Assembly (NCBI RefSeq): GCF_020667835.1
Contig: NZ_JAFMPR010000005.1
Span: 1 to 64,000 of the forward strand
DNA: 64,000 nucleotides
Source of the DNA: Roseibaca sp. Y0-43
GTDB lineage: Bacteria > Pseudomonadota > Alphaproteobacteria > Rhodobacterales > Rhodobacteraceae
Reading direction: 5' to 3'
The notes beneath the pieces were generated by a model. It ran no database searches and was not told the origin of the DNA. It worked only from the letters and a program-made list of their open reading frames with translations. The position numbers were made by a program, and so were the translations under genes. Positions 1 to 64,000 of this stretch are shown piece by piece (the first letter of the stretch is position 1; every line of letters begins with the position of its first letter).

Positions 1-18
1 GCGCCCCGGCGCGCGCGC

Positions 19-3000
19 TCACAGAACCACCTCGACCCGCGCGAAAGGTCCGGGGCCGAAAATGTCCGACACTTGCGCCACCTCGATGGCAAAGGCCACC
101 CCGGCCCCATCGGCGGACAGCATCGCCGCTGTATAGGCGTATTCCGGGCGATCCAGCATTTCCTCGCGCAGCACTTGGGTGCCCAGCCGCACCCGCAGGG
201 CATAGCGCTCATAGGCTTCCGCAAGCGGCACCTCGCTCGTGCCCCACGGATCGCCCCCTTCACGGGTGCGCCGGATCCATGTCACATCCAGCCCGCCCGC
301 CCCATCGGGGCGCGCGCGCAGATGCGCCGGGCGGTACGGGCGCAGGCCCACGCCGCGCGCGGTCAGGGTGAAATCGCGCTGGCTTGCATCGTCAAGCGGT
401 CGGGCCGCCGGGCCGATGCGGTAGCTGCGCTCCACCCCCAGCGCATCGCGCGGCAGCGTAATCTGGCCAAGGCGATCATCCAGCACGACCACAAGCGACC
501 CCTCGGGCCAGTCCAGCGGCATGACCGCGTCCGTGCCCTGTTGGCCCCGCAGCCGGCTGCGCAGGGCGTAGGTATCGGGCGCGACCAGCTCGGCCTCGGC
601 GAATTGGAAGATCTCCCACTCTTCGCCCTGCCCGATTGCCAGCCGGTTCGCACCACCCAACACATCCAGCGGGCTGGCAGACGCCAAGCTTCCGCGCAGC
701 ATCCGTACGATCAGCGCCGGACCTTCGTCCCAGCGCCCGCTCGCGGCGGCGGGCAAGGCGCTTTGCGTCACACCAAGGCGCACGGGGGCCGCGATGAGGG
801 CCGACAGCTCGAACGTATCCTCGCCCGTCGCATGATGCAGGGCCACGGCACCGGGCCAGGCGCGGGCCGCGACGCCCAGCCATGGCGCGTGGTCCTGCTC
901 GGCCCCCGGCAGCAGCGGCAGGTCCAGCACCACGGGTTGCACGGGACCGGGTGCGGTGTAGCTGGCCACGCCCATGCCGCCGCCCGTGTCGCCAAAGCCA
1001 TAGACGCCCGGTTCCACCCGCGTGGCTTCCATCTCGCGCGGGCCGGACAGGGTGGTACGGTCGATGCGCCAAAGCGATTGGCCCGTATCCGTCACGATCT
1101 CGACCACGTCGCCCGCGCCCAAGCCAGAGGACGGCGGCAGCGCGAAGCGTGCCGTGTCGCGGGCGACGCGCGCCTCTGTCAGCCAGCGTTCCGCGATCAG
1201 CCGCGCCTCGCCATCGGGCAGCACCAGAGGCAGGTCAGAGCCGGACGCGCGCGCGGCGCTGGCATCGGGAAAGACGGCTTCGGCGGTGCGCAGGTCGAAA
1301 TCGCCCCCTTCGGTGACATAGCCCAGCCGCACCCGGCCCGCATCTTCGGCTTGCGGCGCGCGAATGCGGGTCAACTCGCCGCCATCGGCGCGCACAAGGG
1401 CATCCATCCCGATCTGCGCCACCGCGCGCCCGTCACGAGAGATGAAGCGCAACTGCCCGTCGCGTTCCACGGCATCAATACCGTAAGCCAGCATGAGCGA
1501 TTGCAACATCGCGCGCGGCGCATCGGTAGAGGCCACGGCCATGCCGCGCACCACGCCATGCACGCGGGTCACATCGACCGGCCCCAGCCCGGCGCGCGCG
1601 CAAATCTCGGCAATCACCGCATCGAGCGGTTGCGCCGTCGCGCGCCCCGTCACCCAATGCCCGCGCAGCCAGTTCGCGCCATCGGCCCACAGCGCCGTGT
1701 TGGCGGGAAACCACGGATAGGGCCGCGCGTCCCATGCCCAAAGATGGGCGCGCGACATGTCCACCATGCGCCCGCCGTAGAATTCCGAGGTCGGGTTATT
1801 GGCGGGGCGTGACCAGTAGCGATGGGTGGCGCGCACATATTGCATCTGGATCGTGTCATCTCGCCAGCCGCGCGAGAAATAGGGCGCGAAGCTTTCCGAC
1901 GATTTCGGGTCCAGAAAGACGTTGGGCTGGTTGGTGCCCCGGTCGATGGCCGCACAGCCGTACTCGGTGAACCAGATGGGCTTCGAGCGCGGCTCCCACG
2001 CGGTTTTCTGGGCCGCGCGCACACCGCCCACCCGGTCGTGATGGTCGTTTTCCCACCAGCCGCGAATATCCTTGTAGCGCCAGATCCAGTCCTCGCCCCA
2101 TTCGCTGTCGTCGCGGATGGGGGTGCGGCGCTGCTGTTCACGGTCAAGCTGGCTGGCATAGAACCAGTCATACCCCTCGCCGCCCGCGACATTGGCGGTC
2201 AGGTAGTCAAGGTTGTAGATGCTACCCCAATCGGCATCGGCATGGTCGGTGCCATCGCGCCAATCCGACAGCGGCATGTAATTGTCAATGCCGATCACGT
2301 CGATATTGGGGTCGGCCCAAAGCGGGTCCAGATGGAAGAAGCGGTCGCCCTCGGGCGTGATATAGCCGAAATATTCCGACCAGTCGGCGGCATAGGTGAT
2401 CTTGGTCTCTGGCCCCAGAAGCGCGCGCACCTCGGCGGCCAGCGCGCGCAGGGCGGCGACTGCCGGGAAGCTGTTATTCGCGCCCCGGATCTGCGTCAGC
2501 CCGCGCATTTCCGACCCGATGCAAAACGCGTCGACCCCGCCCGCGGCGGCACAAAGGGCCGCTTGGTGCAGGATGAAACGGCGGTAGCGCCAGGCTTGCG
2601 GGCCGCTATAGCTGACCGCGCCGGGCGAGATGGTGAAATCGGCGGCGGTTGCGGTGCCGAAGAAGGCCGCGACTTCGCCCTGTGCGGCGGGGGTGCCGTC
2701 GGGGCTGCCATCCTGACCCGGTGCCTTGGACGTGGTGATCCGCCCGCGCCATGGCAGAACCGGCTGGTCGGTGGCGTCGGAATAGGGGTCGGGCAGGCCG
2801 TTGCCCGCAAGCTGTTCCATCAGGATGAACGGGTAATAGACGACCTTCTGGCCACGCGCCTGCAAGGCCGCGATGGCCTCTATCACCGCGCGGTCAGAGG
2901 GGGTGCCGCCATAGACGGGCGCATCGTTCAGCAAGGGCACCTGCGGTGTTTCCGCCGCGACACGGCCCGCGACAGACCACGGGTAATCCGGGGCGTCGCG

Positions 3001-3945
3001 ATCGGGGAATTCGACCTTGGGTTCGATCTGGCACTCGCCCGCGCGCAGGTCAGAGCCGAACCACGACACCACCATCACGGTCGATTGGCAGTTGGGCAAT
3101 TCGCGCGCCAACGCGTCCAGCCCGGCCAGAATATCTGGCTGGCCGGTGGGTGTGTTCAGGTTCATGGGCGTGTCGGCTTGCTCCAACAGCCCGGCGACAA
3201 GGGGCGGCCATTGAAAGCCGGGCTGCCGCTCTTGCGTGAAAACCGGCGTGGTCGCATAGGTGAAATCGCCCGTGCCGGGCATAAGCGCCACGCCCTGCAC
3301 CTGGCCCGTCATCCCGTCCGGGGCGGCGACCGCGCGCATCACCTCGAACGAGAATTGCGGCACCCGGTTGCCGAAAGCGCCCAGCTCCAGATCCTCGATC
3401 ACGACATAGGCAATACCGCGATAGGCCGGCGCGTTGCCCGCGCCTTCCACCGCGTCGATCAGCGGGTCGGGCAACTGGTCCTCTGACCCGTCATAGAGGC
3501 GGATGTTCAAATCCGACGGCGCGATTTCCTGCCCATCGGCCCAGATACGGCCGATGCCAAGGATCGGCCCTTCGCACAGCGCCACCGCGACAGAGATGGA
3601 ATAGCTGAACTCGCGCACCGTGGGCCTGCGCACGAATTTGCCGCCCCCGCCGGATTCGGTCACGCTCTCGGCGAACTGGGTCGACCAGATGACCTGCCCG
3701 CCCAGCCGCACGCGACCCCAGACCAAGGGCACGGGCGCGCCATCGAGCGCGCCGGTCACGCGCAGCCGCTCGATACGGCCCTGCTCGATGACCTGACTGC
3801 CGCCGCCCATCAGGCGCTGGTCGATCACGCGGCCCAGCGTGGCCCCCACCGCGCGCCCGATGACCATGCCCGACAGGCCAAGCACGGCCCCGCCAAAGCT
3901 GGAGCCGACAGCCGCACCGACGGCGGAAAGGACAAGAGTTGCCAT
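19..3945 (-). CDS. GTA baseplate megatron / host-specificity protein (RcGTA g15-like)
   Basis: A 1308-residue protein, last gene of the gene transfer agent cluster. It corresponds to the RcGTA megatron, which crowns the tail tip and contacts the recipient cell. The N-terminus has a glycine/alanine-rich hydrophobic segment (about residues 1-45). The middle (about 400-750) is rich in Trp and acidic residues and resembles the GTA TIM-barrel-like domain (segments such as FCIGSEMRGLTQIRG and IDVIGIDNYMPLSDWRDG). The C-terminal half is the phage tail domain with a fibronectin-like end. The start lies 7 bp after the g14 stop, consistent with a single late operon. Length and context make the family assignment firm; detailed domain borders are estimates. 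Confidence 0.93.
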   Translation of the reverse strand: MATLVLSAVGAAVGSSFGGAVLGLSGMVIGRAVGATLGRVIDQRLMGGGSQVIEQGRIERLRVTGALDGAPVPLVWGRVRLGGQVIWSTQFAESVTESGGGGKFVRRPTVREFSYSISVAVALCEGPILGIGRIWADGQEIAPSDLNIRLYDGSEDQLPDPLIDAVEGAGNAPAYRGIAYVVIEDLELGAFGNRVPQFSFEVMRAVAAPDGMTGQVQGVALMPGTGDFTYATTPVFTQERQPGFQWPPLVAGLLEQADTPMNLNTPTGQPDILAGLDALARELPNCQSTVMVVSWFGSDLRAGECQIEPKVEFPDRDAPDYPWSVAGRVAAETPQVPLLNDAPVYGGTPSDRAVIEAIAALQARGQKVVYYPFILMEQLAGNGLPDPYSDATDQPVLPWRGRITTSKAPGQDGSPDGTPAAQGEVAAFFGTATAADFTISPGAVSYSGPQAWRYRRFILHQAALCAAAGGVDAFCIGSEMRGLTQIRGANNSFPAVAALRALAAEVRALLGPETKITYAADWSEYFGYITPEGDRFFHLDPLWADPNIDVIGIDNYMPLSDWRDGTDHADADWGSIYNLDYLTANVAGGEGYDWFYASQLDREQQRRTPIRDDSEWGEDWIWRYKDIRGWWENDHHDRVGGVRAAQKTAWEPRSKPIWFTEYGCAAIDRGTNQPNVFLDPKSSESFAPYFSRGWRDDTIQMQYVRATHRYWSRPANNPTSEFYGGRMVDMSRAHLWAWDARPYPWFPANTALWADGANWLRGHWVTGRATAQPLDAVIAEICARAGLGPVDVTRVHGVVRGMAVASTDAPRAMLQSLMLAYGIDAVERDGQLRFISRDGRAVAQIGMDALVRADGGELTRIRAPQAEDAGRVRLGYVTEGGDFDLRTAEAVFPDASAARASGSDLPLVLPDGEARLIAERWLTEARVARDTARFALPPSSGLGAGDVVEIVTDTGQSLWRIDRTTLSGPREMEATRVEPGVYGFGDTGGGMGVASYTAPGPVQPVVLDLPLLPGAEQDHAPWLGVAARAWPGAVALHHATGEDTFELSALIAAPVRLGVTQSALPAAASGRWDEGPALIVRMLRGSLASASPLDVLGGANRLAIGQGEEWEIFQFAEAELVAPDTYALRSRLRGQQGTDAVMPLDWPEGSLVVVLDDRLGQITLPRDALGVERSYRIGPAARPLDDASQRDFTLTARGVGLRPYRPAHLRARPDGAGGLDVTWIRRTREGGDPWGTSEVPLAEAYERYALRVRLGTQVLREEMLDRPEYAYTAAMLSADGAGVAFAIEVAQVSDIFGPGPFARVEVVL

Positions 3946-3952
3946 GGATCAC

Positions 3953-4393
3953 CTATTCATTGTCTGGCACGGGCGGAAATTCGAACCGCGCGATGATGCG
4001 CCGCGCCCAAGGGCGGCTGAGGGGGGCACGCACAACGCCCGCGCGCGGGCAGGCATGGATAAAGCCCTGCCCGCCATCGCATTGCACACCCAGATGCTTG
4101 GCCCGCGCATTGGGGGCCAGTCGAAACAGCAGCACCTGCCCATCGGCGGGCGCATCTGCGGGCCACATATGGCGGCGAAGCGCGTCCAGAAGCGGCTCTC
4201 CCGCGCCGGCTTCGGCCCATGTCGGGCTATAGGGGGGCGGCAGTTCGGCCTCTGCCCCGTAGCGCGCGCGCCAGATGCCCCGGATCAGCCCAAGGCAATC
4301 CGCGCCCACGCCAAGGCGGCTAGCCCTATGGCAATAGGGCGTGCCAAGCCAGTCCATGGCCAGCGCCACCGGATCGCGCGTCAGCGCCGCCAT
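3953..4393 (-). CDS. GTA cell-wall peptidase, NlpC/P60 family (RcGTA g14-like)
   Basis: A 146-residue NlpC/P60 protein expected to cut peptidoglycan cross-links during GTA entry into the recipient. The catalytic cysteine sits in the motif GADCLGLIRG (about residues 30-39), with a conserved histidine region later (KHLGVQ, FIHACPRAGV). I chose the internal ATG at 4393 because the family homology starts at MAALTRDPVALAMDWLG. The longer open frame upstream only reads through g13 in another frame. The start overlaps the end of g13 by 13 bp, so translation is probably coupled. Confidence 0.92.
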   Translation of the reverse strand: MAALTRDPVALAMDWLGTPYCHRASRLGVGADCLGLIRGIWRARYGAEAELPPPYSPTWAEAGAGEPLLDALRRHMWPADAPADGQVLLFRLAPNARAKHLGVQCDGGQGFIHACPRAGVVRAPLSRPWARRIIARFEFPPVPDNE

Positions 4394-5253
4394 GGGCCAC
4401 CGGTATTGGCCGCGCCCGCCTTGGGATAGGCGGTCAGCCAGTCCTCGCCGGGGATATGCGGGAAGCCGCGGAAATTCAGGAAATTGGCGAACTTGTTGCG
4501 GCAAGTGGCGGCTTGCTTGTCGCAGCCCGCTTCCAGCCGGAACAGATCGCCCGTCGCCACCGGCGCGCGCAAACTGTCCCACAGCGTGATCTGGCGGCGC
4601 GCGCCTTGGGCGCGGTCGAGCCGGATCAGCGCGACTAGCCCTTCGGCCGCGCCCGACAGCGCCGTGATGCGGCCATGCGTGAACCAGCCGGGGGTGAAAC
4701 TGTCCAAACCGTCGAACAGCAGCACATCTTCGGCCATCCCGGCGAGTGCAACCTCTGCCGAGAACCCGGTCTGGCCCGTGTCGAACCGGCACGCGCCGTC
4801 ACCCAGCACGGCAGAGCAGGACGCGTGATAGACCCGCCCGCCCTGTTGGCCCAAGGCCTCGGACAGGCCGCGCAGCTCGGCCCGGAACGCCGCGCCGCTG
4901 CGCGTGATCTCGCCAAGCGAGCCGCGAAACAGCACGCGGCGCTCGGCCACGTCCTGCCAGTTCACTTCCCATATCGTCAGCTCGGCACCGTCATAGCGGC
5001 CCGCCAGAATGTCGGCCTCTGTCAGGCCCGCATCGCGCAGCGCGCCCACGGCTTCGGAATTGTCCACCGCCAGCCCTGTCACCTGTTCCAGCGCGCGCGC
5101 GGTCAACCCCGCTTCGGCGCGAAAGGTGATGCCCTGAAACCGCATGTCGCGGTCATGGTCGGTAAAGCCAAGGGTCTGCCCATCGGCGCGGACCAGCGCC
5201 CAGGCGCGCGCGACCGTGGTCGTGCCCGTTGCCAGATGCTCTGCAAGGGTCAT
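4381..5253 (-). CDS. GTA baseplate hub protein, DUF2163 / phage BR0599 family (RcGTA g13-like)
   Basis: A 290-residue protein of the DUF2163/BR0599 family, the hub of the GTA baseplate. The N-terminal half (for example LVRADGQTLGFTDHDRDM) is the DUF2163 part and the C-terminal half is the BR0599 part. Four cysteines in the last third (CSAVLGDGAC and CDKQAATC) match those reported to hold an iron-sulfur cluster in the RcGTA hub. The family ending RGFPHIPGEDW is present. It overlaps g12 by 4 bp (ATGA) and g14 by 13 bp. Confidence 0.93.
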   Translation of the reverse strand: MTLAEHLATGTTTVARAWALVRADGQTLGFTDHDRDMRFQGITFRAEAGLTARALEQVTGLAVDNSEAVGALRDAGLTEADILAGRYDGAELTIWEVNWQDVAERRVLFRGSLGEITRSGAAFRAELRGLSEALGQQGGRVYHASCSAVLGDGACRFDTGQTGFSAEVALAGMAEDVLLFDGLDSFTPGWFTHGRITALSGAAEGLVALIRLDRAQGARRQITLWDSLRAPVATGDLFRLEAGCDKQAATCRNKFANFLNFRGFPHIPGEDWLTAYPKAGAANTGGPWRR

Positions 5254-5882
5254 TGCCGCACCTCCAGCACCGGAACCGAAGGCAGGCTGCCCGCCTTGAA
5301 GCTAGCGACAGAGACCTGCACAAGGTCGGTGTCAAACCGCACCGGCACGTCGAACTCGAAACCCGCGCGCACCTCTGCGCCCACATCCGGCGGGCGGGTG
5401 AAGGTCACGCGCCCGGTGGCTGTGTCGACCGTGTAGTCATCGCCCAAGGTCAGCGCGGTCTGGCCCACGCCCGCCAACACGCTGCCCGCGACGGGCTTGG
5501 TGATGGTGCGGTAGACGGTCTGCGCGCCCGACGCATAGGCCTTGCGCAACTGGAACGCGCGCGTCACGCCGTCGCCCGTGCCGATCAACTGGTCAAAGGC
5601 GGTGATGGGGCTGGATGCCATGGCAGAGCGATAATCCGACCAATCCTTCCAGCGAAACCCGTGCAGGCGGCCTTGGCGGGCCTCGAAAAAGGCGATCATG
5701 GCTTCCAGATCGTCCAGCGCGCGCAGGCCCGCGCCCGCGTCATAACGGCGGCGCGAGGCCGACCACGGCGTGTTGCGCTCCTCGAATCCATTGGCCAGTT
5801 CGACAATCTCCGTGCGCCGCTCGGGCCCGCCAAGCGCGCCGAAACTCAGATTGGCTGGAAAGCGAATTTCGTGGAAAGCCAT
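5250..5882 (-). CDS. GTA distal tail protein, DUF2460 family (RcGTA g12-like)
   Basis: A 210-residue DUF2460 protein, the distal tail component between the tube and the baseplate hub. It opens with the characteristic MAFHEIRFPANLSFGALGGP and continues with the family signature around RRRYDAGAGLRALDDLEAM and GFRWKDWSDYRS. Length is typical. It follows g11 by 18 bp and overlaps g13 by 4 bp. Confidence 0.93.
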   Translation of the reverse strand: MAFHEIRFPANLSFGALGGPERRTEIVELANGFEERNTPWSASRRRYDAGAGLRALDDLEAMIAFFEARQGRLHGFRWKDWSDYRSAMASSPITAFDQLIGTGDGVTRAFQLRKAYASGAQTVYRTITKPVAGSVLAGVGQTALTLGDDYTVDTATGRVTFTRPPDVGAEVRAGFEFDVPVRFDTDLVQVSVASFKAGSLPSVPVLEVRQ

Positions 5883-5900
5883 GGGCTTGTTCCCCTATCT

Positions 5901-6515
5901 TCAAGCGTTGCGTTGGCCGCGCGACAACAGCCGCGCCATCTGCGCCGCGATCTGCGTTTGCGAGCGTTCGAACCCCGCCACATCGGGGGTCGAGATGTTG
6001 AAGGTCACATTCACCGGCTGCCCGCCGCCGCCCGCGCGCACGCCAAGCCGCCCGTCCGCGCCGCGTTGCAGCGGCAGGATCGCTTCCGGCCCCGCCTCGC
6101 CCATCAGGCCTGTGGTGCCGCCGCGCATGGGAAACGCGGTCGCCTGGCTGATGACGCCACCCTGCGCGAAGGGCAGAATGGACGACATCGCACCGCTTAC
6201 GCCTTGCGCCAGAAAGCCGCCAAGCGCGGTCTGCACCGGCTTCATCGCGGCGTTATAGACGCTGTCGATCATGGTCTGGGCAATGCCGCGCAGCGCGTCT
6301 TGCAGGCGCATCCCGTCGAAGATCACGCCGTCGAACGCGCGCCGCAAACCGCCCGCGAAATTGCGCGACAACCCGTCCACCTCGCGCGAGGTGAAGGTCA
6401 TCGACCGGCCCAGATTGGCCAATTCGCTGTCGAATTCCGCGACCAAGCTGTTGGCCTGGCCCAAGCGCAATTCAAGCGCCGCGATCTGTTGCTCGAACTC
6501 AGAGGGGGTTGCCAT
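5901..6515 (-). CDS. GTA tail tape measure protein (RcGTA g11-like)
   Basis: A 204-residue mini tape measure protein. The first ~60 residues are predicted to be a long amphipathic helix (EFEQQIAALELRLGQANSLV). A glycine/alanine-rich hydrophobic region follows (ALGGFLAQGVSGAMSSILPFAQGG) and then the family end with GEAGPEAILPLQRGADG. The short length fits the short GTA tail. Its start overlaps the end of g10.1 by 17 bp. Confidence 0.88.
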   Translation of the reverse strand: MATPSEFEQQIAALELRLGQANSLVAEFDSELANLGRSMTFTSREVDGLSRNFAGGLRRAFDGVIFDGMRLQDALRGIAQTMIDSVYNAAMKPVQTALGGFLAQGVSGAMSSILPFAQGGVISQATAFPMRGGTTGLMGEAGPEAILPLQRGADGRLGVRAGGGGQPVNVTFNISTPDVAGFERSQTQIAAQMARLLSRGQRNA

Positions 6516-6723
6516 CGCTCTGTCCTTTCACGGTGTCGGGGTAGCGCGCGGCCAGATCGTCCAGCCGCGCACGGGTCAGCGGCCCGGCACTGGCATCGAG
6601 CCCCGCCATCAAAAGCAGTTCCGCAGGCGTCAGCGCCCAGAAATCACGCGGATGCAGGCGCAACTGGCGCAAACCCAGCCGCATCAGCGCAGGCCAGTCG
6701 AGCGCGGTCGTGTTGTGGGTCAT
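6499..6723 (-). CDS. GTA tail assembly chaperone-like protein (RcGTA g10.1-like)
   Basis: A 74-residue protein at the position of RcGTA g10.1, of the phage tail assembly chaperone (TAC_6, formerly DUF2376) type. The segment HPRDFWALTPAELLLMAG is characteristic of this small family. It overlaps g10 by 4 bp and g11 by 17 bp. In tailed phages such chaperones bind the tape measure before tube polymerisation; that role is inferred here from family and position. Confidence 0.85.
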   Translation of the reverse strand: MTHNTTALDWPALMRLGLRQLRLHPRDFWALTPAELLLMAGLDASAGPLTRARLDDLAARYPDTVKGQSDGNPL

Positions 6724-7031
6724 GGCGCTGCAAAGGCGCGGGCAAGGGCCAAGGCCGCGGCGCGGGCGCAGGCGGGCATACCGCCCGCGATCTCGACCGT
6801 CATCAGGTCCGCCGCCTGCCCCTGCCAGCCGCCCCCGCGCAAGCCCGCCACGATGATCGCCAGCACGTCACGGCTGGCGATCTGGCCGCTTTCCAGCCGC
6901 GTGACCAGATCCAGCACGGTTTCGCCCTGCAAGCCCGCTGCCAGCTCTGCCAGCGCGCCAAGGGTCAGGCGCAGGGTGTGCGGCTGGCCGTTCAGAACCA
7001 GCTCGACCTCTCCCGCATAGGGGTTTGCCAT
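6720..7031 (-). CDS. GTA family protein gp10
   Basis: A 103-residue protein of the GTA-gp10 family, which lies between the tail tube and tape measure genes in RcGTA-type clusters. The start MANPYAGEVELVLNGQPH, the LRLTLGALAELAAGLQGE segment and the middle ASRDVLAIIVAGLRGGG are family-like. It overlaps g9 by one base and g10.1 by 4 bp. Probably a tail assembly factor working with g10.1; function inferred. Confidence 0.87.
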   Translation of the reverse strand: MANPYAGEVELVLNGQPHTLRLTLGALAELAAGLQGETVLDLVTRLESGQIASRDVLAIIVAGLRGGGWQGQAADLMTVEIAGGMPACARAAALALARAFAAP

Positions 7032-7453
7032 CAGGCACCCCCGTCGATGATGAAGTCCAACTGTCCGGCGCTGGCCAGCGACAGCTCGAACGTGGCCTCG
7101 CCATTATAGCTACCCGCGTAATCAAGGCCGGTAATCTGGAACGCCCCTTCGATGATGCCGAAATCGGGGATGATGACCTGGAAATCTGGCGTCTCGCCAT
7201 TGAAGAAGATGGCGCGCGCGCGCTCGTCGGTGCCCGCATCGCGAAACACCCCCGCGCCAGAGATCGAGGCAGATTTCACACCCGCGCCCCCCAGCAATTC
7301 GCGCCAGCCCCCTTGGCTGGAAAGTGACGTGACATCAACGGTTTCCGCGTTGAAGCTGATGCGCGTGGCGCGCAGGCCCGCGACGGTTTCGAACTGGCCG
7401 TCGCCGGTCATATCCACCTTCACCAGCAGGTCTTTTCCGTTTTGTGCGCCCAT
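7031..7453 (-). CDS. GTA major tail (tube) protein (RcGTA g9-like)
   Basis: A 140-residue tail tube protein of the TP901-1 major-tail type. It starts MGAQNGKDLLVKVDMTGDG and has the family motif NAETVDVTSLSSQGGWRELL. The C-terminus (EATFELSLASAGQLDF) is the expected beta-rich tube fold. It forms the stacked hexameric rings of the GTA tail. 24 bp separate it from g8. Confidence 0.92.
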   Translation of the reverse strand: MGAQNGKDLLVKVDMTGDGQFETVAGLRATRISFNAETVDVTSLSSQGGWRELLGGAGVKSASISGAGVFRDAGTDERARAIFFNGETPDFQVIIPDFGIIEGAFQITGLDYAGSYNGEATFELSLASAGQLDFIIDGGA

Positions 7454-7477
7454 CTGGGTGCCCTCCGTATGTTGAAA

Positions 7478-7885
7478 TCAGTCCTCGACCCGCGCGCGAA
7501 AGCGCAGGTCGATGCGGCGGGTCTGGTCGCCTTCGATCTTGCGGGCTTCAGCCCGGTCGAACCACAGCGCCACCAGCCGCCCGCGCGAGAGCGTGAGCCC
7601 AGGCGCATCCAGCACCTCGGCAATGCGGGCGGCGATCTGCTTGGCGGGCAGAAAGCCCGTGGCATTGGTCAGCACGCTGATGGTCAGCCGGTGCTCTGCG
7701 CCGTGGCCGGTTTTGTCGGATTGGTCCGTCACCTCTTCGGGGCCGATCAGCGCATAGGTTGCGGGCGGCGTGGCGGGCGGGATCGCGTCATAGATCGCGC
7801 CGCCGAGAGCCGTGCCCAGCTCGGCATCCGCCGACAGGTGCTGAAAGATCGCCGCTTGCAGCGCGGGGGCAAGGTGATAGCTCAT
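7478..7885 (-). CDS. GTA tail terminator protein, DUF3168 family (RcGTA g8-like)
   Basis: A 135-residue DUF3168 protein that caps the tail tube at the head-proximal end. It opens MSYHLAPALQAAIFQHL and carries the family segment VTDQSDKTGHGAEHRLTISV. The length is normal. It overlaps g7 by 4 bp. Confidence 0.9.
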   Translation of the reverse strand: MSYHLAPALQAAIFQHLSADAELGTALGGAIYDAIPPATPPATYALIGPEEVTDQSDKTGHGAEHRLTISVLTNATGFLPAKQIAARIAEVLDAPGLTLSRGRLVALWFDRAEARKIEGDQTRRIDLRFRARVED

Positions 7886-8220
7886 GCCGGCAACTCCTCT
7901 TCAGCGGTGCAGTCCAAATAGCGACCCTGCGCATCGGCTTCTGCCACCGACAGGATGCGGTAGATGCGCAGGCCTTCCACAAAGCGCTGTCCGGGGCGCG
8001 GGCGGCGATCGGTGCCAAAAGGCGCGGCCCGCAGCGTGATGCGCAGCCGTACCTCGCCCGAGGGGCCGAGCGCGCCCAGCCGTTCCTGCCCGCTGCGCGC
8101 GTCGATCGCGGCCCAATGCGTGCCCAGCGCGGTCCATGTGGTCGAAAAGCCGCCCGCGCCATCGGGGGTGGCGACCGGGCTTTCCAGCACCAGCGCGCGG
8201 CCGAGGTTCGGGGCGCTCAT
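7882..8220 (-). CDS. GTA head-closure (stopper) protein (RcGTA g7-like)
   Basis: A 112-residue head-tail joining protein of the phage head-closure type. It has the short basic N-terminus LGRALVLESPV and the motif TWTALGTHWAAIDARSG, followed by the RPRPGQRFVEGLRIYRILSV stretch typical of this fold. It overlaps both neighbours by 4 bp. In RcGTA this ring closes the capsid and docks the tail. Confidence 0.89.
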   Translation of the reverse strand: MSAPNLGRALVLESPVATPDGAGGFSTTWTALGTHWAAIDARSGQERLGALGPSGEVRLRITLRAAPFGTDRRPRPGQRFVEGLRIYRILSVAEADAQGRYLDCTAEEELPA

Positions 8221-8801
8221 ACCCGCCCCCCAAGGCGCAGGTCGCGCCAGCGTTCCAGAAGCGTGCGCACGCCGAAATCAAGGTCTTCGGACGCGCCACC
8301 ATCGCGGGATTCGTAGCTTTGCGCGGCCAGCAACAACACGGCTTGGCGCAGATCGGCGGGAACGTCCTCCCAGATGCCGAACCCCGCAGTCAGGGTGACA
8401 ACCGCCTGCCCGCCCGTGGGGATGGGCGGCAAGATGCTGCCCGTGGGCACAAGGCGCGGGCGCGGGCCATCGGCCTGCAAGGCGTAGCGCGCCGGGTCCA
8501 CCGGAGTGCTTGCGCCCTCGCGGTTGACCAGCGCCACAGCGGCCACCGCAGTGACCGGCGCAATCGGCAGAACCTGCCCGCAATCGGACCGCCAGCGCAC
8601 CAGCCGCAACGTGAAATCGCGCGCCAGCAATGCGCGGCCCGTGCGCGCCTCGACCGTGGCCATCGCCGCGCGCAGGTATTGCTCCAGCAGCGTGTCCTGC
8701 GTGGTGTCATCGGCAAACCCGCTCGACAGGCGCAGATGCTCGCGAAAGGCGGCAATCGGCAGGGCGGATAGCGGAACCGGGCTGATCTGGGTCAGGTCCA
8801 T
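8217..8801 (-). CDS. GTA head-tail adaptor (RcGTA g6-like)
   Basis: A 194-residue connector protein of the phiE125 gp8 / head-tail adaptor family. It begins with a short helical part (LPIAAFREHLRLSSGFADD), then EQYLRAAMATVEARTGRALL. The C-terminus (AVLLLAAQSYESRDG) is the helical bundle that binds the portal. It lies 120 bp downstream of the capsid gene, the largest gap in this part of the cluster. Confidence 0.9.
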   Translation of the reverse strand: MDLTQISPVPLSALPIAAFREHLRLSSGFADDTTQDTLLEQYLRAAMATVEARTGRALLARDFTLRLVRWRSDCGQVLPIAPVTAVAAVALVNREGASTPVDPARYALQADGPRPRLVPTGSILPPIPTGGQAVVTLTAGFGIWEDVPADLRQAVLLLAAQSYESRDGGASEDLDFGVRTLLERWRDLRLGGRV

Positions 8802-8921
8802 GAAAGCCTCTTTGCGTGAAAAACAGAACAGATGGGCGCGGCCCCGTGACCGGGGGACAGGGCTGCCACAAGGGCGCGCGCCCGACCCCGCCGCGCGCGA
8901 ACGCGACGGGGAACTTGCGCC

Positions 8922-10136
8922 TTAGCTCAGGCCGAATTTCAAAAGCTTGATTGCCTTGAAATCCGACACATCGCCGCCCACGCGCTTGGTGGCATAGAAC
9001 AGCACATGCGGCTTGGCGCTGAACGGGTCACGCAGCACGCGCATGTCGGGACGTTCGGCAATGGTGTAGCCCGCGTTGAAATCACCAAAGGCAATGGCGT
9101 AGCTGTCGGACGCGATGTCGGGCATGTCCTCGGCCACCAGCACGGGGTAGCCCATCAGGCGCGCGGGCTCGCCAGAGGCCAGACCGTCCGACCACAGGAA
9201 GCGGCCATCGGCGTCCTTCATCTTGCGCACGGCGCCGGCGGTTTTCGAATTCATCACGAAAACCGCGTTCGCGCGGTAGCTTGCGCCCAGCGCATAGACC
9301 AGGTCCACGATGGAATCGGCGGCATTGGTGGCGGCGAAATCGCCATCGGCACCGGTGGCGATATAGCCAAGATTGCCCCAATCCCACAGCGCATCATCCA
9401 CCGCCGTGTGGTTCAGGAAGCCGCGCGGCTTGTCCACGCCATCGCCATTGATGAAGGCGGCGGCTTCCGCACGGGCGAATTTGCCCGCGATGCGGTCTGC
9501 CAGCCAACCTTCGATGTCGAAAGCGCTGTCATCCAGCAGGCGCTGGCTGGCCTTGGGCATGGCCGACAATTCGTGCAGCCGGATCGAGATGCGGTCAATC
9601 GTCGGCGTGTCGGATTCCGCCACGCTGCCCGATTCCGTCGCCCAACCCGAAGAGATGTCGGTGTGATCGACCAACACGTCGAACGACGTGCTTTCGACCA
9701 TCACGACCGACGCAATCGCGCGGATGGACGCCGCGTTGTGCAGCACGCCGCGAATGGTCGCCGCCGTGGCCGGATCGACCAGATAGCCGCCTTCTGCCGC
9801 GACAGAGGTGTTCAGCCCCTTCGCTTCCAGTTGCAGCCCGCGCAGATCGGCCTCGTTGCCGGAACGCAGATAGGCGTCAAACGCCTTGTGATGCAGGGTA
9901 TCGGCCGCGTCAGAGCGGTCCAGAACGGGGCGGGCGGGGGAAAGGGCTGTTTTGCGGTCCAGCATGGTCAGTCGCTCTTCGGTTTGGGAAAGTTTGCGTG
10001 TGATCTCGGCCTGAAACGCATCGAACTCGGCGGCAAAGCCGTTCCATGCGGTTTTCAGTTCCAGCGTCGTCTCTGGGGCGTCAGTCGGTTCGGGCGCAGC
10101 AAGCTGGCCCGCGGCCTGTGGCGCGGGGTGGGTCAT
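8922..10136 (-). CDS. GTA major capsid protein, HK97 fold (RcGTA g5-like)
   Basis: A 404-residue HK97-type major capsid protein. Residues ~25-90 are a charged, helical delta-domain-like region expected to be removed by the prohead protease. The mature shell domain then starts near GLNTSVAAEGGYLVDP, which is typical of the family. Later segments (WATESGSVAESDTPT, FARAEAAAFINGDG, AIAFGDFNAGY) are conserved HK97 core parts. It follows the protease gene g4 by 104 bp. Confidence 0.95.
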   Translation of the reverse strand: MTHPAPQAAGQLAAPEPTDAPETTLELKTAWNGFAAEFDAFQAEITRKLSQTEERLTMLDRKTALSPARPVLDRSDAADTLHHKAFDAYLRSGNEADLRGLQLEAKGLNTSVAAEGGYLVDPATAATIRGVLHNAASIRAIASVVMVESTSFDVLVDHTDISSGWATESGSVAESDTPTIDRISIRLHELSAMPKASQRLLDDSAFDIEGWLADRIAGKFARAEAAAFINGDGVDKPRGFLNHTAVDDALWDWGNLGYIATGADGDFAATNAADSIVDLVYALGASYRANAVFVMNSKTAGAVRKMKDADGRFLWSDGLASGEPARLMGYPVLVAEDMPDIASDSYAIAFGDFNAGYTIAERPDMRVLRDPFSAKPHVLFYATKRVGGDVSDFKAIKLLKFGLS

Positions 10137-10240
10137 GGGTCGTCTCTCCTATGACAAACGGTGATCTATGATCTGGGATGACCCTATCGCGGGCGGCCCA
10201 AGATCGGGTGAAGGCAGCGTGCGCTGGCCGCGCAACGGGC

Positions 10241-10774
10241 CTAAAGTGCGGCCAGCGCCGCCCGCGCGGCCCGCAGTTTTGCGGTCAGAAGCGACAGATC
10301 GTCCAGATCGTCGGACTTGCGATCAATCCGCGCGGTGCTCTGCATGGGGAATGTCACAAGGCTGACTTCCCACAGGTCCAACTCGATCAAGCGGCGCCCG
10401 CCGCCGGGCAGCTTTTCGGCACGAAGCGTGCGGTAGCCGATAGACAAGCCATCCACCGCCCCCGCCGCCAAAAGCGCCTGCGCTTCGCGCGCGCGGGCCA
10501 CATCGGGCAAGAGGCGGCCCTTCACATACAGGCCCACCGCATCCTCGCGCACCTCGTCCCAGATCCCGATGGGCTGGGCGGGGTCGTGCTGCCACAGCAT
10601 CCGCACCTTCTCGCCCGCTGCCGCCAACCGCGCGAGCGACCCGGCATAAGCGCCCGCCACCACCGTATCGCCGCCCCGGTCGCGCTGACCGAAGACGCTG
10701 GCATAGCCTGCAATCTCGTGGCCTTCGACGACACGCAAACCCGGCTCGGGGCGGATGAATTTATATTCCAACAT
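10241..10774 (-). CDS. GTA prohead protease, HK97 family (RcGTA g4-like)
   Basis: A 177-residue HK97-family prohead protease (herpesvirus assemblin-like serine protease fold). It has the family start IAGYASVFGQRDRGGDTV, the HDP segment in MLWQHDPAQPIGIWDEV (histidine of the catalytic site) and DGLSIGYRTL, with the serine nucleophile. It processes the capsid delta domain during GTA head maturation. It lies directly upstream of g5. Confidence 0.93.
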   Translation of the reverse strand: MLEYKFIRPEPGLRVVEGHEIAGYASVFGQRDRGGDTVVAGAYAGSLARLAAAGEKVRMLWQHDPAQPIGIWDEVREDAVGLYVKGRLLPDVARAREAQALLAAGAVDGLSIGYRTLRAEKLPGGGRRLIELDLWEVSLVTFPMQSTARIDRKSDDLDDLSLLTAKLRAARAALAAL

Positions 10775-10788
10775 GGGCTAACCCTTTC

Positions 10789-11031
10789 TCATGTCGTCAT
10801 CTGCACCAGCGCCAAAGCGCCGTGCATCAAAACCCCGGCGGCCACGCCATAGACGGCCAGCCACAAGCGCCGCTCCAGCCGCTCGACAGCCGCTTCCAGC
10901 CGCACCATGCGGAATTCCAGCGCCTCCTTGCGCGCCTCGAACACGCGTTCCTGCGCGTCGATGCGGGCCTGCGCGGCCTCGAAACTGTCATACAGAAACC
11001 GCGAGCCGCCGACCTGACGGCGCGCGCTCAT
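10789..11031 (-). CDS. GTA small head protein (RcGTA g3.5-like)
   Basis: An 80-residue protein between the portal and protease genes, the place of RcGTA g3.5. I chose the ATG at 11031, which overlaps the portal stop by 4 bp (ATGA). A longer open frame upstream lies inside the portal gene. Residues ~15-55 are a charged coiled-coil-like helix (EAAQARIDAQERVFEARKEA) and residues ~56-77 a hydrophobic segment that could cross a membrane. The exact role is unknown. Confidence 0.8.
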   Translation of the reverse strand: MSARRQVGGSRFLYDSFEAAQARIDAQERVFEARKEALEFRMVRLEAAVERLERRLWLAVYGVAAGVLMHGALALVQMTT

Positions 11032-12236
11032 TGCTCCTCCAGTCGCGGCGGCAGGCCCAAGAGGGCGCGCTTCTCGGCATCGGTCAGGAAAGACGCCTCG
11101 CCCACGCGCCGCCACTGCTGGTCACGCTCGACCGCGAGCGCCGGCACCTGATCCAGATCGGGGCGCAGCGTCACATCGCCCGGCACGAAATGCGACAGCC
11201 AATGCGACAGCGACGCGGCCACCTGCGTGGCCATTGGCAGCACGGTCAGGCGGTAGAAAGCACGGTTCGCTTCCTGGTAATTGGCATAGGTCGCGTCCCC
11301 CGGAATCCCCAGCAACATGGGCGGCACCCCGAAGGCGATCGCGATCTCGCGCGCCGCCGCTTCCTTGGTTTTCTGAAATTCCATGTCCGAAGGCGAAAAG
11401 CCCATCGGCTTCCAATCTAGGCCCCCATCCAGCAGCATCGGGCGGCCCGCATTGCGCGCGCCCTGATGATGCGCCTCCATCTCGGCTTACAAGCGGTCAT
11501 ACTGGTCTTGCGTAAGGCTGCCATGACCATCCACACCGCGATAGACAATCGCACCCGTCGGCCGCGCGGCATTGTCCAAAAGCCCCTTGGACCATACCGA
11601 GGCCGCGTTGTGCACATCGACCGCGCGGGCCGCCGCTTCCAGTGGCGACAAGCCGTAATGGTCATCTTGCGGATGAAACGAGCGGATATGACAGATCGGC
11701 CCCACGCCATCTTGCATGGCAAAGCGGTGCGACCGCCCGCCGACGCGGTATTCATACCCTACCGGCCAGCCATCGGGGCCGGGAATAACCCGCATCCGGT
11801 CGGCGCGCAGGATGTGCAATTCCTGCACGCCCCCCGCCGCGTCCGGCACCGCTTCGACATAGGCATTCCCCGACAGCAAAAGCTGGCCATAAAGCGCCTC
11901 CAGCAGCTCTGCCCGTCCCTGCCCCGGATTGGGCCGCGCCAGCAGGTCCAGAAGCAGATGGCGCTCGTATCGCGCCTCTGCATCTTGCAGCACAAGGGGA
12001 AGCGCGGCAGCGGCCTCGGCAATCAGCCGCACCGCGCGAAAGCCCACGGGGTTGCCGATAAAGCCCGCACGCGCCAGCGACACCCCGTCGCGCATCTGGC
12101 CGACGGCCCCCACCCCTTCGGGCAACCGTGCGCCCAGCCGTCCGGCCATCAGCGGGCCGACGGCACTCGCCTTGGCCTCGACCACCGCATCGCCGGCATT
12201 TTCGGGCGCACGCCCCTTGCGCAGGAAATCGAACAT
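11028..12236 (-). pseudogene. GTA portal protein gene (RcGTA g3-like) interrupted by an in-frame stop codon
   Basis: HK97-family portal gene with 403 codons from the ATG at 12236 (MFDFLRKGRAPENAG, preceded by GGAG 8 bp upstream) to the stop at 11028. The length matches intact GTA portal proteins. Codon 250 (11487-11489) is TAA: the first part ends LTQDQYDRL and the frame resumes at once with AEMEAHHQGARNAG, no bases gained or lost. Both halves are well conserved (for example SGNAYVEAVPDAAGG before the stop and FGVPPMLLGIPGDATYANYQ after it). A single substitution of a sense codon or a sequencing error would explain it. As read, the product is truncated and lacks the C-terminal third, so GTA heads should not form unless the stop is suppressed. 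Confidence 0.88.
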
Positions 12237-12291
12237 ATCCGCTTCTCCAAAACCTGCCCCCTTCATCCTTGGACAAATATCCTCGGGGGGC

Positions 12292-12314
12292 GCGGGGGGC
12301 AGACAGCCCCCCGC
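12292..12314 (-). terminator. GC-rich hairpin between GTA terminase and portal genes
   Basis: In the 119-bp gap between g2 and g3 the minus strand can form a perfect 9-bp stem (GCGGGGGGC / GCCCCCCGC) with a 5-base loop. It is followed by CCCCCCGAGGATATTTG, an intergenic tail I recognise as common after genes in Rhodobacterales. There is no long T-run directly after the stem, so it may act as a partial terminator or attenuator rather than a full stop. Confidence 0.5.
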
Positions 12315-12355
12315 CTGCATGGATCAAACCCTAACGGCGGGATGTGAAGATCCCC

Positions 12356-13714
12356 CTAGCCCAGCGTACGCAGCTTCGGCTGCGACCAGCGCGCGGCAGG
12401 CGCGAGCATCAGTTCATGCAAGGCCCAGACCAGCGCATCCACCCGGTCGGGGCTGCCTTGGCCGGTAAAGCCTTGCGCGGTCATCAGCCCCATCTGGTCC
12501 TCGAGCGCGCGCAGATCCCCGGCGTGGAACACGCGGCCCTGCTCATACAAGGCGGCCACGGGTTCCGCCCGCACCGCCTTGCCGCGTGCGGCATGAACGG
12601 CGCGGTAAGGCACCAGCGGGTCCACTTGCCGTAGCACTTCACCCACAAGGTTCCCGCCCTGGTTCACCTCGGCCACGATGCGGTCGGCCCCGTGGCGGCG
12701 CGCGGCGTCAATGGCTGCCTGCGCCCATGCGGTGGGCGACGTCGCGCGCAAGGACGCATCCTCCAACACATAGGCGCGCCATTCGGCGGGCGGCCCCTCG
12801 GCCAACACGCCCGCGACGACGATCCCGCACAGGTCAGACCCCGCGCCCGACGACACCGCCGGGTCCACCGCGACCACCACGCGGGTCAGCCCCGGCACCT
12901 CGCGCACGCGGGCGCGGGCCAACAGCTCCAAGGGCCAGAGCGTGCCCTCGGCATCGGCCAGAAGCGCGCCGTCCAATTCCTGCCGCTCCAGATGCGTGCC
13001 CTTGTAGCGCGCGCGGATTTCTTCAAGGAAGGACGCCGCCAGCCACGCCCGGTTGGCCTCGGTGGCGGCATGGGTCATCACGGTCGAGGGCGCGGCGAGG
13101 ATCGCCTTCAGCGTCGGCTGATTGCGCGGCGTCGTCGTGACCAACTGGCGCGGATGCGTGCCCAGCCGCAACGCGAATTGCAGCATGTCCCATGTGTCCT
13201 CGGCGCGCGGCCATTTCGCCAGCTCGTCGCACCATGCCGCGTCGAATTGCGGCCCGCGCAGCGCCTCGGGGTCGGACGCGCTGAACACCTGCGCAATCGC
13301 GCCATTGGGCCAGACCAGGCGGCGGCGCGTGGCCTCCCATTGCGGCAGGCGGTCGGGCGGCGAGCAGGCAAGGATGCCACTGTCGCCGAACACCATCACC
13401 TCGCGCGCCTGGTCATAGGTTTCGGCCAAGAGCGCCACACGCCGCGCGGCCCCCGCATCCATCGGCCCCGCCCCTTCGACCTGCGCGCGCACCCATTCGG
13501 CACCCGCCCGCGTCTTGCCCGCACCGCGCCCGCCAAGGCAGACCCATGTGCGCCAGTCGCCCTCGGGGGGCAATTGGTGCGGGGCGGCCCAGAAGGAAAA
13601 CAGCCACGGCAGGCTGGCCAAGGCGTTGTCGCTCAACCCCTCAAGAAAGCTCTGCTGCACCGCCGGCAGTGCGCAGGCGATCCAGTCGGCGGGCGATCTC
13701 GTCTCGGGCGGCAT
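12356..13714 (-). CDS. GTA terminase large subunit (RcGTA g2-like)
   Basis: A 452-residue packaging ATPase-nuclease. The Walker A is CLGGRGAGKTRAGAEWV (about residues 57-73), the Walker B region is FDAAWCDELAKWP, and the RNase H-like nuclease domain starts near VVVAVDPAVSSGAGSDL. I chose the ATG at 13714 (MPPETRSPADWIACALPAV), which overlaps g1 by 74 bp; the open frame reaches further upstream, but only through g1. In GTAs this enzyme packages random host DNA. Confidence 0.92.
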   Translation of the reverse strand: MPPETRSPADWIACALPAVQQSFLEGLSDNALASLPWLFSFWAAPHQLPPEGDWRTWVCLGGRGAGKTRAGAEWVRAQVEGAGPMDAGAARRVALLAETYDQAREVMVFGDSGILACSPPDRLPQWEATRRRLVWPNGAIAQVFSASDPEALRGPQFDAAWCDELAKWPRAEDTWDMLQFALRLGTHPRQLVTTTPRNQPTLKAILAAPSTVMTHAATEANRAWLAASFLEEIRARYKGTHLERQELDGALLADAEGTLWPLELLARARVREVPGLTRVVVAVDPAVSSGAGSDLCGIVVAGVLAEGPPAEWRAYVLEDASLRATSPTAWAQAAIDAARRHGADRIVAEVNQGGNLVGEVLRQVDPLVPYRAVHAARGKAVRAEPVAALYEQGRVFHAGDLRALEDQMGLMTAQGFTGQGSPDRVDALVWALHELMLAPAARWSQPKLRTLG

Positions 13715-13976
13715 CAAGGTCGAGGGCGGCGCCCCCTCCGACCGGGCCGAGACCCTTGAGCTTTTGAATATTGGCACGTTCATGGTAAGCAATCTCCAGG
13801 GCTTTGCGCAGGCTGCGGAACTCTTCGGCAAGCTCCTTCCCGGTCTGCGGCGTGATCTCGTCATAACCCTCCAGCAACCGCGTCAGCCGCGCGATGCTGA
13901 GGGCCAGCAACTGCTCGGAATAGGACACCATGTTTTCCGGCGTCGGCCCTTCCGGGGGCCTGTGGCTTGTGCTCAT
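13641..13976 (-). CDS. GTA gp1 / putative terminase small subunit (RcGTA g1-like)
   Basis: A 111-residue first gene of the GTA cluster. It starts MSTSHRPPEGPTPENMVSYS and is strongly helical and charged, with the conserved segment YDEITPQTGKELAEEFRSLR followed by ALEIAYHERANIQKLKG. In RcGTA this gene lies directly ahead of terminase and is regarded as a small-terminase-like protein. It overlaps g2. The GTA promoter should lie in the 325 bp upstream, shared with the divergent gene at 14302. Confidence 0.87.
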   Translation of the reverse strand: MSTSHRPPEGPTPENMVSYSEQLLALSIARLTRLLEGYDEITPQTGKELAEEFRSLRKALEIAYHERANIQKLKGLGPVGGGAALDLDAARDEIARRLDRLRTAGGAAELS

Positions 13977-14137
13977 TCGGTCTGCCTGTGCTGATGGTCC
14001 CCCTTGCGCTAGGGCGCAGCGGGCAGAGTAGCGAGCGGCCATGAACACCCCGTTGCGCGCCCGTGCGCTGGCCCGACTCCGTGCGTTGTGAAAGAGCGGC
14101 GTGGCCCCAAAGTGCTGAAGATGTCGAGCCCCAGCGC

Positions 14138-14210
14138 GACAACCCGCGACCGCCCGCCTCCCAGGCGGGCGCGGGTTTCCAGCACCCAGCTCGGGCGGTC
14201 GCGGATTGTC
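14138..14210. repeat. Long inverted repeat in the GTA / molybdenum hydroxylase intergenic region
   Basis: Two 19-bp arms, 14138-14156 and 14192-14210, are reverse complements with one mismatch (core CGCGACCGCCCG / CGGGCGGTCGCG). The 35-bp spacer holds a smaller palindrome (CCGCCT / AGGCGG). The element lies in the 13977-14301 gap between the divergent GTA g1 and hydroxylase genes. I see no clear promoter boxes or RNA gene in the rest of the gap. It could be an operator, a bidirectional terminator or a structured RNA; no function is assigned. Confidence 0.6.
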
Positions 14211-14301
14211 TGCGCCTCACGCAACCGGGTGACGTAACAAAGCCCCCCTTGCACCCCTGCCCGCATCGCCTATCCTTTGCCCCAACGAGGGGAGCATCAC
14301 C

Positions 14302-16590
14302 ATGCAGGCATTCGGAAAATCTCAGGGCGGCACACGGCGCGAGGATATTCGGTTTCTGACCGGGCAAGGCCGTTACCTTGCCGACATTGCCCCAGCGAAC
14401 GCCCTGCACGCCGTCTTCCTGCGCGCGCCCGTGGCCCATGCCCGGATCACCACGCTCGATGTCGACGACGCCCGCGCCCTGCCCGGCATTCGCGCCATCA
14501 TCACCGGCGCGGACCTGATCGCCATGGGGATTACCGCGTCGGTCTATGCCATAACCCTGCCAGACACGCGCGGAGGCAAGGGCGCAGCCCCGCACCGCCC
14601 CATTCTGGCCCATGACACCCTGCGCCATGTGGGCGAGCCGGTGGCGCTGGTTGTAGCCGACACGCGCGAGGCGGCGATGGACGCGCTGGATGCCATCACG
14701 CTCGACTATGACGACCTGCCCGTGTCGCTGTCGCTCACCCCCGGCGGGCCGGAAATCCACCCCGAGGCGCCCGGCAACCTTGCCCTCGACTGGCGCTTGG
14801 GCGCGGCCGATGCGGTGGACGCGGCCTTTGCAAAAGCGGCCCATATCACCAAGCTGGACGTGCGCCAAAACCGCGTGACCGCCGCCCCGATAGAGCCGCG
14901 CGCGGCAATGGCCGAGTGGGACGGCACCCGTCTGCACATGGCGTTCAACGGCCAAGGCGTTTGGCGGCTGAAATCGGAACTGGCGGCGGCGCTGGCGCTC
15001 GACCCTGAGAACGTGCATGTCACCACACCCGATGTGGGCGGGGGCTTTGGCATGAAGGTCATGGTCTATCCCGAACATTACGCGCTCGCGGCGGCGGCAC
15101 GGCAGATCGGCCAGCCCATCTTGTGGGTGGCAGAGCGCGGGGAATCCATCGCATCCGACAATGGCGCGCGCGACCTGAGCAGCACGGCAGAACTGGCGTT
15201 TGACGCGGATCACAAGATCATCGGCTACCGCGTCCGTTCGCGCGTGAATCTTGGCGCGTATAACTCGCAATTCGGCCAGAACATCCAGACGGTGCTGTTT
15301 TCCAAGGTGCTGACCGGGGTCTATGACATCCCGGCGGCAGAGATGCATGTGCAGGCGGTCTACACCAACACCACCCCGGTCGATGCCTATCGCGGCGCCG
15401 GCCGGCCCGAGGCGGTCACGCTTCTGGAGCGCACGCTCGACATGGCCGCACGCGAGCTTGGCGTGTCGCCCTTCGAATTGCGCGCGCGCAATGTCATCGC
15501 GCCCGACAAGCTGCCCTATAAAACGCCCATGGGCGAAACGATCGACGTGGGCGAGTTCGCCCGCCTTCTGCACCGCGCACGCGACTTGGGCGATGCAGCG
15601 GGCTTTCCCGCGCGCCGTGCCGCCAGCGCCGAAAAGGGGCTGCTGCGCGGCATGGGGCTGGCCTATTATGTCGAGGCGATCTTGGGCGACACCTCGGAAA
15701 ACGCGGCGCTGGAATTTACAGAGGATGGGCGCGTGCGGCTGTTCGTGGGCACCCAATCGAACGGGCAAGGGCATGAGACCGTATTCGCCCGCTACCTCGC
15801 CGATCTGACCGGCATCGAAGAAGAGCTGATAGAGATCGTCCAAGGCGACAGCGACCTGATCGCGCGTGGCGGTGGCACCGGTGGCTCGCGTTCTGTAACC
15901 GTGCAATCGACCGCCACCTTCCAGATGACGAAAACCATGGTCGCGGCCTTTGCCGATTTTCTGGCCCGCCACACCGGCGCGGGACCGTTCGAATTTGAAA
16001 GCGGCATTTTCGCCGCTCCCGGCACCAACCAGCGTTTCACCTTGCTGGAAGCCGCCGAAATCGCCCGCCGCGAGGGTTCGCCGGACCTGTTGCGCCATGA
16101 CGCGCGCATCACGCTCGATGACCGTTGCTACCCAAATGGCGCGCATCTGTGCGAGGTCGAGATCGACCCAGAAACCGGCGCGCTGCGGCTGGACCGCTAT
16201 CTGGCGGTGGATGATTTCGGCAACCTCATGCACCCCATGCTGGCCGAGGGGCAAGTGCATGGCGGCATTGCCCAAGGCTTTGGGCAAGCGGTGCTGGAAG
16301 ATCTGGCGCTGGACGAAGACGGGCAAATCCTGTCGGGCAGCTTCATGGATTACGCCATGCCGCGCGCCAGCGACCTGCCGATGATCGGCTTCGAAAGCGT
16401 GCCGGTGCCGTCCAAGAACAACCCCTTGGGCATGAAGGGCTGCGGCGAGGCCGGGACCGTCGGCGCGCTGGCCGCGCTGTCGAACGCCGCGCTCGATGCG
16501 CTTTGGGATCAGGGCGTGCGCCATGTCGATATGCCGCTGACACCCCAGCGCATCTGGGGCTGGCTGCAACAGGCCAAGGCGCAGGCTTGA
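14302..16590 (+). CDS. Molybdenum hydroxylase large subunit, form II CoxL-like / xanthine dehydrogenase family
   Basis: A 762-residue molybdopterin-binding subunit of the xanthine oxidase / CO dehydrogenase superfamily. It has the N-terminal domain (REDIRFLTGQGRYLADI), the pterin-binding GGGFGMK (about residue 246) and the catalytic-glutamate motif MKGCGEAG (about residue 717). The active-site loop reads AYRGAGR (about residue 361), the form II type; true CO dehydrogenases have AYxCSFR. CO oxidation is therefore unlikely and the substrate is unknown. No FAD or iron-sulfur subunit gene lies next to it. ATG at 14302 follows a GGGGAG ribosome site. Confidence 0.88.
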   Translation: MQAFGKSQGGTRREDIRFLTGQGRYLADIAPANALHAVFLRAPVAHARITTLDVDDARALPGIRAIITGADLIAMGITASVYAITLPDTRGGKGAAPHRPILAHDTLRHVGEPVALVVADTREAAMDALDAITLDYDDLPVSLSLTPGGPEIHPEAPGNLALDWRLGAADAVDAAFAKAAHITKLDVRQNRVTAAPIEPRAAMAEWDGTRLHMAFNGQGVWRLKSELAAALALDPENVHVTTPDVGGGFGMKVMVYPEHYALAAAARQIGQPILWVAERGESIASDNGARDLSSTAELAFDADHKIIGYRVRSRVNLGAYNSQFGQNIQTVLFSKVLTGVYDIPAAEMHVQAVYTNTTPVDAYRGAGRPEAVTLLERTLDMAARELGVSPFELRARNVIAPDKLPYKTPMGETIDVGEFARLLHRARDLGDAAGFPARRAASAEKGLLRGMGLAYYVEAILGDTSENAALEFTEDGRVRLFVGTQSNGQGHETVFARYLADLTGIEEELIEIVQGDSDLIARGGGTGGSRSVTVQSTATFQMTKTMVAAFADFLARHTGAGPFEFESGIFAAPGTNQRFTLLEAAEIARREGSPDLLRHDARITLDDRCYPNGAHLCEVEIDPETGALRLDRYLAVDDFGNLMHPMLAEGQVHGGIAQGFGQAVLEDLALDEDGQILSGSFMDYAMPRASDLPMIGFESVPVPSKNNPLGMKGCGEAGTVGALAALSNAALDALWDQGVRHVDMPLTPQRIWGWLQQAKAQA

Positions 16591-16598
16591 GCGACGCG

Positions 16599-17468
16599 AT
16601 GCCGTTCGACCGGATCGCCGTTCTGGACTGGTCGGCGGCAAGCAAACCCAAGACGGGGCGCGATTCCATTTGGCTGGGCGTGAGCGGACCGGATGGCACG
16701 CGGGCAGAAAACCACCCGACCCGCACAGTGGCAGAGGCCGCGCTGCACGCCTTGGTGCGGGATACGCTGGCACAGGGGCAACGGCTGCTTCTGGCCTGCG
16801 ATTTGTCCTTCGGCTTTCCCACGGGCTTTGCCGAAACCGTGACCGGGCGTGCGCAGGCCTTAGCAGTCTGGGACTGGTTGGGCACGCATATCCAAGACAC
16901 CCCCGGCAATAGCCATAACCTGCGCGAGGTCGCGGCGCGCGCAAATGCCCACTTCCCCGGCGGTGGCCCGTTCTGGGGCAATGGCGCAAAGCTAGATGTG
17001 CCGGGACTGCCCCGCCGCAAACCCGCCTTGCCCGACAATCTGGCCGAATTCCGCGCGACCGAACACCATGCCCGCGCCCAAGGACTTTACCCCAAATCCT
17101 GCTGGCAGCTTTCGGGCGCGGGCGCGGTGGGCGCGCAAAACCTGGTCGGCCTGCCGGTTCTGGCGCGCCTGCGCCAATCCGCCCCCGGCGCGGTGGCGGT
17201 CTGGCCGTTCGAAGACCCCGACACTCCCATCGTGCTCGTTGAAACCTATACCGCGCTGGTCGATGGTCCCGTGCGCGCGGCTGACCCGGCACTGGTGCGC
17301 GATGCGGCGCAGGTGTCGCTTCTGGCGCGGGCCTTCATGGCCATGACCCACGCAGGCACCCTGCCCCGGCTTTTCGCGCCTCCACCTGCCAATGCCCCGC
17401 CAGAGGAAGGCTGGATCTTCGGCCTTGGGCATGGGGCAGAGCTTGTGGCGCATCTGTCAAACGCTTGA
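16599..17468 (+). CDS. Unrecognised protein linked to the molybdenum hydroxylase gene
   Basis: A 289-residue soluble protein starting MPFDRIAVLDWSAASKPKTG, 8 bp after the hydroxylase stop. A TTG at 16587 overlapping that stop is a possible alternative start. The opening (hydrophobic strand, Asp-Trp-Ser, then Asp-Ser-Ile-Trp-Leu-Gly) and LLLACDLSFGFPTGF suggest an RNase H-like or ASKHA-type alpha/beta fold, but I do not recognise the family with confidence. Tight linkage suggests a role with the hydroxylase, perhaps cofactor handling; this is inference. Confidence 0.7.
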   Translation: MPFDRIAVLDWSAASKPKTGRDSIWLGVSGPDGTRAENHPTRTVAEAALHALVRDTLAQGQRLLLACDLSFGFPTGFAETVTGRAQALAVWDWLGTHIQDTPGNSHNLREVAARANAHFPGGGPFWGNGAKLDVPGLPRRKPALPDNLAEFRATEHHARAQGLYPKSCWQLSGAGAVGAQNLVGLPVLARLRQSAPGAVAVWPFEDPDTPIVLVETYTALVDGPVRAADPALVRDAAQVSLLARAFMAMTHAGTLPRLFAPPPANAPPEEGWIFGLGHGAELVAHLSNA

Positions 17469-17498
17469 CACGCAAGGCCCGCGCCGCACCTATGACGC

Positions 17499-18182
17499 AT
17501 GTTCCTTGTCACCAAATCCACCGTGGCCAACCGGGGCGCGCTGCATATGCGGCAGGTGCCGCGCAAGTTCATGGGGCGCACGGCGCTTTGGCCGCGTGGC
17601 GGCAGCCTTGGGCTATGGGCACGGCTGGTGTTCGAGGTCGAATTCCTGCGCTACATGGCCGCCCTCATGCCCTTCGTGGTGGCGACGCTGATCTGGCGCG
17701 AGTACGCCCTCGCCATCGCGCAAGCGCCCATCCCCATGTTGATCCTGATCTACCTTGTCGAGGCGCGGCTGCTGCGCGTCCCGCCCGGAAAACGCGCCGG
17801 GCTGGTGTCAGAGGCAGAGGCCGAACGCGGCCTTGACCTGCTGCGCGAGCGCGCGCGCCGCATCCTGACCAAACTCGCCGCCGGGCGCGGGATTGACGCG
17901 GGACGCCTGCATCTGGTGATCGAACAATCCGAGATGCTGCGCATCGCGCCCTTGTCGCTGGTGTCGGTGCAGTCAGAGGACGGACCTGCCATTCTGGACC
18001 TGAGCCGCGACGAGCGTGCGCTGATTGAGGACACGCTTTTCCAGCCGCCCCTGACCGAGCGCGATCTGCAAAAGATAGGCCTCGCCCGCAAGATCGCGCT
18101 GCATGACATCGGGCTGGATGCGCGCGAAGTGTCGGCCCATGCGCGGCTGGCCGCAATAATTGCCGCGCGCTCAGGCGGCTAG
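17499..18182 (+). CDS. Small integral membrane protein of unknown function
   Basis: A 227-residue protein with one or two membrane segments at residues ~48-87 (YMAALMPFVVATLIW and APIPMLILIYLVEARLL) and a charged helical cytoplasmic C-terminal domain (from ~90). The region AERGLDLLRERARRILTKLA is likely helical. No catalytic motif is visible. It follows the preceding gene by 30 bp and converges on the VWA gene with a 12-bp overlap. Confidence 0.72.
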   Translation: MFLVTKSTVANRGALHMRQVPRKFMGRTALWPRGGSLGLWARLVFEVEFLRYMAALMPFVVATLIWREYALAIAQAPIPMLILIYLVEARLLRVPPGKRAGLVSEAEAERGLDLLRERARRILTKLAAGRGIDAGRLHLVIEQSEMLRIAPLSLVSVQSEDGPAILDLSRDERALIEDTLFQPPLTERDLQKIGLARKIALHDIGLDAREVSAHARLAAIIAARSGG

Positions 18183-19400
18183 CGACAGCACATGCCCGAA
18201 TGGCGCGGGCTTTGGGTCGGGTTGCGGCGCGGCCCAGATGACCGGAAAACGCGGGCGCGGTCCCATCGGGCCATCCATATCCGACAAGATAACAAGCGCC
18301 GAGGGCGCAAGTTCCGTCGCACGCGCGATCACGGGCCGAAAATCGGTTCCGCCGCCTTGCGGCAAGTCCAAGCCGCGCAGGGTTGCACGCGCTGTAGCGG
18401 GGTCGAGGGCCATGTCATGGTGCAGCCCCTCGTCGAAAGTCAGCAGGTGCAAAGACGCCTGCGCCCGCAGCGCAATCGCCTGCACCTCTGCCAGAAGGAG
18501 GCGCAGGCCGTCATCACTCACAGAGGCCGAGCAATCCAACCCCAAAACGATGCGCGGGACCGCGCCCTGCCAGCGCGTGCGCGGCTGAAAAGGTGGCAAA
18601 GGGGCGCTGGTTTGCAACGCGCGCCCGGCCCCCGCCAACCATGCGCGGGATGGGCGCAAAGGCGCGGGTTCCGGTCGGTGCAGTGTTGCGCGGGCAAGCA
18701 ATCGGCGCAAGATCACCTCCCACGGGATGCGGGGCGCGGGCAGATCGGCCATGCGCCGCCCCAGAGTGCCCAAACCAAAGCCCGCCGCGGCCCCCGCCGC
18801 CATCGCGCGAGCCAGATGCGCGCGCCATTCGGCCTGACCTTGGCCGCCCTTGTCCGCGCCCTGCCCGCCGCTATCGCCGCCACCGGGCCGCAAGTCGGGC
18901 TTCTGCCCGTCTTCCTGCGCCTGACGTCGCGCCCGGCCCGCGCCCTCTGGCGTATCTGCCATGCGCCGATAGAGTCGCTCGCAATCCCAATCGGCCAAGC
19001 CCCCTTGTTCGTTCAGCGCGGCCAGCAACCTCGACAACGTCAACGCTGGACGCGGCAGCGCATGGCCGGATTGCAGGATCGCCTCATTCACGATGGAGTC
19101 GGACGCGATCTGCCATAGATCGGGCGCAAAGCCATCCCCCATACGCGCGGCCATGCCCGCCATACGGTCGGAATGCTGAAGCGCCACATGCAAAATGTGA
19201 TGGCCTGCCAGCCCCATCTGTTCATGCGCAGGCAGCGCCGTGAAACCGGGGCCATAGCGGATGACCGTGCCGGTGGTTTCGGCGGGCACCGCCAACCCCT
19301 CAGTATCGCGGTGCTGGCACCACAGCGCCAGCGCCGCCAGCGCCGGGTCGCGTTCGGTCAGCGCCTGCAATGCGCGGGTGGCGCGTGCGGAATGCGTCAT
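18171..19400 (-). CDS. VWA-like / metallopeptidase-like protein (DUF2201 family)
   Basis: A 409-residue protein with the two-part DUF2201 layout. The N-terminal putative metallopeptidase domain has the segment GHHILHVALQH (about residues 66-76), where the Glu of a classical HExxH is replaced by His. The C-terminal VWA-like domain carries a MIDAS-type DCSASVSDDG near residue 300. A Gly/Gln/Asp-rich linker lies between. It overlaps the upstream MoxR ATPase gene by 4 bp. MoxR-VWA pairs act as chaperone-like complexes that mature other proteins; the client here is unknown. Confidence 0.87.
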   Translation of the reverse strand: MTHSARATRALQALTERDPALAALALWCQHRDTEGLAVPAETTGTVIRYGPGFTALPAHEQMGLAGHHILHVALQHSDRMAGMAARMGDGFAPDLWQIASDSIVNEAILQSGHALPRPALTLSRLLAALNEQGGLADWDCERLYRRMADTPEGAGRARRQAQEDGQKPDLRPGGGDSGGQGADKGGQGQAEWRAHLARAMAAGAAAGFGLGTLGRRMADLPAPRIPWEVILRRLLARATLHRPEPAPLRPSRAWLAGAGRALQTSAPLPPFQPRTRWQGAVPRIVLGLDCSASVSDDGLRLLLAEVQAIALRAQASLHLLTFDEGLHHDMALDPATARATLRGLDLPQGGGTDFRPVIARATELAPSALVILSDMDGPMGPRPRFPVIWAAPQPDPKPAPFGHVLSLAA

Positions 19401-20500
19401 TCCAGCCCCGCCGCGCGCCGTTCCTCGGCATAGGCGGCATAGGCGGGCGAGTCGAGGAACGCCTCAGCCATGTCATTGTCCAGCGCCTTGCGGATCAACA
19501 TCTCGAACCCATGCGCGCCCAGCTCTGCCAAGGGCATGGCGTTGAAAGGCGCATCGCGCAAGCGGCGCGCTTCTGCCATGATCTCTATGCACTGGCCCAT
19601 ATTGCCCGCATCGGCCCGCGCCACCAGCGCATAGATCAGCGCGGTCATGCCATGCATGGATGGCGGGTAAAGCGCCAAGCGGTCCTTGGGCTTGGCATCT
19701 AGCATATCGTCAATCTGCACGGTCGCCGCGATCTCATCCGCGATCAGCAGGAATTCCGCCGCCACCGCTTCGCCCAGCACGCCGCCAATGGCGGTGTTGC
19801 GCAATGTCCGGTCAGACAGCGCCCTCATGAGCGCCGAGACCCGCGCCCAAGAGCGGGGCGAGCAGGCGATCATGTCGCCGCGACGCAACGCGGCCTCGCC
19901 GGTATCCAAAAGGTCGGGCCGGGTGCGGATGAAGGCGATGACGGCGGGGTCCAACCCCTGCGGCACCGCATAGCCTTGAACCCAGTCGCCCGCTTCGGCC
20001 ACAAGGTTCAGATGCACCAGACGGTCCGACAGAGCGCTGCCCATCTCATAGGCAATCGCGCCATCCTCGACCGTGTTGCCCGCCGCCACGACCATGCAAC
20101 TGTCGGGCAAGCGGTGCGGGCCGACGCGGCGCTCTTGCAACAACCCGTAGACCGTGGGCTGCAATTGTGGCGCGGCGGCAGTCAATTCGTCCAGAAACAG
20201 CACAGAGGGGGTGGCCGGGTCATCCGGCAAATCCTCTGGCCGAAACCAGACGGTGCGCTGGCGCTCCATGTCGAAAAACGGCAAGCCGCGCAGGTCTTGC
20301 GGTTCGATCGTGGTCAGGCGCAGGTCGAACAGCCGCGCGCCGATGCGGGCCGCCAACGTTTGCACAACTTCGGTTTTGCCAATGCCGGGGCGGCCATGCA
20401 GCATCCAGCTTGCGGTCAACTGGTCCGCGCTTTGCGCCTGCCAGCCGGCAAGCAGCATCTCCAGCGCGCGGCCGGTGCTGATGGGGGGTGCGTTGACCAT
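19397..20500 (-). CDS. MoxR-family AAA+ ATPase
   Basis: A 367-residue AAA+ ATPase. Walker A GRPGIGKT is at residues 36-43 and Walker B SVLFLDELTAA follows near 100. The sensor region MVVAAGNTVEDGA and the arginine-containing RSWARVSALMRAL are also present. It overlaps the downstream VWA gene by 4 bp, the usual pairing for this family. It probably drives conformational work on, or cofactor insertion into, a client protein bound by the VWA partner; the hydroxylase gene on the other side of the locus is one candidate (inference). Confidence 0.92.
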   Translation of the reverse strand: MVNAPPISTGRALEMLLAGWQAQSADQLTASWMLHGRPGIGKTEVVQTLAARIGARLFDLRLTTIEPQDLRGLPFFDMERQRTVWFRPEDLPDDPATPSVLFLDELTAAAPQLQPTVYGLLQERRVGPHRLPDSCMVVAAGNTVEDGAIAYEMGSALSDRLVHLNLVAEAGDWVQGYAVPQGLDPAVIAFIRTRPDLLDTGEAALRRGDMIACSPRSWARVSALMRALSDRTLRNTAIGGVLGEAVAAEFLLIADEIAATVQIDDMLDAKPKDRLALYPPSMHGMTALIYALVARADAGNMGQCIEIMAEARRLRDAPFNAMPLAELGAHGFEMLIRKALDNDMAEAFLDSPAYAAYAEERRAAGLE

Positions 20501-20563
20501 GATGTGCCTTTCGCCAAACCGTCACGGGCCTGAATATGGCCCGCAACCATGGCGCAACAAGGC

Positions 20564-21181
20564 TTAGGCGGGCGGTTTCGAGGGCGACTCCTCGGCCAGT
20601 TTCGCGGCCTGCGCAATCCAGTTGTCGCGGTCGATCCGGCCCTTGAAGCTGAGATAGCCATCGACCCACTCGACCTCTGCCCGCGTCCATTTGGCGATCT
20701 GCCAGAAATGGTAGAAGCCAAGCGCGTTCAGCTTGCCTTCCAGCACGGGGCCAACGCCGCTGATGCGCTTCAGGTCATCCGCCGTGCCGATGGGGGCGTC
20801 CAGACCCTTGGGCTTTTCGGGTTCTACATCCGCGGCGGCTGGGGCCGCTGCGGCAGGCGCGGGTTCGGGTTCTGGCGCGGGTTCGGCTTTTGCTTCGGGG
20901 GCCACTGCGGCAACCGGGGCGGATGCGGGCGCGCTGGCCGCAACCGTTGCGGGCGCGGGCGAGGCAGGTGCGGTTTTCGCAGCCGGGGCGGCAGCAGGTT
21001 TGCTTTCCGCCAGCGTAAAGATCACGCCCACGATCAGCGCCACAACAGCCCCGACCGCAACTGCGGCGATTCCGCCAATATCCAGCATCACAAGCGAAAC
21101 GCCGAACATCAGCGCGCCAGCTGCAACCGCTATGGCCCAACCATAGACCGGCGGAGCGTTCTTGAATTCCGAATTCGCCAT
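20564..21181 (-). CDS. Membrane-anchored helix-hairpin-helix protein with Ala/Pro/Glu linker
   Basis: A 205-residue protein in three parts. Residues ~12-58 hold two membrane helices. Residues ~60-130 are a low-complexity Ala/Pro/Glu linker. Residues ~135-195 are a helix-hairpin-helix-type domain (DDLKRISGVGPVLEGKLNAL, then FYHFWQIAKWT). Such C-terminal domains occur in bacterial proteins often labelled NADH dehydrogenase subunit E-like or predicted 5' nuclease. No nuclease residues can be defined here. It lies 35 bp after dxs and 63 bp before moxR, all in one direction. Confidence 0.8.
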   Translation of the reverse strand: MANSEFKNAPPVYGWAIAVAAGALMFGVSLVMLDIGGIAAVAVGAVVALIVGVIFTLAESKPAAAPAAKTAPASPAPATVAASAPASAPVAAVAPEAKAEPAPEPEPAPAAAAPAAADVEPEKPKGLDAPIGTADDLKRISGVGPVLEGKLNALGFYHFWQIAKWTRAEVEWVDGYLSFKGRIDRDNWIAQAAKLAEESPSKPPA

Positions 21182-21216
21182 CTGAAACCGTTCCTTCCCT
21201 GTTTATCCGTTCACAC

Positions 21217-23142
21217 TCAGGCACGCAGGCCGCTGAGCGATTGGGCGGGAAACGCCTCTAGCCCCAGCGCCTGCAAGGCCGTGGCGGCAATGTCGCGCGC
21301 GCTTAGCCCCGCCTGAGCATACATCACTTCGGGGCTGGCCTGTTCAATAAATCTGTCGGCCAAGGTCATCGTGCGCAAGGCGGCACCGGTTTGCAACTGC
21401 CCGGAATTGGCCAGATAGTGTAGAACATGGGCGCCAAAGCCGCCCTGTGCGCCCTGTTCCACGGTGATGACCGCCTGATGATGGCGCATAAGCTGGTCGA
21501 TCAGCGCGTGGTCAAGCGGCTTGGCGAAACGGGCATCCGCGATGGTGCAGGTGATGCCACGCGCGGCCAAGGCCTCTGCGGCCAGCCGCACTTCGGCCAG
21601 ATGCGCGCCGAAGGACAGGAAGGCCACATGCTCGCCCTCGGCCACGATGCGGCCTTTGCCGATTTCCAGAACCTCTGGCCGCTCGGGCATTGTCACGCCC
21701 ACGCCATTGCCGCGCGGGTAGCGCAGCGCGATGGGGCCGTCGTCATAGGCGGCGCAGGTTTCGGTCATGTGGACCAGTTCGGCCTCGTCCCCCGCGGCCA
21801 TCACGACCATTCCCGGCAGGTTCGCCATGAAGCCCACGTCGAACGCGCCCGCATGGGTCGCGCCATCCGCGCCCACCAGCCCCGCGCGGTCGATGGCGAA
21901 GCGCACAGGCAGCCCTTGCAGCGCCACGTCATGCACCACCTGGTCGTAGCCGCGTTGCAGAAAGGTCGAATAGATCGCGCAGAAGGGTTTGAGGCCGCTC
22001 GCCGCCATGCCAGCCGCGAAGGTGACGGCGTGCTGTTCTGCAATGCCCACATCGAACACCCGGCGCGGGAAGCGCTTTTGCATGATGTCCAGCCCCGTGC
22101 CCCCCGGCATGGCCGCCGTAACCGCCACGATATTCGGGTCACGCGCGGCGGCATCGGTCAGGGCGCGGCCAAAGACGCCGGTATAGCTGGGCGCGTTGGG
22201 CTTCGATTGCGCTTGTGCGCCCGTCGCCACGTCGAATTTCGACACGCCGTGATAGCAGCAGCCCGACGCCTCGGCGGGGGCATAGCCCTTGCCCTTGACG
22301 GTCCGCACATGGATCAGCACCGGCCCTTCGGCCCGGTCGCGCGCCATGCGCAAGGTGGCCATCAGGTCGGTCATGGAATGGCCGTCGATGGGGCCGATAT
22401 AGGTAAAACCCAGATGCTCGAACATGGTCGCATCGGGCGGGCCACCACAGGCACGGGCGCGCGCGGCCAACGCCTGCTCGCGCAAGCTCTGCGGTAGGGC
22501 CGACATAAAGCCTTGGGCGACTTCTGACAGTGACGCATGGGGCGCGTTCAGGCGGTTCAGATAGCTGTTCATTGCGCCCACCGGGGGCGCGATGGACATG
22601 TCGTTGTCGTTGAGGATCACGAATAGCCGCCGCCCTTCGGCGCCTGCGTTGTTCAGCGCTTCATAAGCCATGCCGGCGGTGATGGACCCGTCGCCGATGA
22701 CGGCAATCGCGTCACCCGTGGGCTGGCCCATGTCGCGGCCAATAGTGAAGCCCAAGGCTGCGGAAATACTGGTCGAGCTATGCGCCGCGCCGAACGGGTC
22801 AAAGACCGATTCCGTGCGCTTGGTGAAGCCCGACAGCCCCCCTTCTTGGCGCAGCGTGTGCATCAGGTGGCGGCGGCCCGTCAGGATCTTGTGCGGGTAG
22901 CATTGATGCGCCACGTCCCAGATCAGCTTGTCGAAGGGCGCGCGGAACACCGCGTGCAGGGCGACCGTCAGCTCCACCACGCCAAGCGATGACCCCAGGT
23001 GCCCGCCGGTGCGGCTGACGGTCTCGATGGTTTCCTGCCGCAGCTCATCAGCCAATGCGGTCAGCTCGGACAGGTCGAAATCGCGCATATCGGCAGGGCC
23101 AGCGACACGGTCCAGATGCGGGGTCTTGGTGGTGTCGGTCAT
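21217..23142 (-). CDS. dxs: 1-deoxy-D-xylulose-5-phosphate synthase
   Basis: A 641-residue thiamine diphosphate enzyme making DXP from pyruvate and glyceraldehyde 3-phosphate, the first step of the MEP isoprenoid pathway. It has the TPP motif [18 protein letters not shown], the N-terminal [18 protein letters not shown] and the [18 protein letters not shown] segment. The start at 23142 has a GGAGG site 7 bp upstream; the longer open frame has no such support. Its place right after puf links precursor supply to carotenoid and bacteriochlorophyll demand, as in other Rhodobacter-type clusters. Confidence 0.95.
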
Positions 23143-23214
23143 GTCGGTTCCTCCCGAAGCGGCGATCGTGGAAATGAAAAAGGATGCCGTGGGGCAAGGC
23201 CCGCACGGCACCAG

Positions 23215-23235
23215 TTTCCTGTCGCCAACAGGAAA
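23215..23235 (-). other. AT/GC mixed hairpin in the pufX-dxs gap
   Basis: An 8-bp perfect stem (TTTCCTGT / ACAGGAAA) with a 5-base loop, 73 bp upstream of dxs. It has no T-run. It may be an mRNA-stability or processing hairpin on read-through transcripts from puf into dxs, or part of a dxs leader. Confidence 0.4.
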
Positions 23236-23290
23236 GGGAACCGGGCGTCACGGCCCGTGTCCGGACCGGCTAATGGCCCGAACCCTTCGA

Positions 23291-23320
23291 GGGGCAGGCC
23301 GGGCGTTGCCGCCCTGCCCC
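23291..23320 (-). terminator. puf operon 3' hairpin
   Basis: Twenty bases after the pufX stop the minus strand forms an 8-bp stem GGGGCAGG / CCTGCCCC enclosing a second small stem with a GCAA loop. A strong hairpin at the puf operon end is known from Rhodobacter as an mRNA 3' stabiliser. No run of T residues follows, so some transcription may continue into dxs. Confidence 0.55.
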
Positions 23321-23339
23321 AATTCGCTTAGGCCTTGCG

Positions 23340-23570
23340 TCAGACCTGTGCGGTCAGAACCGGCGCTTCCAATGCGCTGTAGGGCATTGGCGGCGGCGCG
23401 GTCTTGCTGTCATCGGGCAGGAATTGCCCGACCACCCAGATCAGCCCGATGATCGCACCGATCCCGACCAGAACCGCGGCGGCATAACCGGCCCCTCGCA
23501 GCATTTCGGACATGATCCAGTTGCGAAGCCGTTGGCCGGGCGTTTCATTGATGTAGTCATGCTGTGCCAT
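23340..23570 (-). CDS. pufX: PufX-type core complex protein
   Basis: A 76-residue protein directly after pufM (14-bp gap), in the place and with the build of PufX. It has a short polar N-terminus, one membrane helix (about residues 24-50, MLRGAGYAAAVLVGIGAIIG with glycine spacing) and a proline-rich C-terminal tail. PufX opens the LH1 ring and helps quinone exchange around the reaction centre in Rhodobacter. Sequence identity to the model PufX proteins is low by eye, as is normal for PufX. No pufC cytochrome gene is present. Confidence 0.85.
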   Translation of the reverse strand: MAQHDYINETPGQRLRNWIMSEMLRGAGYAAAVLVGIGAIIGLIWVVGQFLPDDSKTAPPPMPYSALEAPVLTAQV

Positions 23571-23584
23571 TGTGACCTCCTCGA

Positions 23585-24508
23585 TCAGTAGATGGGACGA
23601 TAGCCGCGCTGTTCAGCCCAGATGGCCCAGTTGTCCACCACGGTGCCCGTCAGCAAGATACCGATGCCGCCGGTCAGCGTGCACAGAACCGCGAACCACC
23701 ACGCCCAGCGATGGATACCTTCCATCGTGGCGTTGAAGCCCATGGTCCAGCGCCAGAACAAGGCCGCCCGCTCGGATGCCGTGCCACGGTCCACGATCTG
23801 CTCCAGCTCACGGTCGCCGCCGAAGCGAGAGACAGCAAGGATGGTCGCCCCATGCATGGCAAACAGCAGCGCCGAGCCATAGAGGAACGCGATCGAAAGC
23901 GCGTGGAACGGGTTGTAGAACAGGTTGCCGTAGCGCAGGCTGAACAGGTTGGTCCAGTCCAGATGGGTGAAGATGCCATAAGGCACGGCTTCCGACCACG
24001 ACCCCAGCAGGATCGGACGGATCAGGCCCAGCACAAGGAACAGCCAGATGGCAGAGGCAAATGCCCAGGCCACATGTTTGCCCATGCCCAGGGCTTCGGC
24101 GCGCAGATAGGTCCGCGCCCACCATGTCATGACAGAGATCAGCAGGAAGAAGGACGCGATCAGGAAATAGCCCCCCTCCCGCATGGGCGGAATGCTCAGG
24201 CCATATTCCGGCGCGGGCGGATCCAGCGACAGCCAGAACAGATCGCGCATGAACACGGCCGGGTTATAGCCCGCCTGATCCCAGAACCACAGGCCCACCA
24301 TGACGAACCATGTGATGCCGGTGGCCAGAGAGATCACGCCCAGCGTGCCCAGGTAGACAGGACCAAGCTGCGCATTGCCGAACCAGCCCATCAGGGTCGA
24401 GAAGCCGGCGCCCTTGGTGCGGTTTTCCAGCTCTACGCCTTCAATCATGCCCATTTCCGGGGCCGCGCGCACCTGCACCTGGGTGAAGATGTTCTGATAC
24501 TCAGCCAT
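23585..24508 (-). CDS. pufM: Photosynthetic reaction centre M subunit
   Basis: A 307-residue five-helix membrane subunit of the purple bacterial reaction centre. The histidine ligands to bacteriochlorophyll and iron are visible in [28 protein letters not shown] and [12 protein letters not shown]. The start [20 protein letters not shown] is typical. It overlaps pufL by 8 bp. With PufL it binds the special pair, pheophytins and quinones. Confidence 0.98.
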
Positions 24509-25349
24509 TGACGCCTCCTGCGATATCGCTCCACCACGGCAGGTTCAGCCACCAATCCCACCAGACAACCCACTGGTCGAACCAGATGGTGCCAGAGATC
24601 ACGATGCAGACCGCCGACCAGAACCCGGCATTCAGCGCCAGAAGCAGACCCAGGCGGTGAATACCCAGCGTGCCGACCGAATACCCGATCAGGTCACGGA
24701 AGAACGTGTCTTCGTGGTCGGGGGTTTTCATGATCTGGCCCTTGGGCGGGTTGGCCGCCGACAGAACCAGCGCGCCGTGCAGCGCCAGCGCCAGCGTTGT
24801 GGTGAAGAAGAAGGTCACCGCGATCATATGCGCCGGGTTGTAGTGGAAGTTGCCGTAAGTATAGCCCACGTTCGACACCCAATCGAGGTGGGTCCAGATG
24901 CCATAGGGGAACGCATATCCCCAGGCACCCATCAGAACGGGACGAATGACAACCAGCGTGACATAGGCAAAGATCGCCACGCCGAAGGCGAAGGGCACAT
25001 GATAGCCCATCCCCAGTTTGCGACAGATTTCGACCTCACGCAGCGCCCAGGACACGAAGGCCCCGATTGCGCAGATGGTCACCACCTGCCATAGCCCGCC
25101 TTCCAGAAGCGGTGCCGGACCCAACCCATAGGACAGGGGTGGGGGATTGATTGAAATAAGCCAGGGGTTCCAGGTGCCTTGCAGCACGGCCCCCCAAAAG
25201 ATCAAGAGCGTTCCGAGGACCGCGAAGAACACGGTCGTGACCCCGAAAAAACCGACGTAAAACGGCCCGACCCAAAAGTCGAACAGGTTTCCGCCGACCA
25301 ACGTGCCACCGGGCACGCGGTATTTGCGCTCGAAGCTCAGCAGCGCCAT
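24501..25349 (-). CDS. pufL: Photosynthetic reaction centre L subunit
   Basis: A 282-residue L subunit. It starts [20 protein letters not shown] and contains the ligand histidines in [20 protein letters not shown] and LALHGALVL. The C-terminus ends with a Trp-rich segment as in Rhodobacter ([14 protein letters not shown]). It overlaps pufM by 8 bp and follows pufA by 99 bp that hold a stem-loop. Confidence 0.98.
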
Positions 25350-25409
25350 GCTTCCCTCCGCTAAGGTGCGGCGGCCGTCAAGGCCGTCAATGAATGGTGA
25401 AGTTGGCCA

Positions 25410-25437
25410 CGGGCAAAGGCGCTGGCGCCGATGCCCG
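25410..25437 (-). other. pufA-pufL intercistronic stem-loop
   Basis: A few bases after the pufA stop the minus strand forms a stem CGGGCA / TGCCCG enclosing a second stem GGCG / CGCC with a 4-base loop, separated by a 2-by-2 mismatch. In Rhodobacter, hairpins at this position protect the pufBA part of the transcript from 3' decay and give more LH1 than reaction centre. The same role is inferred here from position and structure. Confidence 0.7.
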
Positions 25438-25448
25438 CGGCGCTAGGC

Positions 25449-25622
25449 TTATTCGGGCGCGACGCGCTCGTATTTGTCGGCTGCGATGGTGAACCAGTTG
25501 TAGGACGGGTTCGACAGCAGCACGAGATGGATCATCGCAGCCAAGAGGAACAGGAACACGCCCTGTGCCACGAAAACGCGGCGCGGATCGAAGATCAGCC
25601 AGATTTTGTAAAACTTGCTCAT
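25449..25622 (-). CDS. pufA: LH1 light-harvesting alpha polypeptide
   Basis: A 57-residue protein, [20 protein letters not shown] onwards, with a single membrane helix. His32 in [10 protein letters not shown] is the bacteriochlorophyll ligand. It lies 13 bp after pufB and is preceded by a GAGGA ribosome site. The length and the [11 protein letters not shown] start match Rhodobacter PufA very closely. Confidence 0.97.
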
Positions 25623-25635
25623 TTCTCAATCCTCC

Positions 25636-25785
25636 TCAGAACCACGGGCGCCAGATGAACACGGCCAAATGAGCCACGATGGCGACGGCCGAAAACAGCC
25701 AAAGCCCGCTCATATAGACCGAGTGCAGTTCCTGGGCCTGCTCGTCGGTGAGACCTGTAAACGACAGATCAGAATTTTCAGCCAT
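25636..25785 (-). CDS. pufB: LH1 light-harvesting beta polypeptide
   Basis: A 49-residue protein starting [20 protein letters not shown], with a single membrane helix and the ligand His39 in [15 protein letters not shown]. The start at 25785 has a strong GGAGG site; an ATG further upstream would add an unlikely leader. The 114 bp between it and pufQ contain no gene. Confidence 0.97.
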
Positions 25786-25899
25786 AGTATCCTCCGGATC
25801 ATAAGACTGGCTCCGCACACCCTGCGGCCGGGTCGGCAGGGGTCGCCCCCCACCCTACCCACGGGCCGAAACCCGCAGGAATTCTTGTGTCGCAGCGCC

Positions 25900-26124
25900 T
25901 TAGCTGCGGTAGATGATCGGCGCGATCGCGCGGGCATCGGCCAGCGCGCGGCCCAAGGGGCCAAGACGCGGCAGGCGGCCCGTGGTGACGATGCGCCACG
26001 ACCATGTCAGCAGGCCGACGACCAACGCGAGCGCGAAGACGACGGTGAAATAGAAGCTGTATTCCCAGCCCCCGTTTCGAGGTTGATGATGCGCCTTGGG
26101 GGTATTCACGGTGTAGTCAGCCAT
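25900..26124 (-). CDS. pufQ: PufQ, bacteriochlorophyll synthesis / LH assembly factor
   Basis: A 74-residue protein with one membrane helix (residues ~20-44, EYSFYFTVVFALALVVGLLT). It lies 19 bp after bchZ and ahead of pufB, the usual pufQ place. In R. capsulatus PufQ is needed for normal bacteriochlorophyll formation. Two ATGs are possible, 26130 (MTMADYT) and 26124 (MADYT). The AGGAGG site lies 3 bp from the first and 9 bp from the second; I prefer 26124. Confidence 0.88.
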   Translation of the reverse strand: MADYTVNTPKAHHQPRNGGWEYSFYFTVVFALALVVGLLTWSWRIVTTGRLPRLGPLGRALADARAIAPIIYRS

Positions 26125-26143
26125 GGTCATTCTCCTCCTGCGA

Positions 26144-27604
26144 TCAGGCTCTGGCCGGTGCGGGGGCAATACCCTGCACCAATGCGGTGTCGACCTCGTC
26201 CGCGCCTTGCTCCAGCGCGGCTTTCTCGATCGCGTCGCGCATGGTGCGCGCGGCCGAGATACGGGTCAGAATGGGGTGTTGGGCCACGATGCGGTCCAGC
26301 TCTGCCTTGGCGGCGGCGGACCATGGCAGGTCGCGTTTCAGCTCTGCGGGCGTGGCTTCATGCGCGTCCATCTGGCTGCCCAGCGGCAGGATGTGGAAAA
26401 GCGCATCGAACAGGCCGTTGCAGACCTCTTGCAGCACATAGGTCGCGCCCGCATAGCCCATCATCGGCGTTCCGGTGTGGCGGCGGATCGCAGCTCCCGG
26501 AAAACTGGCCGGAATGAACGCAGGCGCAGGCCCATGCCCGGCCTTCAACTCGGCCAGATACATCTTCTCGTTAATGGACCCGAACACGATCAGCGGGCGC
26601 TTTTCGCCCATCATGGCGCGGACGCGGTCATTGTCGGTCTTCTTGCCGCGCGTGCGGGCGACCGCAAAGGCGCAAGGCATTCCCAGATCGCCCTCCAGGT
26701 AGTTCCGCAGACCCCGTGCATAGGTCTCATTCGCGACCACGGCGAAACTGGCGGTCGCGTAGAAATCCTGCGTGACCGAGCGCCACAAATCCCACATGGG
26801 CTTCAGCGTCGAATGCTTCTCGCGGGTGATGAACGGCTCCGGGTCCAGCCCCAGCAATTCACCCAGACGGCGCAGGAACTTGGTCGTGCTGTCCATGCCG
26901 ATGGGCGCTTGCAGATAGGGCTTACCCAGCACTTCGGCCAATCCACGCCCGAATTCGCGATACATGCAGATGTTCACATCGGCGTTCACAAGGTTGCGCA
27001 TCTCGGCCAGATGGGCACCCAGCGGCATGACCATGTTCACCTCTGCCCCGATCCCTTCCACCAAGCGGCGGATCTCGGCCAGGTCCGACGGCATGTTGAA
27101 CGTGCCATACATCGGCCCAAGGATGTTCACGCGCGGGCGTGCGCCCTCTTCACGGGTCTTCTCAGGCGGCATCCGGCCCTTGGTCATCCCAAATTCGGTA
27201 AAGATCCACGTCATCGCGCGATCAGCGGCTTCCCACTGGTCCTCGTCGATGGTGCGCGGCAGGAAGCGCTGGATATTCGTGCCTTGCGGGGTCACGCCGC
27301 CGCCGATCATCTCGGCGATAGAGCCCGTGACCACCACGGCGGGCAAAGCGGGGTCGAGCGTTTTCCAGGCGCGTTTCATGGCGCCCTCGGTTCCATCTCG
27401 ACCCAACTCCTCCTCGCCGAGGCCTGTGACCACGATGGGCAATTCATGGGGCGGCAGCGCATCGGTGTAATGCAGCACCGATGTCACCGGCAGGTTCTCG
27501 CAGCCCACCGGGCCGTCGATGACCACCTGCAAGCCCTTGACCGCGCAAAACGCGTAGACCGCGCCCCAATAGCCCCCTGCCCGGTCGTGATCTTGTATCA
27601 GCAT
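26144..27604 (-). CDS. bchZ: Chlorophyllide reductase subunit Z
   Basis: A 486-residue nitrogenase-like catalytic subunit of chlorophyllide a reductase, which reduces ring B. It starts [19 protein letters not shown] and has the cluster-binding cysteine region [19 protein letters not shown]. Its start overlaps the bchY stop by one base (TGATG). It works with BchY as a heterotetramer fed by BchX. Confidence 0.97.
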
Positions 27605-29223
27605 CAGATCATCTCCTGCGCTTTGGCGGCGCGGGCGGCCTTGTCGAGTTTCTTCTGGTGCTGGGCGCGGAAATCAGGGCGCAGATTGGGGCTGCCTTCC
27701 CAGATACCGGCGGTGTCGCCCTCGCCCACGCCCTCGAAGAAGTCGCGCATCTTGTCCATGCGCGCCTTGCCCGCGATGGCGGCGTTGACGACCTCGCCCA
27801 AAGACCCGGCCCCGGCTGGCCCCATCAGGGGGCGTGCGGAAATGAGGTTGGTGAAATACAGGGCCGGCACGCCCTTTTGCTTGGCATGCTGCACCACGGG
27901 CGTGGTGCCGATGACCAGATCGGGGTCCAGCCCGTCGGCAGCTGCCAGATCATCGGCCAAGGATGCGCGGAACTTCACCGCCACGCCGCGCGCTTCCAGC
28001 CATTCGCGGTCATGCGCGGACCAGCGCGAGGCCGCGCAAGCCGTGCCCACATAGGCCACATCCGCACCGCTCTCGATCAGCAGGCGCGCAACGATCAATT
28101 CAGAGCCTTCATAGCCCGACAAAGTGATCCGCCCCTTGATCGGGTTCGCCGCCAGCGCACCCTTGATCGCGGGGATGAAGGCGTTTTGCGCCGCAGCCAC
28201 CTGCGCGGGGTTCACCCCCATCGCATCGCCAATCGCGGCCAGCCAGTTATGCGTGCCGTCCACGCCCACGGGGGCAGAGCCGACAACGGGACGGCCCGCC
28301 GCTTCAAACTCGCGCACCGCCGCCGAATAGAACGGGTGGATCGCCGCCACCGCCCCGCAATCGAGCGCGGCATAAAGCTCGCGCCATTCGCGCGTGGGCA
28401 CGACCGGGCCAGCGGCCAAACCCATGGGCGCCAGCATCGCGCCGATCATCATGGGATCAGCCGGGAACATTTCGCCCAACAGCGTCACGGTCGGGCGGTC
28501 CGAGCGGCCCGCCTTGGGCGCGGGCACCGGGCCCGCCGCCACTTCCTGGCGCGCATAGTTCAGCATGGCCCCGGCCAGCACGTCTTTCGCTTCGGCATGG
28601 GTTGGAATGCCAAAGCCCGGCACGTCGATGCCGATGATCCGCACGCCGTTGATTTCCTTGGGCAACAGCCGCAGCGGCACGCCGCTGGCGGTAGGCACGC
28701 AGAGGTTCGTCACCACGATCGCGTCGTAGCGGTCGGGATCGGCCATTTCGTGCACAGAATCGCGGATATCCTCGAACAGCTTGCCCGTAACCAGCGTTTC
28801 CGAGTTGAAGGGCACATAGCCCACGGACCGGCGCGCGCCGTAGAAATGGCTGACAAAGGTCAGGCCATAGACGCAACAGGCCGACCCGCTGAGAACCGTC
28901 GCCACCCGGCGCATCCGCAGGCCCACGCGCAGGCTGCCAAACGCGGGGCACATGGATTCGGGACGGTCATGCGGGCCTTGGGGATAGTCCTTGGCGAATT
29001 GGTCCAGCACCGCACCATTGCCCGAGGCCCGCGCCTGCGCCGCCATCTGTTCGGCGGGAGCGTGGCAGCCCATGCCGTCAGGCGAGACGGCCCCCTCGGC
29101 GGGCAAATCGCTGTCCAGCACCTCGACCGGGGCATCGGCGGCGGTGTCATAGCTGACCTCGCCCGATGCAGCGGTGTGCGGGCTGGTCCGCTTGGGGGCT
29201 CCGAAATCCTCAGGCATCGTCAT
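27604..29223 (-). CDS. bchY: Chlorophyllide reductase subunit Y
   Basis: A nitrogenase-like subunit of 539 residues when started at ATG 29223 ([13 protein letters not shown] 29217 is an alternative). It has [16 protein letters not shown], the [16 protein letters not shown] cysteine segment and the [16 protein letters not shown] region. The start overlaps the end of bchX by 14 bp. The open frame extends upstream only inside bchX. Confidence 0.96.
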
Positions 29224-30214
29224 AGACCACTTCAAGGCTGACTTTTTCCACCGCGTTCTTGCCGCGCATATCGGCATCGGTCGCGGGCACCAGAACCACG
29301 TCGCCGCCTGTATCCTTGCTGTCGAACAGCGCCAGAAGCCCGTCCTGGTTCAGCGGCGCGGGGCGCACGGGCGGGGCGAAAGCGACCGCTTCGGCCAAGC
29401 CCTGGAACATCGCGCCCCACGGGCCTGCGGCGGTGCCGACAATCTGGTAATTGGCCGATTTCTTGCGCAGATCGTCATCGGCGGGGATGGCGGCCAGCAC
29501 GGGAATATCCACGGCCTGCGCGAAAGCCTGCGCCTCGCCCGTGCCGTCATCCTTGTTGATGACAAGGCCAGCCACGCCCACATTGCCGCCCATCTTGCGG
29601 AAATATTCAACCGCCGAGCAGACATTGTTCGCCACATAAAGCGATTGCAGATCGTTCGAGGCGACCAGGATCACTTTCTGCGCCATGTCGCGGGCAATCG
29701 GCAGGCCAAAGCCGCCACAGACCACGTCGCCCAGGAAATCGAGCAGGACATAGTCGAAATCCCAGTCGTGAAAGCCCAGCTTTTCCAGCAGCTCGAACCC
29801 GTGGATAATGCCGCGACCGCCGCAGCCACGGCCCACTTCCGGGCCGCCCAGTTCCATCGCGTAGACGCCGTTGCGCTTGAAGCAGACGTCGCCAATCGCC
29901 ACTTCCTCGCCCGCCAGTTTCTTGGCCGAGGATGTCTCGATGATCGTGGGGCACGCCTTGCCGCCGAACAGAAGGCTGGTCGTGTCGGATTTCGGATCGC
30001 AGCCAATGAGCAGCACACGCTTGCCCATTTCGGCCATCATGCAAGACAGGTTCGCCAGCGTGAAGGATTTGCCGATCCCCCCCTTGCCATAGATCGCGAT
30101 GATCTGGGTGTGCTTGGTCGGTTCCGCCTGCGGCACCTCCAGCGTCGGTTCGGCAGAGGCCTCGTCGCGCAAACGCTGGTCAAAATCTTTGAGGTTCGGA
30201 ATGTCGAGCGTCAT
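29210..30214 (-). CDS. bchX: Chlorophyllide reductase iron protein subunit X
   Basis: A 334-residue NifH-like ATPase that donates electrons to BchYZ. It has the P-loop [12 protein letters not shown] and the [4Fe-4S] cysteines in GRGCGGRG and [12 protein letters not shown] chose ATG 30214 ([13 protein letters not shown]), which overlaps the bchC stop by 4 bp, over the longer frame inside bchC. Confidence 0.97.
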
Positions 30215-31167
30215 GCGCTTGCCTCCCAGTCGATAATCATCTTCAGGCAATCAGGATCGCTGAATGCCGTCTCGTAGGCGGGGCCGGCCGCGTCGGGGCG
30301 GGCATGGTGGGTAATCAGACCGGCCAACGACAGGCGGCCCGTGTCGATCAGCTCGCGCGTGGCGATCAGGTCTTCCGTCTGCCATTCGGCGGCGATGCGC
30401 AGGCGCATCTCGCGCATGAAGGCGGGAACGAAATTGAACTGGATGGGCTTGGTGTAGAACCCGGCCAGCACGACCTCTCCGCCCTTGGCGATGCGCCCGA
30501 TCAGGCTGTCCAAAAGCCCCTCCGCGCCAGAGGCATCCATGATGACGTTGTAATCGCGGCGCGGGTCGGTATCGGGGTGCAGCACCTCGTAGCCCTCGGC
30601 CCCGGCGGCGCGTTTCGGGTTGATCTCCCACACGGTCGGTGCGGGCGCGCCCATGGCGATGGCGATGCGCGCCATCAGGCGGCCCAGCACGCCATGGCCG
30701 ATAATCAGGTCGGGCATGGTGGCGGCGGGGGCCGCAATGGCATGACGCGCGGTCGCGGCCAGCGCAAGCAACGCGCCTTCGGGCCCCATCGCGCCATCCA
30801 CACGGGTGACGCGCGCGGCATTGCTGACCAAATGGCGCGAGGCCGCGCCGAACAGCCCGTAGATCGGGCCGGTTTCACTGGGGGCGAAGCAATTCGCACC
30901 GGGGACGAACACACGCTCGCCCACGCGGTAGCCACTTTCCGCCCCTGCTTCGACGATCTCGCCACAGGCCTCGTATCCGGGGACAAGCGGGTAGCCCATG
31001 CCCGGAAAGGGCGGCATGTCGCCGGTCCAGAACAGCTTTTCGGTGCCGGTCGACACGCCCGAATGATCGACCCGGACAAGCAGATCCTGCGGCCCCGCAT
31101 CCCGCAAACCAACCGATCCCAACTGGATCTGGCGCGGAGCGGAAAGGATGATGGCCTCGGTCTGCAC
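30211..31167 (-). CDS. bchC: 3-hydroxyethyl bacteriochlorophyllide a dehydrogenase
   Basis: A 318-residue member of the zinc-type alcohol dehydrogenase superfamily, oxidising the 3-hydroxyethyl group to the acetyl group of bacteriochlorophyll a. It starts [20 protein letters not shown] and has [20 protein letters not shown] and the nucleotide-binding [11 protein letters not shown] segment. It lies downstream of two PpsR-type sites and 101 bp after crtF, and overlaps bchX by 4 bp. Confidence 0.97.
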
Positions 31168-31223
31168 GTCTGGTCCTCTCTTGTCTGGCGGGAAGCGTCA
31201 CGGGGAAGTGACTCGGCCCTATG

Positions 31224-31267
31224 TGTAATCTTATTGATACAACACTTACTGTCAATCTTTATTGACA
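31224..31267 (-). promoter_or_regulatory. Paired CrtJ/PpsR palindromes upstream of bchC
   Basis: Two TGT-N12-ACA palindromes, 31224-31241 and 31250-31267, are separated by 8 bp. The second is a perfect palindrome (ACTGTCAAT, 4-base centre, ATTGACAGT). R. capsulatus bchC has two CrtJ sites with the same spacing, where CrtJ represses under oxygen and overlaps the promoter. Binding here is inferred from that match. Confidence 0.85.
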
Positions 31268-31268
31268 G

Positions 31269-32393
31269 TTATTTTGCCCGATCTTTAGGCAGTGCCGGTT
31301 TGCGCGCCTCGACCACGCCGGTCACATAGGGGCGCGCGGCTTTGGGCGTTGAAATCTGGGTGAATCCGGCTTTCGCCAGCGCCGCGCCGATCTCTGCGGC
31401 AGAGCGTGTGCGCCCGGTTTGCATGGCCAGCGTGTAAACCGCGAAATACACATCCGTCTGCGGATCGGGCTTTGCCCCGCCCGACATCGGCTCGATCACC
31501 AGCACCCGGCCACCGGGCGGAAGTGCGGCATAAACCTTTGCAAGAAGCGCCGCGACGGTCGCGTCCGCATGGTCATAAAGCACCCGCACAAGGCTGATCG
31601 CATCGGCCCCTTGCGGCAGCGGGTCGGTGCGGAACGATCCGCCATGCCGCGCCACATCGGCGGGCAGCGCGGCCCCGGCCACCACGTCGGGCAGATCGAA
31701 CAACGCAAGCGACAGGTCCGGGTAGCGCGCCCGCACCGCGCGCAGGAACGCGCCCGTGCCGCCGCCAATATCCAGAAGCTGACCCACGCCTTTCAGGTCC
31801 ACCATGCGCAGCGCATCTTGCGCGACAATGCCTTGGCTGTCGGCCATCAGCCGCGAATAGCGCGCCGTAACCTCCGGGTCCATCGGGCCGGTCGCGCCGA
31901 ACACATAGGGCCAGAACCGGGCCAGATCGGGGTCGGTTTCGCCGCGGATAAAGGCTGCCGGGTCGGCCAAGTCCCGATACAGAACCGAATGGTGCCGCAC
32001 CATGTCGGCCAGCCCCGGCACGCCCAGAAACGCAGCGCCCCGGCGTGACAGCCTGTAACGCGTCCCGCGCCGCAGCATCAGCCCCATGCCCGCGCCCGCT
32101 TGGGCCAGAATGCCCATCCGATCGGCGGGAACACCCGCGCGCTGCGCCAGTGCGTCCACTGTCGCGGGCCCATCGGCCAGCAGGTGCAGAACCCGCAGTT
32201 CCACCAGCGCGGTCAACATCTGGCTTTGGACGAAGCCCTGCATCAGGTCGAACAGCGCCGCACCCTCGCGCCGCGCAATGCCCCGCAGCCCCGGCACCCG
32301 CGCACAAAACGCCTGAAACCGGGTCGAGGCCGCCAGCCGGTTGACCAGCCCCACCGGGCGGAAGGGCTGTTCAGGGGCGGTCATGTCGGTCAT
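31269..32393 (-). CDS. crtF: Hydroxyneurosporene / demethylspheroidene O-methyltransferase
   Basis: A 374-residue SAM-dependent O-methyltransferase of the spheroidene pathway. It has an N-terminal helical dimerisation domain (ALFDLMQGFVQSQMLTALVE) and a Rossmann fold with LLDIGGGTGAFLRAV, followed by DLPDVVAGA. It lies 3 bp after crtE, so crtE-crtF form one operon, with read-through into bchC likely as in the Rhodobacter superoperon. Confidence 0.95.
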   Translation of the reverse strand: MTDMTAPEQPFRPVGLVNRLAASTRFQAFCARVPGLRGIARREGAALFDLMQGFVQSQMLTALVELRVLHLLADGPATVDALAQRAGVPADRMGILAQAGAGMGLMLRRGTRYRLSRRGAAFLGVPGLADMVRHHSVLYRDLADPAAFIRGETDPDLARFWPYVFGATGPMDPEVTARYSRLMADSQGIVAQDALRMVDLKGVGQLLDIGGGTGAFLRAVRARYPDLSLALFDLPDVVAGAALPADVARHGGSFRTDPLPQGADAISLVRVLYDHADATVAALLAKVYAALPPGGRVLVIEPMSGGAKPDPQTDVYFAVYTLAMQTGRTRSAAEIGAALAKAGFTQISTPKAARPYVTGVVEARKPALPKDRAK

Positions 32394-32396
32394 GGG

Positions 32397-33275
32397 TTAC
32401 ACCCGCACGGGCGCGACAGGGGTCATGCGTTCGGCGTATAGCCGCACAAGCTGCGCCAACTGCCCTTCGCCGGGGCAAGAGGGGATGGACGCGATCGCGC
32501 CCGACAGGATGTCCTGCAAATGCTTGATCGCGCCTTGCACGCCCATCGCCTCGACGGCAGAGGGGCGGGCATTGGCGGCGTCCTGCCCTGCGGGCTTGCC
32601 AAGCGCCGCTTCGTCATAAAGCGCATCGCGCAGATCGTCAGCCACCTGGAACGCCTCGCCAATGCGCGCGCCCAGCTCTTCCCAAGCGTCGGGGTCTTGG
32701 CCCGCAGCCAGCGCCCCCATCTGCGTGGCGGCGACAAACAACGCGGCGGTTTTCGAGCGGTGATAGGCGCGCAGATCGACCTTCGCCTCGCTCTCCCATC
32801 CCTGCCCCGCGCAGATACCATGCGGCATACCGGTGTGCCGCGCGAGCAGGCGCACCAGCTTCAGCGCGCGCAAGGCATCGGCCTCGGCGGCGCGGCCCAG
32901 TTCGTCAAAGGCCGCGATAATCAGGCTATCGCCCGACAGCACCGCCAGCGGTTCGGAAAAGGCCAGATGGATGGTCGGCTTGCCGCGCCGGAAATCGGCA
33001 TTGTCGAAGGCAGGCAGGTCGTCATGCACAAGGCTTGCGCAGTGGATCAGCTCTAGCGCGATGGCCGCCGAATCGGCCAGCGCCGGGCGGTCATCACCGC
33101 AGGCTTTGGCCACCGACAGGCAAATCGTGGGCCGAATGCGCGCCCCACCGGGCGTGACGGCATAATTCAGCGCCGCCGCCAGGCGCGCGGGCACCGCCCC
33201 CTCTGGCTGGCTGGCCCCTTGCGCGCGGGAAATCGCGGCAGTCATCGCACGGTCGATTCGGTGGCTCAGGTCCAT
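32397..33275 (-). CDS. crtE: Geranylgeranyl diphosphate synthase
   Basis: A 292-residue prenyltransferase. The first Asp-rich motif is HDDLPAFDNADFRRGKPT and the second is VADDLRDALYD. GGPP feeds both carotenoid synthesis and the bacteriochlorophyll phytyl tail. The start at 33275 (MDLSHRIDRAM) has an AAGGGGG site 5 bp upstream; a second ATG at 33296 has weaker support. It is divergent from crtD. Confidence 0.95.
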   Translation of the reverse strand: MDLSHRIDRAMTAAISRAQGASQPEGAVPARLAAALNYAVTPGGARIRPTICLSVAKACGDDRPALADSAAIALELIHCASLVHDDLPAFDNADFRRGKPTIHLAFSEPLAVLSGDSLIIAAFDELGRAAEADALRALKLVRLLARHTGMPHGICAGQGWESEAKVDLRAYHRSKTAALFVAATQMGALAAGQDPDAWEELGARIGEAFQVADDLRDALYDEAALGKPAGQDAANARPSAVEAMGVQGAIKHLQDILSGAIASIPSCPGEGQLAQLVRLYAERMTPVAPVRV

Positions 33276-33297
33276 GGCGACCCCCTTTGCTGGCATA

Positions 33298-33339
33298 TGT
33301 CAGAACAAATGGACATGTATGTGTAAATTACACTGGACA
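33298..33339. promoter_or_regulatory. Paired CrtJ/PpsR palindromes between crtE and crtD
   Basis: Two TGT-N12-ACA palindromes, 33298-33315 and 33322-33339, lie in the 94-bp divergent gap. They could repress both crtE and crtD. The second overlaps a smaller palindrome (GTGTAAATTACAC). The match to the CrtJ/PpsR consensus and to the known regulation of this gap in Rhodobacter is strong; binding is inferred. Confidence 0.8.
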
Positions 33340-33369
33340 GTTTTGCGCAAAGAGTCAACAATTCCTGAC

Positions 33370-34947
33370 ATGGGCCATTGCAAGGACAGCATCGCCATTA
33401 TCGGCGCGGGAATGGGCGGCTTGGCTGCAGGCATCCGGCTGGCCGCCGCGGGCCGTGACGTCACGATCTACGAGGCGCATGGCTGGCCCGGCGGCAAGAT
33501 GCGCACGGTCGCGTCACAGGCTGGCCCGGTCGATGCCGGCCCGACCGTTCTGACCCTGCGCGACGTGCTGGACGATCTGTTCGCCACCGCCGGAACCACG
33601 ACCAGCGACCAGATCACGCTCAAACCCCTGAACACGCTTGCGCGGCATTACTGGTCCGACGGCACCAAGCTGGACCTGACCCATGACGCAGGCCAGAACA
33701 GCGCGGCCATCGCTACCGCATTCGGCCCGCGCGCCGCGCGCGACTTCGAGCGTTTCAGCGCCGAGACCCGCGCGCTTTACCAAGCCTTCGACGCCCCGAT
33801 CATGCGCGCGCCGCGCCCAAGCGTGCTGGCCTCTGCCCGCGCGGCGCTGGCGCAGCCCCAGATCCTGCCATGGCTGGTGCCGGGCCGGTCGCTGGATGCG
33901 ATGCTGCGCAAGCGCCTGTCCGACCCGCGCCTGCGCCAGTTATTCGGGCGCTATGCCACCTATGTGGGCGGCAACCCGCTTCTGGCCCCCGCCGTGCTTG
34001 GCCTTGTCTGGCAGGCAGAGGCCGCGGGCGTCTGGGCGGTGCAAGGCGGCATGGCGCGGCTGGCGCATTGCCTCGCGGCCCTGTTCGAACGTTTGGGCGG
34101 CAGCTTGCGGCTGAACACGCCGGTCGCGCGCATCCTGACCCACAAGGGCCGCGTCACCGGGCTGCATCTGGCCAATGGCGACCGCGCATCCTGCACGCAG
34201 GTCATTTTCAACGGCGACCCGGCGGCATTGCCCTACCTGCTGGACGTGCCGCAGCGCGCGCCCAAAGCCCGCCAAACCCAGCCGCGCAGCCTGTCGGCGC
34301 GGGTCTGGACCTTTGCCGCAGAGGTATCGGATGACGGCATCGGGCGCGACGCGCTGGCCTATCACACGCTCTTTTTCGCGGATGACCCGGCGCAGGAATT
34401 CACCCCCCTCGCCCACGGCCGCACGCCGCCCGACCCCACGATCTATGTCTGCGCCCAGGACCGTGCCACGGGCCGCGCCCCGGTCGGGCCAGAGCGGTTC
34501 CAGTTCATCCTCAACGCGCCCGCCACGCGGCCCGGCGCCCTCAAGTCGGAGCCATCATGCAACACTCATCCTTTCGAGCGGCTGGCGCGCTTCGGCCTGC
34601 ATCTGACCCCGCGCCCCACGGCGGACAGCCTGACCACACCCGCGCGCTTCGCGATGCTCTTCCCGCACAGCCAGGGGGCGCTCTACGGCCTGTCCCCGAA
34701 CGGGGCGATGGCGACCTTCCAGCGGCCGACGGCACGCACGAAGGTCGCGGGCCTCTATCTGGCCGGGGGGGGCGTGCATCCGGGGGCGGGTGTGCCGATG
34801 GCGCTGATCTCGGGCGGGCACGCGGCGGCAGCAGTGCTCAGCGACCGGATTTCACGCGCAAGGTCGGCCCCAATGGCTACGCCTGGTGGTATGTCGACGG
34901 CATCAGCGATTGCGGCAGCCGCGCCGTCTCGGTCATCGGGTTCATAG
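33370..34947 (+). CDS. crtD: Hydroxyneurosporene desaturase / methoxyneurosporene dehydrogenase
   Basis: A 525-residue phytoene-desaturase-type flavoprotein that introduces the C-3,4 double bond. It has the FAD-binding IIGAGMGGLAAGIRLAAAG and the C-terminal GLYLAGGGVHPGAGVPMAL. I chose ATG 33370 (MGHCKDSIAIIGAG); upstream sequence holds the PpsR-like sites. The last ~33 residues (MATPGGMSTASA...) run through the start of crtC in another frame, giving a long gene overlap. Confidence 0.93.
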   Translation: MGHCKDSIAIIGAGMGGLAAGIRLAAAGRDVTIYEAHGWPGGKMRTVASQAGPVDAGPTVLTLRDVLDDLFATAGTTTSDQITLKPLNTLARHYWSDGTKLDLTHDAGQNSAAIATAFGPRAARDFERFSAETRALYQAFDAPIMRAPRPSVLASARAALAQPQILPWLVPGRSLDAMLRKRLSDPRLRQLFGRYATYVGGNPLLAPAVLGLVWQAEAAGVWAVQGGMARLAHCLAALFERLGGSLRLNTPVARILTHKGRVTGLHLANGDRASCTQVIFNGDPAALPYLLDVPQRAPKARQTQPRSLSARVWTFAAEVSDDGIGRDALAYHTLFFADDPAQEFTPLAHGRTPPDPTIYVCAQDRATGRAPVGPERFQFILNAPATRPGALKSEPSCNTHPFERLARFGLHLTPRPTADSLTTPARFAMLFPHSQGALYGLSPNGAMATFQRPTARTKVAGLYLAGGGVHPGAGVPMALISGGHAAAAVLSDRISRARSAPMATPGGMSTASAIAAAAPSRSSGS

Positions 34948-35783
34948 GGTCGGTTTTCTCGCCGTGGTATCGGTGGTCGGGGCGGCGCGACCCGGCCAAT
35001 CACTGCTGCATCAACGTGGCGACCTATGGGCCAAAGGGGCGGTTCACCATGACCGACCGGGGCCGCAGCGCGCTGCGCCAGTCCGAAGACGTGTTCGAGG
35101 TCGGGCCATCGTCGATGCGCTGGGACGCCGACAAGCTGGTGATCGAGGTCAATGAGATCTCCTCTCCCCCGCTCATCAGCCGGGTCCGCGGCACGATCAC
35201 GCTGCACCCCGAAGTACTGTTCGGACAGGTCCACGACCTGACGCCAGACGGCAGCCACGCATGGCAGCCCTTCGCCCCGATTGCCCGGATAGAGGTGGAC
35301 CTGTCCCCCGGCCACCGCTGGCAAGGCCACGGCTATTTCGATGCGAATTTTGGCACCGCCGCGCTGGAGGATGATTTCAACTACTGGACATGGGGCCGCT
35401 TCCCGCGCGCCCATGGGGCCACCTGTTTTTACGATGCCGTGCTGCGCGACGGGTCCGAACAATCGACCGCGCTGCATTTCCACCCCGATGGGCGGATGGA
35501 GCATATCGCGCCGCCCCCCCGCGCGCGCTTCAAGCGCAGCCTGTGGGCCGTGCGACGCGAGACGCGGGCGGATGCGGGCGTTGTGCCCCGTCAGGTGCTG
35601 CCCATGCTGGACGCGCCGTTTTATACGCGTGCTGCGGTCGAAACGGTCATTGATGGAGAGGCATCCATCGGTGTGCACGAGGCGCTCGACCTGCGCCGCT
35701 TCGCGCAACCGCTACTCAAGCCCATGCTCGCCGTCCGCGTGCCCCGCCGCGCGGGCTGGCGGTTCGAAGATGCGACGGGTTAA
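34557..35783 (+). CDS. crtC: Carotenoid 1,2-hydratase (start uncertain)
   Basis: Hydrates neurosporene or its derivatives at C-1,2. Conserved CrtC sequence begins near 34860 (NGYAWWYVDGISDCG) and continues through FIGSVFSPWYRWSGRRDPAN and HGYFDANFGTAALEDDF. The only in-frame ATG, GTG or TTG upstream of that is ATG 34557, which would add about 94 unrelated residues encoded inside crtD. The true start is therefore unclear, probably around 34830-34860. The gene overlaps crtD by 100 bp or more. Confidence 0.85.
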   Translation: MQHSSFRAAGALRPASDPAPHGGQPDHTRALRDALPAQPGGALRPVPERGDGDLPAADGTHEGRGPLSGRGGRASGGGCADGADLGRARGGSSAQRPDFTRKVGPNGYAWWYVDGISDCGSRAVSVIGFIGSVFSPWYRWSGRRDPANHCCINVATYGPKGRFTMTDRGRSALRQSEDVFEVGPSSMRWDADKLVIEVNEISSPPLISRVRGTITLHPEVLFGQVHDLTPDGSHAWQPFAPIARIEVDLSPGHRWQGHGYFDANFGTAALEDDFNYWTWGRFPRAHGATCFYDAVLRDGSEQSTALHFHPDGRMEHIAPPPRARFKRSLWAVRRETRADAGVVPRQVLPMLDAPFYTRAAVETVIDGEASIGVHEALDLRRFAQPLLKPMLAVRVPRRAGWRFEDATG

Positions 35784-35800
35784 CGGATACAGCGGGTTAA

Positions 35801-35968
35801 CGGGCAGCGGATGGCCGGGGCCTGCCGCTGCCGTCCGTGGATATAGGCACTTTATGGCTGCCAAATCCGTCGGGCCTGCGAACGGCGCACTTGCATCAGC
35901 CGAAGCGGCTGGCCGCCGGGCCGGCCATCCGCGGCCCGTGGGGCGCTACGCGCCTGTTAACCACGGGC
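35801..35968 (+). repeat. Structured intergenic repeat, copy 1
   Basis: A 168-bp element filling most of the crtC-glyS gap. It matches 42605-42436 in opposite orientation along its full length, roughly 70-75% identical by eye. Conserved ends are CGGGCAGCGG and CGCGCCTGTTAACCACGGGC. Internal inverted repeats could fold it: an outer stem CGGATGGCCGG / CCGGCCATCCG, an inner GGAT...ATCC stem, and a terminal hairpin GCCCGTGG / CCACGGGC. No coding potential is seen. It is probably a MITE-like or structured-RNA repeat family. Confidence 0.75.
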
Positions 35969-35973
35969 ATAGG

Positions 35974-38283
35974 TCAGCCGCTCACCTTCGTCAGATCCGC
36001 CACCTGCAAACAGGTCGCGCGGATGCGGTGCAGCAGGTTCAGGCGGTTGCGCCGCACGATCTGGTTGTCGGTGTTGATCTGCACGGCCTCGAAAAACGCA
36101 TCAATCGGCGCGCGCAGGCCCGCCATGGCCTGCATGGCGCGCGCGAAATCCTCGGCCTGCATAGCGGGGGTGATCGCCGCTTCAGCGGTGTCGAGCGCGG
36201 CGAACAATGCGCGTTCTTCGCCCGTGTCCGCCAGTTTCGGGTCGGGGCCGAAGCTGTATTCCACCCCGTCCTTTTCCTCGGCTTGGCTGAGGATGTTGTT
36301 CGCCCGCTTGAACCCCTGCAACAGGTTCTCGCCATCGTCGGTTTTCAGCAGGTCCGACAGCGCCTCTGCACGTTTGACCAGAAGGGTCAGGTCGTCGTTT
36401 CCCGGCATGGCAAGGCAGGCGTCGATCACGTCATGCCGAATGCCCTGATCGCGCAGGTAGACCTTGAGGCGGTCGTGGAAGAAGGCGAGGAGGTCGGACG
36501 ACAATGAAAGCAAGGAATCGGCGTATCGCCCGGCAGATAAATCAATCGCTCTTTCGACCAGTGTCTGAAAGAGTCGTTCGTCTGACTTTACCTCTTTTAG
36601 ATCACCATCACGAAGCATTTTAGCTACAATCGAAAATTCGTTTCCAGCTGCAGAAAGATGATTGAGGGTATCCTCCAAATTTCTAAAGGACTGGAACGCG
36701 TCGTAGGCGTAGTCTCGCAATCGCTCACCATACTGCGAACGATATTGAGTCTCAAAACCCTTGACAGAAGCTGCATAGACAAAACTGAAACGCGCTGTTG
36801 ATTGGCTACCCAACACCAACCGAATTACCCCTAAAGCCGCGCGGCGCAGTGCGAAGGGGTCTTTCGAACCGGTCGGCTTCTCGTCAATCGCCCAAAAGCC
36901 GGTCAGCGTGTCCAGCTTGTCGGCCAGTGCCACGGCAACCGTCACGGGCGCGGTGGGCACATCGTCGGACGGGCCGAGGGGCGAGTAATGGTCGCGGCAG
37001 GCATCGGCAACCTCGGGCGCATAGCCGCCGCGCAAGGCATAATATCGCCCCATAACCCCTTGAAGTTCCGGGAATTCCCCTACCATCCCTGACCGCAGAT
37101 CGGCCTTCGCCACCCGCGCGGCTTGCTCTGCCATATCGGCATCTGCACCCACCAGCGGCGCAATCTCTTTCGCCAGCGCTGCGATACGCTCGATCCGGTC
37201 GGCTTGCGACCCCAGCTTGTTATGGAAGGTCACATCGGACAGCCCTGCCCCCATGCCTTCCAGACCAACATCAGAAACAAGCCGCAAGTCATTGTCCCAG
37301 AAGAATTTCGCATCCGACAGCCGTGCCGCCAAAACCTTCTGGTTACCCGCCAGAATGGTCGCGCCCTGATCCGCCGTTTCGCGGTTGGCGACCGTGACAA
37401 AGCCCACGATCTGCCCCGATTTCGGGTCGCGGACGGAAAAGAACTTCTGGTGTTCCTTCATCGAGGTTTGCAGCACCTCGGGCGGCAGGTCCAGAAACTG
37501 TTCCTCGATCCGCCCCATCAGCACCACGGGCCATTCCACCAGTCCCGCGACCTCTGCCAGCAAGCCCTTGTCCTCGACCAGATCCAACCCTTGGGCAAAG
37601 GCCATCTGGCTGGCTTCGTTCCAAATGTGGTCTGCGCGCTCTGCCGGGTCCAGAATGACCTTGGCGCGCTTTAGCTTTGCCGCGTAATCCTCGAAATTTG
37701 TGACAGAAAACGCATCTGGCGCCATGAAGCGATGCCCGCGCGTCGTGTCGCCCGACACAATGCCGTCCACGTCCAGCGGCACCATTTGCGCGCCATCCTC
37801 GCGCGACAGGATGCACAGGATGGAATGAAGCGGACGCACCCAGCGCAAAGACCCCGCGCCCCAGCGCATGGATTTGGGCCAAGGGAAGTTGCGGATCGTG
37901 CGCTCCAGCACCTCGGCCACGATCACGGGGGCTGCGCGCCCCTCGGTCGTGACGGTGGCGATATAGACCTGCCCTTTCTTGTCGTCCTGAATGCTCAGGT
38001 CGTCCATGCTCAGGCCGGTCGAGCGCAGAAAGCCCTCGATCGCCTTTTCCGGCGCGCCGACCTTCGGCCCGCGCCGTTCCTCGCGCAGGGTCGGGCTGTG
38101 GTCGGACAGGCCTTGCACCGCGAGCACCAGGCGGCGCGGCGTGGCGAAGGCCGCCGCATGGGCATAGGTCAGCCCGGCCTCGACCAGACCGTCGGTCACA
38201 AGTTTCTTCAGCGCGTCGCTGGCCCCGGCCTGCATCCGCGCCGGGATTTCCTCGGAAAAGAGTTCGATCAGAAGATCAGCCAT
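35974..38283 (-). CDS. glyS: Glycyl-tRNA synthetase beta subunit
   Basis: A 769-residue beta subunit. It starts MADLLIELFSEEIPARMQAG and has SMKEHQKFFSVRD and KDPFALRRAALGVIRL. The C-terminal DALR-like domain ends NRLNLLHRIRATCLQVADL. It is the last gene of a glyQ - DUF6446 - FkbM - glyS run. Positions 36541-36840 are about 46% GC by hand count, far below the surrounding sequence, and encode a segment (about residues 480-580) with unusual codon choice. The frame stays open, so the gene looks functional. Confidence 0.95.
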   Translation of the reverse strand: MADLLIELFSEEIPARMQAGASDALKKLVTDGLVEAGLTYAHAAAFATPRRLVLAVQGLSDHSPTLREERRGPKVGAPEKAIEGFLRSTGLSMDDLSIQDDKKGQVYIATVTTEGRAAPVIVAEVLERTIRNFPWPKSMRWGAGSLRWVRPLHSILCILSREDGAQMVPLDVDGIVSGDTTRGHRFMAPDAFSVTNFEDYAAKLKRAKVILDPAERADHIWNEASQMAFAQGLDLVEDKGLLAEVAGLVEWPVVLMGRIEEQFLDLPPEVLQTSMKEHQKFFSVRDPKSGQIVGFVTVANRETADQGATILAGNQKVLAARLSDAKFFWDNDLRLVSDVGLEGMGAGLSDVTFHNKLGSQADRIERIAALAKEIAPLVGADADMAEQAARVAKADLRSGMVGEFPELQGVMGRYYALRGGYAPEVADACRDHYSPLGPSDDVPTAPVTVAVALADKLDTLTGFWAIDEKPTGSKDPFALRRAALGVIRLVLGSQSTARFSFVYAASVKGFETQYRSQYGERLRDYAYDAFQSFRNLEDTLNHLSAAGNEFSIVAKMLRDGDLKEVKSDERLFQTLVERAIDLSAGRYADSLLSLSSDLLAFFHDRLKVYLRDQGIRHDVIDACLAMPGNDDLTLLVKRAEALSDLLKTDDGENLLQGFKRANNILSQAEEKDGVEYSFGPDPKLADTGEERALFAALDTAEAAITPAMQAEDFARAMQAMAGLRAPIDAFFEAVQINTDNQIVRRNRLNLLHRIRATCLQVADLTKVSG

Positions 38284-38292
38284 GTCAAAACC

Positions 38293-39084
38293 TCAGGCAA
38301 TCCGCGATGCGAAGGTCATGCGGCGTTTCGTGGCGGGGGCTGGCAGCAAGGTGAAGCCCGCCGCACGCAGGATTTCGGCACATTCCGCGCCGGTCTCTGC
38401 CCCGTTGCGTTCCGGCCCCGTGTCGATGGCGACATGACGGGTACGCTTCAGCACCTCTGCCGCGCCTTGCAGCACTTCGGGTTCCGCCCCTTCGGCATCC
38501 ATTTTCAGAAGCGCGATCTCGCCCAGACCGTGGCGGGCGACGACCTCATCGAGCGTTTGGGCCTGCGCCGTGAACGCGGCCACCCCTTCGCCCGGCGGCA
38601 GGAAGATGGAACTGTCGGCCTTGCCGGGCGCGCTGTAGAAGGTCAACTCGCACGCCTCTTTCCACAGGATCACACAATCGGTGGTGATCTGGGGCAGCTT
38701 GGCGGTGTTGGCGTTCAGACACTCGACCACGACCGGGTCGCCGTCCAGACACAAGACCTGCGCGCCCTGACCCGCCGCCAGCAGTGCGAAATCGCCCACA
38801 TTCGCGCCGATGTCGATGACCGTGTCGCCGGGGGTCAGCATAAAGGTGCCGTCCAGCCCGAATTCGGCGGCCAGACGCTGCATCCGCGCCGCCCAGCCCC
38901 GCCGATAGGACCGCCACAGCAGCGCCGAGGGCACGCGCAGCCGATGGCCTTGAATATCAAGGTCGAATTGCGGCCCGTTGCGAGAGACACGGACCGGCCT
39001 CAGCCCGCCAAGCCCCGTTTGCGACACCACGTTATGCAGCGCCAGATGCACGCGGTCGCGCAGGCGCAGATCGAAACTGTCCAT
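38293..39084 (-). CDS. FkbM-family SAM-dependent methyltransferase
   Basis: A 263-residue methyltransferase with the FkbM layout: GDTVIDIGANVGDFALLAAG for SAM binding and LLKMDAEGAEPEVLQGA. I chose ATG 39084 (MDSFDLRLRDRV), which overlaps the upstream stop by one base (TGATG). Its substrate is unknown. It sits between the two glycyl-tRNA synthetase genes. Confidence 0.88.
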   Translation of the reverse strand: MDSFDLRLRDRVHLALHNVVSQTGLGGLRPVRVSRNGPQFDLDIQGHRLRVPSALLWRSYRRGWAARMQRLAAEFGLDGTFMLTPGDTVIDIGANVGDFALLAAGQGAQVLCLDGDPVVVECLNANTAKLPQITTDCVILWKEACELTFYSAPGKADSSIFLPPGEGVAAFTAQAQTLDEVVARHGLGEIALLKMDAEGAEPEVLQGAAEVLKRTRHVAIDTGPERNGAETGAECAEILRAAGFTLLPAPATKRRMTFASRIA

Positions 39085-39596
39085 CACGGTGTCACCTCTG
39101 CGGGCGGGGGCGGGCAGCCGGGCGGGACCGGGTCGCCATCGAAAAACGCGGTGCCGCAGGGGTTGATCTGGTGCCACGCATAGGCGCGCCCGTCGGGGAA
39201 GATCGCGGCCACGCGGTCAATGCCATAGACAAGGTTCGCCTGTGCTGTGACGGCCTGCGCCTCGCCCGCTTCTAGCGCCGCGCCGATGGCGCCCGCGTCG
39301 AAACAGTCGAACCAGCCGGGCGCGTTGAGCGGCGTGGCACCGTCATAAGGTGCGAAGGCCGAGGCGGGTTCCGCCACGGTAAAGCACGCCCGGAACCGGA
39401 TGGGAGAGCTGTTCGCGTCGATCCCTTCGAACCCGGTCACGGCCACCTCGCTTGCCGCGTCTTCGCCCGCATAGGTCAGACCAATGCTGTCTTGATCCGG
39501 CAGCACATCGTAGTAGCCGTATACCTGCAAATACCACATGCCCGCACCGCCCAGCACGGCGCTGGCCAGAAGCAGGACAACCAGAATTCGGCCCAT
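39084..39596 (-). CDS. DUF6446-like membrane-anchored protein
   Basis: A 170-residue protein with an N-terminal membrane anchor or uncleaved signal ([19 protein letters not shown]) and a periplasmic domain. Three cysteines (FRACFTV, FDCFDAG, INPCGTA) might form a disulfide. I recall the DUF6446 family next to glyQ in other Rhodobacteraceae. Start ATG 39596 overlaps the glyQ stop by one base. Function unknown. Confidence 0.78.
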   Translation of the reverse strand: MGRILVVLLLASAVLGGAGMWYLQVYGYYDVLPDQDSIGLTYAGEDAASEVAVTGFEGIDANSSPIRFRACFTVAEPASAFAPYDGATPLNAPGWFDCFDAGAIGAALEAGEAQAVTAQANLVYGIDRVAAIFPDGRAYAWHQINPCGTAFFDGDPVPPGCPPPPAEVTP

Positions 39597-40528
39597 CACG
39601 CGCCCCCCGCTTCGGTCTGCACGAAAGCATCGGCGCACATTTTCGCGAGCGCCCGCACGCGGCCAATATAGGCTTGGCGTTCGGTCACGGAAATGACGCC
39701 GCGCGCGTCCAGCAGGTTGAACAGGTGGCTGGCCTTGATGCACTGGTCATAGGCCGGGTGCGCCATGATGATGCTGCGCCCCGCGCTGTCGGTGGCCGGG
39801 GCGGACAGGATGCGCTGGCATTCGGCCTCGGCATCCTTGAAGTGCTGTAACAGCGTGTCGGTGTCGGCCTGATCGAAATTCCAGCGGGAATATTCCTGTT
39901 CTGTCTGGCGAAAGACATCGCCGTATTTTAGCGGGATCGGGGCATCGGGCGCGTTGAAGGGCATGTCCATGACATGATCCACGCCCAGCACATACATGGC
40001 CAAGCGCTCCAGCCCATAGGTCAACTCGCCCGAGACGGGCTTGCAATCATGCCCGCCAACCTGCTGGAAATAGGTGAATTGCGACACTTCCATCCCGTCG
40101 CACCACACTTCCCAACCCAAACCCCAAGCGCCAAGGGTCGGGGATTCCCAGTCATCTTCCACAAAGCGGATGTCATGCAGCGCGTCGTCGATCCCGATCG
40201 CGCGCAGGCTGCCAAGATACAGCTCTTGCAGGTCGGGCGGCGAGGGTTTGATAATGACCTGGTATTGGTAGTAATGCTGAAGCCGGTTCGGGTTCTCGCC
40301 ATAGCGGCCATCGGTCGGGCGGCGCGAGGGCTGAACATAGGCCGCAGCCCATGCCTTGGAGCCCAGCGCGCGCAGCGTGGTCGCCGGGTGAAAGGTGCCC
40401 GCGCCCACTTCCATGTCATAGGGTTGCAGCACCGCGCAGCCTTTCGACGCCCAGTAATTCTGCAACCTCAGGATGATTTCCTGAAAGCATTGTGGCTTTT
40501 GTGAACGGTTTTCAGCGGCTTCCGCCAT
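39596..40528 (-). CDS. glyQ: Glycyl-tRNA synthetase alpha subunit
   Basis: A 310-residue catalytic subunit of the bacterial heterotetrameric enzyme. It carries [35 protein letters not shown] and [20 protein letters not shown], all hallmarks. The start at 40528 ([13 protein letters not shown]) is at the homology boundary. The much longer open frame upstream is antisense to the divergent gene at 40658. Confidence 0.96.
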
Positions 40529-40657
40529 GTCGGCCCCTTGCCATGTCAGAGCAATCTCGTAAAGCTGCGTCTGCATAGGCAAGCATCCGTCAAGGGTCAA
40601 CGCCGAAACCGGGGGCCAACGCCCCGGACAAATGAATATGGGAAGGGATTGGACCTT

Positions 40658-42421
40658 ATGACACGGTATTTCAGCACGGCGGCCTTTCTGGTGGCCAGCG
40701 TTTCCGGGCTGGCCATGGGGCCGGCGCTGGCACAAGACAGCCGTTGGGTGCAACTGGAAGCGCATCGCGAGCTGGACGTGGCCTTGCAACGCGCGCAGGA
40801 TTACCAGCAAAGCATCGGCAATGTCAGCGGGTTCCAATTGCCGTCGGACTGGTATGCGCTCAGCCTTGGCCCGTTCGAGACCGATACCGACGCGTTCGAA
40901 GTGCGCCGCCAGCTGCGCGCAGAGCGCGCGATCCCGGCGGATGCCTTCGTGTCGAATGGCGAGAATTACGGCGCGCGGTTCTTCCCGACCGATGGCGCGG
41001 CCCCTGCCCCAGTGGCGACACCCGCTCCGGCCGCAGAGCCGGAGCCTCTGGCCGCCGCCGACCCGATCCCAGAGCCGGAACCTGAACCCGAACCCGAGGA
41101 AACGCTGCGCGAGGCGCAGGCCTCCGAGCGCGCGCTTGACCGAGACCAGCGCGCCGAATTGCAGACCGCGCTGCAATGGTTCGGCTTCTACACCCAGCGC
41201 ATCGACGCGGCTTTCGGCCCTGGCACGCGCCGGTCCATGGCCGATTGGCAAGCCGCCCAAGGCTATGACGATACGGGCGTTCTGACCACCCGCCAGCGCG
41301 CCGAATTGCTGGACGCCTACCAAGGCGAGTTGGCCGCTTTGGGGATGCAGACCATCCGCGACGAGGATGCGGGCATAGAGATTGCCCTGCCCTTGGCGAT
41401 GGTTGAATTCGACCGCCACGAAGCGCCGTTCTCGCATTTCCCGTCCAAAGATGACAGTGGCGTGCAGGTGCTTTTGCTGTCGCAGCCGGGCAATCAGGCC
41501 ACGCTCTTTGGCCTGTATGAGATCATGCAAACCCTTGAAATCGTGCCGCTGGAAGGAGAGCGCGAGCGCGGGTCGAACAGCTTTACCCTGACCGGCCAGA
41601 ATGACGAGCTGCGCTCGCACACTTTCGCGCAATTCCGCAACGGGCAGATCAAGGGCTATACGCTGGTCTGGACGCCCGATCGTGACGAACAAATGGCTCG
41701 CGTGCTGCCGATGATGCAGGAAAGCTTTTCGACCTTCGGCGGCACCCTGCCCGAAAGCACGGGCCAAGCCAGTCAAGTCGCGCGCTCGGCGCTTCTGGCC
41801 GGGCTGAGCGTGCGGCGCCCTGATTACTCGCGCTCGGGTTTCTACATCGACGCGACCGGCACCACGGTCACGACCGCTGCCGCCGTCGCGCAATGCGAGC
41901 GTGTCACCATAGACGAGGCCTATACCGCCCGCATCCGCGCCGTCGATGAGGCGCTGAACATCGCCGTTCTGGAACCCGAAACCCCGCTGGTGCCGCTGGC
42001 CTTCGCGCAATTCGCCGAAGGCGAGATGCCGATGGGGCAGGAAGTGACCATCTCGGGCTTTTCCTTCGAGGATATGCTGACGCGCCCCGTCCTGACCTTC
42101 GGGCGGCTGGATGCGATGGGTGGTCTGAACGGTGAAGAGGGCGTGTTGCGCCTGAACGCCACGGTCGCGCAGGGCGATCTGGGCGGGCCGGTTTTCGGGC
42201 CAACGGGCGCGGTTCTGGGCCTGTTGTCGGGCCAGCCCAGCTTGGAAAACCGCCAGCTACCGCCAGAGGTGAACTACGCCGTGTCTGCCCCCGCCATCCG
42301 CGCGTTTTTGGGCGAGAACGGTGTGTCCAGCGGCACCTTGCGCGAGGGCGTGACGGTCACGCCGGAGCATCTGACCCGCGTGGCGGGCGATCTGACGGTG
42401 ATGGTGTCCTGCTGGAATTGA
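40658..42421 (+). CDS. Secreted SPOR-like / peptidoglycan-binding / degenerate trypsin-like protein
   Basis: A 587-residue exported protein. Signal peptide: residues 1-27 (ending PALAQD). A SPOR-like repeat region is at ~30-110, a Pro/Glu-rich linker ([10 protein letters not shown]) at ~135-150, and a peptidoglycan-binding domain at ~160-220 ([20 protein letters not shown]). A middle region is at ~235-380 and a trypsin-like domain at ~390-587. The serine motif reads GDLGGPVFG (Leu for Ser, about residue 507), the His region reads TTAAAVAQC and the Asp region LNIAVLEPE. All three triad residues are missing, so it is probably a non-catalytic envelope protein. Confidence 0.85.
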
Positions 42422-42435
42422 GTAGCGCGCACAAA

Positions 42436-42605
42436 GCCCGTGGTTAACAGGCGCGGGACGCGCCCCACGGGCAGCGGCGGGCCGCCCCAGAGGCCTGCCG
42501 CTTTGGTAGCCGCAGGTGCGCGGCTTGCAGATCATACGGATATGGCTACCATAATGCGCCCATATCCACTGGTCTAGGCGGCAGGCCGCGGCCCGCCGCT
42601 GCCCG
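42436..42605 (-). repeat. Structured intergenic repeat, copy 2
   Basis: A 170-bp element in the 42422-42644 gap, opposite in orientation to the copy at 35801-35968. On the minus strand it has a perfect 17-bp pairing GGGCAGCGGCGGGCCGC with its complement, a second stem GGCCTGCCGC / GCGGCAGGCC, an inner GGATATGG / CCATATCC stem, and the GCCCGTGG / CCACGGGC terminal hairpin. Several arm positions differ from copy 1 on both sides of the stem, so pairing is kept. The rest of the gap shows no gene. Confidence 0.75.
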
Positions 42606-42644
42606 CCTGCGCTGTGTGAGATAAACAGGCCAAGGGCCGACCTG

Positions 42645-44486
42645 TTACTCCATCGCCTCTAGCTCGTCGATGAAGCCCGCGATCATGCTCAGACCCTTGT
42701 CCCAGAAGGCAGGGTCGGACGCGTCCAGCCCGAAAGGTGCCAGCAGTTCCTTGTGGTGCTTCGACCCGCCAGCCGCCAGCATCTCGAAATACTTGTCCTG
42801 AAAGCCCTCGGGCTGTTCTTCATAGACCGCGTAAAGCGCGTTCACCAACCCGTCGCCAAAGGCATAGGCATAGACGTAGAAGGGCGAATGCACGAAATGC
42901 GGGATGTAGGACCAGAAGGTTTCATACCCGTCCATGAAGTTGAACACCGGCCCAAGGCTTTCGGCCTGCACGCTCATCCACAGCGCGTTGATGTCATCGG
43001 GCGTCAGTTCGCCCCCGCGCCGCGCGTCATGCAGCTTGCATTCGAAATCGTAGAACGCGATCTGGCGCACGACGGTGTTGATCATGTCCTCGACCTTGCC
43101 CGCCAGCAGGGTCTTGCGCTCCTCGGGGGTCGCGGCCTTAGCCAGCATCCGGCGGAATGTCAGCATCTCGCCGAACACGCTGGCGGTTTCGGCCAGCGTC
43201 AGCGGCGTGGAGGACAAGAGTTCCCCCTGCCCGGCCGCCAGCCGCTGATGCACCCCGTGGCCCAGTTCATGCGCCAGCGTCATCACATCACGCGGCTTGC
43301 CCAGATAGTTCAGCATCACGAACGGATGCGCGTCGGTCACGGTCGGATGCGCGAAGGCACCGGGTGCCTTGCCGGGCGTGACGGCGGCGTCAATCCAGCC
43401 GCGCTCAAAGAAGGGCTGCGCCAGATCGGCCAGTTTCGGCGAAAAGCCCGCATAGGCGTCCAGCACCATATCCTGCGCTTCGGGCCATGCAATGGTGCGC
43501 TCTGCGGCGGTCGGCAGCGGCGCGTTGCGGTCCCAGACCTCGAGCGTTTCCAACCCAAGCCACTTGGCTTTCAGCGCGTAATAGCGGTGCGACAGCTTCG
43601 GATAGGCCGCAACGACCGCATCGCGCAGCGCCTGAACGACCTCGGGTTCGACATGGTTTGACAGGTGGCGCGCGTGCTGGGGCGACGGCATCTTGCGCCA
43701 GCGATCCTCGATTTCCTTTTCCTTGGCGAGCGTGTTGTGCACCCGCGCGAACAGGCGGACATTCCTGCCAAACACCTCTGCCAAAGCGCGCGCGCCCGCT
43801 TCGCGCCGCGCGCGGTCGCGGTCGGTCAAGAGGTTCAGGGTGGATTCAAGGCCAAGCGGCTCCTCTTCGCCGTCGACCGGGAATTCGAGGCCCGCCATGG
43901 TTTCATCGAACAGCCGGTTCCACGCGGCAGAGCCGACGGTGGATTGGTCATGCAAGAATTTCTCCAACTCGTCCGACAACTGGTGCGGGCGCATGGCGCG
44001 CATCCGCTCGAACACCGGGCGGTAGCGAGCAAGCGCTGCATTCGCGTCCAGCTTCGCGTCGAACTCGGCATCGGGGATGCGGTTCAGCTCTAGCGAGAAA
44101 AAGACCAAGGGCGTGGTTGCGGTGGTCACGCGGTCTTGCGCGTCGGACATCGCCTTGGCGCGGGCAGGATCGACCGTGTTCTGGTAGTAGCGCAGGCCGA
44201 AGAAAGACATCAGCCGCCCGGCGACCTGCTCGATCTTCTCGTAACGGGTCACGCAGTCCAGCAGCGCGCCCGCATCCAGCCCCGACAGCTTGCCCTCGTA
44301 ATCGGCGGCGAAGGCTGCGCATTCGCGGTCCAGCCAGTCGAAATCGCGTGCGATCTCGGGGGCTTCTTCGGACGGATACAGGCTGGAGAAATCCCAGACC
44401 GGCAAATCGCCCAGATCCTTGCCGCCCTTGGGGCGGTCCAGGTCGAATAGGGGGCGGGCGATGGGCGGGTGCGAGAAAGGGGACAT
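42645..44486 (-). CDS. M3 family oligoendopeptidase (PepF type)
   Basis: A 613-residue zinc metallopeptidase of the M3B oligoendopeptidase F family. The zinc motif HELGH is in MTLAHELGHGVHQRLA (about residue 408), and EMLTFRRML supplies the downstream glutamate region. It is cytoplasmic with no signal peptide and is expected to degrade short peptides. It stands alone, divergent from mgtE. Confidence 0.92.
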   Translation of the reverse strand: MSPFSHPPIARPLFDLDRPKGGKDLGDLPVWDFSSLYPSEEAPEIARDFDWLDRECAAFAADYEGKLSGLDAGALLDCVTRYEKIEQVAGRLMSFFGLRYYQNTVDPARAKAMSDAQDRVTTATTPLVFFSLELNRIPDAEFDAKLDANAALARYRPVFERMRAMRPHQLSDELEKFLHDQSTVGSAAWNRLFDETMAGLEFPVDGEEEPLGLESTLNLLTDRDRARREAGARALAEVFGRNVRLFARVHNTLAKEKEIEDRWRKMPSPQHARHLSNHVEPEVVQALRDAVVAAYPKLSHRYYALKAKWLGLETLEVWDRNAPLPTAAERTIAWPEAQDMVLDAYAGFSPKLADLAQPFFERGWIDAAVTPGKAPGAFAHPTVTDAHPFVMLNYLGKPRDVMTLAHELGHGVHQRLAAGQGELLSSTPLTLAETASVFGEMLTFRRMLAKAATPEERKTLLAGKVEDMINTVVRQIAFYDFECKLHDARRGGELTPDDINALWMSVQAESLGPVFNFMDGYETFWSYIPHFVHSPFYVYAYAFGDGLVNALYAVYEEQPEGFQDKYFEMLAAGGSKHHKELLAPFGLDASDPAFWDKGLSMIAGFIDELEAME

Positions 44487-44697
44487 GGGCTACTCCGATT
44501 GGTTTGACAAAGACTTAGGCGCTGCCCCACCCCCCTGCAAGGCATGGCGCGCGCATTCATCGGGCATGAAGGGAGCGCCCGCCTTGGTTTTTCGGCAACA
44601 TCTGCCACATGCGCGCCAATCCAGCCCGAGAGCGGTCGACTTTTGCGGCAAAGGCTGTAGATACCCGCCGAAGCGACGCGCGCGACAGGAGGGCCGG

Positions 44698-46077
44698 ATG
44701 AGCGACGATCCCAAAGACGTCTCGACCGAAGACGATCATTTCGATCTGGAATCCTTCGATCTGCCGCAGTTGCGCAAGGCGGTCGAGGATCAGGACGCCC
44801 AACGCGTGTTCGAGCTGTTCGACCCGCTGCACCCGGCCGATATTGCCGATATTCTGGAACAAATCGGGGCAGAGCAGCGCCGCGCGCTGGTGCATCTCTA
44901 TGGCACCGAATTTGACGGCGACATCCTGTCGGAACTGGACGAGAATATCCGCGACGAGGTCGTGGGCTACCTGCGCCCAGAGGTTCTGGCCGAAGCCGTG
45001 CGCGACATGGATTCGGACGATGTGGTCGACCTGCTGGAAGACCTCGACGAATCCCAGCACGACGTCATCCTCGAGGCGCTGGAAGAAGACGAGCGCGACG
45101 CCGCGCGCCAAGCGCTCAGCTACCCGGAATATTCCGCCGGGCGCTTGATGCAGCGCGAATTCGTGGCCGTGCCCGAAGATTGGACGGTGGGCCAGACGAT
45201 CGACCTGATGCGCACGGCGGACGACCTGCCGGACCAGTTCTACCACGTGTTTCTGGTCACGCCAGAGCATGTGCCCACGGGCTATGTGACCTTGGGGCGG
45301 CTTCTGTCCTCGAAGCGCGACACGGCGCTGGCAGACATTCTGGAAGACAGCTTCCGCACCTTCGAGCTTGACGAGGAAGAAGGCGATGTCGCCTATGCGT
45401 TCAACCAGTATCACCTGATCTCGGCCCCCGTGGTCGATGCCGATGACCGGCTGGTCGGTGTCATCACCATTGACGACGCCATGGCGGTGCTGGACGAAGA
45501 ACACGAAGAAGACCTGCTGCGCATGGCCGGCGCGGGCGAAGGCAGCCTGTCGGACGGGGTGCTGGAAACCACGTGGCAGCGCCTGCCATGGCTGGGGGTG
45601 AACCTTGGCACCGCGATCATCGCGTCGCTGGTCATCGCCATTTTCGAAGCCACCATCGAAACCCTTGTGGCGCTTGCGGTGTTGATGCCGATCATCGCGT
45701 CCATGGGCGGCAACGCGGGCACGCAATCCATGGCGGTGGCAGTGCGCGGTCTGGCCACGCGCGACCTGACGGGCGCCAATGTGTGGCGGGTGATCCGGCG
45801 CGAAACCTTCGTGGGCCTTTTGAACGGCGTGATCTTCGCCGTGGTCATGGGCGTGGTGGGCTATGTCTGGTTCGGGTCCATGATGCTCGCAGGCGTGATC
45901 GCGGCGGCCATGGTCATCAACCTTGTTGTGGCGGGCCTGTCGGGCATTGGCCTGCCTGCCCTTCTGGACCGGCTGGGCGTGGACCCGGCGCTGGCCTCTG
46001 GCACATTTGTGACCACCGTGACCGATGTCGTGGGCTTTTTCGCCTTCTTGGGTCTGGCGACGATGTTGCTGCTGTAG
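44698..46077 (+). CDS. mgtE: MgtE-family magnesium transporter
   Basis: A 459-residue channel protein. The acidic N-terminal domain is at ~20-140 (HPADIADILEQIG, DSDDVVDLLEDLDESQ), two CBS domains at ~145-265, and five membrane helices at ~295-459, with PIIASMGGNAGTQSMAVAVR forming the pore region. I chose ATG 44698 (GGAGG site upstream) over a longer frame with no homology. The 211 bp upstream show no obvious Mg riboswitch. Confidence 0.94.
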   Translation: MSDDPKDVSTEDDHFDLESFDLPQLRKAVEDQDAQRVFELFDPLHPADIADILEQIGAEQRRALVHLYGTEFDGDILSELDENIRDEVVGYLRPEVLAEAVRDMDSDDVVDLLEDLDESQHDVILEALEEDERDAARQALSYPEYSAGRLMQREFVAVPEDWTVGQTIDLMRTADDLPDQFYHVFLVTPEHVPTGYVTLGRLLSSKRDTALADILEDSFRTFELDEEEGDVAYAFNQYHLISAPVVDADDRLVGVITIDDAMAVLDEEHEEDLLRMAGAGEGSLSDGVLETTWQRLPWLGVNLGTAIIASLVIAIFEATIETLVALAVLMPIIASMGGNAGTQSMAVAVRGLATRDLTGANVWRVIRRETFVGLLNGVIFAVVMGVVGYVWFGSMMLAGVIAAAMVINLVVAGLSGIGLPALLDRLGVDPALASGTFVTTVTDVVGFFAFLGLATMLLL

Positions 46078-46080
46078 GCG

Positions 46081-46371
46081 TCAGTCCATCTCGCGGAACG
46101 GCCAGGGTTTCGCATCGGTCGCGCCCACCATGTAGCGCGCGGCCTTGGCGACCCACGCGCCCACCATGCAGCCCAGATCGGCCAGCCTTGCATTGGGCTG
46201 GCGGTTGTCGATCAGGATGATGACGAACTGGATCACCGCCAGCAACACCAGCACCGATTGCGCGAAGCTGAGCATGACACCGATGATCAGCATATAGACC
46301 AGCCGCAGACCCAAAGGCTCTGTCAGCTTGTCCAAAGGCGCGGTGTCGCGGTCGTCGTCGATGTCTTGCAT
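46081..46371 (-). CDS. DUF4389 membrane protein
   Basis: A 96-residue protein with one or two membrane helices (RLVYMLIIGVMLSFAQSVLV onwards) and the DUF4389 signature around LIDNRQPNARLADLG, ending KPWPFREMD. Function unknown. It converges on mgtE with a 3-bp gap and lies 40 bp downstream of the cyclopropane synthase, perhaps co-transcribed. Confidence 0.85.
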   Translation of the reverse strand: MQDIDDDRDTAPLDKLTEPLGLRLVYMLIIGVMLSFAQSVLVLLAVIQFVIILIDNRQPNARLADLGCMVGAWVAKAARYMVGATDAKPWPFREMD

Positions 46372-46411
46372 GGGCGCACCCTTTTTGCAGATGCGCCCAG
46401 TCTAACCGAGC

Positions 46412-47653
46412 TTAGGGGCGTTGCAACACCAGTTGCGTGACATCGCACGCGCCCCCGCGGAACGCCGCCGCGCAAGAGGTCAGGTAGAAATCCCACATGC
46501 GTTTGAAGCGTTCGTCATAGCCCATGGCCGAGATTTCGTCCCAGCGCGCGGTGAAGCTGTCATGCCAGCGGCGCAGCGTTTCGGAATAGCTTTGCCCGAA
46601 ATCATGCGTGTCCACATAGCTCAGCCCCGCCTCTTCGGCGACCTTGCGCACCGGGCCGGGCGCGCCCAGCATCCCGCCGGGGAAGATGTGCTTCTGGATG
46701 AAATCGACGTTGCTGCTGTAGTGCTTGAACCGCGCATCGGGCACCATGATGATCTGGATGACCGCTTGCGCACCGGGGCGCAGGCGGTCGCGCACGGCGC
46801 TGAAATAGGTCGGCCAGTAGCGTTGGCCGACGGCCTCGAACATCTCGATAGAGGCGATGCCGTCGAATTCCCCGCGCGTGTCGCGGTAATCCTGCATCCG
46901 GATGTCCACCTTGTCGGACAGGCCCAGCCGTTCCATCCGGGCGACCGCGTAATCGTGCTGCGCCTGAGAGATCGTCAGACCCGTCACCTTCAGCCCGCGC
47001 TTGGCGGCGGCATATTCGGCAAAACCGCCCCAACCGCAGCCGATTTCCAGCACATGATCGCCCGGCTTCACGCCCATGCGGTCCACCATGGCGGCATATT
47101 TCGCTTCCTGCGCAGCCTCCAGGCTTTCCTGCCCGGTGGTGAAGATGCCCGAGGAATAGGTCATGCTGTCATCCAGCCAAAGGCTGTAGAAATCATTCCC
47201 CAGATCGTAATGATACGAGATGTTCTTGCGCGCCTGCGTCTTGTGGTTGCGGCGCAGCCAGTGGCGGAACTTTTCCACCAGGCGCACGGCCTTCATCGGC
47301 AGCACTTCGTCATAGAGCGCGGGGTTGTCATCGGCCAGAAGGTCCATCAGCGCTTGCAGGTCCGGGGTGCTCCACCCGCCTTCCAGATAGGCGTCGGAAA
47401 AGCCCAGATCCCCCTCGCGGATCAGCCGCGCGAACAGGTCCGGGTCGTGCACGTCCAACTCGGCCACATAGCCCGGATGCTTGCCTTGCAACCGGAACAC
47501 CCGCCCATCGGGCAAGCGTACATCCAGCCGCCCCTTGTTCAGCTTCTGGCCAATGGCGAAGGCGGCGGCGAAATAGCGTGGCAGGTCGGTCAGCCCCTCC
47601 AGCGATGTCAGGATCTCGCCTTTCGGGCCGTTCGCAAACGCGAGGTCATTCAT
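46412..47653 (-). CDS. cfa: Cyclopropane-fatty-acyl-phospholipid synthase family methyltransferase
   Basis: A 413-residue enzyme that adds a methylene from SAM to unsaturated phospholipid acyl chains. It has the SAM motif VLEIGCGWGGFAEYAA and the class signatures ISYHYDLGNDFYSLWLD and YSSNVDFIQKHIFPGGML. The start at 47653 (MNDLAFANGPKG) overlaps the photolyase stop by 8 bp. Pairing of a photolyase and a Cfa-type gene is common in proteobacterial light-stress loci. Confidence 0.92.
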   Translation of the reverse strand: MNDLAFANGPKGEILTSLEGLTDLPRYFAAAFAIGQKLNKGRLDVRLPDGRVFRLQGKHPGYVAELDVHDPDLFARLIREGDLGFSDAYLEGGWSTPDLQALMDLLADDNPALYDEVLPMKAVRLVEKFRHWLRRNHKTQARKNISYHYDLGNDFYSLWLDDSMTYSSGIFTTGQESLEAAQEAKYAAMVDRMGVKPGDHVLEIGCGWGGFAEYAAAKRGLKVTGLTISQAQHDYAVARMERLGLSDKVDIRMQDYRDTRGEFDGIASIEMFEAVGQRYWPTYFSAVRDRLRPGAQAVIQIIMVPDARFKHYSSNVDFIQKHIFPGGMLGAPGPVRKVAEEAGLSYVDTHDFGQSYSETLRRWHDSFTARWDEISAMGYDERFKRMWDFYLTSCAAAFRGGACDVTQLVLQRP

Positions 47654-49124
47654 GCGCCATGTCTTCCTGTTTTTGTTTTTCTCTGTGGTCGTGATAGGCC
47701 GCAAGCGCCCGTTCGCGCCCGTCTTTCAGGTCTATCACAGGCATGGGACGAGTGTCGTCCGGCGAAAGTTTCCAAGACCGGGGGCAGGCCTTGTAAAAAT
47801 CGAGCGCGGTCGCGGGCGGCGTGCGGCTGGATTCGGCCAGCCACATCTTGCGATAGGCCGCTTTGGGGTCGAATTTCTCGGCCTGCGTGTCTGGGTTGAA
47901 GATGCGGAAATAGGGGGCGGCATCGGGGCCGGAGCCTGCCACCCATTGCCAGCCCATGGCATTCGCCGCCGGATCCCAATCGACCAGGCACTCGGCGAAC
48001 CAGTCGCGGCCCAGCCGCCAATCGACCAGCAGATGCTTGGTCAGGAAACTGGCGACCAGCATCCGCGCGCGATTATGCATCCGGCCCGTGACATACAACT
48101 CGCGCATCGCGGCATCGACCACTTCGATACCCGTGCGCCCCTGCCGCCAGGCTTGCACCGCGTCCCCCTCGCCCCGCCACGGGAACCCGTCCCATTCCGG
48201 GCGCCAGTTTTCCGTCGCCAAGCGCGGGGTGTGGTAGATCAGGTGATAGGCGAATTCGCGCCAGACGAGTTCTTTCAGGAAATCCTCGGCCTGCGCATGA
48301 CCCTCGTGCAAGGCGCGCCATCCCGCGTGCCAGATGGTGCGGGGGCTGATTTCGCCATAGGTCAGGTTTTCGGACAGGCCGGAACAGGCATCCATGTCCA
48401 GCCGGTCACGCTCGGATTTGTAGCGCGCGACCCGGTGCGCCAGAAACGCGCCCAGACGCCCGCGCGCGGCGTCTTCGCCCACATGGATATGCTGCGCCAC
48501 AACCTCGGCACCCCGGTTCATGGCGCGGCCCATCTGCCAGTCGTCCAGCCGGTCGCTATCGGGCCATTTAGCGGGCGCAGCGATCTGCGAGGGCGCTGGC
48601 AACGGCTCTGGCACCTCGCGGTCCCGCACCGCGCGCCACATGGGCGTGTACACCTTGTAGAACCCGCCATCCTTGGTGGCGACATCCCAAGGCTCGAACA
48701 ACACATGGCCGGAGTAGCTTTGCACCTCCAGCCCATCGTCTTTGAGCGCCGATTTCACCTTGGTGTCACGCGCAATCTGGTCGGGGGCATAGCCGCGCGT
48801 CCAGGCCACGCGCTTGGCCCCCGTTTCGGCCACCAAATCGCGCAACACGTCCAAGGCCGCGCCGCGCCGCAAGATCAGCTTCGACCCCTTCTCGGCCAGC
48901 GCGCGGCCCATATGGGCAACCGCCAGCCCCAGCCGCCATTTCGGCGCTGCCCCAAGGCCTGCCACCTCGTCATCATGGATGAACACCGGAATGACCGGCT
49001 GGCCGGAGCGGGCCGCATCATGCAAGGCCGGGTGGTCGCTGAGCCGCAGATCGCGGCGCAGCCACAGGATAATCGGGGGCGTGTCGGTCACGTTTCCGCT
49101 CTTCGCAGTTTCACAAATGCCCAT
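47646..49124 (-). CDS. phrB: Deoxyribodipyrimidine photolyase / cryptochrome family
   Basis: A 492-residue flavoprotein that repairs UV pyrimidine dimers with light. It starts ILWLRRDLRLSDHPAL near residue 19 and has YTPMWRAVRD, the FAD-domain NRARMLVASFLTKHLLVDW and the class signature NAMGWQWVAGSGPDAAPYFR. A GTG at 49091 (VTDTPPIILW) is a plausible alternative start. It overlaps the aminotransferase gene by 14 bp if ATG 49124 is used. Confidence 0.93.
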   Translation of the reverse strand: MGICETAKSGNVTDTPPIILWLRRDLRLSDHPALHDAARSGQPVIPVFIHDDEVAGLGAAPKWRLGLAVAHMGRALAEKGSKLILRRGAALDVLRDLVAETGAKRVAWTRGYAPDQIARDTKVKSALKDDGLEVQSYSGHVLFEPWDVATKDGGFYKVYTPMWRAVRDREVPEPLPAPSQIAAPAKWPDSDRLDDWQMGRAMNRGAEVVAQHIHVGEDAARGRLGAFLAHRVARYKSERDRLDMDACSGLSENLTYGEISPRTIWHAGWRALHEGHAQAEDFLKELVWREFAYHLIYHTPRLATENWRPEWDGFPWRGEGDAVQAWRQGRTGIEVVDAAMRELYVTGRMHNRARMLVASFLTKHLLVDWRLGRDWFAECLVDWDPAANAMGWQWVAGSGPDAAPYFRIFNPDTQAEKFDPKAAYRKMWLAESSRTPPATALDFYKACPRSWKLSPDDTRPMPVIDLKDGRERALAAYHDHREKQKQEDMAHE

Positions 49125-50340
49125 CTAGGGCCGAGAGCAGCCGGTCAAGGTCTGCTTGCGAAGTGTAATGCACGAATGACAGTCGCAACACCCCATGATT
49201 TGGGTCTATCCCCTGCCCTTGCAGCGCGCGGTTGGCGTAAAAGCTGCCGCCGCCCGCCATGATCCCCGCGCGCGCCAGCGTTTTCGCAAGCTCTGGGCCG
49301 GGGCGTTCATGGGTTATGGCGACAGTGGGCGCGCGGTCAGCGGCCACGGTCGGGCCAAGCAACCGCACATCATTACGCGCGCGCAGATAGTCCAGAAGCG
49401 GCTGCAACAGCGCCGTTTCATGCGCGCGCATCAGGTCATGCACGGCAGCCATACGCGCGGCGGGCGCGGCATCGGTGCCGGGGAAATGATGCGCGAAAAG
49501 CGCGTCGATATAGTCCGCCATGCCCGCACAGGCCGCGACCTGCGCATGATCGGGGCCAGCGGGCGTGAAACGCTTATAGGGCACATCGGCGTTGAAATAA
49601 TGCGCCTGATTGGGCAACCAGTCGCAAATCTGGGGCGAAAGCACCATGATCCCCTGATGCGGCCCGTAGGTTTTATAGGCTGAAAACAAATAGATATCGG
49701 CCCCAAGCGCGCCCAGATCGGGAAAGCCATGGGGCGCATAGGACACGCCATCGACCGCCGACCAGATACCAGCCTTGCGCAACTCGGCGCAGATCTCGGC
49801 CACCGGGTTCACCTCTCCCACGACGTTCGAGCAATGGGGGAAGGCCACGAGCTTCACGCGCTCATCCACCAGCGCCCAAAGCGCATCCACGTCCAGATGC
49901 CCAGAGTCGCGGTCGATCTGCCATTCGCGCAGCTCGACCCCGCGCGCGGCCAAGCGCCGCCACGGGCCGGAATTCGCTTCATGGTCCTGATTGGTCACGA
50001 TGATCGCATCACCCGGCCCCAGCTTTTCGGCAAAGGCCTGTGCCAGAACATAGGTATTCGCGGTGGTGGACGGGCCGAAGCTGAGCTGTTCGGTCTGCAC
50101 GCCCATCAATGCCGCCAGACGCGTGCGCGCCTCGTCCATCTCTGCCCCCGCCAGTTCGGACGCGCGATAGGCCCCATAGGGCTGCACCTTGCGGCTGTGG
50201 TAGAACCGTGTCAGCCGGTCGATCACGGGCTGGCAGGTATAAGACCCGCCCGCGTTTTCAAAGAAATACTGGCCTTGCAAGTCGGCCTCGGCAAAGGCCG
50301 GGAAATGCGCGCGCACGAAATCGGTGTCGAGTTGGGGCAT
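49111..50340 (-). CDS. Class V aminotransferase, cysteine-desulfurase-like
   Basis: A 409-residue PLP enzyme of fold type I. The PLP lysine is in LFSAYKTYGPH (about residue 217), preceded by the Asp region WSAVDGVSYAPHGFPD, and VTNQDHEANSGPWRRLA is characteristic. It resembles the cysteine-desulfurase-like TIGR01976 subgroup, not IscS or SufS. Its substrate is unknown. It sits upstream of the photolyase in the same direction. Confidence 0.87.
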   Translation of the reverse strand: MPQLDTDFVRAHFPAFAEADLQGQYFFENAGGSYTCQPVIDRLTRFYHSRKVQPYGAYRASELAGAEMDEARTRLAALMGVQTEQLSFGPSTTANTYVLAQAFAEKLGPGDAIIVTNQDHEANSGPWRRLAARGVELREWQIDRDSGHLDVDALWALVDERVKLVAFPHCSNVVGEVNPVAEICAELRKAGIWSAVDGVSYAPHGFPDLGALGADIYLFSAYKTYGPHQGIMVLSPQICDWLPNQAHYFNADVPYKRFTPAGPDHAQVAACAGMADYIDALFAHHFPGTDAAPAARMAAVHDLMRAHETALLQPLLDYLRARNDVRLLGPTVAADRAPTVAITHERPGPELAKTLARAGIMAGGGSFYANRALQGQGIDPNHGVLRLSFVHYTSQADLDRLLSALDGHL

Positions 50341-50462
50341 GTCCTCTCCGTTTTTGGCAGAGAGTGCACCGCGCGGGCGCGAAAAGACAAGCCGTCACGT
50401 CAGGATTACGCGGCAAGGATTGCGATTAGCGACAGAACCTTCCGCAACGTCAGTGACCCGGC

Positions 50463-51074
50463 TTAGCCCGCGCCCAGAATGATCGCCACATAGTTGCGCG
50501 TTTCGTCAAACGGCGGAACACCGCCATGCTGTTCGACCGCGCCGGGACCGGCGTTATAGGCCGCCAGCGCCAACCGCCAATTGCCGAAGCGTTCATACAT
50601 CATGCGCAGGTAGCGCGCGCCGCCCTCCAGGTTCTGCGCGGGGTCGTTCGGGTCCACGCGCAGCAATTCGGCGGTGCCGGGCATGAGCTGCGCCAGACCG
50701 ATCGCGCCCTTGTGCGACACCGCGCCCGAATTCCACCGGCTTTCCTGATGCACAAGGCGCAGGAACAGGTCTTCGGGCACGTTGTTGTTGCGCGCGGCCA
50801 CGCGGGCCAGTTGCACATATTCGCCCGATTGCGGCCCGCTATAGCGCGGGATCAGGGTGTTGGTGTCCTCCTCGTCCTCTTCATGGTTCGGCAGCAGCCG
50901 GACAGAGGCCGAGTATTGCTCTGACATGCGCCCGTCGATCACGCGGCTGGCGCGTTTGATGCGGTCGAGCGGATCGCTCGACACCGACCCGCTGGACGAC
51001 AGGTTCAACCCCTGCGCCTGCGCGCCCAGCGCGCCCAAACAGACCATGACACTGACAAGAACAAGATTCCGCAT
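50463..51074 (-). CDS. Lytic transglycosylase (SLT domain)
   Basis: A 203-residue exported enzyme that cleaves peptidoglycan. The signal peptide is residues 1-20 (ending GAQAQG). The catalytic glutamate is in [20 protein letters not shown] and the domain continues AQLMPGTAE and [16 protein letters not shown] chose ATG 51074; the longer frame adds no signal-like leader. It is divergent from ssb. Confidence 0.92.
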
Positions 51075-51212
51075 CACCCATCCCCAAGGTTTGGCGGCAA
51101 TATAGATCGAAAGCGCGGCCAAGAAAACCGCTTGCACCCGTTTACCCGGTCTTTACCATGCGCGGGGAATATGGCGCATGGCGTCACGGATGCGAACAAA
51201 GGACGAATTCAC

Positions 51213-51707
51213 ATGGCAGGCTCGGTCAACAAGGTCATTCTGGTCGGCAATCTGGGGCGCGACCCGGAAGTGCGCAGCTTCCAGAACGGCGGCAAGGTGT
51301 GCAACCTGCGTATTGCCACGTCGGAGCAATGGCGCGACAAGGCCACGGGCGAGCGCAAGGAGCGCACCGAATGGCACACGGTCGCGATCTTCTCGGAACC
51401 GCTGGTGCGGATTGCCGAGCAATACCTGCGCAAAGGGTCGAGCGTGTATATCGAAGGCCAGCTGGAAACCCGCAAATGGCAGGACCAGTCCGGTGCCGAC
51501 CGCTATTCGACTGAAGTGGTGCTGCGCCCCTACAAGGGCGAGCTGACGCTTCTGGGCGGGCGCGATGGCGGCGGCGCGGGTGGCGGCAGCATGGGCGGTG
51601 GCGGCTATGATCGTGGCGGCCCCGATTACGGCGACAGCCGCGGCGGCGGGTCAAGCTATGGCGGCCCGTCCGGCCCGTCCGACATGGATGACGAAATTCC
51701 GTTCTGA
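51213..51707 (+). CDS. ssb: Single-stranded DNA-binding protein
   Basis: A 164-residue SSB. The OB fold is at residues 1-110 ([39 protein letters not shown]), a Gly-rich linker lies at ~117-155 and the acidic tail ends MDDEIPF, which binds partner proteins. The start at 51213 follows a GGA site. A clear terminator lies 19 bp downstream. Confidence 0.97.
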
Positions 51708-51726
51708 CAGGTCAAAGCTGACCACA

Positions 51727-51754
51727 AAAGCCCGCCCCTTGCGCGGGCTTTTTT
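51727..51754 (+). terminator. Rho-independent terminator after ssb
   Basis: A 7-bp stem AGCCCGC / GCGGGCT with a 7-base loop and a TTTTTT run, placed 19 bp after the ssb stop. Confidence 0.9.
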
Positions 51755-51806
51755 CATGTCTGGCCGGCTGGATTGGCGGCGCGGCGCGCCTCAAACCCCG
51801 TTGGTT

Positions 51807-51838
51807 GCGCTAACTTCGTGGTGTCACGCGCTAACTTC
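51807..51838 (+). promoter_or_regulatory. Direct repeat in the aldolase upstream region
   Basis: Two copies of GCGCTAACTTC, at 51807-51817 and 51828-51838, start 21 bp apart, about two helical turns, 65-96 bp before the aldolase ATG. The phase and position suggest an activator or repressor site. GCGCTAAC resembles one half of the LacI-type operator reported for the alphaproteobacterial central-carbon regulator CceR, but the match is partial. Confidence 0.4.
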
Positions 51839-51902
51839 ATTGTTTTGCCACATTGCGCCCCTTAACCCCGTTCCAGACCCAAATCCGCAGAGGAGAAGCC
51901 CC

Positions 51903-52832
51903 ATGCGCGCAACCCGCATCGTTCAGAAGATTCTTGCCAATTACGAAGGCGAAACGCCCGGCGTGAAGGCCAATCTGTGCCGGATGCTGATGCAGGGCAA
52001 GCTGGGCGGCACCGGCAAGATGATTATCCTTCCGGTGGACCAAGGGTTCGAGCACGGCCCGGCGCGCAGCTTTGCCCCGAACCCGGCGGGCTATGACCCG
52101 CATTACCATTACCAACTGGCAATTGACGCAGGCCTGAACGCCTATGCCGCGCCCCTCGGCCCGCTAGAGGCCGGTGCCGACACATTCGCGGGCCAGATCC
52201 CGACTATCCTGAAGGTCAACAGCGCCAATTCGCTCATGTCGGGCACGGCGGGCAAGAACCAGGCGATCACAGCATCCGTGGATGACGCACTGCGTCTGGG
52301 TTGTTCGGCCATCGGCTTTACCATCTACCCCGGCAGTGATTGCGCACTCGACATGTTCGAAGAGATCGTCGAGATGCGCCGCGAAGCCGCCGCCAAGGGT
52401 GTGGCGACCGTGATCTGGTCCTATCCGCGCGGTGAGGCCGTGACCAAGGATGGCGAGACCGCGATCGACGTGGCCGCCTATGCTGCCCATATCGCGGCGC
52501 TTCTGGGCGCGCATATCATCAAGATCAAGCTGGGCACCGACCATTTGATGCTGCCAGAGGCCAAGAAGGTTTATGAAGAGCAGCAGATCGACATCTCGAC
52601 CCAAGCGGCGCGCGTCAAGCATTGCGTGCAATCGTCGCTGAACGGGCGTCGGTTGATCGTGTTCTCGGGCGGGGCCGCCAAGGGGGCAGACGCGGTGTTC
52701 GACGATGCCCGCGCCATCCGCGACGGTGGCGGCAACGGGTCGATCATCGGGCGCAACAGCTTCCAGCGTTCGCGCGAGGACGCGCTGGAGATGCTGGGCA
52801 AGCTTGTCGATATCTACAAGGGCAAAGCCTGA
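51903..52832 (+). CDS. Class I fructose-bisphosphate aldolase (DhnA type)
   Basis: A 309-residue Schiff-base aldolase of the archaeal/DhnA type. It has MIILPVDQGFEHGPARSFAP, AAHIAALLGAHIIKIKLGTD with the candidate lysine, and the phosphate-binding GGNGSIIGRNSFQR. It interconverts fructose 1,6-bisphosphate and triose phosphates. I chose ATG 51903, which follows GAGGAG; the longer frame runs through the ssb terminator. Confidence 0.93.
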   Translation: MRATRIVQKILANYEGETPGVKANLCRMLMQGKLGGTGKMIILPVDQGFEHGPARSFAPNPAGYDPHYHYQLAIDAGLNAYAAPLGPLEAGADTFAGQIPTILKVNSANSLMSGTAGKNQAITASVDDALRLGCSAIGFTIYPGSDCALDMFEEIVEMRREAAAKGVATVIWSYPRGEAVTKDGETAIDVAAYAAHIAALLGAHIIKIKLGTDHLMLPEAKKVYEEQQIDISTQAARVKHCVQSSLNGRRLIVFSGGAAKGADAVFDDARAIRDGGGNGSIIGRNSFQRSREDALEMLGKLVDIYKGKA

Positions 52833-52843
52833 TCTTGGAACGG

Positions 52844-52866
52844 GGGCGCGCGGAAACCGCGCGCCC
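52844..52866. terminator. Hairpin between convergent aldolase and transporter genes
   Basis: A perfect 10-bp stem GGGCGCGCGG / CCGCGCGCCC with an AAA loop, overlapping the stop of the transporter gene. There is no T-run on the plus side. Its tail CCCTACG resembles that of the much larger hairpin after pdhC. It probably serves as a bidirectional terminator. Confidence 0.5.
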
Positions 52867-53768
52867 TACGACGCAACCACTCGCCGCCGCGCAACACGCG
52901 GCATCGGCCCGCGCGCGGCAAGGATGACCAAAGCCAGACCCGCGAAGGCCAGAAACGGCAGGCGTTCGTTCAAGAACACCATGCCCAACAGCACCGAAAA
53001 CCCCGGCATCACGAACATCACGAGCGAGGCGCGGTTCGCCCCCACTTGTCGCACCAGCATGTAGTTCAGGATCGCGGGCGCGACGGTGGCCAGCACGATC
53101 AGGGCGATCAATATGCCGATCACGGTGCCCGATGGTTCGACCGTGACGCGCCCATCCACCAGCAGCGCCACCGGCCATGTTGCAACTGCGCCGACCCCGA
53201 ACATCGCGGCGTTCAGCAACAAGGGCGACACCGGCTTGCGGCGGCGGAACCACACATTGCCCGCGGCATAGCTGAGCGGCGCAAGCAGAGTGAACAGCGT
53301 GCCGACCCCCGCCTGCCCCAGCGAATTGCCCACGAAGGACGGCCCCGCGATAAGCGCGACGCCCCCCAAGCCCAGCGCGATGCGCAAGGATTGCTCGAGC
53401 GTGACAGGCTCGTCCCGCAGGAACAACGCGGCCAGTGCCAGCGTGAAAATGGGCATGGTGGCGTAAAGCAACCCGCCCATGCCCGACGGGATGTATTGCA
53501 GCCCCACTGCCAAAGTGACGAAGGGCACGGCGATAACCAGCAAGCCGCCCACAAGGGCCGTGACGACCGCTTCCATGCCGTTCCAGCCGGGTTTGCCGAT
53601 CAACCCCGCCACGATCAGCAGCAGCGGCAGGCCAAGGGCTGCCCGCAACGCGCCCAAGGTCAGCGGCGGGAAGTATTGCACCGCCAGAGCAATCAGAAGG
53701 GGTGCGGCCCCAAAGGCCGCCGCCGTCAGCACCAAGAGGCCCGTGTCGCGCCAGTCAGAGCGTGGCAT
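52866..53768 (-). CDS. EamA/DMT-family transporter
   Basis: A 300-residue protein with ten predicted membrane helices in two EamA repeats. Repeat 1 includes FGAAPLLIALAVQYFPPL and PSGMGGLLYATMPIFTL; repeat 2 includes LSYAAGNVWFRRRK and VMPGFSVLLGMVFLNERLP. Typical for metabolite efflux; the substrate is unknown. Its start overlaps the end of the upstream SDR gene by 14 bp. Confidence 0.9.
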   Translation of the reverse strand: MPRSDWRDTGLLVLTAAAFGAAPLLIALAVQYFPPLTLGALRAALGLPLLLIVAGLIGKPGWNGMEAVVTALVGGLLVIAVPFVTLAVGLQYIPSGMGGLLYATMPIFTLALAALFLRDEPVTLEQSLRIALGLGGVALIAGPSFVGNSLGQAGVGTLFTLLAPLSYAAGNVWFRRRKPVSPLLLNAAMFGVGAVATWPVALLVDGRVTVEPSGTVIGILIALIVLATVAPAILNYMLVRQVGANRASLVMFVMPGFSVLLGMVFLNERLPFLAFAGLALVILAARGPMPRVARRRVVAS

Positions 53769-54534
53769 TCACCGCCCCGCCATCCAAGAGCAGGTTCTGC
53801 CCCACGATGAAGCCCGCATATTGCGAACACAGGAACGCACAAGTCGCACCGAATTCCTGCGCTGTGCCGTAGCGGCCTGCGGGGATGGTGGCTTCGCGCT
53901 TCTTGCGGGCTTCGGCAATCGTGCTGCCATCGGCCTTGGCCACGCCCTGATCGAGCGAGGTCGCGCGGTCGGTGTCGTGAATACCCGGCAAAAGATTGTT
54001 CATGATCACGCCCTTGCCCGCCACCTGCCGCGAGGTGCCGGCCACATAGCCCGTCAGCCCAGCGCGCGCCGAATTCGACAGGCCCAGAACCGGGATGGGC
54101 GACTTAACGGACCCAGAGGTGATGTTCACAACCCGGCCCCAGCCCCGATCGATCATCCCCGGCACCAGTGCCTTGATCAGCGCGATGGGCGTCAGCATGT
54201 TGGCGTCGAGCGCCTTGATGAAGTCGTCGCGCTCCCAGTCGGACCACATTCCCGGTGGCGGGCCGCCCGCGTTATTAACCAGAATATCCACCTCGCCAGC
54301 GGCTTTCAGCACCTTGGCGCGCCCATCTTCGGTGGTGATGTCGGCGGCAACTGCCACGACCTCTACCCCATATGCGGCGCGGATATGGGCGGCGGTGGCC
54401 TCTAGCGCCTCTGCCCCGCGCGCATTCAGCACCAGATGCACACCTTCCGCTGCCAGTGCTTCGGCACAGCCGCGCCCTAACCCTTTGGAGCTTGCGCAAA
54501 CCAGCGCGCGTTTGCCTGCGATACCCAGATCCAT
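53755..54534 (-). CDS. SDR-family protein with degenerate catalytic motif
   Basis: A 259-residue Rossmann-fold protein. The nucleotide-binding loop reads CASSKGLGRG instead of TGxxxGxG. NNAGG is present, but the usual Tyr-x-x-x-Lys after the active-site serine is replaced by SNSARAGLTG. This matches a subgroup of ketoacyl-ACP-reductase-like SDRs known to lack the canonical tetrad. It may bind NAD(P) without classic dehydrogenase chemistry. It probably shares a transcript with the EamA transporter. Confidence 0.88.
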   Translation of the reverse strand: MDLGIAGKRALVCASSKGLGRGCAEALAAEGVHLVLNARGAEALEATAAHIRAAYGVEVVAVAADITTEDGRAKVLKAAGEVDILVNNAGGPPPGMWSDWERDDFIKALDANMLTPIALIKALVPGMIDRGWGRVVNITSGSVKSPIPVLGLSNSARAGLTGYVAGTSRQVAGKGVIMNNLLPGIHDTDRATSLDQGVAKADGSTIAEARKKREATIPAGRYGTAQEFGATCAFLCSQYAGFIVGQNLLLDGGAVNATL

Positions 54535-54716
54535 CTCGATCCTCCCGTTTGTTCACCTGTGCAGCAGTAGCATTAGCGCGCGCGATGGGAAAGACGAGAG
54601 GGCACCAAAGGAATGTCGCTGGCAGACAATTTCGTGTCGCTGGGGTTGCATGCACCCCCCAACCCCGTGTTAGCGTTAGCCATCAGCGATCATAAAAATA
54701 ACCGCATGGAGGGACC

Positions 54717-55130
54717 ATGTATCGGAAAGTCATCTTTCCGGTCGATCTGTCACATATCGACCACTTGACCAAGGCGCTTGCGACAGCCGCAGACCTTGCC
54801 AAGCACTACAAAGCCGAAATTTGCTATGTCGGCGTGACCGGCACGGCCCCCGGACCGGGCGCGCATAGCCCGACCGAATATGCAGAGAAACTGGCCAAGT
54901 TCGCAGCTGACCAAGGCGCTGCCCATGGGCTGAGTGCCACGTCGAAAACCTGTGTCAGCCATGACCCCAGCATCGACACGGACAAGACGCTTCTGAGCGC
55001 CATCGACGAGCTGGGCGGCGATCTTGTCGTCATGCAGACCCATGCGCCCAACGCGCTAGACTACATCTGGGCCGGGCATGGCGACACGATTGCCGCGCGC
55101 GCCGATATTTCCGTATTTCTGGTGCGCTGA
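54717..55130 (+). CDS. Universal stress protein (single UspA domain)
   Basis: A 137-residue UspA-fold protein. It starts MYRKVIFPVDLSHIDHLTKA and ends ADISVFLVR. The glycine motif for ATP binding is poor (IWAGHGDTIAA), so ATP binding is doubtful. It is 51 bp upstream of a BCCT transporter in the same direction, an arrangement seen with osmolyte carriers where a USP modulates transport. Confidence 0.9.
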   Translation: MYRKVIFPVDLSHIDHLTKALATAADLAKHYKAEICYVGVTGTAPGPGAHSPTEYAEKLAKFAADQGAAHGLSATSKTCVSHDPSIDTDKTLLSAIDELGGDLVVMQTHAPNALDYIWAGHGDTIAARADISVFLVR

Positions 55131-55181
55131 CAGCCGTCGCCGCACCCAAGCCACCCATCGTGGCCAAGAAGGAGACATTGC

Positions 55182-56843
55182 ATGTCACAAGAAGATACCG
55201 ACATTGAAGCGATCCCGGAACCCGAAGGGGCGTCCGAGGTGATCGACACCGATTACGAGATCGGACAAGACAACATAACCCCGCAAATCGGCCCGTTCGG
55301 GCTGGACATTCATAACCCCGTTTTCGTCGTGTCGGGCCTTGTGGTCGTGGCCTTCGTGATCCTGACCCTGATGTTTCAGGACGCGGTCGGCCCTGCCTTC
55401 ACGGCGCTCCGCGGTTTCCTGACTTCCAGCTTCGACTGGTTCTTCCTGTCGGCGGCGAATATCTTCGTCATCGTCTGCCTTGGTATCCTGATCTCGCCCT
55501 TGGGCAAGGTCCGGATCGGCGGGCAAGACGCGACACCCGATTATGGCTATCTGGGCTGGTTCGCGATGCTGTTTGCCGCAGGCATGGGCATTGGCCTGAT
55601 GTTCTTCGGCGTGCTGGAGCCGGTCTATTATTTCGGCACGCCCTGGGGCGATAACCCGCTCGGCGGCGATCTGGGCATTGTCGAAGGTGCGCTGGCAGAC
55701 CCGGAAACGGTCGAATCCGCGCGGCGTTTGGCGATGGCATCGACCATCTACCACTGGGGTCTGCACCCTTGGGCGATCTACGCGGTCGTGGCCCTGTCGC
55801 TGGCGCTCTTCGCCTATAACAAGGGTCTGCCGCTGACCGTGCGCTCGATCTTCTACCCCATCTTTGGCGAGAAAGTCTGGGGCTGGCCGGGCCACATCAT
55901 CGACATTCTGGCGGTGTTTGCCACGCTCTTCGGTCTGGCCACGTCTCTCGGATTCGGCGCACAGCAGGCGTCGGCCGGTCTGGGCTTCGTGTTCGACGCC
56001 CCGGAACTTGGGTCCAGCATCACCACCTCGATCATCCTGATCTGCATCATCACCGGCATGGCGCTCATCTCGGTGCTGCGGGGGCTGGACGGCGGGGTCA
56101 AGGTGCTGTCCGAAGTCAATATGGGCCTTGCGCTGCTGCTGATGATCTTCGTGCTGCTGGTCGGCCCGACACTGACGCTGCTGGGCAACCTGTTTGGCAA
56201 TATCGGCGCCTATTTCAGCGAAGTCGTAGCGCTGTCGAACCCGGTGGGCCGCGAAGATGACGGCTTCCGCCAAGGCTGGACCGCGTTCTACTGGGCGTGG
56301 TGGATCAGCTGGTCGCCCTTCGTCGGCATGTTCATCGCCCGCGTCAGCCGGGGCCGCACGGTGCGCGAATTCATCACCTGCGTGCTGATTATTCCGACAC
56401 TCGCCTCTGCGATATGGATGACAACCTTCGGCGGCACCGCGATCCAGCAATTGATCGACAGCGCATCGGAAGCGGCCGTGTTTGCTTACGTGATCGACAG
56501 CTATGTGCCGGAACTGTCGCTGTTCGGGATGCTGTCGGAACTGCCGCTGGCAAGCATTACCTCGGTGCTGGCGATCATCCTTGTGATCGTGTTCTTCGTC
56601 ACCTCGTCGGACTCGGGGTCGCTGGTGATCGACACGATCACGGCGGGCGGCAAGATCAATGCACCTGTCAGCCAGCGCGTGTTCTGGGTGATCTTCGAAG
56701 GGCTGGTTGCTGCGTCCTTGCTACTCGGCGGCGGTCTGGCGGCGCTGCAAGCGGCGTCCGTCTCGACCGGGTTGCCCTTTGCGATCGTCCTTCTAATGGC
56801 CTGCTGGGCGCTTGTGCGCGGGCTGATGTCGGAACCGCGCTGA
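55182..56843 (+). CDS. BCCT-family betaine/choline/carnitine-type transporter
   Basis: A 553-residue carrier with about 12 membrane helices. It has the glycine-rich substrate motif GMGIGLMFFGVLEPVYYF and the signature WTAFYWAWWISWSPFVGMFI, followed by ARVSRGRTVREFI. The acidic N-terminal tail (~40 residues) is cytoplasmic. It is likely Na+- or H+-coupled uptake of glycine betaine or a related compatible solute, which suits a saline habitat. A terminator follows. Confidence 0.94.
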   Translation: MSQEDTDIEAIPEPEGASEVIDTDYEIGQDNITPQIGPFGLDIHNPVFVVSGLVVVAFVILTLMFQDAVGPAFTALRGFLTSSFDWFFLSAANIFVIVCLGILISPLGKVRIGGQDATPDYGYLGWFAMLFAAGMGIGLMFFGVLEPVYYFGTPWGDNPLGGDLGIVEGALADPETVESARRLAMASTIYHWGLHPWAIYAVVALSLALFAYNKGLPLTVRSIFYPIFGEKVWGWPGHIIDILAVFATLFGLATSLGFGAQQASAGLGFVFDAPELGSSITTSIILICIITGMALISVLRGLDGGVKVLSEVNMGLALLLMIFVLLVGPTLTLLGNLFGNIGAYFSEVVALSNPVGREDDGFRQGWTAFYWAWWISWSPFVGMFIARVSRGRTVREFITCVLIIPTLASAIWMTTFGGTAIQQLIDSASEAAVFAYVIDSYVPELSLFGMLSELPLASITSVLAIILVIVFFVTSSDSGSLVIDTITAGGKINAPVSQRVFWVIFEGLVAASLLLGGGLAALQAASVSTGLPFAIVLLMACWALVRGLMSEPR

Positions 56844-56866
56844 CCCACGCGATAACCATCACGAAA

Positions 56867-56893
56867 CGGGGCCAGACACGGCCCCGTTTTTTT
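56867..56893 (+). terminator. Rho-independent terminator after the BCCT gene
   Basis: A 7-bp stem CGGGGCC / GGCCCCG with an AGACAC loop, followed by TTTTTTT, 23 bp after the transporter stop. Confidence 0.92.
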
Positions 56894-56987
56894 GTGACGT
56901 TGCGTCGGTTGACCCTAGGTCGCACTTGCCCGAAGCCGGTTTCGCGCGCTTCATCCCAACATGCGTCTTTTTGGGAGGAGAGACATC

Positions 56988-57380
56988 ATGCGCACCACCT
57001 TGGCCACCCTTGCAACCCTTGCCCTGATGGCGGCCCCCGCCTTGGCCGACCCCAGCCACGGGCTGTGGAAAACCGCCCCCGATGACAACGGCAATTTCGG
57101 CCATGTGCAGATCCAGACCTGTTCCAACGGGCGTATCTGCGGCGGGTTGGTTGCGGCCTTCGGCCCGAATGGCCAGCCCATCCCGTCCGACAATATCGGC
57201 CGCGCCATCGTCTGGGACATGGTGCCAGAGGGCAACGGCGCCTATGACGACGGCAAGGTCTACGCGCCCGACCGGGGCAAGACCTATAACGCCAAGATGG
57301 AATTGCGCGGCAACAGCCTTGGCGTGTCGGGCTGCGTGCTGGGCATCTGCCGCGAATCCGTCTGGACCCGCGCGCGCTGA
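56988..57380 (+). CDS. Exported DUF2147 protein
   Basis: A 130-residue secreted or periplasmic protein. The signal peptide covers residues 1-20 (ending PALADP). The mature part (HGLWKTAPDDNGNFGHVQIQ and SCVLG/ICRESVWTR-type ending) fits DUF2147, with two cysteine pairs likely to form disulfides. I chose ATG 56988, which has a GGAGGAG site nearby; an upstream ATG at 56961 lacks one. Function unknown. Confidence 0.85.
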   Translation: MRTTLATLATLALMAAPALADPSHGLWKTAPDDNGNFGHVQIQTCSNGRICGGLVAAFGPNGQPIPSDNIGRAIVWDMVPEGNGAYDDGKVYAPDRGKTYNAKMELRGNSLGVSGCVLGICRESVWTRAR

Positions 57381-57480
57381 CCACCGCCCCGCATGGAACC
57401 CCATTGGAGTGAGCGGCCTCTTGCGCTAACGTGATCTTGGGCGCGCGCGGTTTCGCGCGCGGACAGGGATGTGGGTTGCC

Positions 57481-58443
57481 ATGACGCATTACGATTGCGA
57501 AATCTTCGATGCGTCCGCCTTGCGGGCGTTCTGGGGCATCAACGAAGGCGAGCCGCTTGGCCCGCCCGACCTGCTATGCACAGGCGACGTGTATGAACTG
57601 CTGGAGGGCGCGCGCCCCAGCACCGTGACCTTCAAGATCACCGAGGACGCGATCACCATCGCCGACACCGCCCCAGAGGGCGGTTTCGCGGGGGCGGTCG
57701 CCGTTCTGGCAGAGCTGCGGCTGATGGCGCAGGATAACGAGGTGCTGGACGCGCTGCTTCTGGATATAGGGGGCCGGCTGGCGCTGCTGCCGCTCTCGCC
57801 GCTGCGCCGGGATGCGCGCTATGCGCTGATCGGCATCGACCCCGGCCAGACCCGGCTGCGCTTGTCGCAACTGGTCTTCGGCAGCTTTTGCGCAGGCACG
57901 CGGATCATGGCGGGCGACGGGCAGCTTGTCCCGATAGAGACGCTGGAGGCGGGCGATTACGTGCTGACCCGCGACAATGGCGCGCAACCGCTTCTATGGG
58001 TGGGCAAGATCACCGTGCGCGCCGTGGGGCTGTTTGCGCCCGTGCGCCTGCCGCCGGGGCTGTTGGGCAATCTTGGCCCGCTATCCGTCGGGCCGCTGCA
58101 ACGCATCTTCCTCTATCAGCGTGGTGGGCTGGCGGCGCATGGCCGGTCCGAGGCGCTGGTGCAAGCCCGCTACCTGGTCGATGGCGACCGCGTGCAGCAA
58201 CGCGAAGGCGGCTTTGCCACCTATCATGCGCTGGTGTTCGACGACCACCAGATCATCTATGCCGAAGGCGTGCCGACCGAAAGCCTGCTCGTGTCTCGGG
58301 CAACGGTGGCGCGCCTGCCCGAGGATTTCGCGCGCGACCTGTCGGCGCGGTTTCCGCAACTGAACCAGCGCGCGCATTTCGCGCCTGAACTGCCCGACGC
58401 CGCCGCGGCGCAGGCCTTGGCCGCGAAGCAAAAGGCATGGTGA
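57481..58443 (+). CDS. Hint (hedgehog/intein) domain protein
   Basis: A 320-residue protein. The N-terminal ~130 residues are a unique acidic domain. A Hint module follows at ~135-280 with the cysteine motif FGSFCAGTRIMAGDG, GDYVLTRDNGAQPLLWVG and VPTESLLVSR. The usual SPxHR histidine is replaced (VGPLQRIF) and the later HEV segment reads DHQII, so self-cleavage may be lost. An ATG at 57469 is an alternative start. It overlaps the next gene by 7 bp. Confidence 0.85.
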   Translation: MTHYDCEIFDASALRAFWGINEGEPLGPPDLLCTGDVYELLEGARPSTVTFKITEDAITIADTAPEGGFAGAVAVLAELRLMAQDNEVLDALLLDIGGRLALLPLSPLRRDARYALIGIDPGQTRLRLSQLVFGSFCAGTRIMAGDGQLVPIETLEAGDYVLTRDNGAQPLLWVGKITVRAVGLFAPVRLPPGLLGNLGPLSVGPLQRIFLYQRGGLAAHGRSEALVQARYLVDGDRVQQREGGFATYHALVFDDHQIIYAEGVPTESLLVSRATVARLPEDFARDLSARFPQLNQRAHFAPELPDAAAAQALAAKQKAW

Positions 58444-59306
58444 CGGGCGGCTGCATCCTTGCCGCGACCGATGGCACCGAGCGCTCGCGCGCCGTGCTGG
58501 GCCGCGCCCAGCTGATCGCCCGCCATTGGGGCGCAAGGCTGGCTCTGGTGCATGTGCGCAAACCCAGCGCCGCCCGCTTTCGCCTGCGTCTGGCACGGAC
58601 CGCGCCCGACCATCTGGCACAGGCGCTGGTCGAGCATGGTGGCCGGGCAGAGGATTTGCACATCCTCGACGCGGCCCCGGCAGAGGGCGTGATCGCGCTG
58701 GCCCGACAGTTGGGCGCCGGTCTGGTGGTCCTCGGGCTGCACCGCGAACGCCGCGTTCTGGACACGCTGCGCATGACCACGATGGAGCGGATCACCCTGG
58801 GTGTGGACTGCCCGGTGCTGGTCGCCCAGCGCTATCCGGTCCAGCCCTATGCCCGCGTGCTGGGCGCACTCAGCTTCGATCCGATCTGTGGGCGCGGGCT
58901 GGCACAGGCGGCCCGCATCGCGCCCGGCGCCGCGTTCCACGCCATCCATGCCCTACCCCGCGCGGCCACCGACAGCGCCACCGCCCGCGCGCGCGACCTG
59001 CAACGCGCCGAAGAGCGGCGCGCCGCGTTCATGCGCTGCAAGGATCTGCCCCCCGACATGCCCCTGCCAGAGATCGTGCCCGGCGGCGTGCACGAAGTGC
59101 TGCGCTTTCGCATGGAAGAATGGCAGCCGGACCTGTTGGTCATCGGCGCGCATTCGGGCCGCGACCCGACCCGGCTGGGCAATTACGCGCGCGACCTGAT
59201 GCGCGCGCCGCCCACCGATGCGCTGGTCACGAAGCCCGACCTTTCCGCGGGTCTTTTGCCGCCGGACACGCCTGATCCGGCAACAACGCCGCCAGCCGGT
59301 TCTTGA
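58437..59306 (+). CDS. Universal stress protein with two UspA domains
   Basis: A 289-residue tandem USP. Domain 1 is residues ~1-140 (CILAATDGTERSRAVLGRA, GLVVLGLHRERR) and domain 2 is ~140-289 (DLLVIGAHSGRDPTRLGNYA). Both lack a fully canonical ATP-binding GxxGxxxxxxxxxGS. The start overlaps the Hint gene by 7 bp (ATGGTGA), so the two are translationally linked. Confidence 0.85.
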   Translation: MVTGGCILAATDGTERSRAVLGRAQLIARHWGARLALVHVRKPSAARFRLRLARTAPDHLAQALVEHGGRAEDLHILDAAPAEGVIALARQLGAGLVVLGLHRERRVLDTLRMTTMERITLGVDCPVLVAQRYPVQPYARVLGALSFDPICGRGLAQAARIAPGAAFHAIHALPRAATDSATARARDLQRAEERRAAFMRCKDLPPDMPLPEIVPGGVHEVLRFRMEEWQPDLLVIGAHSGRDPTRLGNYARDLMRAPPTDALVTKPDLSAGLLPPDTPDPATTPPAGS

Positions 59307-59622
59307 CCCGGCAGTAGTCTGGCGCGGCGCCCAACTTGTCGCCCGATTGGATCAGCAAGGCCAGGCACTCGTCAGCGCGGTGGCAGGCCGCGCAACGGCG
59401 CGTGATGGACTGCAACAGGTCCAGCGGCGCGTCTTGGGTCAACTTGCCCGCCTTGATCGCGCCGACCATGTCCACCCCCAGTGCCGAAGACATGCGCCAG
59501 ACATTCAACTCGCGCGTGCGGCGTGGAAAGGCGGCATGGGTCATCGCCACCTCTGGCCGCATCACGAAAAACCAGCGTGGACGGTTCGCACTTTTGAAAA
59601 CGCTGTTCCAGAATTTCTGCAC
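59227..59622 (-). CDS. DUF6455-like protein
   Basis: A 131-residue basic protein with the layout of the DUF6455 family: a helical part (RRTRELNVWRMSSALGVDM), a cysteine cluster RRCAACHRADECLALL and a C-terminal PDYCRVKNRL. The CAACH looks like a haem-c site, but the protein has no export signal, so the cysteines more likely bind metal or a cluster. It converges on the USP gene with an 80-bp tail overlap. Function unknown. Confidence 0.7.
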   Translation of the reverse strand: MQKFWNSVFKSANRPRWFFVMRPEVAMTHAAFPRRTRELNVWRMSSALGVDMVGAIKAGKLTQDAPLDLLQSITRRCAACHRADECLALLIQSGDKLGAAPDYCRVKNRLAALLPDQACPAAKDPRKGRAS

Positions 59623-59919
59623 CTTCGATTCTCCTGCTCGATGTTCTTTTGGTGAGGCTGGAATTCATACACCTGTTATACATGTTATGGTTGCACGCTA
59701 CCACAGCCCGCAGCATTTGCAAGAATGCTTAACACATGATGCAATCGCCCCGGTCAAATAACAGTTATTGCCTGCACAAAGGGCACATGGGGCGCTCGCC
59801 CCCCAGCCTTGCGCCCGGCGCATGGCGGATTTGCCATAAAACCCTCGCAACCTGAAAAAATATGCGATAAGTAGTCGTTTAACGTTGAACTATTGTCTTT
59901 ACGGGAGGAGTGACCGGGC
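59623..59919. promoter_or_regulatory. AT-richer intergenic region upstream of pdhA and the DUF6455 gene
   Basis: A 297-bp divergent gap holding the promoters of both genes. It is clearly less GC-rich than its surroundings, especially at 59640-59760 and 59830-59900. The near-palindrome GTTTAACGTTGAAC lies about 35 bp upstream of pdhA, and GGGAGGAG precedes the pdhA ATG. I see no RNA gene. Confidence 0.5.
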
Positions 59920-60930
59920 ATGGCGACACGCAAAACGGCACCGAAATCCAATGTCTCGGCAGAAGAATTGCTGGGCTATTACCGCGACATGCTGTTGATC
60001 CGCCGCTTCGAGGAAAAGGCGGGCCAACTCTACGGCATGGGCCTGATCGGCGGGTTCTGCCACCTGTATATCGGGCAAGAAGCCGTGGTTGTCGGGCTGG
60101 AGGCCGCCGCGAAAGAGGGTGACAAGCGCATCACATCCTACCGCGACCACGGGCATATGCTGGCTTGCGGGATGGACCCCAAGGGCGTGATGGCAGAGCT
60201 GACCGGCCGCGAGGGCGGCTATTCCAAGGGCAAGGGCGGCTCTATGCACATGTTCAGCCGCGACAAGCATTTCTATGGCGGCCACGGCATTGTCGGCGCG
60301 CAGGTGCCGCTGGGCGCGGGTCTGGCCTTTTCCGACATGTATAAAGGCAATGACAACGTGACCTTCGCCTATTTCGGCGACGGGGCCGCGAACCAGGGCC
60401 AGGTTTACGAGACCTATAACATGGCCATGCTGTGGTCCTTGCCCGTGATCTTCGTGATCGAGAACAACAAATATGCCATGGGCACCAGCGTGCAGCGCGC
60501 GACCAAATCGCCTTCGCTTTGGGAACGGGGTGCCGCCTATGGCATCGCGGGCGAGGAAGTGGACGGCATGGATGTGCTGGCCGTGAAAGCCGCGGCCGAG
60601 AAGGCCGTGGCGCATTGCCGCGCCAAGAAAGGCCCGTATATCTTAGAGATTATGACCTATCGCTATCGCGGGCATTCGATGTCGGACCCCGCGAAATATC
60701 GCACCCGCGACGAGGTGCAGAAGATGCGCGAAGAGCGTGACGCCATCGAGCATGTCCGCGAATTGCTGCTGCAAGGCAAACACGCGACCGAGGACGATCT
60801 GAAGGCCATCGACAAAGACATCAAGACCATCGTCAACGAGTCTGCCGATTTCGCCAAGGAAAGCCCGGAACCCGCGCTGGACGAGCTGTGGACCGATATT
60901 TACGCGGCCGATGTGCCGCAGAACGTGTGA
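59920..60930 (+). CDS. pdhA: Pyruvate dehydrogenase E1 component alpha subunit
   Basis: A 336-residue thiamine diphosphate E1 alpha. It has the TPP motif [20 protein letters not shown] and [15 protein letters not shown], with phosphorylation-loop-like [15 protein letters not shown]. It decarboxylates pyruvate as an alpha2beta2 enzyme with PdhB and passes acetyl to the PdhC lipoyl domain. First gene of the pdh operon. Confidence 0.96.
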
Positions 60931-60949
60931 TTTGGGGGGACAAGAACGC

Positions 60950-62338
60950 ATGGCAACCGAAATCCTGATGCCCGCCCTCTCTCCGACGATGGAAGAAGGC
61001 ACGCTGGCCAAATGGCTGGTGAAGGAAGGCGATACCGTCTCTGCCGGTGACATTCTGGCAGAGATTGAAACCGACAAGGCCACGATGGAGTTCGAGGCCG
61101 TCGACGAGGGCGTGATCGGCAAGATCATGGTGCCCGCCGGCACTGAAGGTGTGAAGGTGAACACGCCCATCGCCGTGCTGGTCGAGGATGGCGAAAGCGT
61201 GGACGACGCGCAGGCCACAAGTGCCGCCGCCCCGGCCCCCACCGCGCTGCAAACCTCCGAGGGGCGCGCGGACCCAAGCCCGTCGCATGGGGCCGCCCCC
61301 GCACAAGCGCGCGAGCCCGCCCCCGACGCGACCCCCGACTGGCCCGAAGGCACAGAGACGCGCAAGCAAACCGTGCGCGAGGCGCTGCGCGATGCGATGG
61401 CCGAGGAAATGCGCCGCTCGGGCGATGTCTTCGTCATGGGCGAAGAGGTGGCCGAATATCAGGGTGCTTACAAGATCACCCAAGGCCTGCTGGACGAATT
61501 CGGCGCGAAACGCGTGATCGACACGCCCATCACCGAACATGGCTTTGCGGGCATCGGTGTCGGCGCGGCCTTTGGCGGGTTGCGCCCGATTGTCGAGTTC
61601 ATGACCTTCAACTTCGCCATGCAGGCGATTGACCAGATCATCAACTCTGCCGCCAAGACGCTGTATATGTCGGGCGGGCAGATGGGCTGCCCCATCGTGT
61701 TCCGTGGCCCGAACGGCGCGGCGGCGCGCGTGGGCGCACAGCACAGCCAGTGTTATGCCGCGTGGTATAGCCATGTGCCGGGGCTGAAAGTGGTGATGCC
61801 CTATTCGGCTGCCGATGCGAAAGGCTTGCTGAAACAAGCCATCCGCGACCCGAACCCGGTCGTGTTCCTGGAAAACGAGATCCTTTACGGCAAAAGCTTC
61901 GACGTGCCGGTGATGGAGGATTTCACCATCCCCTTCGGCAAGGCCAAGATAGAGCGCGCGGGTGACGATGTGACCATCGTCAGCTTCGGCATCGGCATGA
62001 CCTATGCGCTGGAAGCGGCGGAACGGCTGGCCAAGGACGGTATCAGCGCAGAGGTCATCAACCTGCGCACCATCCGGCCCATGGATACCGACACGATCCT
62101 TGCCTCCCTGCGCAAGACCAACCGGCTGGTGACGGTGGAAGAAGGCTTCCCGCAAAGCTCTGTCGGGAATTACATCACCTCTGTCGTGATGCAGCAGGCC
62201 TTCGACCATCTCGATGCGCCGGTCATCAACCTGTGCGGCAAGGACGTGCCCATGCCCTATGCCGCGAACCTTGAAAAACTGGCGCTGGTCACGACCGATG
62301 AAGTGGTCGAAGCCGTGCACAAAGTCACCTATCGCTAA
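60950..62338 (+). CDS. pdhB: Pyruvate dehydrogenase E1 component beta subunit with N-terminal lipoyl domain
   Basis: A 462-residue E1 beta with a lipoyl domain at residues 1-80 (lipoyl lysine in [17 protein letters not shown]), an Ala/Pro linker at ~85-135, and the transketolase-like part from ~140 ([20 protein letters not shown]). Such E1 beta-lipoyl fusions are normal in alphaproteobacteria. I chose ATG 60950, 19 bp after pdhA. Confidence 0.95.
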
Positions 62339-62350
62339 GGAGGGACGGGA

Positions 62351-63688
62351 ATGCCTACAGAAATTCTCATGCCCGCATTGTCCCCGACCATGGAGGAAGG
62401 GACGCTGGCGAAATGGCTGGTCAAAGAGGGCGACACGGTCGCCTCGGGCGACATCATCGCAGAAATCGAGACCGACAAGGCCACGATGGAATTCGAGGCC
62501 GTCGATGAAGGCGTGATCGGCAAGATCATCATAGCTGCCGGCACCGAAGGGGTGAAAGTGAATACCCCCATCGCGGTGCTGCTGGACGATGGCGAAAGCG
62601 CCGATGACATTGCAGCCCCCGCACAGGCAAAGGCGCCGGAAGCCGCACCTGCGGCTGACGCGGCCACGAAGGCGGCCCCCGAATCTGCAGGCTCAGGGGG
62701 CTCCGCCGTGGCCGCCCCCCCTGCCCCGGTCAAGGATGGCGGTCGCATTTTCGCCTCGCCGCTTGCGCGGCGCATCGCCGCCGAGAAAGGTCTGGACCTG
62801 AGCCAGATCGCAGGTTCCGGCCCGCATGGGCGTATCGTGAAGGCGGATGTGCTGGATGCGAAACCGGGCGCAGCCCCGGCCCCGCAGGCCAGCGCCGCCG
62901 CACCCGCTGCTGCAAGCGCAGCACCCGCCAAGGCCGCTGCTGCCACGATGCCCACAGGCCCAAGCGCCGACATGGTCGCGCGCATGTATGAAGGCCGCGA
63001 CTACGAAGAAGTCGCCTTGGACGGCATGCGCAAGACGGTGGCAAGCCGCCTGACCGAAGCCAAGCAGACCATCCCGCATTTCTACCTGCGCCGCGAGGTG
63101 CAACTGGATGCGCTGATGAAGTTCCGCGCCGATCTGAACAAGCAGCTTGAAGCGCGCGGCGTGAAGCTGTCGGTCAATGACTTCATCATCAAGGCCTGCG
63201 CCATGGCACTTCAAGCCGTGCCGGGCTGCAATGCGGTCTGGGCGGGCGACCGTATCTTGCGGTTGAAGCCGTCGGATGTGGCCGTGGCGGTCGCGATCGA
63301 AGGCGGGCTGTTCACGCCAGTGCTGAAAGACGCGCATCTCAAATCGCTCTCGGCGCTGTCCACCGAGATGAAGGATCTGGCCGGTCGCGCCCGCAGCAAG
63401 AAGCTGGCACCGCATGAATATGTCGGCGGCTCCATGGCGATTTCCAACCTTGGCATGTTCGGGATCGAGAATTTCGACGCCGTCATCAACCCGCCGCACG
63501 GGTCTATCCTGGCCGTGGGCGCGGGCGTGAAAAAGCCCGTGGTGGGCGCGGATGGCGAGGTGAAGGTCGCAACCGTCATGTCCATGACGCTGTCGGTCGA
63601 TCACCGCGTCATCGACGGCGCGCTGGGGGCAGAGTTCCTGCGCGAAGTCGTGGCCTATCTGGAAAACCCGGTCACGATGCTGGCCTGA
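62351..63688 (+). CDS. pdhC: Dihydrolipoamide acetyltransferase, pyruvate dehydrogenase E2
   Basis: A 445-residue E2. The lipoyl domain is at 1-80 with [17 protein letters not shown], the peripheral-subunit-binding domain at ~130-170 ([20 protein letters not shown]) and the catalytic domain at ~215-445, ending with the active-site motif [14 protein letters not shown]. The lipoyl domain is nearly identical to that of pdhB, which suggests duplication or gene conversion. It follows pdhB by 12 bp. No lpd (E3) gene is in the window. Confidence 0.96.
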
Positions 63689-63697
63689 TAAAGACAG

Positions 63698-63776
63698 GGG
63701 TGCGTGCCAAGCACGCACCCTACGAAAACACCCGGTTCACGGGGTGTAGGGTGCGAGCTTGGCACGCACCCTTTTT
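63698..63776 (+). terminator. Very long hairpin terminator after pdhC
   Basis: Two 26-bp arms, 63698-63723 and 63746-63771, pair with one mismatch (ends GGGTGCGTGCC / GGCACGCACCC). The 22-base loop contains a further small stem (ACACCC / GGGTGT). TTTTT follows on the plus strand. It terminates the pdh operon and separates it from the convergent gene at 63779. Confidence 0.88.
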
Positions 63777-63778
63777 AT

Positions 63779-64000
63779 TCAGATCTCGCCGCGAAACAGC
63801 TGGTCCATCGTCAGCGAGGGCTGCGCACAGCCCGCCTCGCCCACGATGCGGGCGGGCACGCCCGCCACGGTTTTGCGCGGCGGCACCTCGTCCAGCACGA
63901 CAGACCCCGCCGCGATCCGCGCACAATCGCCCACGCGGATATTGCCCAGCACCTTGGCCCCGGCACCGATCAGCACGCCATTGCCGATCTTGGGGTGGCG
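63779..64000 (-). CDS. cysE: Serine O-acetyltransferase, C-terminal part (runs off the window)
   Basis: The last 73 codons of a left-handed beta-helix acetyltransferase, open to the window edge. The reading starts RHPKIGNGVLIGAGAKVLGN and continues GDCARIAAGSVVLDEVPP and TVAGVPARIVG, which is the CysE C-terminal hexapeptide region. It makes O-acetylserine for cysteine synthesis. Other hexapeptide acetyltransferases are possible, but RHPKIGNGVLIGAGA is strongly CysE-like. Confidence 0.85.
   Translation of the reverse strand, partial: RHPKIGNGVLIGAGAKVLGNIRVGDCARIAAGSVVLDEVPPRKTVAGVPARIVGEAGCAQPSLTMDQLFRGEI

What the first reader, a model, noticed from the sequence alone, without database searches (positions are those of the whole stretch)
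35801..42605. Inverted pair of a ~170-bp structured intergenic repeat
The gaps at 35801-35968 and 42436-42605 hold the same element in opposite orientation, flanking the glyS-to-protease block. Both ends and the centre (GGATAT...TTATGG) are conserved. I do not recognise it as a described family. It may be a MITE, a structured RNA or a chromosomal domain signal, and the inverted pair could recombine to flip the 6.5-kb segment.
Basis: seen in the sequence. Interest (0 to 1): 0.7.

Follow-up and report, generated by a model that had tools for sequence, protein, structure and literature searches.

The report
Folded invertible repeats between converging genes
The two copies belong to a scattered, apparently undescribed family of about 165-base folded DNA repeats that multiply in some marine and soda-lake bacteria, settle mostly where two genes run toward each other, often face opposite ways in related species, and can serve as crossover points that flip large pieces of DNA.

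Summary
The inverted pair is real (75% over 153 nt) and belongs to a family. A covariance model finds 16 copies in this genome, 0 to more than 100 in other species of the genus, and none in 141 other genomes sampled across the class. Other genera of the family hold copies. Neither Rfam nor a text search for the core knows it. Intact copies share one plan: a conserved 20-nt core inside two nested stems, plus a 3' hairpin. Stem sequences change but stay paired (158 compensatory cells against 41 in shuffles). Mismatches are G.T more often than A.C (41:6; 118:18), so one strand's fold seems selected. Copies sit mostly between converging genes (55 of 91; 13 of 19 by annotation). At shared sites they face opposite ways in 10 of 18 comparisons; many such sites are empty in other relatives. 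In plasmids of another genus, a 32.6-kb inversion has a crossover inside the element. Of 8 copy-rich genomes, 7 lack Y1 transposase and 6 lack reverse transcriptase. Best reading: a new MITE/ERIC-like mobile structured repeat, mobiliser unknown.

The parts
35801..35968 (+). Copy 1 of the element, between the stop of an uncharacterised + strand ORF (ends 35783) and the stop of glyS (35974, - strand)
35806..35818 (+). Copy 1, outer stem strand A (preceded by the P strand GGGC, 35802-35805)
   Evidence: letters checked; structure
35821..35829 (+). Copy 1, inner stem strand B
35850..35869 (+). Copy 1, conserved core CTTTATGGCTGCCAAATCCG
35904..35912 (+). Copy 1, inner stem strand B' (one mismatch to B)
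35921..35933 (+). Copy 1, outer stem strand A' (one mismatch to A)
35934..35968 (+). Copy 1, 3' hairpin: Q (35934-35941), inner hairpin, TGTTAA, P' (35961-35968)
42436..42605 (-). Copy 2 of the element, between the stop of the trypsin-like protease gene (42421, + strand) and the stop of the oligoendopeptidase F (M3) gene (42645, - strand)
42537..42556 (-). Copy 2, conserved core CATTATGGTAGCCATATCCG

Best explanation
The pair are two members of a new family of non-autonomous, structured, mobile intergenic repeats of Rhodobacteraceae, of the same general kind as ERIC, YPAL and Correia elements. The element is a roughly 165-nt imperfect palindrome: outer stem A:A', inner stem B:B', a conserved 20-nt core left unpaired in the consensus, and a 3' hairpin. 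It multiplies in some lineages by an unidentified function acting in trans, and it is lost or never acquired in others. Insertions persist mainly between converging genes, where no promoter is hit and where a strong two-way hairpin could close both transcripts. Selection keeps the fold of one strand (the core strand), so a folded single strand, most likely RNA, is read by something. Inverted copies can serve as crossover points for DNA inversion, and single copies often lie reversed at the same site in related species. SHOWN: family, structure, strand asymmetry, patchy copy number, filled and empty sites, opposite orientations at shared sites, and one plasmid inversion with a crossover in the element. 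INFERRED: mobility in trans, RNA as the selected form, and a role in ending transcripts.
For: Copies: 16 in this genome; 78, the scoring cap, in each of G007, G012, G018 and G021 (109 in G021 with a higher cap); 0 in 8 of 37 genomes of the genus. Structure on 60 diverse copies: 93.3% of cells paired against 77.7% in shuffles, 15 of 20 pairs covarying, 158 compensatory cells against 40.9, at most 34 in a slid register. The alternative two-hairpin fold is weaker (87.2%, 94 cells). Mismatches in those 20 pairs are G.T 41: A.C 6, with 75 others; a looser count on 103 non-redundant copies, whose two stem windows overlap, gives 118:18. In copies outside the model seed it is 14:0 (12 copies of G021) and 7:0 (6 plasmid copies). 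Context: 91 of 103 copies with both neighbours called are convergent 55, tandem 34, divergent 2; the 19 model hits on annotated plasmid stretches (against the tables) are convergent 13, tandem 6, divergent 0. Of 26 syntenic comparisons at 11 own sites, 16 are empty, 4 hold the element, 3 hold remnants and 3 hold another insert. Orientation at shared sites: 8 same, 10 opposite. At shared sites stems are 89-92% identical and spacers 61-67% (17 pairs). A 32.6-kb plasmid inversion has a crossover inside the element.
Against: No autonomous partner was found. Of the 8 copy-rich genomes (33 copies or more), 7 have no Y1 transposase hit and G021 has one below cut-off; 6 have no reverse transcriptase, but G021 and G022 do. 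No clear target-site duplication was seen. No transcription data were available. No promoter-like or intrinsic-terminator-like site was found in either window gap, which argues against ordinary U-tract termination. Tandem copies show no preference for the sense of the upstream gene (14 sense, 20 antisense), which a simple 3'-UTR RNA would be expected to show. Several empty sites have almost no spacer and no evident hairpin, so the element is not required there. Only 2 of 9 reversed pairs scored show clearly homologous spacers, so replacement rather than inversion is possible at the others.
Confidence: 0.72

Rival explanations
1. Host-maintained bidirectional transcription-end or insulator element: converging genes need it, and the element has been recruited as their shared 3' end.
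For: Enrichment between converging genes (55 of 91; 13 of 19 on annotated plasmids). A number of copies fill the gap nearly from stop codon to stop codon (distances). At one site (L030) three relatives lacking the element carry an ordinary hairpin there instead, by eye. Stems are conserved at shared sites.
Against: No U-tract terminator in either window gap. Other orthologous gaps are empty with no evident replacement hairpin. Eight of 37 congeners have none. Neutral repeats also accumulate between converging genes, as reported for REPs (PMC3733652, passages).
Confidence: 0.3
2. Stand-alone structured non-coding RNA or cis-regulatory RNA with a conserved active core, not a mobile element.
For: Covariation with a nearly invariant core and strand-specific wobble pairs.
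Against: Up to 109 copies in one genome, no promoter-like site in the two window gaps, no orientation preference relative to genes, and presence/absence between close species.
Confidence: 0.1
3. REP/REPIN or IS200/IS605-type single-strand DNA element moved by a Y1 (HUH) transposase.
For: Folded strand selected; the ends P and P' share sequence and both can pair with an internal strand Q (sharing of 4 nt in 81 of 93 copies against a shuffled mean of 47.5), which recalls guide and cleavage-site pairing (the comparison is from memory).
Against: PF01797 is found in 4 of 37 genomes, only 2 over the cut-off (G001, G029), and neither is copy-rich. No significant leading/lagging bias in orientation: 45:61 in G021 (p 0.14) and 14:19 in G022 (p 0.49), with origin and terminus inferred from 20 skew samples each.
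Confidence: 0.05
4. Double-stranded DNA signal (protein site or cruciform for chromosome domains), with the palindrome homogenised by template switching.
For: The core is nearly a dyad (TATGGCnGCCAWA); stems are long and perfect in some copies (26 bp in L148).
Against: A double-strand role predicts equal G.T and A.C mismatches unless mutation is strand-biased; 41:6 was seen. Copies are clustered and occur on plasmids.
Confidence: 0.1

Closest known systems
ERIC (enterobacterial repetitive intergenic consensus)
   Same: About 127-bp intergenic imperfect palindrome, long stem-loop, variable copy number between taxa, no proven mobiliser (PMC2229807, PMC2267715 and PMC10969869, passages)
   Different: Window copy 1 has no match in the E. 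coli collection, and E. coli carries ERIC. TSD and a 7-bp TIR are reported for ERIC, not seen here. ERIC is given as a single long stem-loop; here two nested stems, an open core and a separate 3' hairpin
YPAL (Yersinia palindromic sequences)
   Same: 168-169 bp, intergenic, predicted shared secondary structure (PMC2267715, passages)
   Different: Described from Yersinia and Erwinia (PMC2229807); sequences not compared here
Correia/NEMIS elements of Neisseria
   Same: 107-155 bp, folded transcripts (PMC2229807); reported to undergo inversion (PMC10969869, passages)
   Different: 24-bp TIR and target-site duplication reported; no duplication identified here
REP / REPIN
   Same: Palindromic, located between converging and unidirectional genes, G.T pairs in stems taken as a sign of transcription (PMC3733652, passages)
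   Different: 20-40 bp units with GTAG or CGTC tags (abstract in the listing) and, for REPINs, RAYT transposases; here 165 nt, a conserved core, and no Y1 transposase over cut-off in the copy-rich genomes
CIR of Caulobacter and Brucella
   Same: Alphaproteobacterial intergenic repeat without TIR (PMC2229807 table)
   Different: Model R1 matched none of 141 other genomes sampled across the class (unnamed, so whether Caulobacter or Brucella was among them is unknown); CIR sequence itself not compared

Membership tests
MITE (miniature inverted-repeat transposable element) | Small non-coding repeat, multi-copy, with terminal inverted repeats | tested here: met
   165 nt, up to 109 copies in one genome, outer stem A:A'; but the A:A' repeats are followed by a 3' hairpin, so they are not exactly terminal
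MITE (miniature inverted-repeat transposable element) | Target-site duplication | tested here: inconclusive
   Filled and empty sites compared at 76-93% flank identity; no clear duplication by eye, but the flanks are too diverged to exclude one
MITE (miniature inverted-repeat transposable element) | Ends shared with an autonomous transposon | not tested
   Only Y1 transposase and reverse transcriptase were sought; no systematic search for DDE elements with matching ends
REP/REPIN | RAYT (Y1) transposase in the genome | tested here: not met
   PF01797 over cut-off in 2 of 37 genomes, neither copy-rich; none in this genome
REP/REPIN | 20-40 bp palindrome with GTAG or CGTC tag | tested here: not met
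   165-nt unit with a different architecture
ERIC | Sequence similarity to the enterobacterial element | tested here: not met
   No blastn match of window copy 1 in E. coli genomes at E 0.01
Known structured RNA (Rfam 15) | Match to a covariance model | tested here: not met
   No hit at E<=1 overlaps the two window gaps or the element in 8 loci with distant copies; the 8 hits listed in all lie elsewhere and far below gathering scores
Intrinsic terminator | GC hairpin followed by a T run | tested here: not met
   0 found in both window gaps by a simple scan; other copies not scanned

The most novel reading that the evidence does not exclude
A new class of mobile element whose movement and in-place flipping are directed by its own folded strand. 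The internal strand Q pairs in turn with the two direct end repeats P and P', the core is the recognition site of an unknown enzyme, and that enzyme is neither a Y1 transposase nor a reverse transcriptase.
Probability: 0.12. Interest if true: 0.85.

Novelty: new variant of a known kind. Interest (0 to 1): 0.6.

Why it matters
It gives Rhodobacteraceae, an abundant bacterial family of sea and soda lakes, a structured mobile repeat that seems to have been passed over: the plasmid rows shown list no annotated feature under it (that gene table is incomplete and holds no RNA genes). Family-level covariation, wobble asymmetry and filled, empty and flipped orthologous sites make it a good natural experiment on how palindromic repeats spread and what they do at gene ends. 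It also marks crossover points for plasmid and perhaps chromosome inversions.

Tried and rejected
Rejected: known RNA family; REPIN/RAYT; a reverse-transcriptase-borne element as the general case, since RVT_1 is missing from this genome and from G007, G010, G012, G018, G020 and G028, though present in G021 and G022; lagging-strand ssDNA transposition by orientation bias; phage origin (0 exact core hits in viral contigs; no phage match for one distant copy); ERIC by sequence; an intrinsic terminator in the window gaps. The two-hairpin fold was tested and is weaker than the nested one.

Led nowhere: blastn of window copy 1 in plasmids (no match; more distant copies did match); text searches for the core (0 papers) and for repeats of Rhodobacteraceae or Roseobacter; a search for a clean target duplication.

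Limits: the gene caller is home-made and missed the ORF ending at 35783. One search kept 138 of 177 core matches by stem criteria; by eye 25 of the 39 rejected are chance coding hits (pntA-like genes, Psychrobacter and others) and 14 look like diverged or truncated true copies. Fifteen of the 103 non-redundant copies were set aside by hand before alignment A2, and a 74% identity cut left 60. In one search the two stem windows overlap, so some positions may count twice; one search is the clean count. One search used all 177 with only a stem-score filter, so its totals (184:30) may include chance segments. Strand-biased mutation could add to the asymmetry, and related copies are not independent. 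Copies in G019 and G015 were picked because their core matched, so the orientation tally says nothing about losses there; its 18 comparisons share genomes, include truncated copies (L219, L294) and one with a single aligned flank (L305), and leave out one truncated reversed remnant (L351). One listed pair (L034-L301) had no shared flanks and was not counted. In one search, 30 of the 41 matches had loci and were examined; 4 of the 30 had lost synteny on one side.

Full report
CHECK OF THE OBSERVATION. The two gaps hold inverted copies of one element: 153 nt at 75% plus 29 nt at 86%, blastn E 2.5e-29. A 20-nt core pattern is found twice in the window at up to 3 mismatches, with 0.03 expected from 100 shuffles. 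The block between them runs from glyS (PF02092) to a trypsin-like protease (PF13365), and an M3 oligoendopeptidase lies beyond copy 2. Each copy lies between two converging reading frames; the one left of copy 1 has no Pfam hit.

THE FAMILY. blastn and a core-pattern search led to 16 copies in this genome. A covariance model (R1) built from 60 diverse copies also reports 16. In 37 genomes of the genus the counts run from 0 (8 genomes) to 78, the scoring cap, in four of them; G021 has 109 with a higher cap. Across the family the exact core pattern hits 24 of 394 genomes, this one included, with 2 reversed-pattern control hits; of the 10 loci read, 5 were a coding gene rather than the element, so the true number of genomes is lower. 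Named hosts of real copies include Roseinatronobacter, Roseovarius, Ruegeria, Antarcticimicrobium, Alloyangia, Marivita, Sediminimonas, Histidinibacterium and Psychromarinibacter. Hits in Psychrobacter, Angelakisella and Thalassotalea are chance hits. A sample of 142 genomes of the class, from 140 genera, gave only this genome (stricter filters; one of the others was of the same family). Copies also lie on plasmids of Salipiger (4 records), Pseudosulfitobacter (90 records) and Roseinatronobacter sp. S2; the rows shown list no annotated feature under them.

ANATOMY. Reading 5' to 3': a short strand P; stem strand A; a GGGG-like turn; stem strand B; about 20 variable nt; the core CTTTATGSCAGCCAARTCCG; about 35 variable nt; B'; a turn; A'; then a 3' hairpin made of Q, a small inner hairpin, TTGATT or similar, and P'. 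Spacer lengths change little although their sequence does. In 81 of 93 copies with a recognisable 3' stem, at least 4 nt of P' recur in the 5' flank; shuffling the flanks among copies gives a mean of 47.5 and at most 57 of 93, and for the 36 copies whose P' lacks GCGC the count is 29 against 9.6 (6 of the 99 copies with a located outer stem had no 3' stem). So P and P' are direct repeats that can compete for Q.

THE FOLD IS SELECTED, ON ONE STRAND. On 60 copies, stems A:A' and B:B' form standard pairs in 93.3% of cells (77.7% in shuffles); 15 of 20 pairs have changes on both sides, and 158 cells are compensatory (40.9 in shuffles; at most 34 in slid registers). One pair is GC 34, CG 17, AU 9 with no failure in 60. 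The rival fold into two local hairpins scores lower. The first alignment of the 16 own copies agrees: 14 of 26 pairs have compensatory changes. In those 20 pairs non-Watson-Crick cells are G.T 41, A.C 6 and other 75. If only the duplex mattered, the first two would be about equal. A looser count on 103 copies gives 118:18. Copies outside the model seed give 14:0 (G021) and 7:0 (plasmids), and by distinct sequence contexts the ratio is 72:22, p 2e-7 (which includes unfiltered matches). Strand-biased mutation could add to this.

WHERE IT SITS. With a home-made gene caller, 91 of 103 copies had both neighbours called and no gene over the core: 55 convergent, 14 tandem sense, 20 tandem antisense, 2 divergent; 6 lacked a neighbour and 6 had a called gene over the core. 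On annotated plasmid stretches the 19 model hits, some of them the same site in two strains, are 13 convergent and 6 tandem. Neutral repeats avoid promoters in the same way, as reported for REPs (PMC3733652, passages), so location alone does not prove a terminator. The simple scan found no U-tract terminator or promoter in either window gap.

GAIN, LOSS AND REVERSAL. At 11 own sites, 26 comparisons with three relatives kept both flanks: 16 empty, 4 with the element, 3 remnants, 3 other inserts; 4 further comparisons had lost synteny on one side (30 of 41 matches examined). At shared sites across G019, G015, G452, G025 and G034 the element faces the same way in 8 comparisons and the opposite way in 10. 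At two reversed sites the variable spacers are more alike than in 95% of 391 unrelated pairs, so these look like true in-place inversions; for the other seven reversed pairs scored they are not, so replacement by another copy is possible. Stems at shared sites are 89-92% identical and spacers 61-67%. Inversion of a Correia element is mentioned in a review (PMC10969869, passages).

CROSSOVERS. Two Pseudosulfitobacter plasmids about 97.5% alike differ by a 32.6-kb inversion whose ends lie in gaps that hold inverted copies. Of the two new junctions I read one base by base: it switches parents inside the element's 3' hairpin, at the end of a 39-nt tract that the two parent copies share. At two other sites one strain has this element and the other has a related second type in the opposite orientation. 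The window pair shares only 20 identical nt in a row, and among the gaps read I saw no relative with this block flipped.

MECHANISM. Patchy copy number with presence and absence at orthologous sites points to a mobile repeat. Its mobiliser is unknown: of the 8 copy-rich genomes (33 copies or more) 7 have no Y1 transposase hit and G021 has one below cut-off; 6 have no reverse transcriptase while G021 and G022 do; copies show no significant leading/lagging bias. The strand-specific fold together with indifference to gene direction suggests that the fold serves the element itself or an RNA made from either neighbour by read-through. I take RNA as likelier than ssDNA, by inference only.

COMPARISON. 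It works like ERIC, YPAL, Correia and REP elements (passages of PMC2229807, PMC2267715, PMC3733652 and PMC10969869) but fails the sequence test for ERIC, the transposase test for REPIN and all Rfam models. MITE membership is open: a target duplication was not seen and a matching autonomous element was not sought systematically. Statements that it is not in print rest in an open-access library only.

Noticed in passing
L286 about 1206-1375 (- strand); L287 about 2200-2400 (- strand); plasmid NZ_CP086805.1: A second element type with the same plan but another core (CACTTTATTTCTAATCTTTGGCG) lies at sites where another strain has the first type in the opposite direction; the two types also occur back to back.
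   Followed up: partly
L065, L066, L067 (G007): In G007 copies stand in tandem about 260 bp apart, and the spacer between them is repeated too.
   Followed up: partly
downstream of glyS in L224, L225, L226, L228, L230, L240, L241, L245: A different short palindrome (GTAGGGTGSGTG...CACSCACCCTAC) occupies the same gap in other species of the genus.
   Followed up: no
L222, L238, L239 and others versus L198, L211, L215, L216: The ORF beginning MPKYLTLTDYAQITG follows glyS in many congeners but follows the protease in four (G014, G005, G028, G006), read by eye, so the ends of the glyS-protease block are rearrangement points in the genus.
   Followed up: no
L131, L165, L091, L047: Some copies carry another small hairpin inserted in the A' arm.
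   Followed up: no
G022 chromosome 3028-3044 kb, 770-802 kb, 401-463 kb: Copies are clustered along the chromosome (four within 16 kb in one place) and none was found on the other five contigs.
   Followed up: partly
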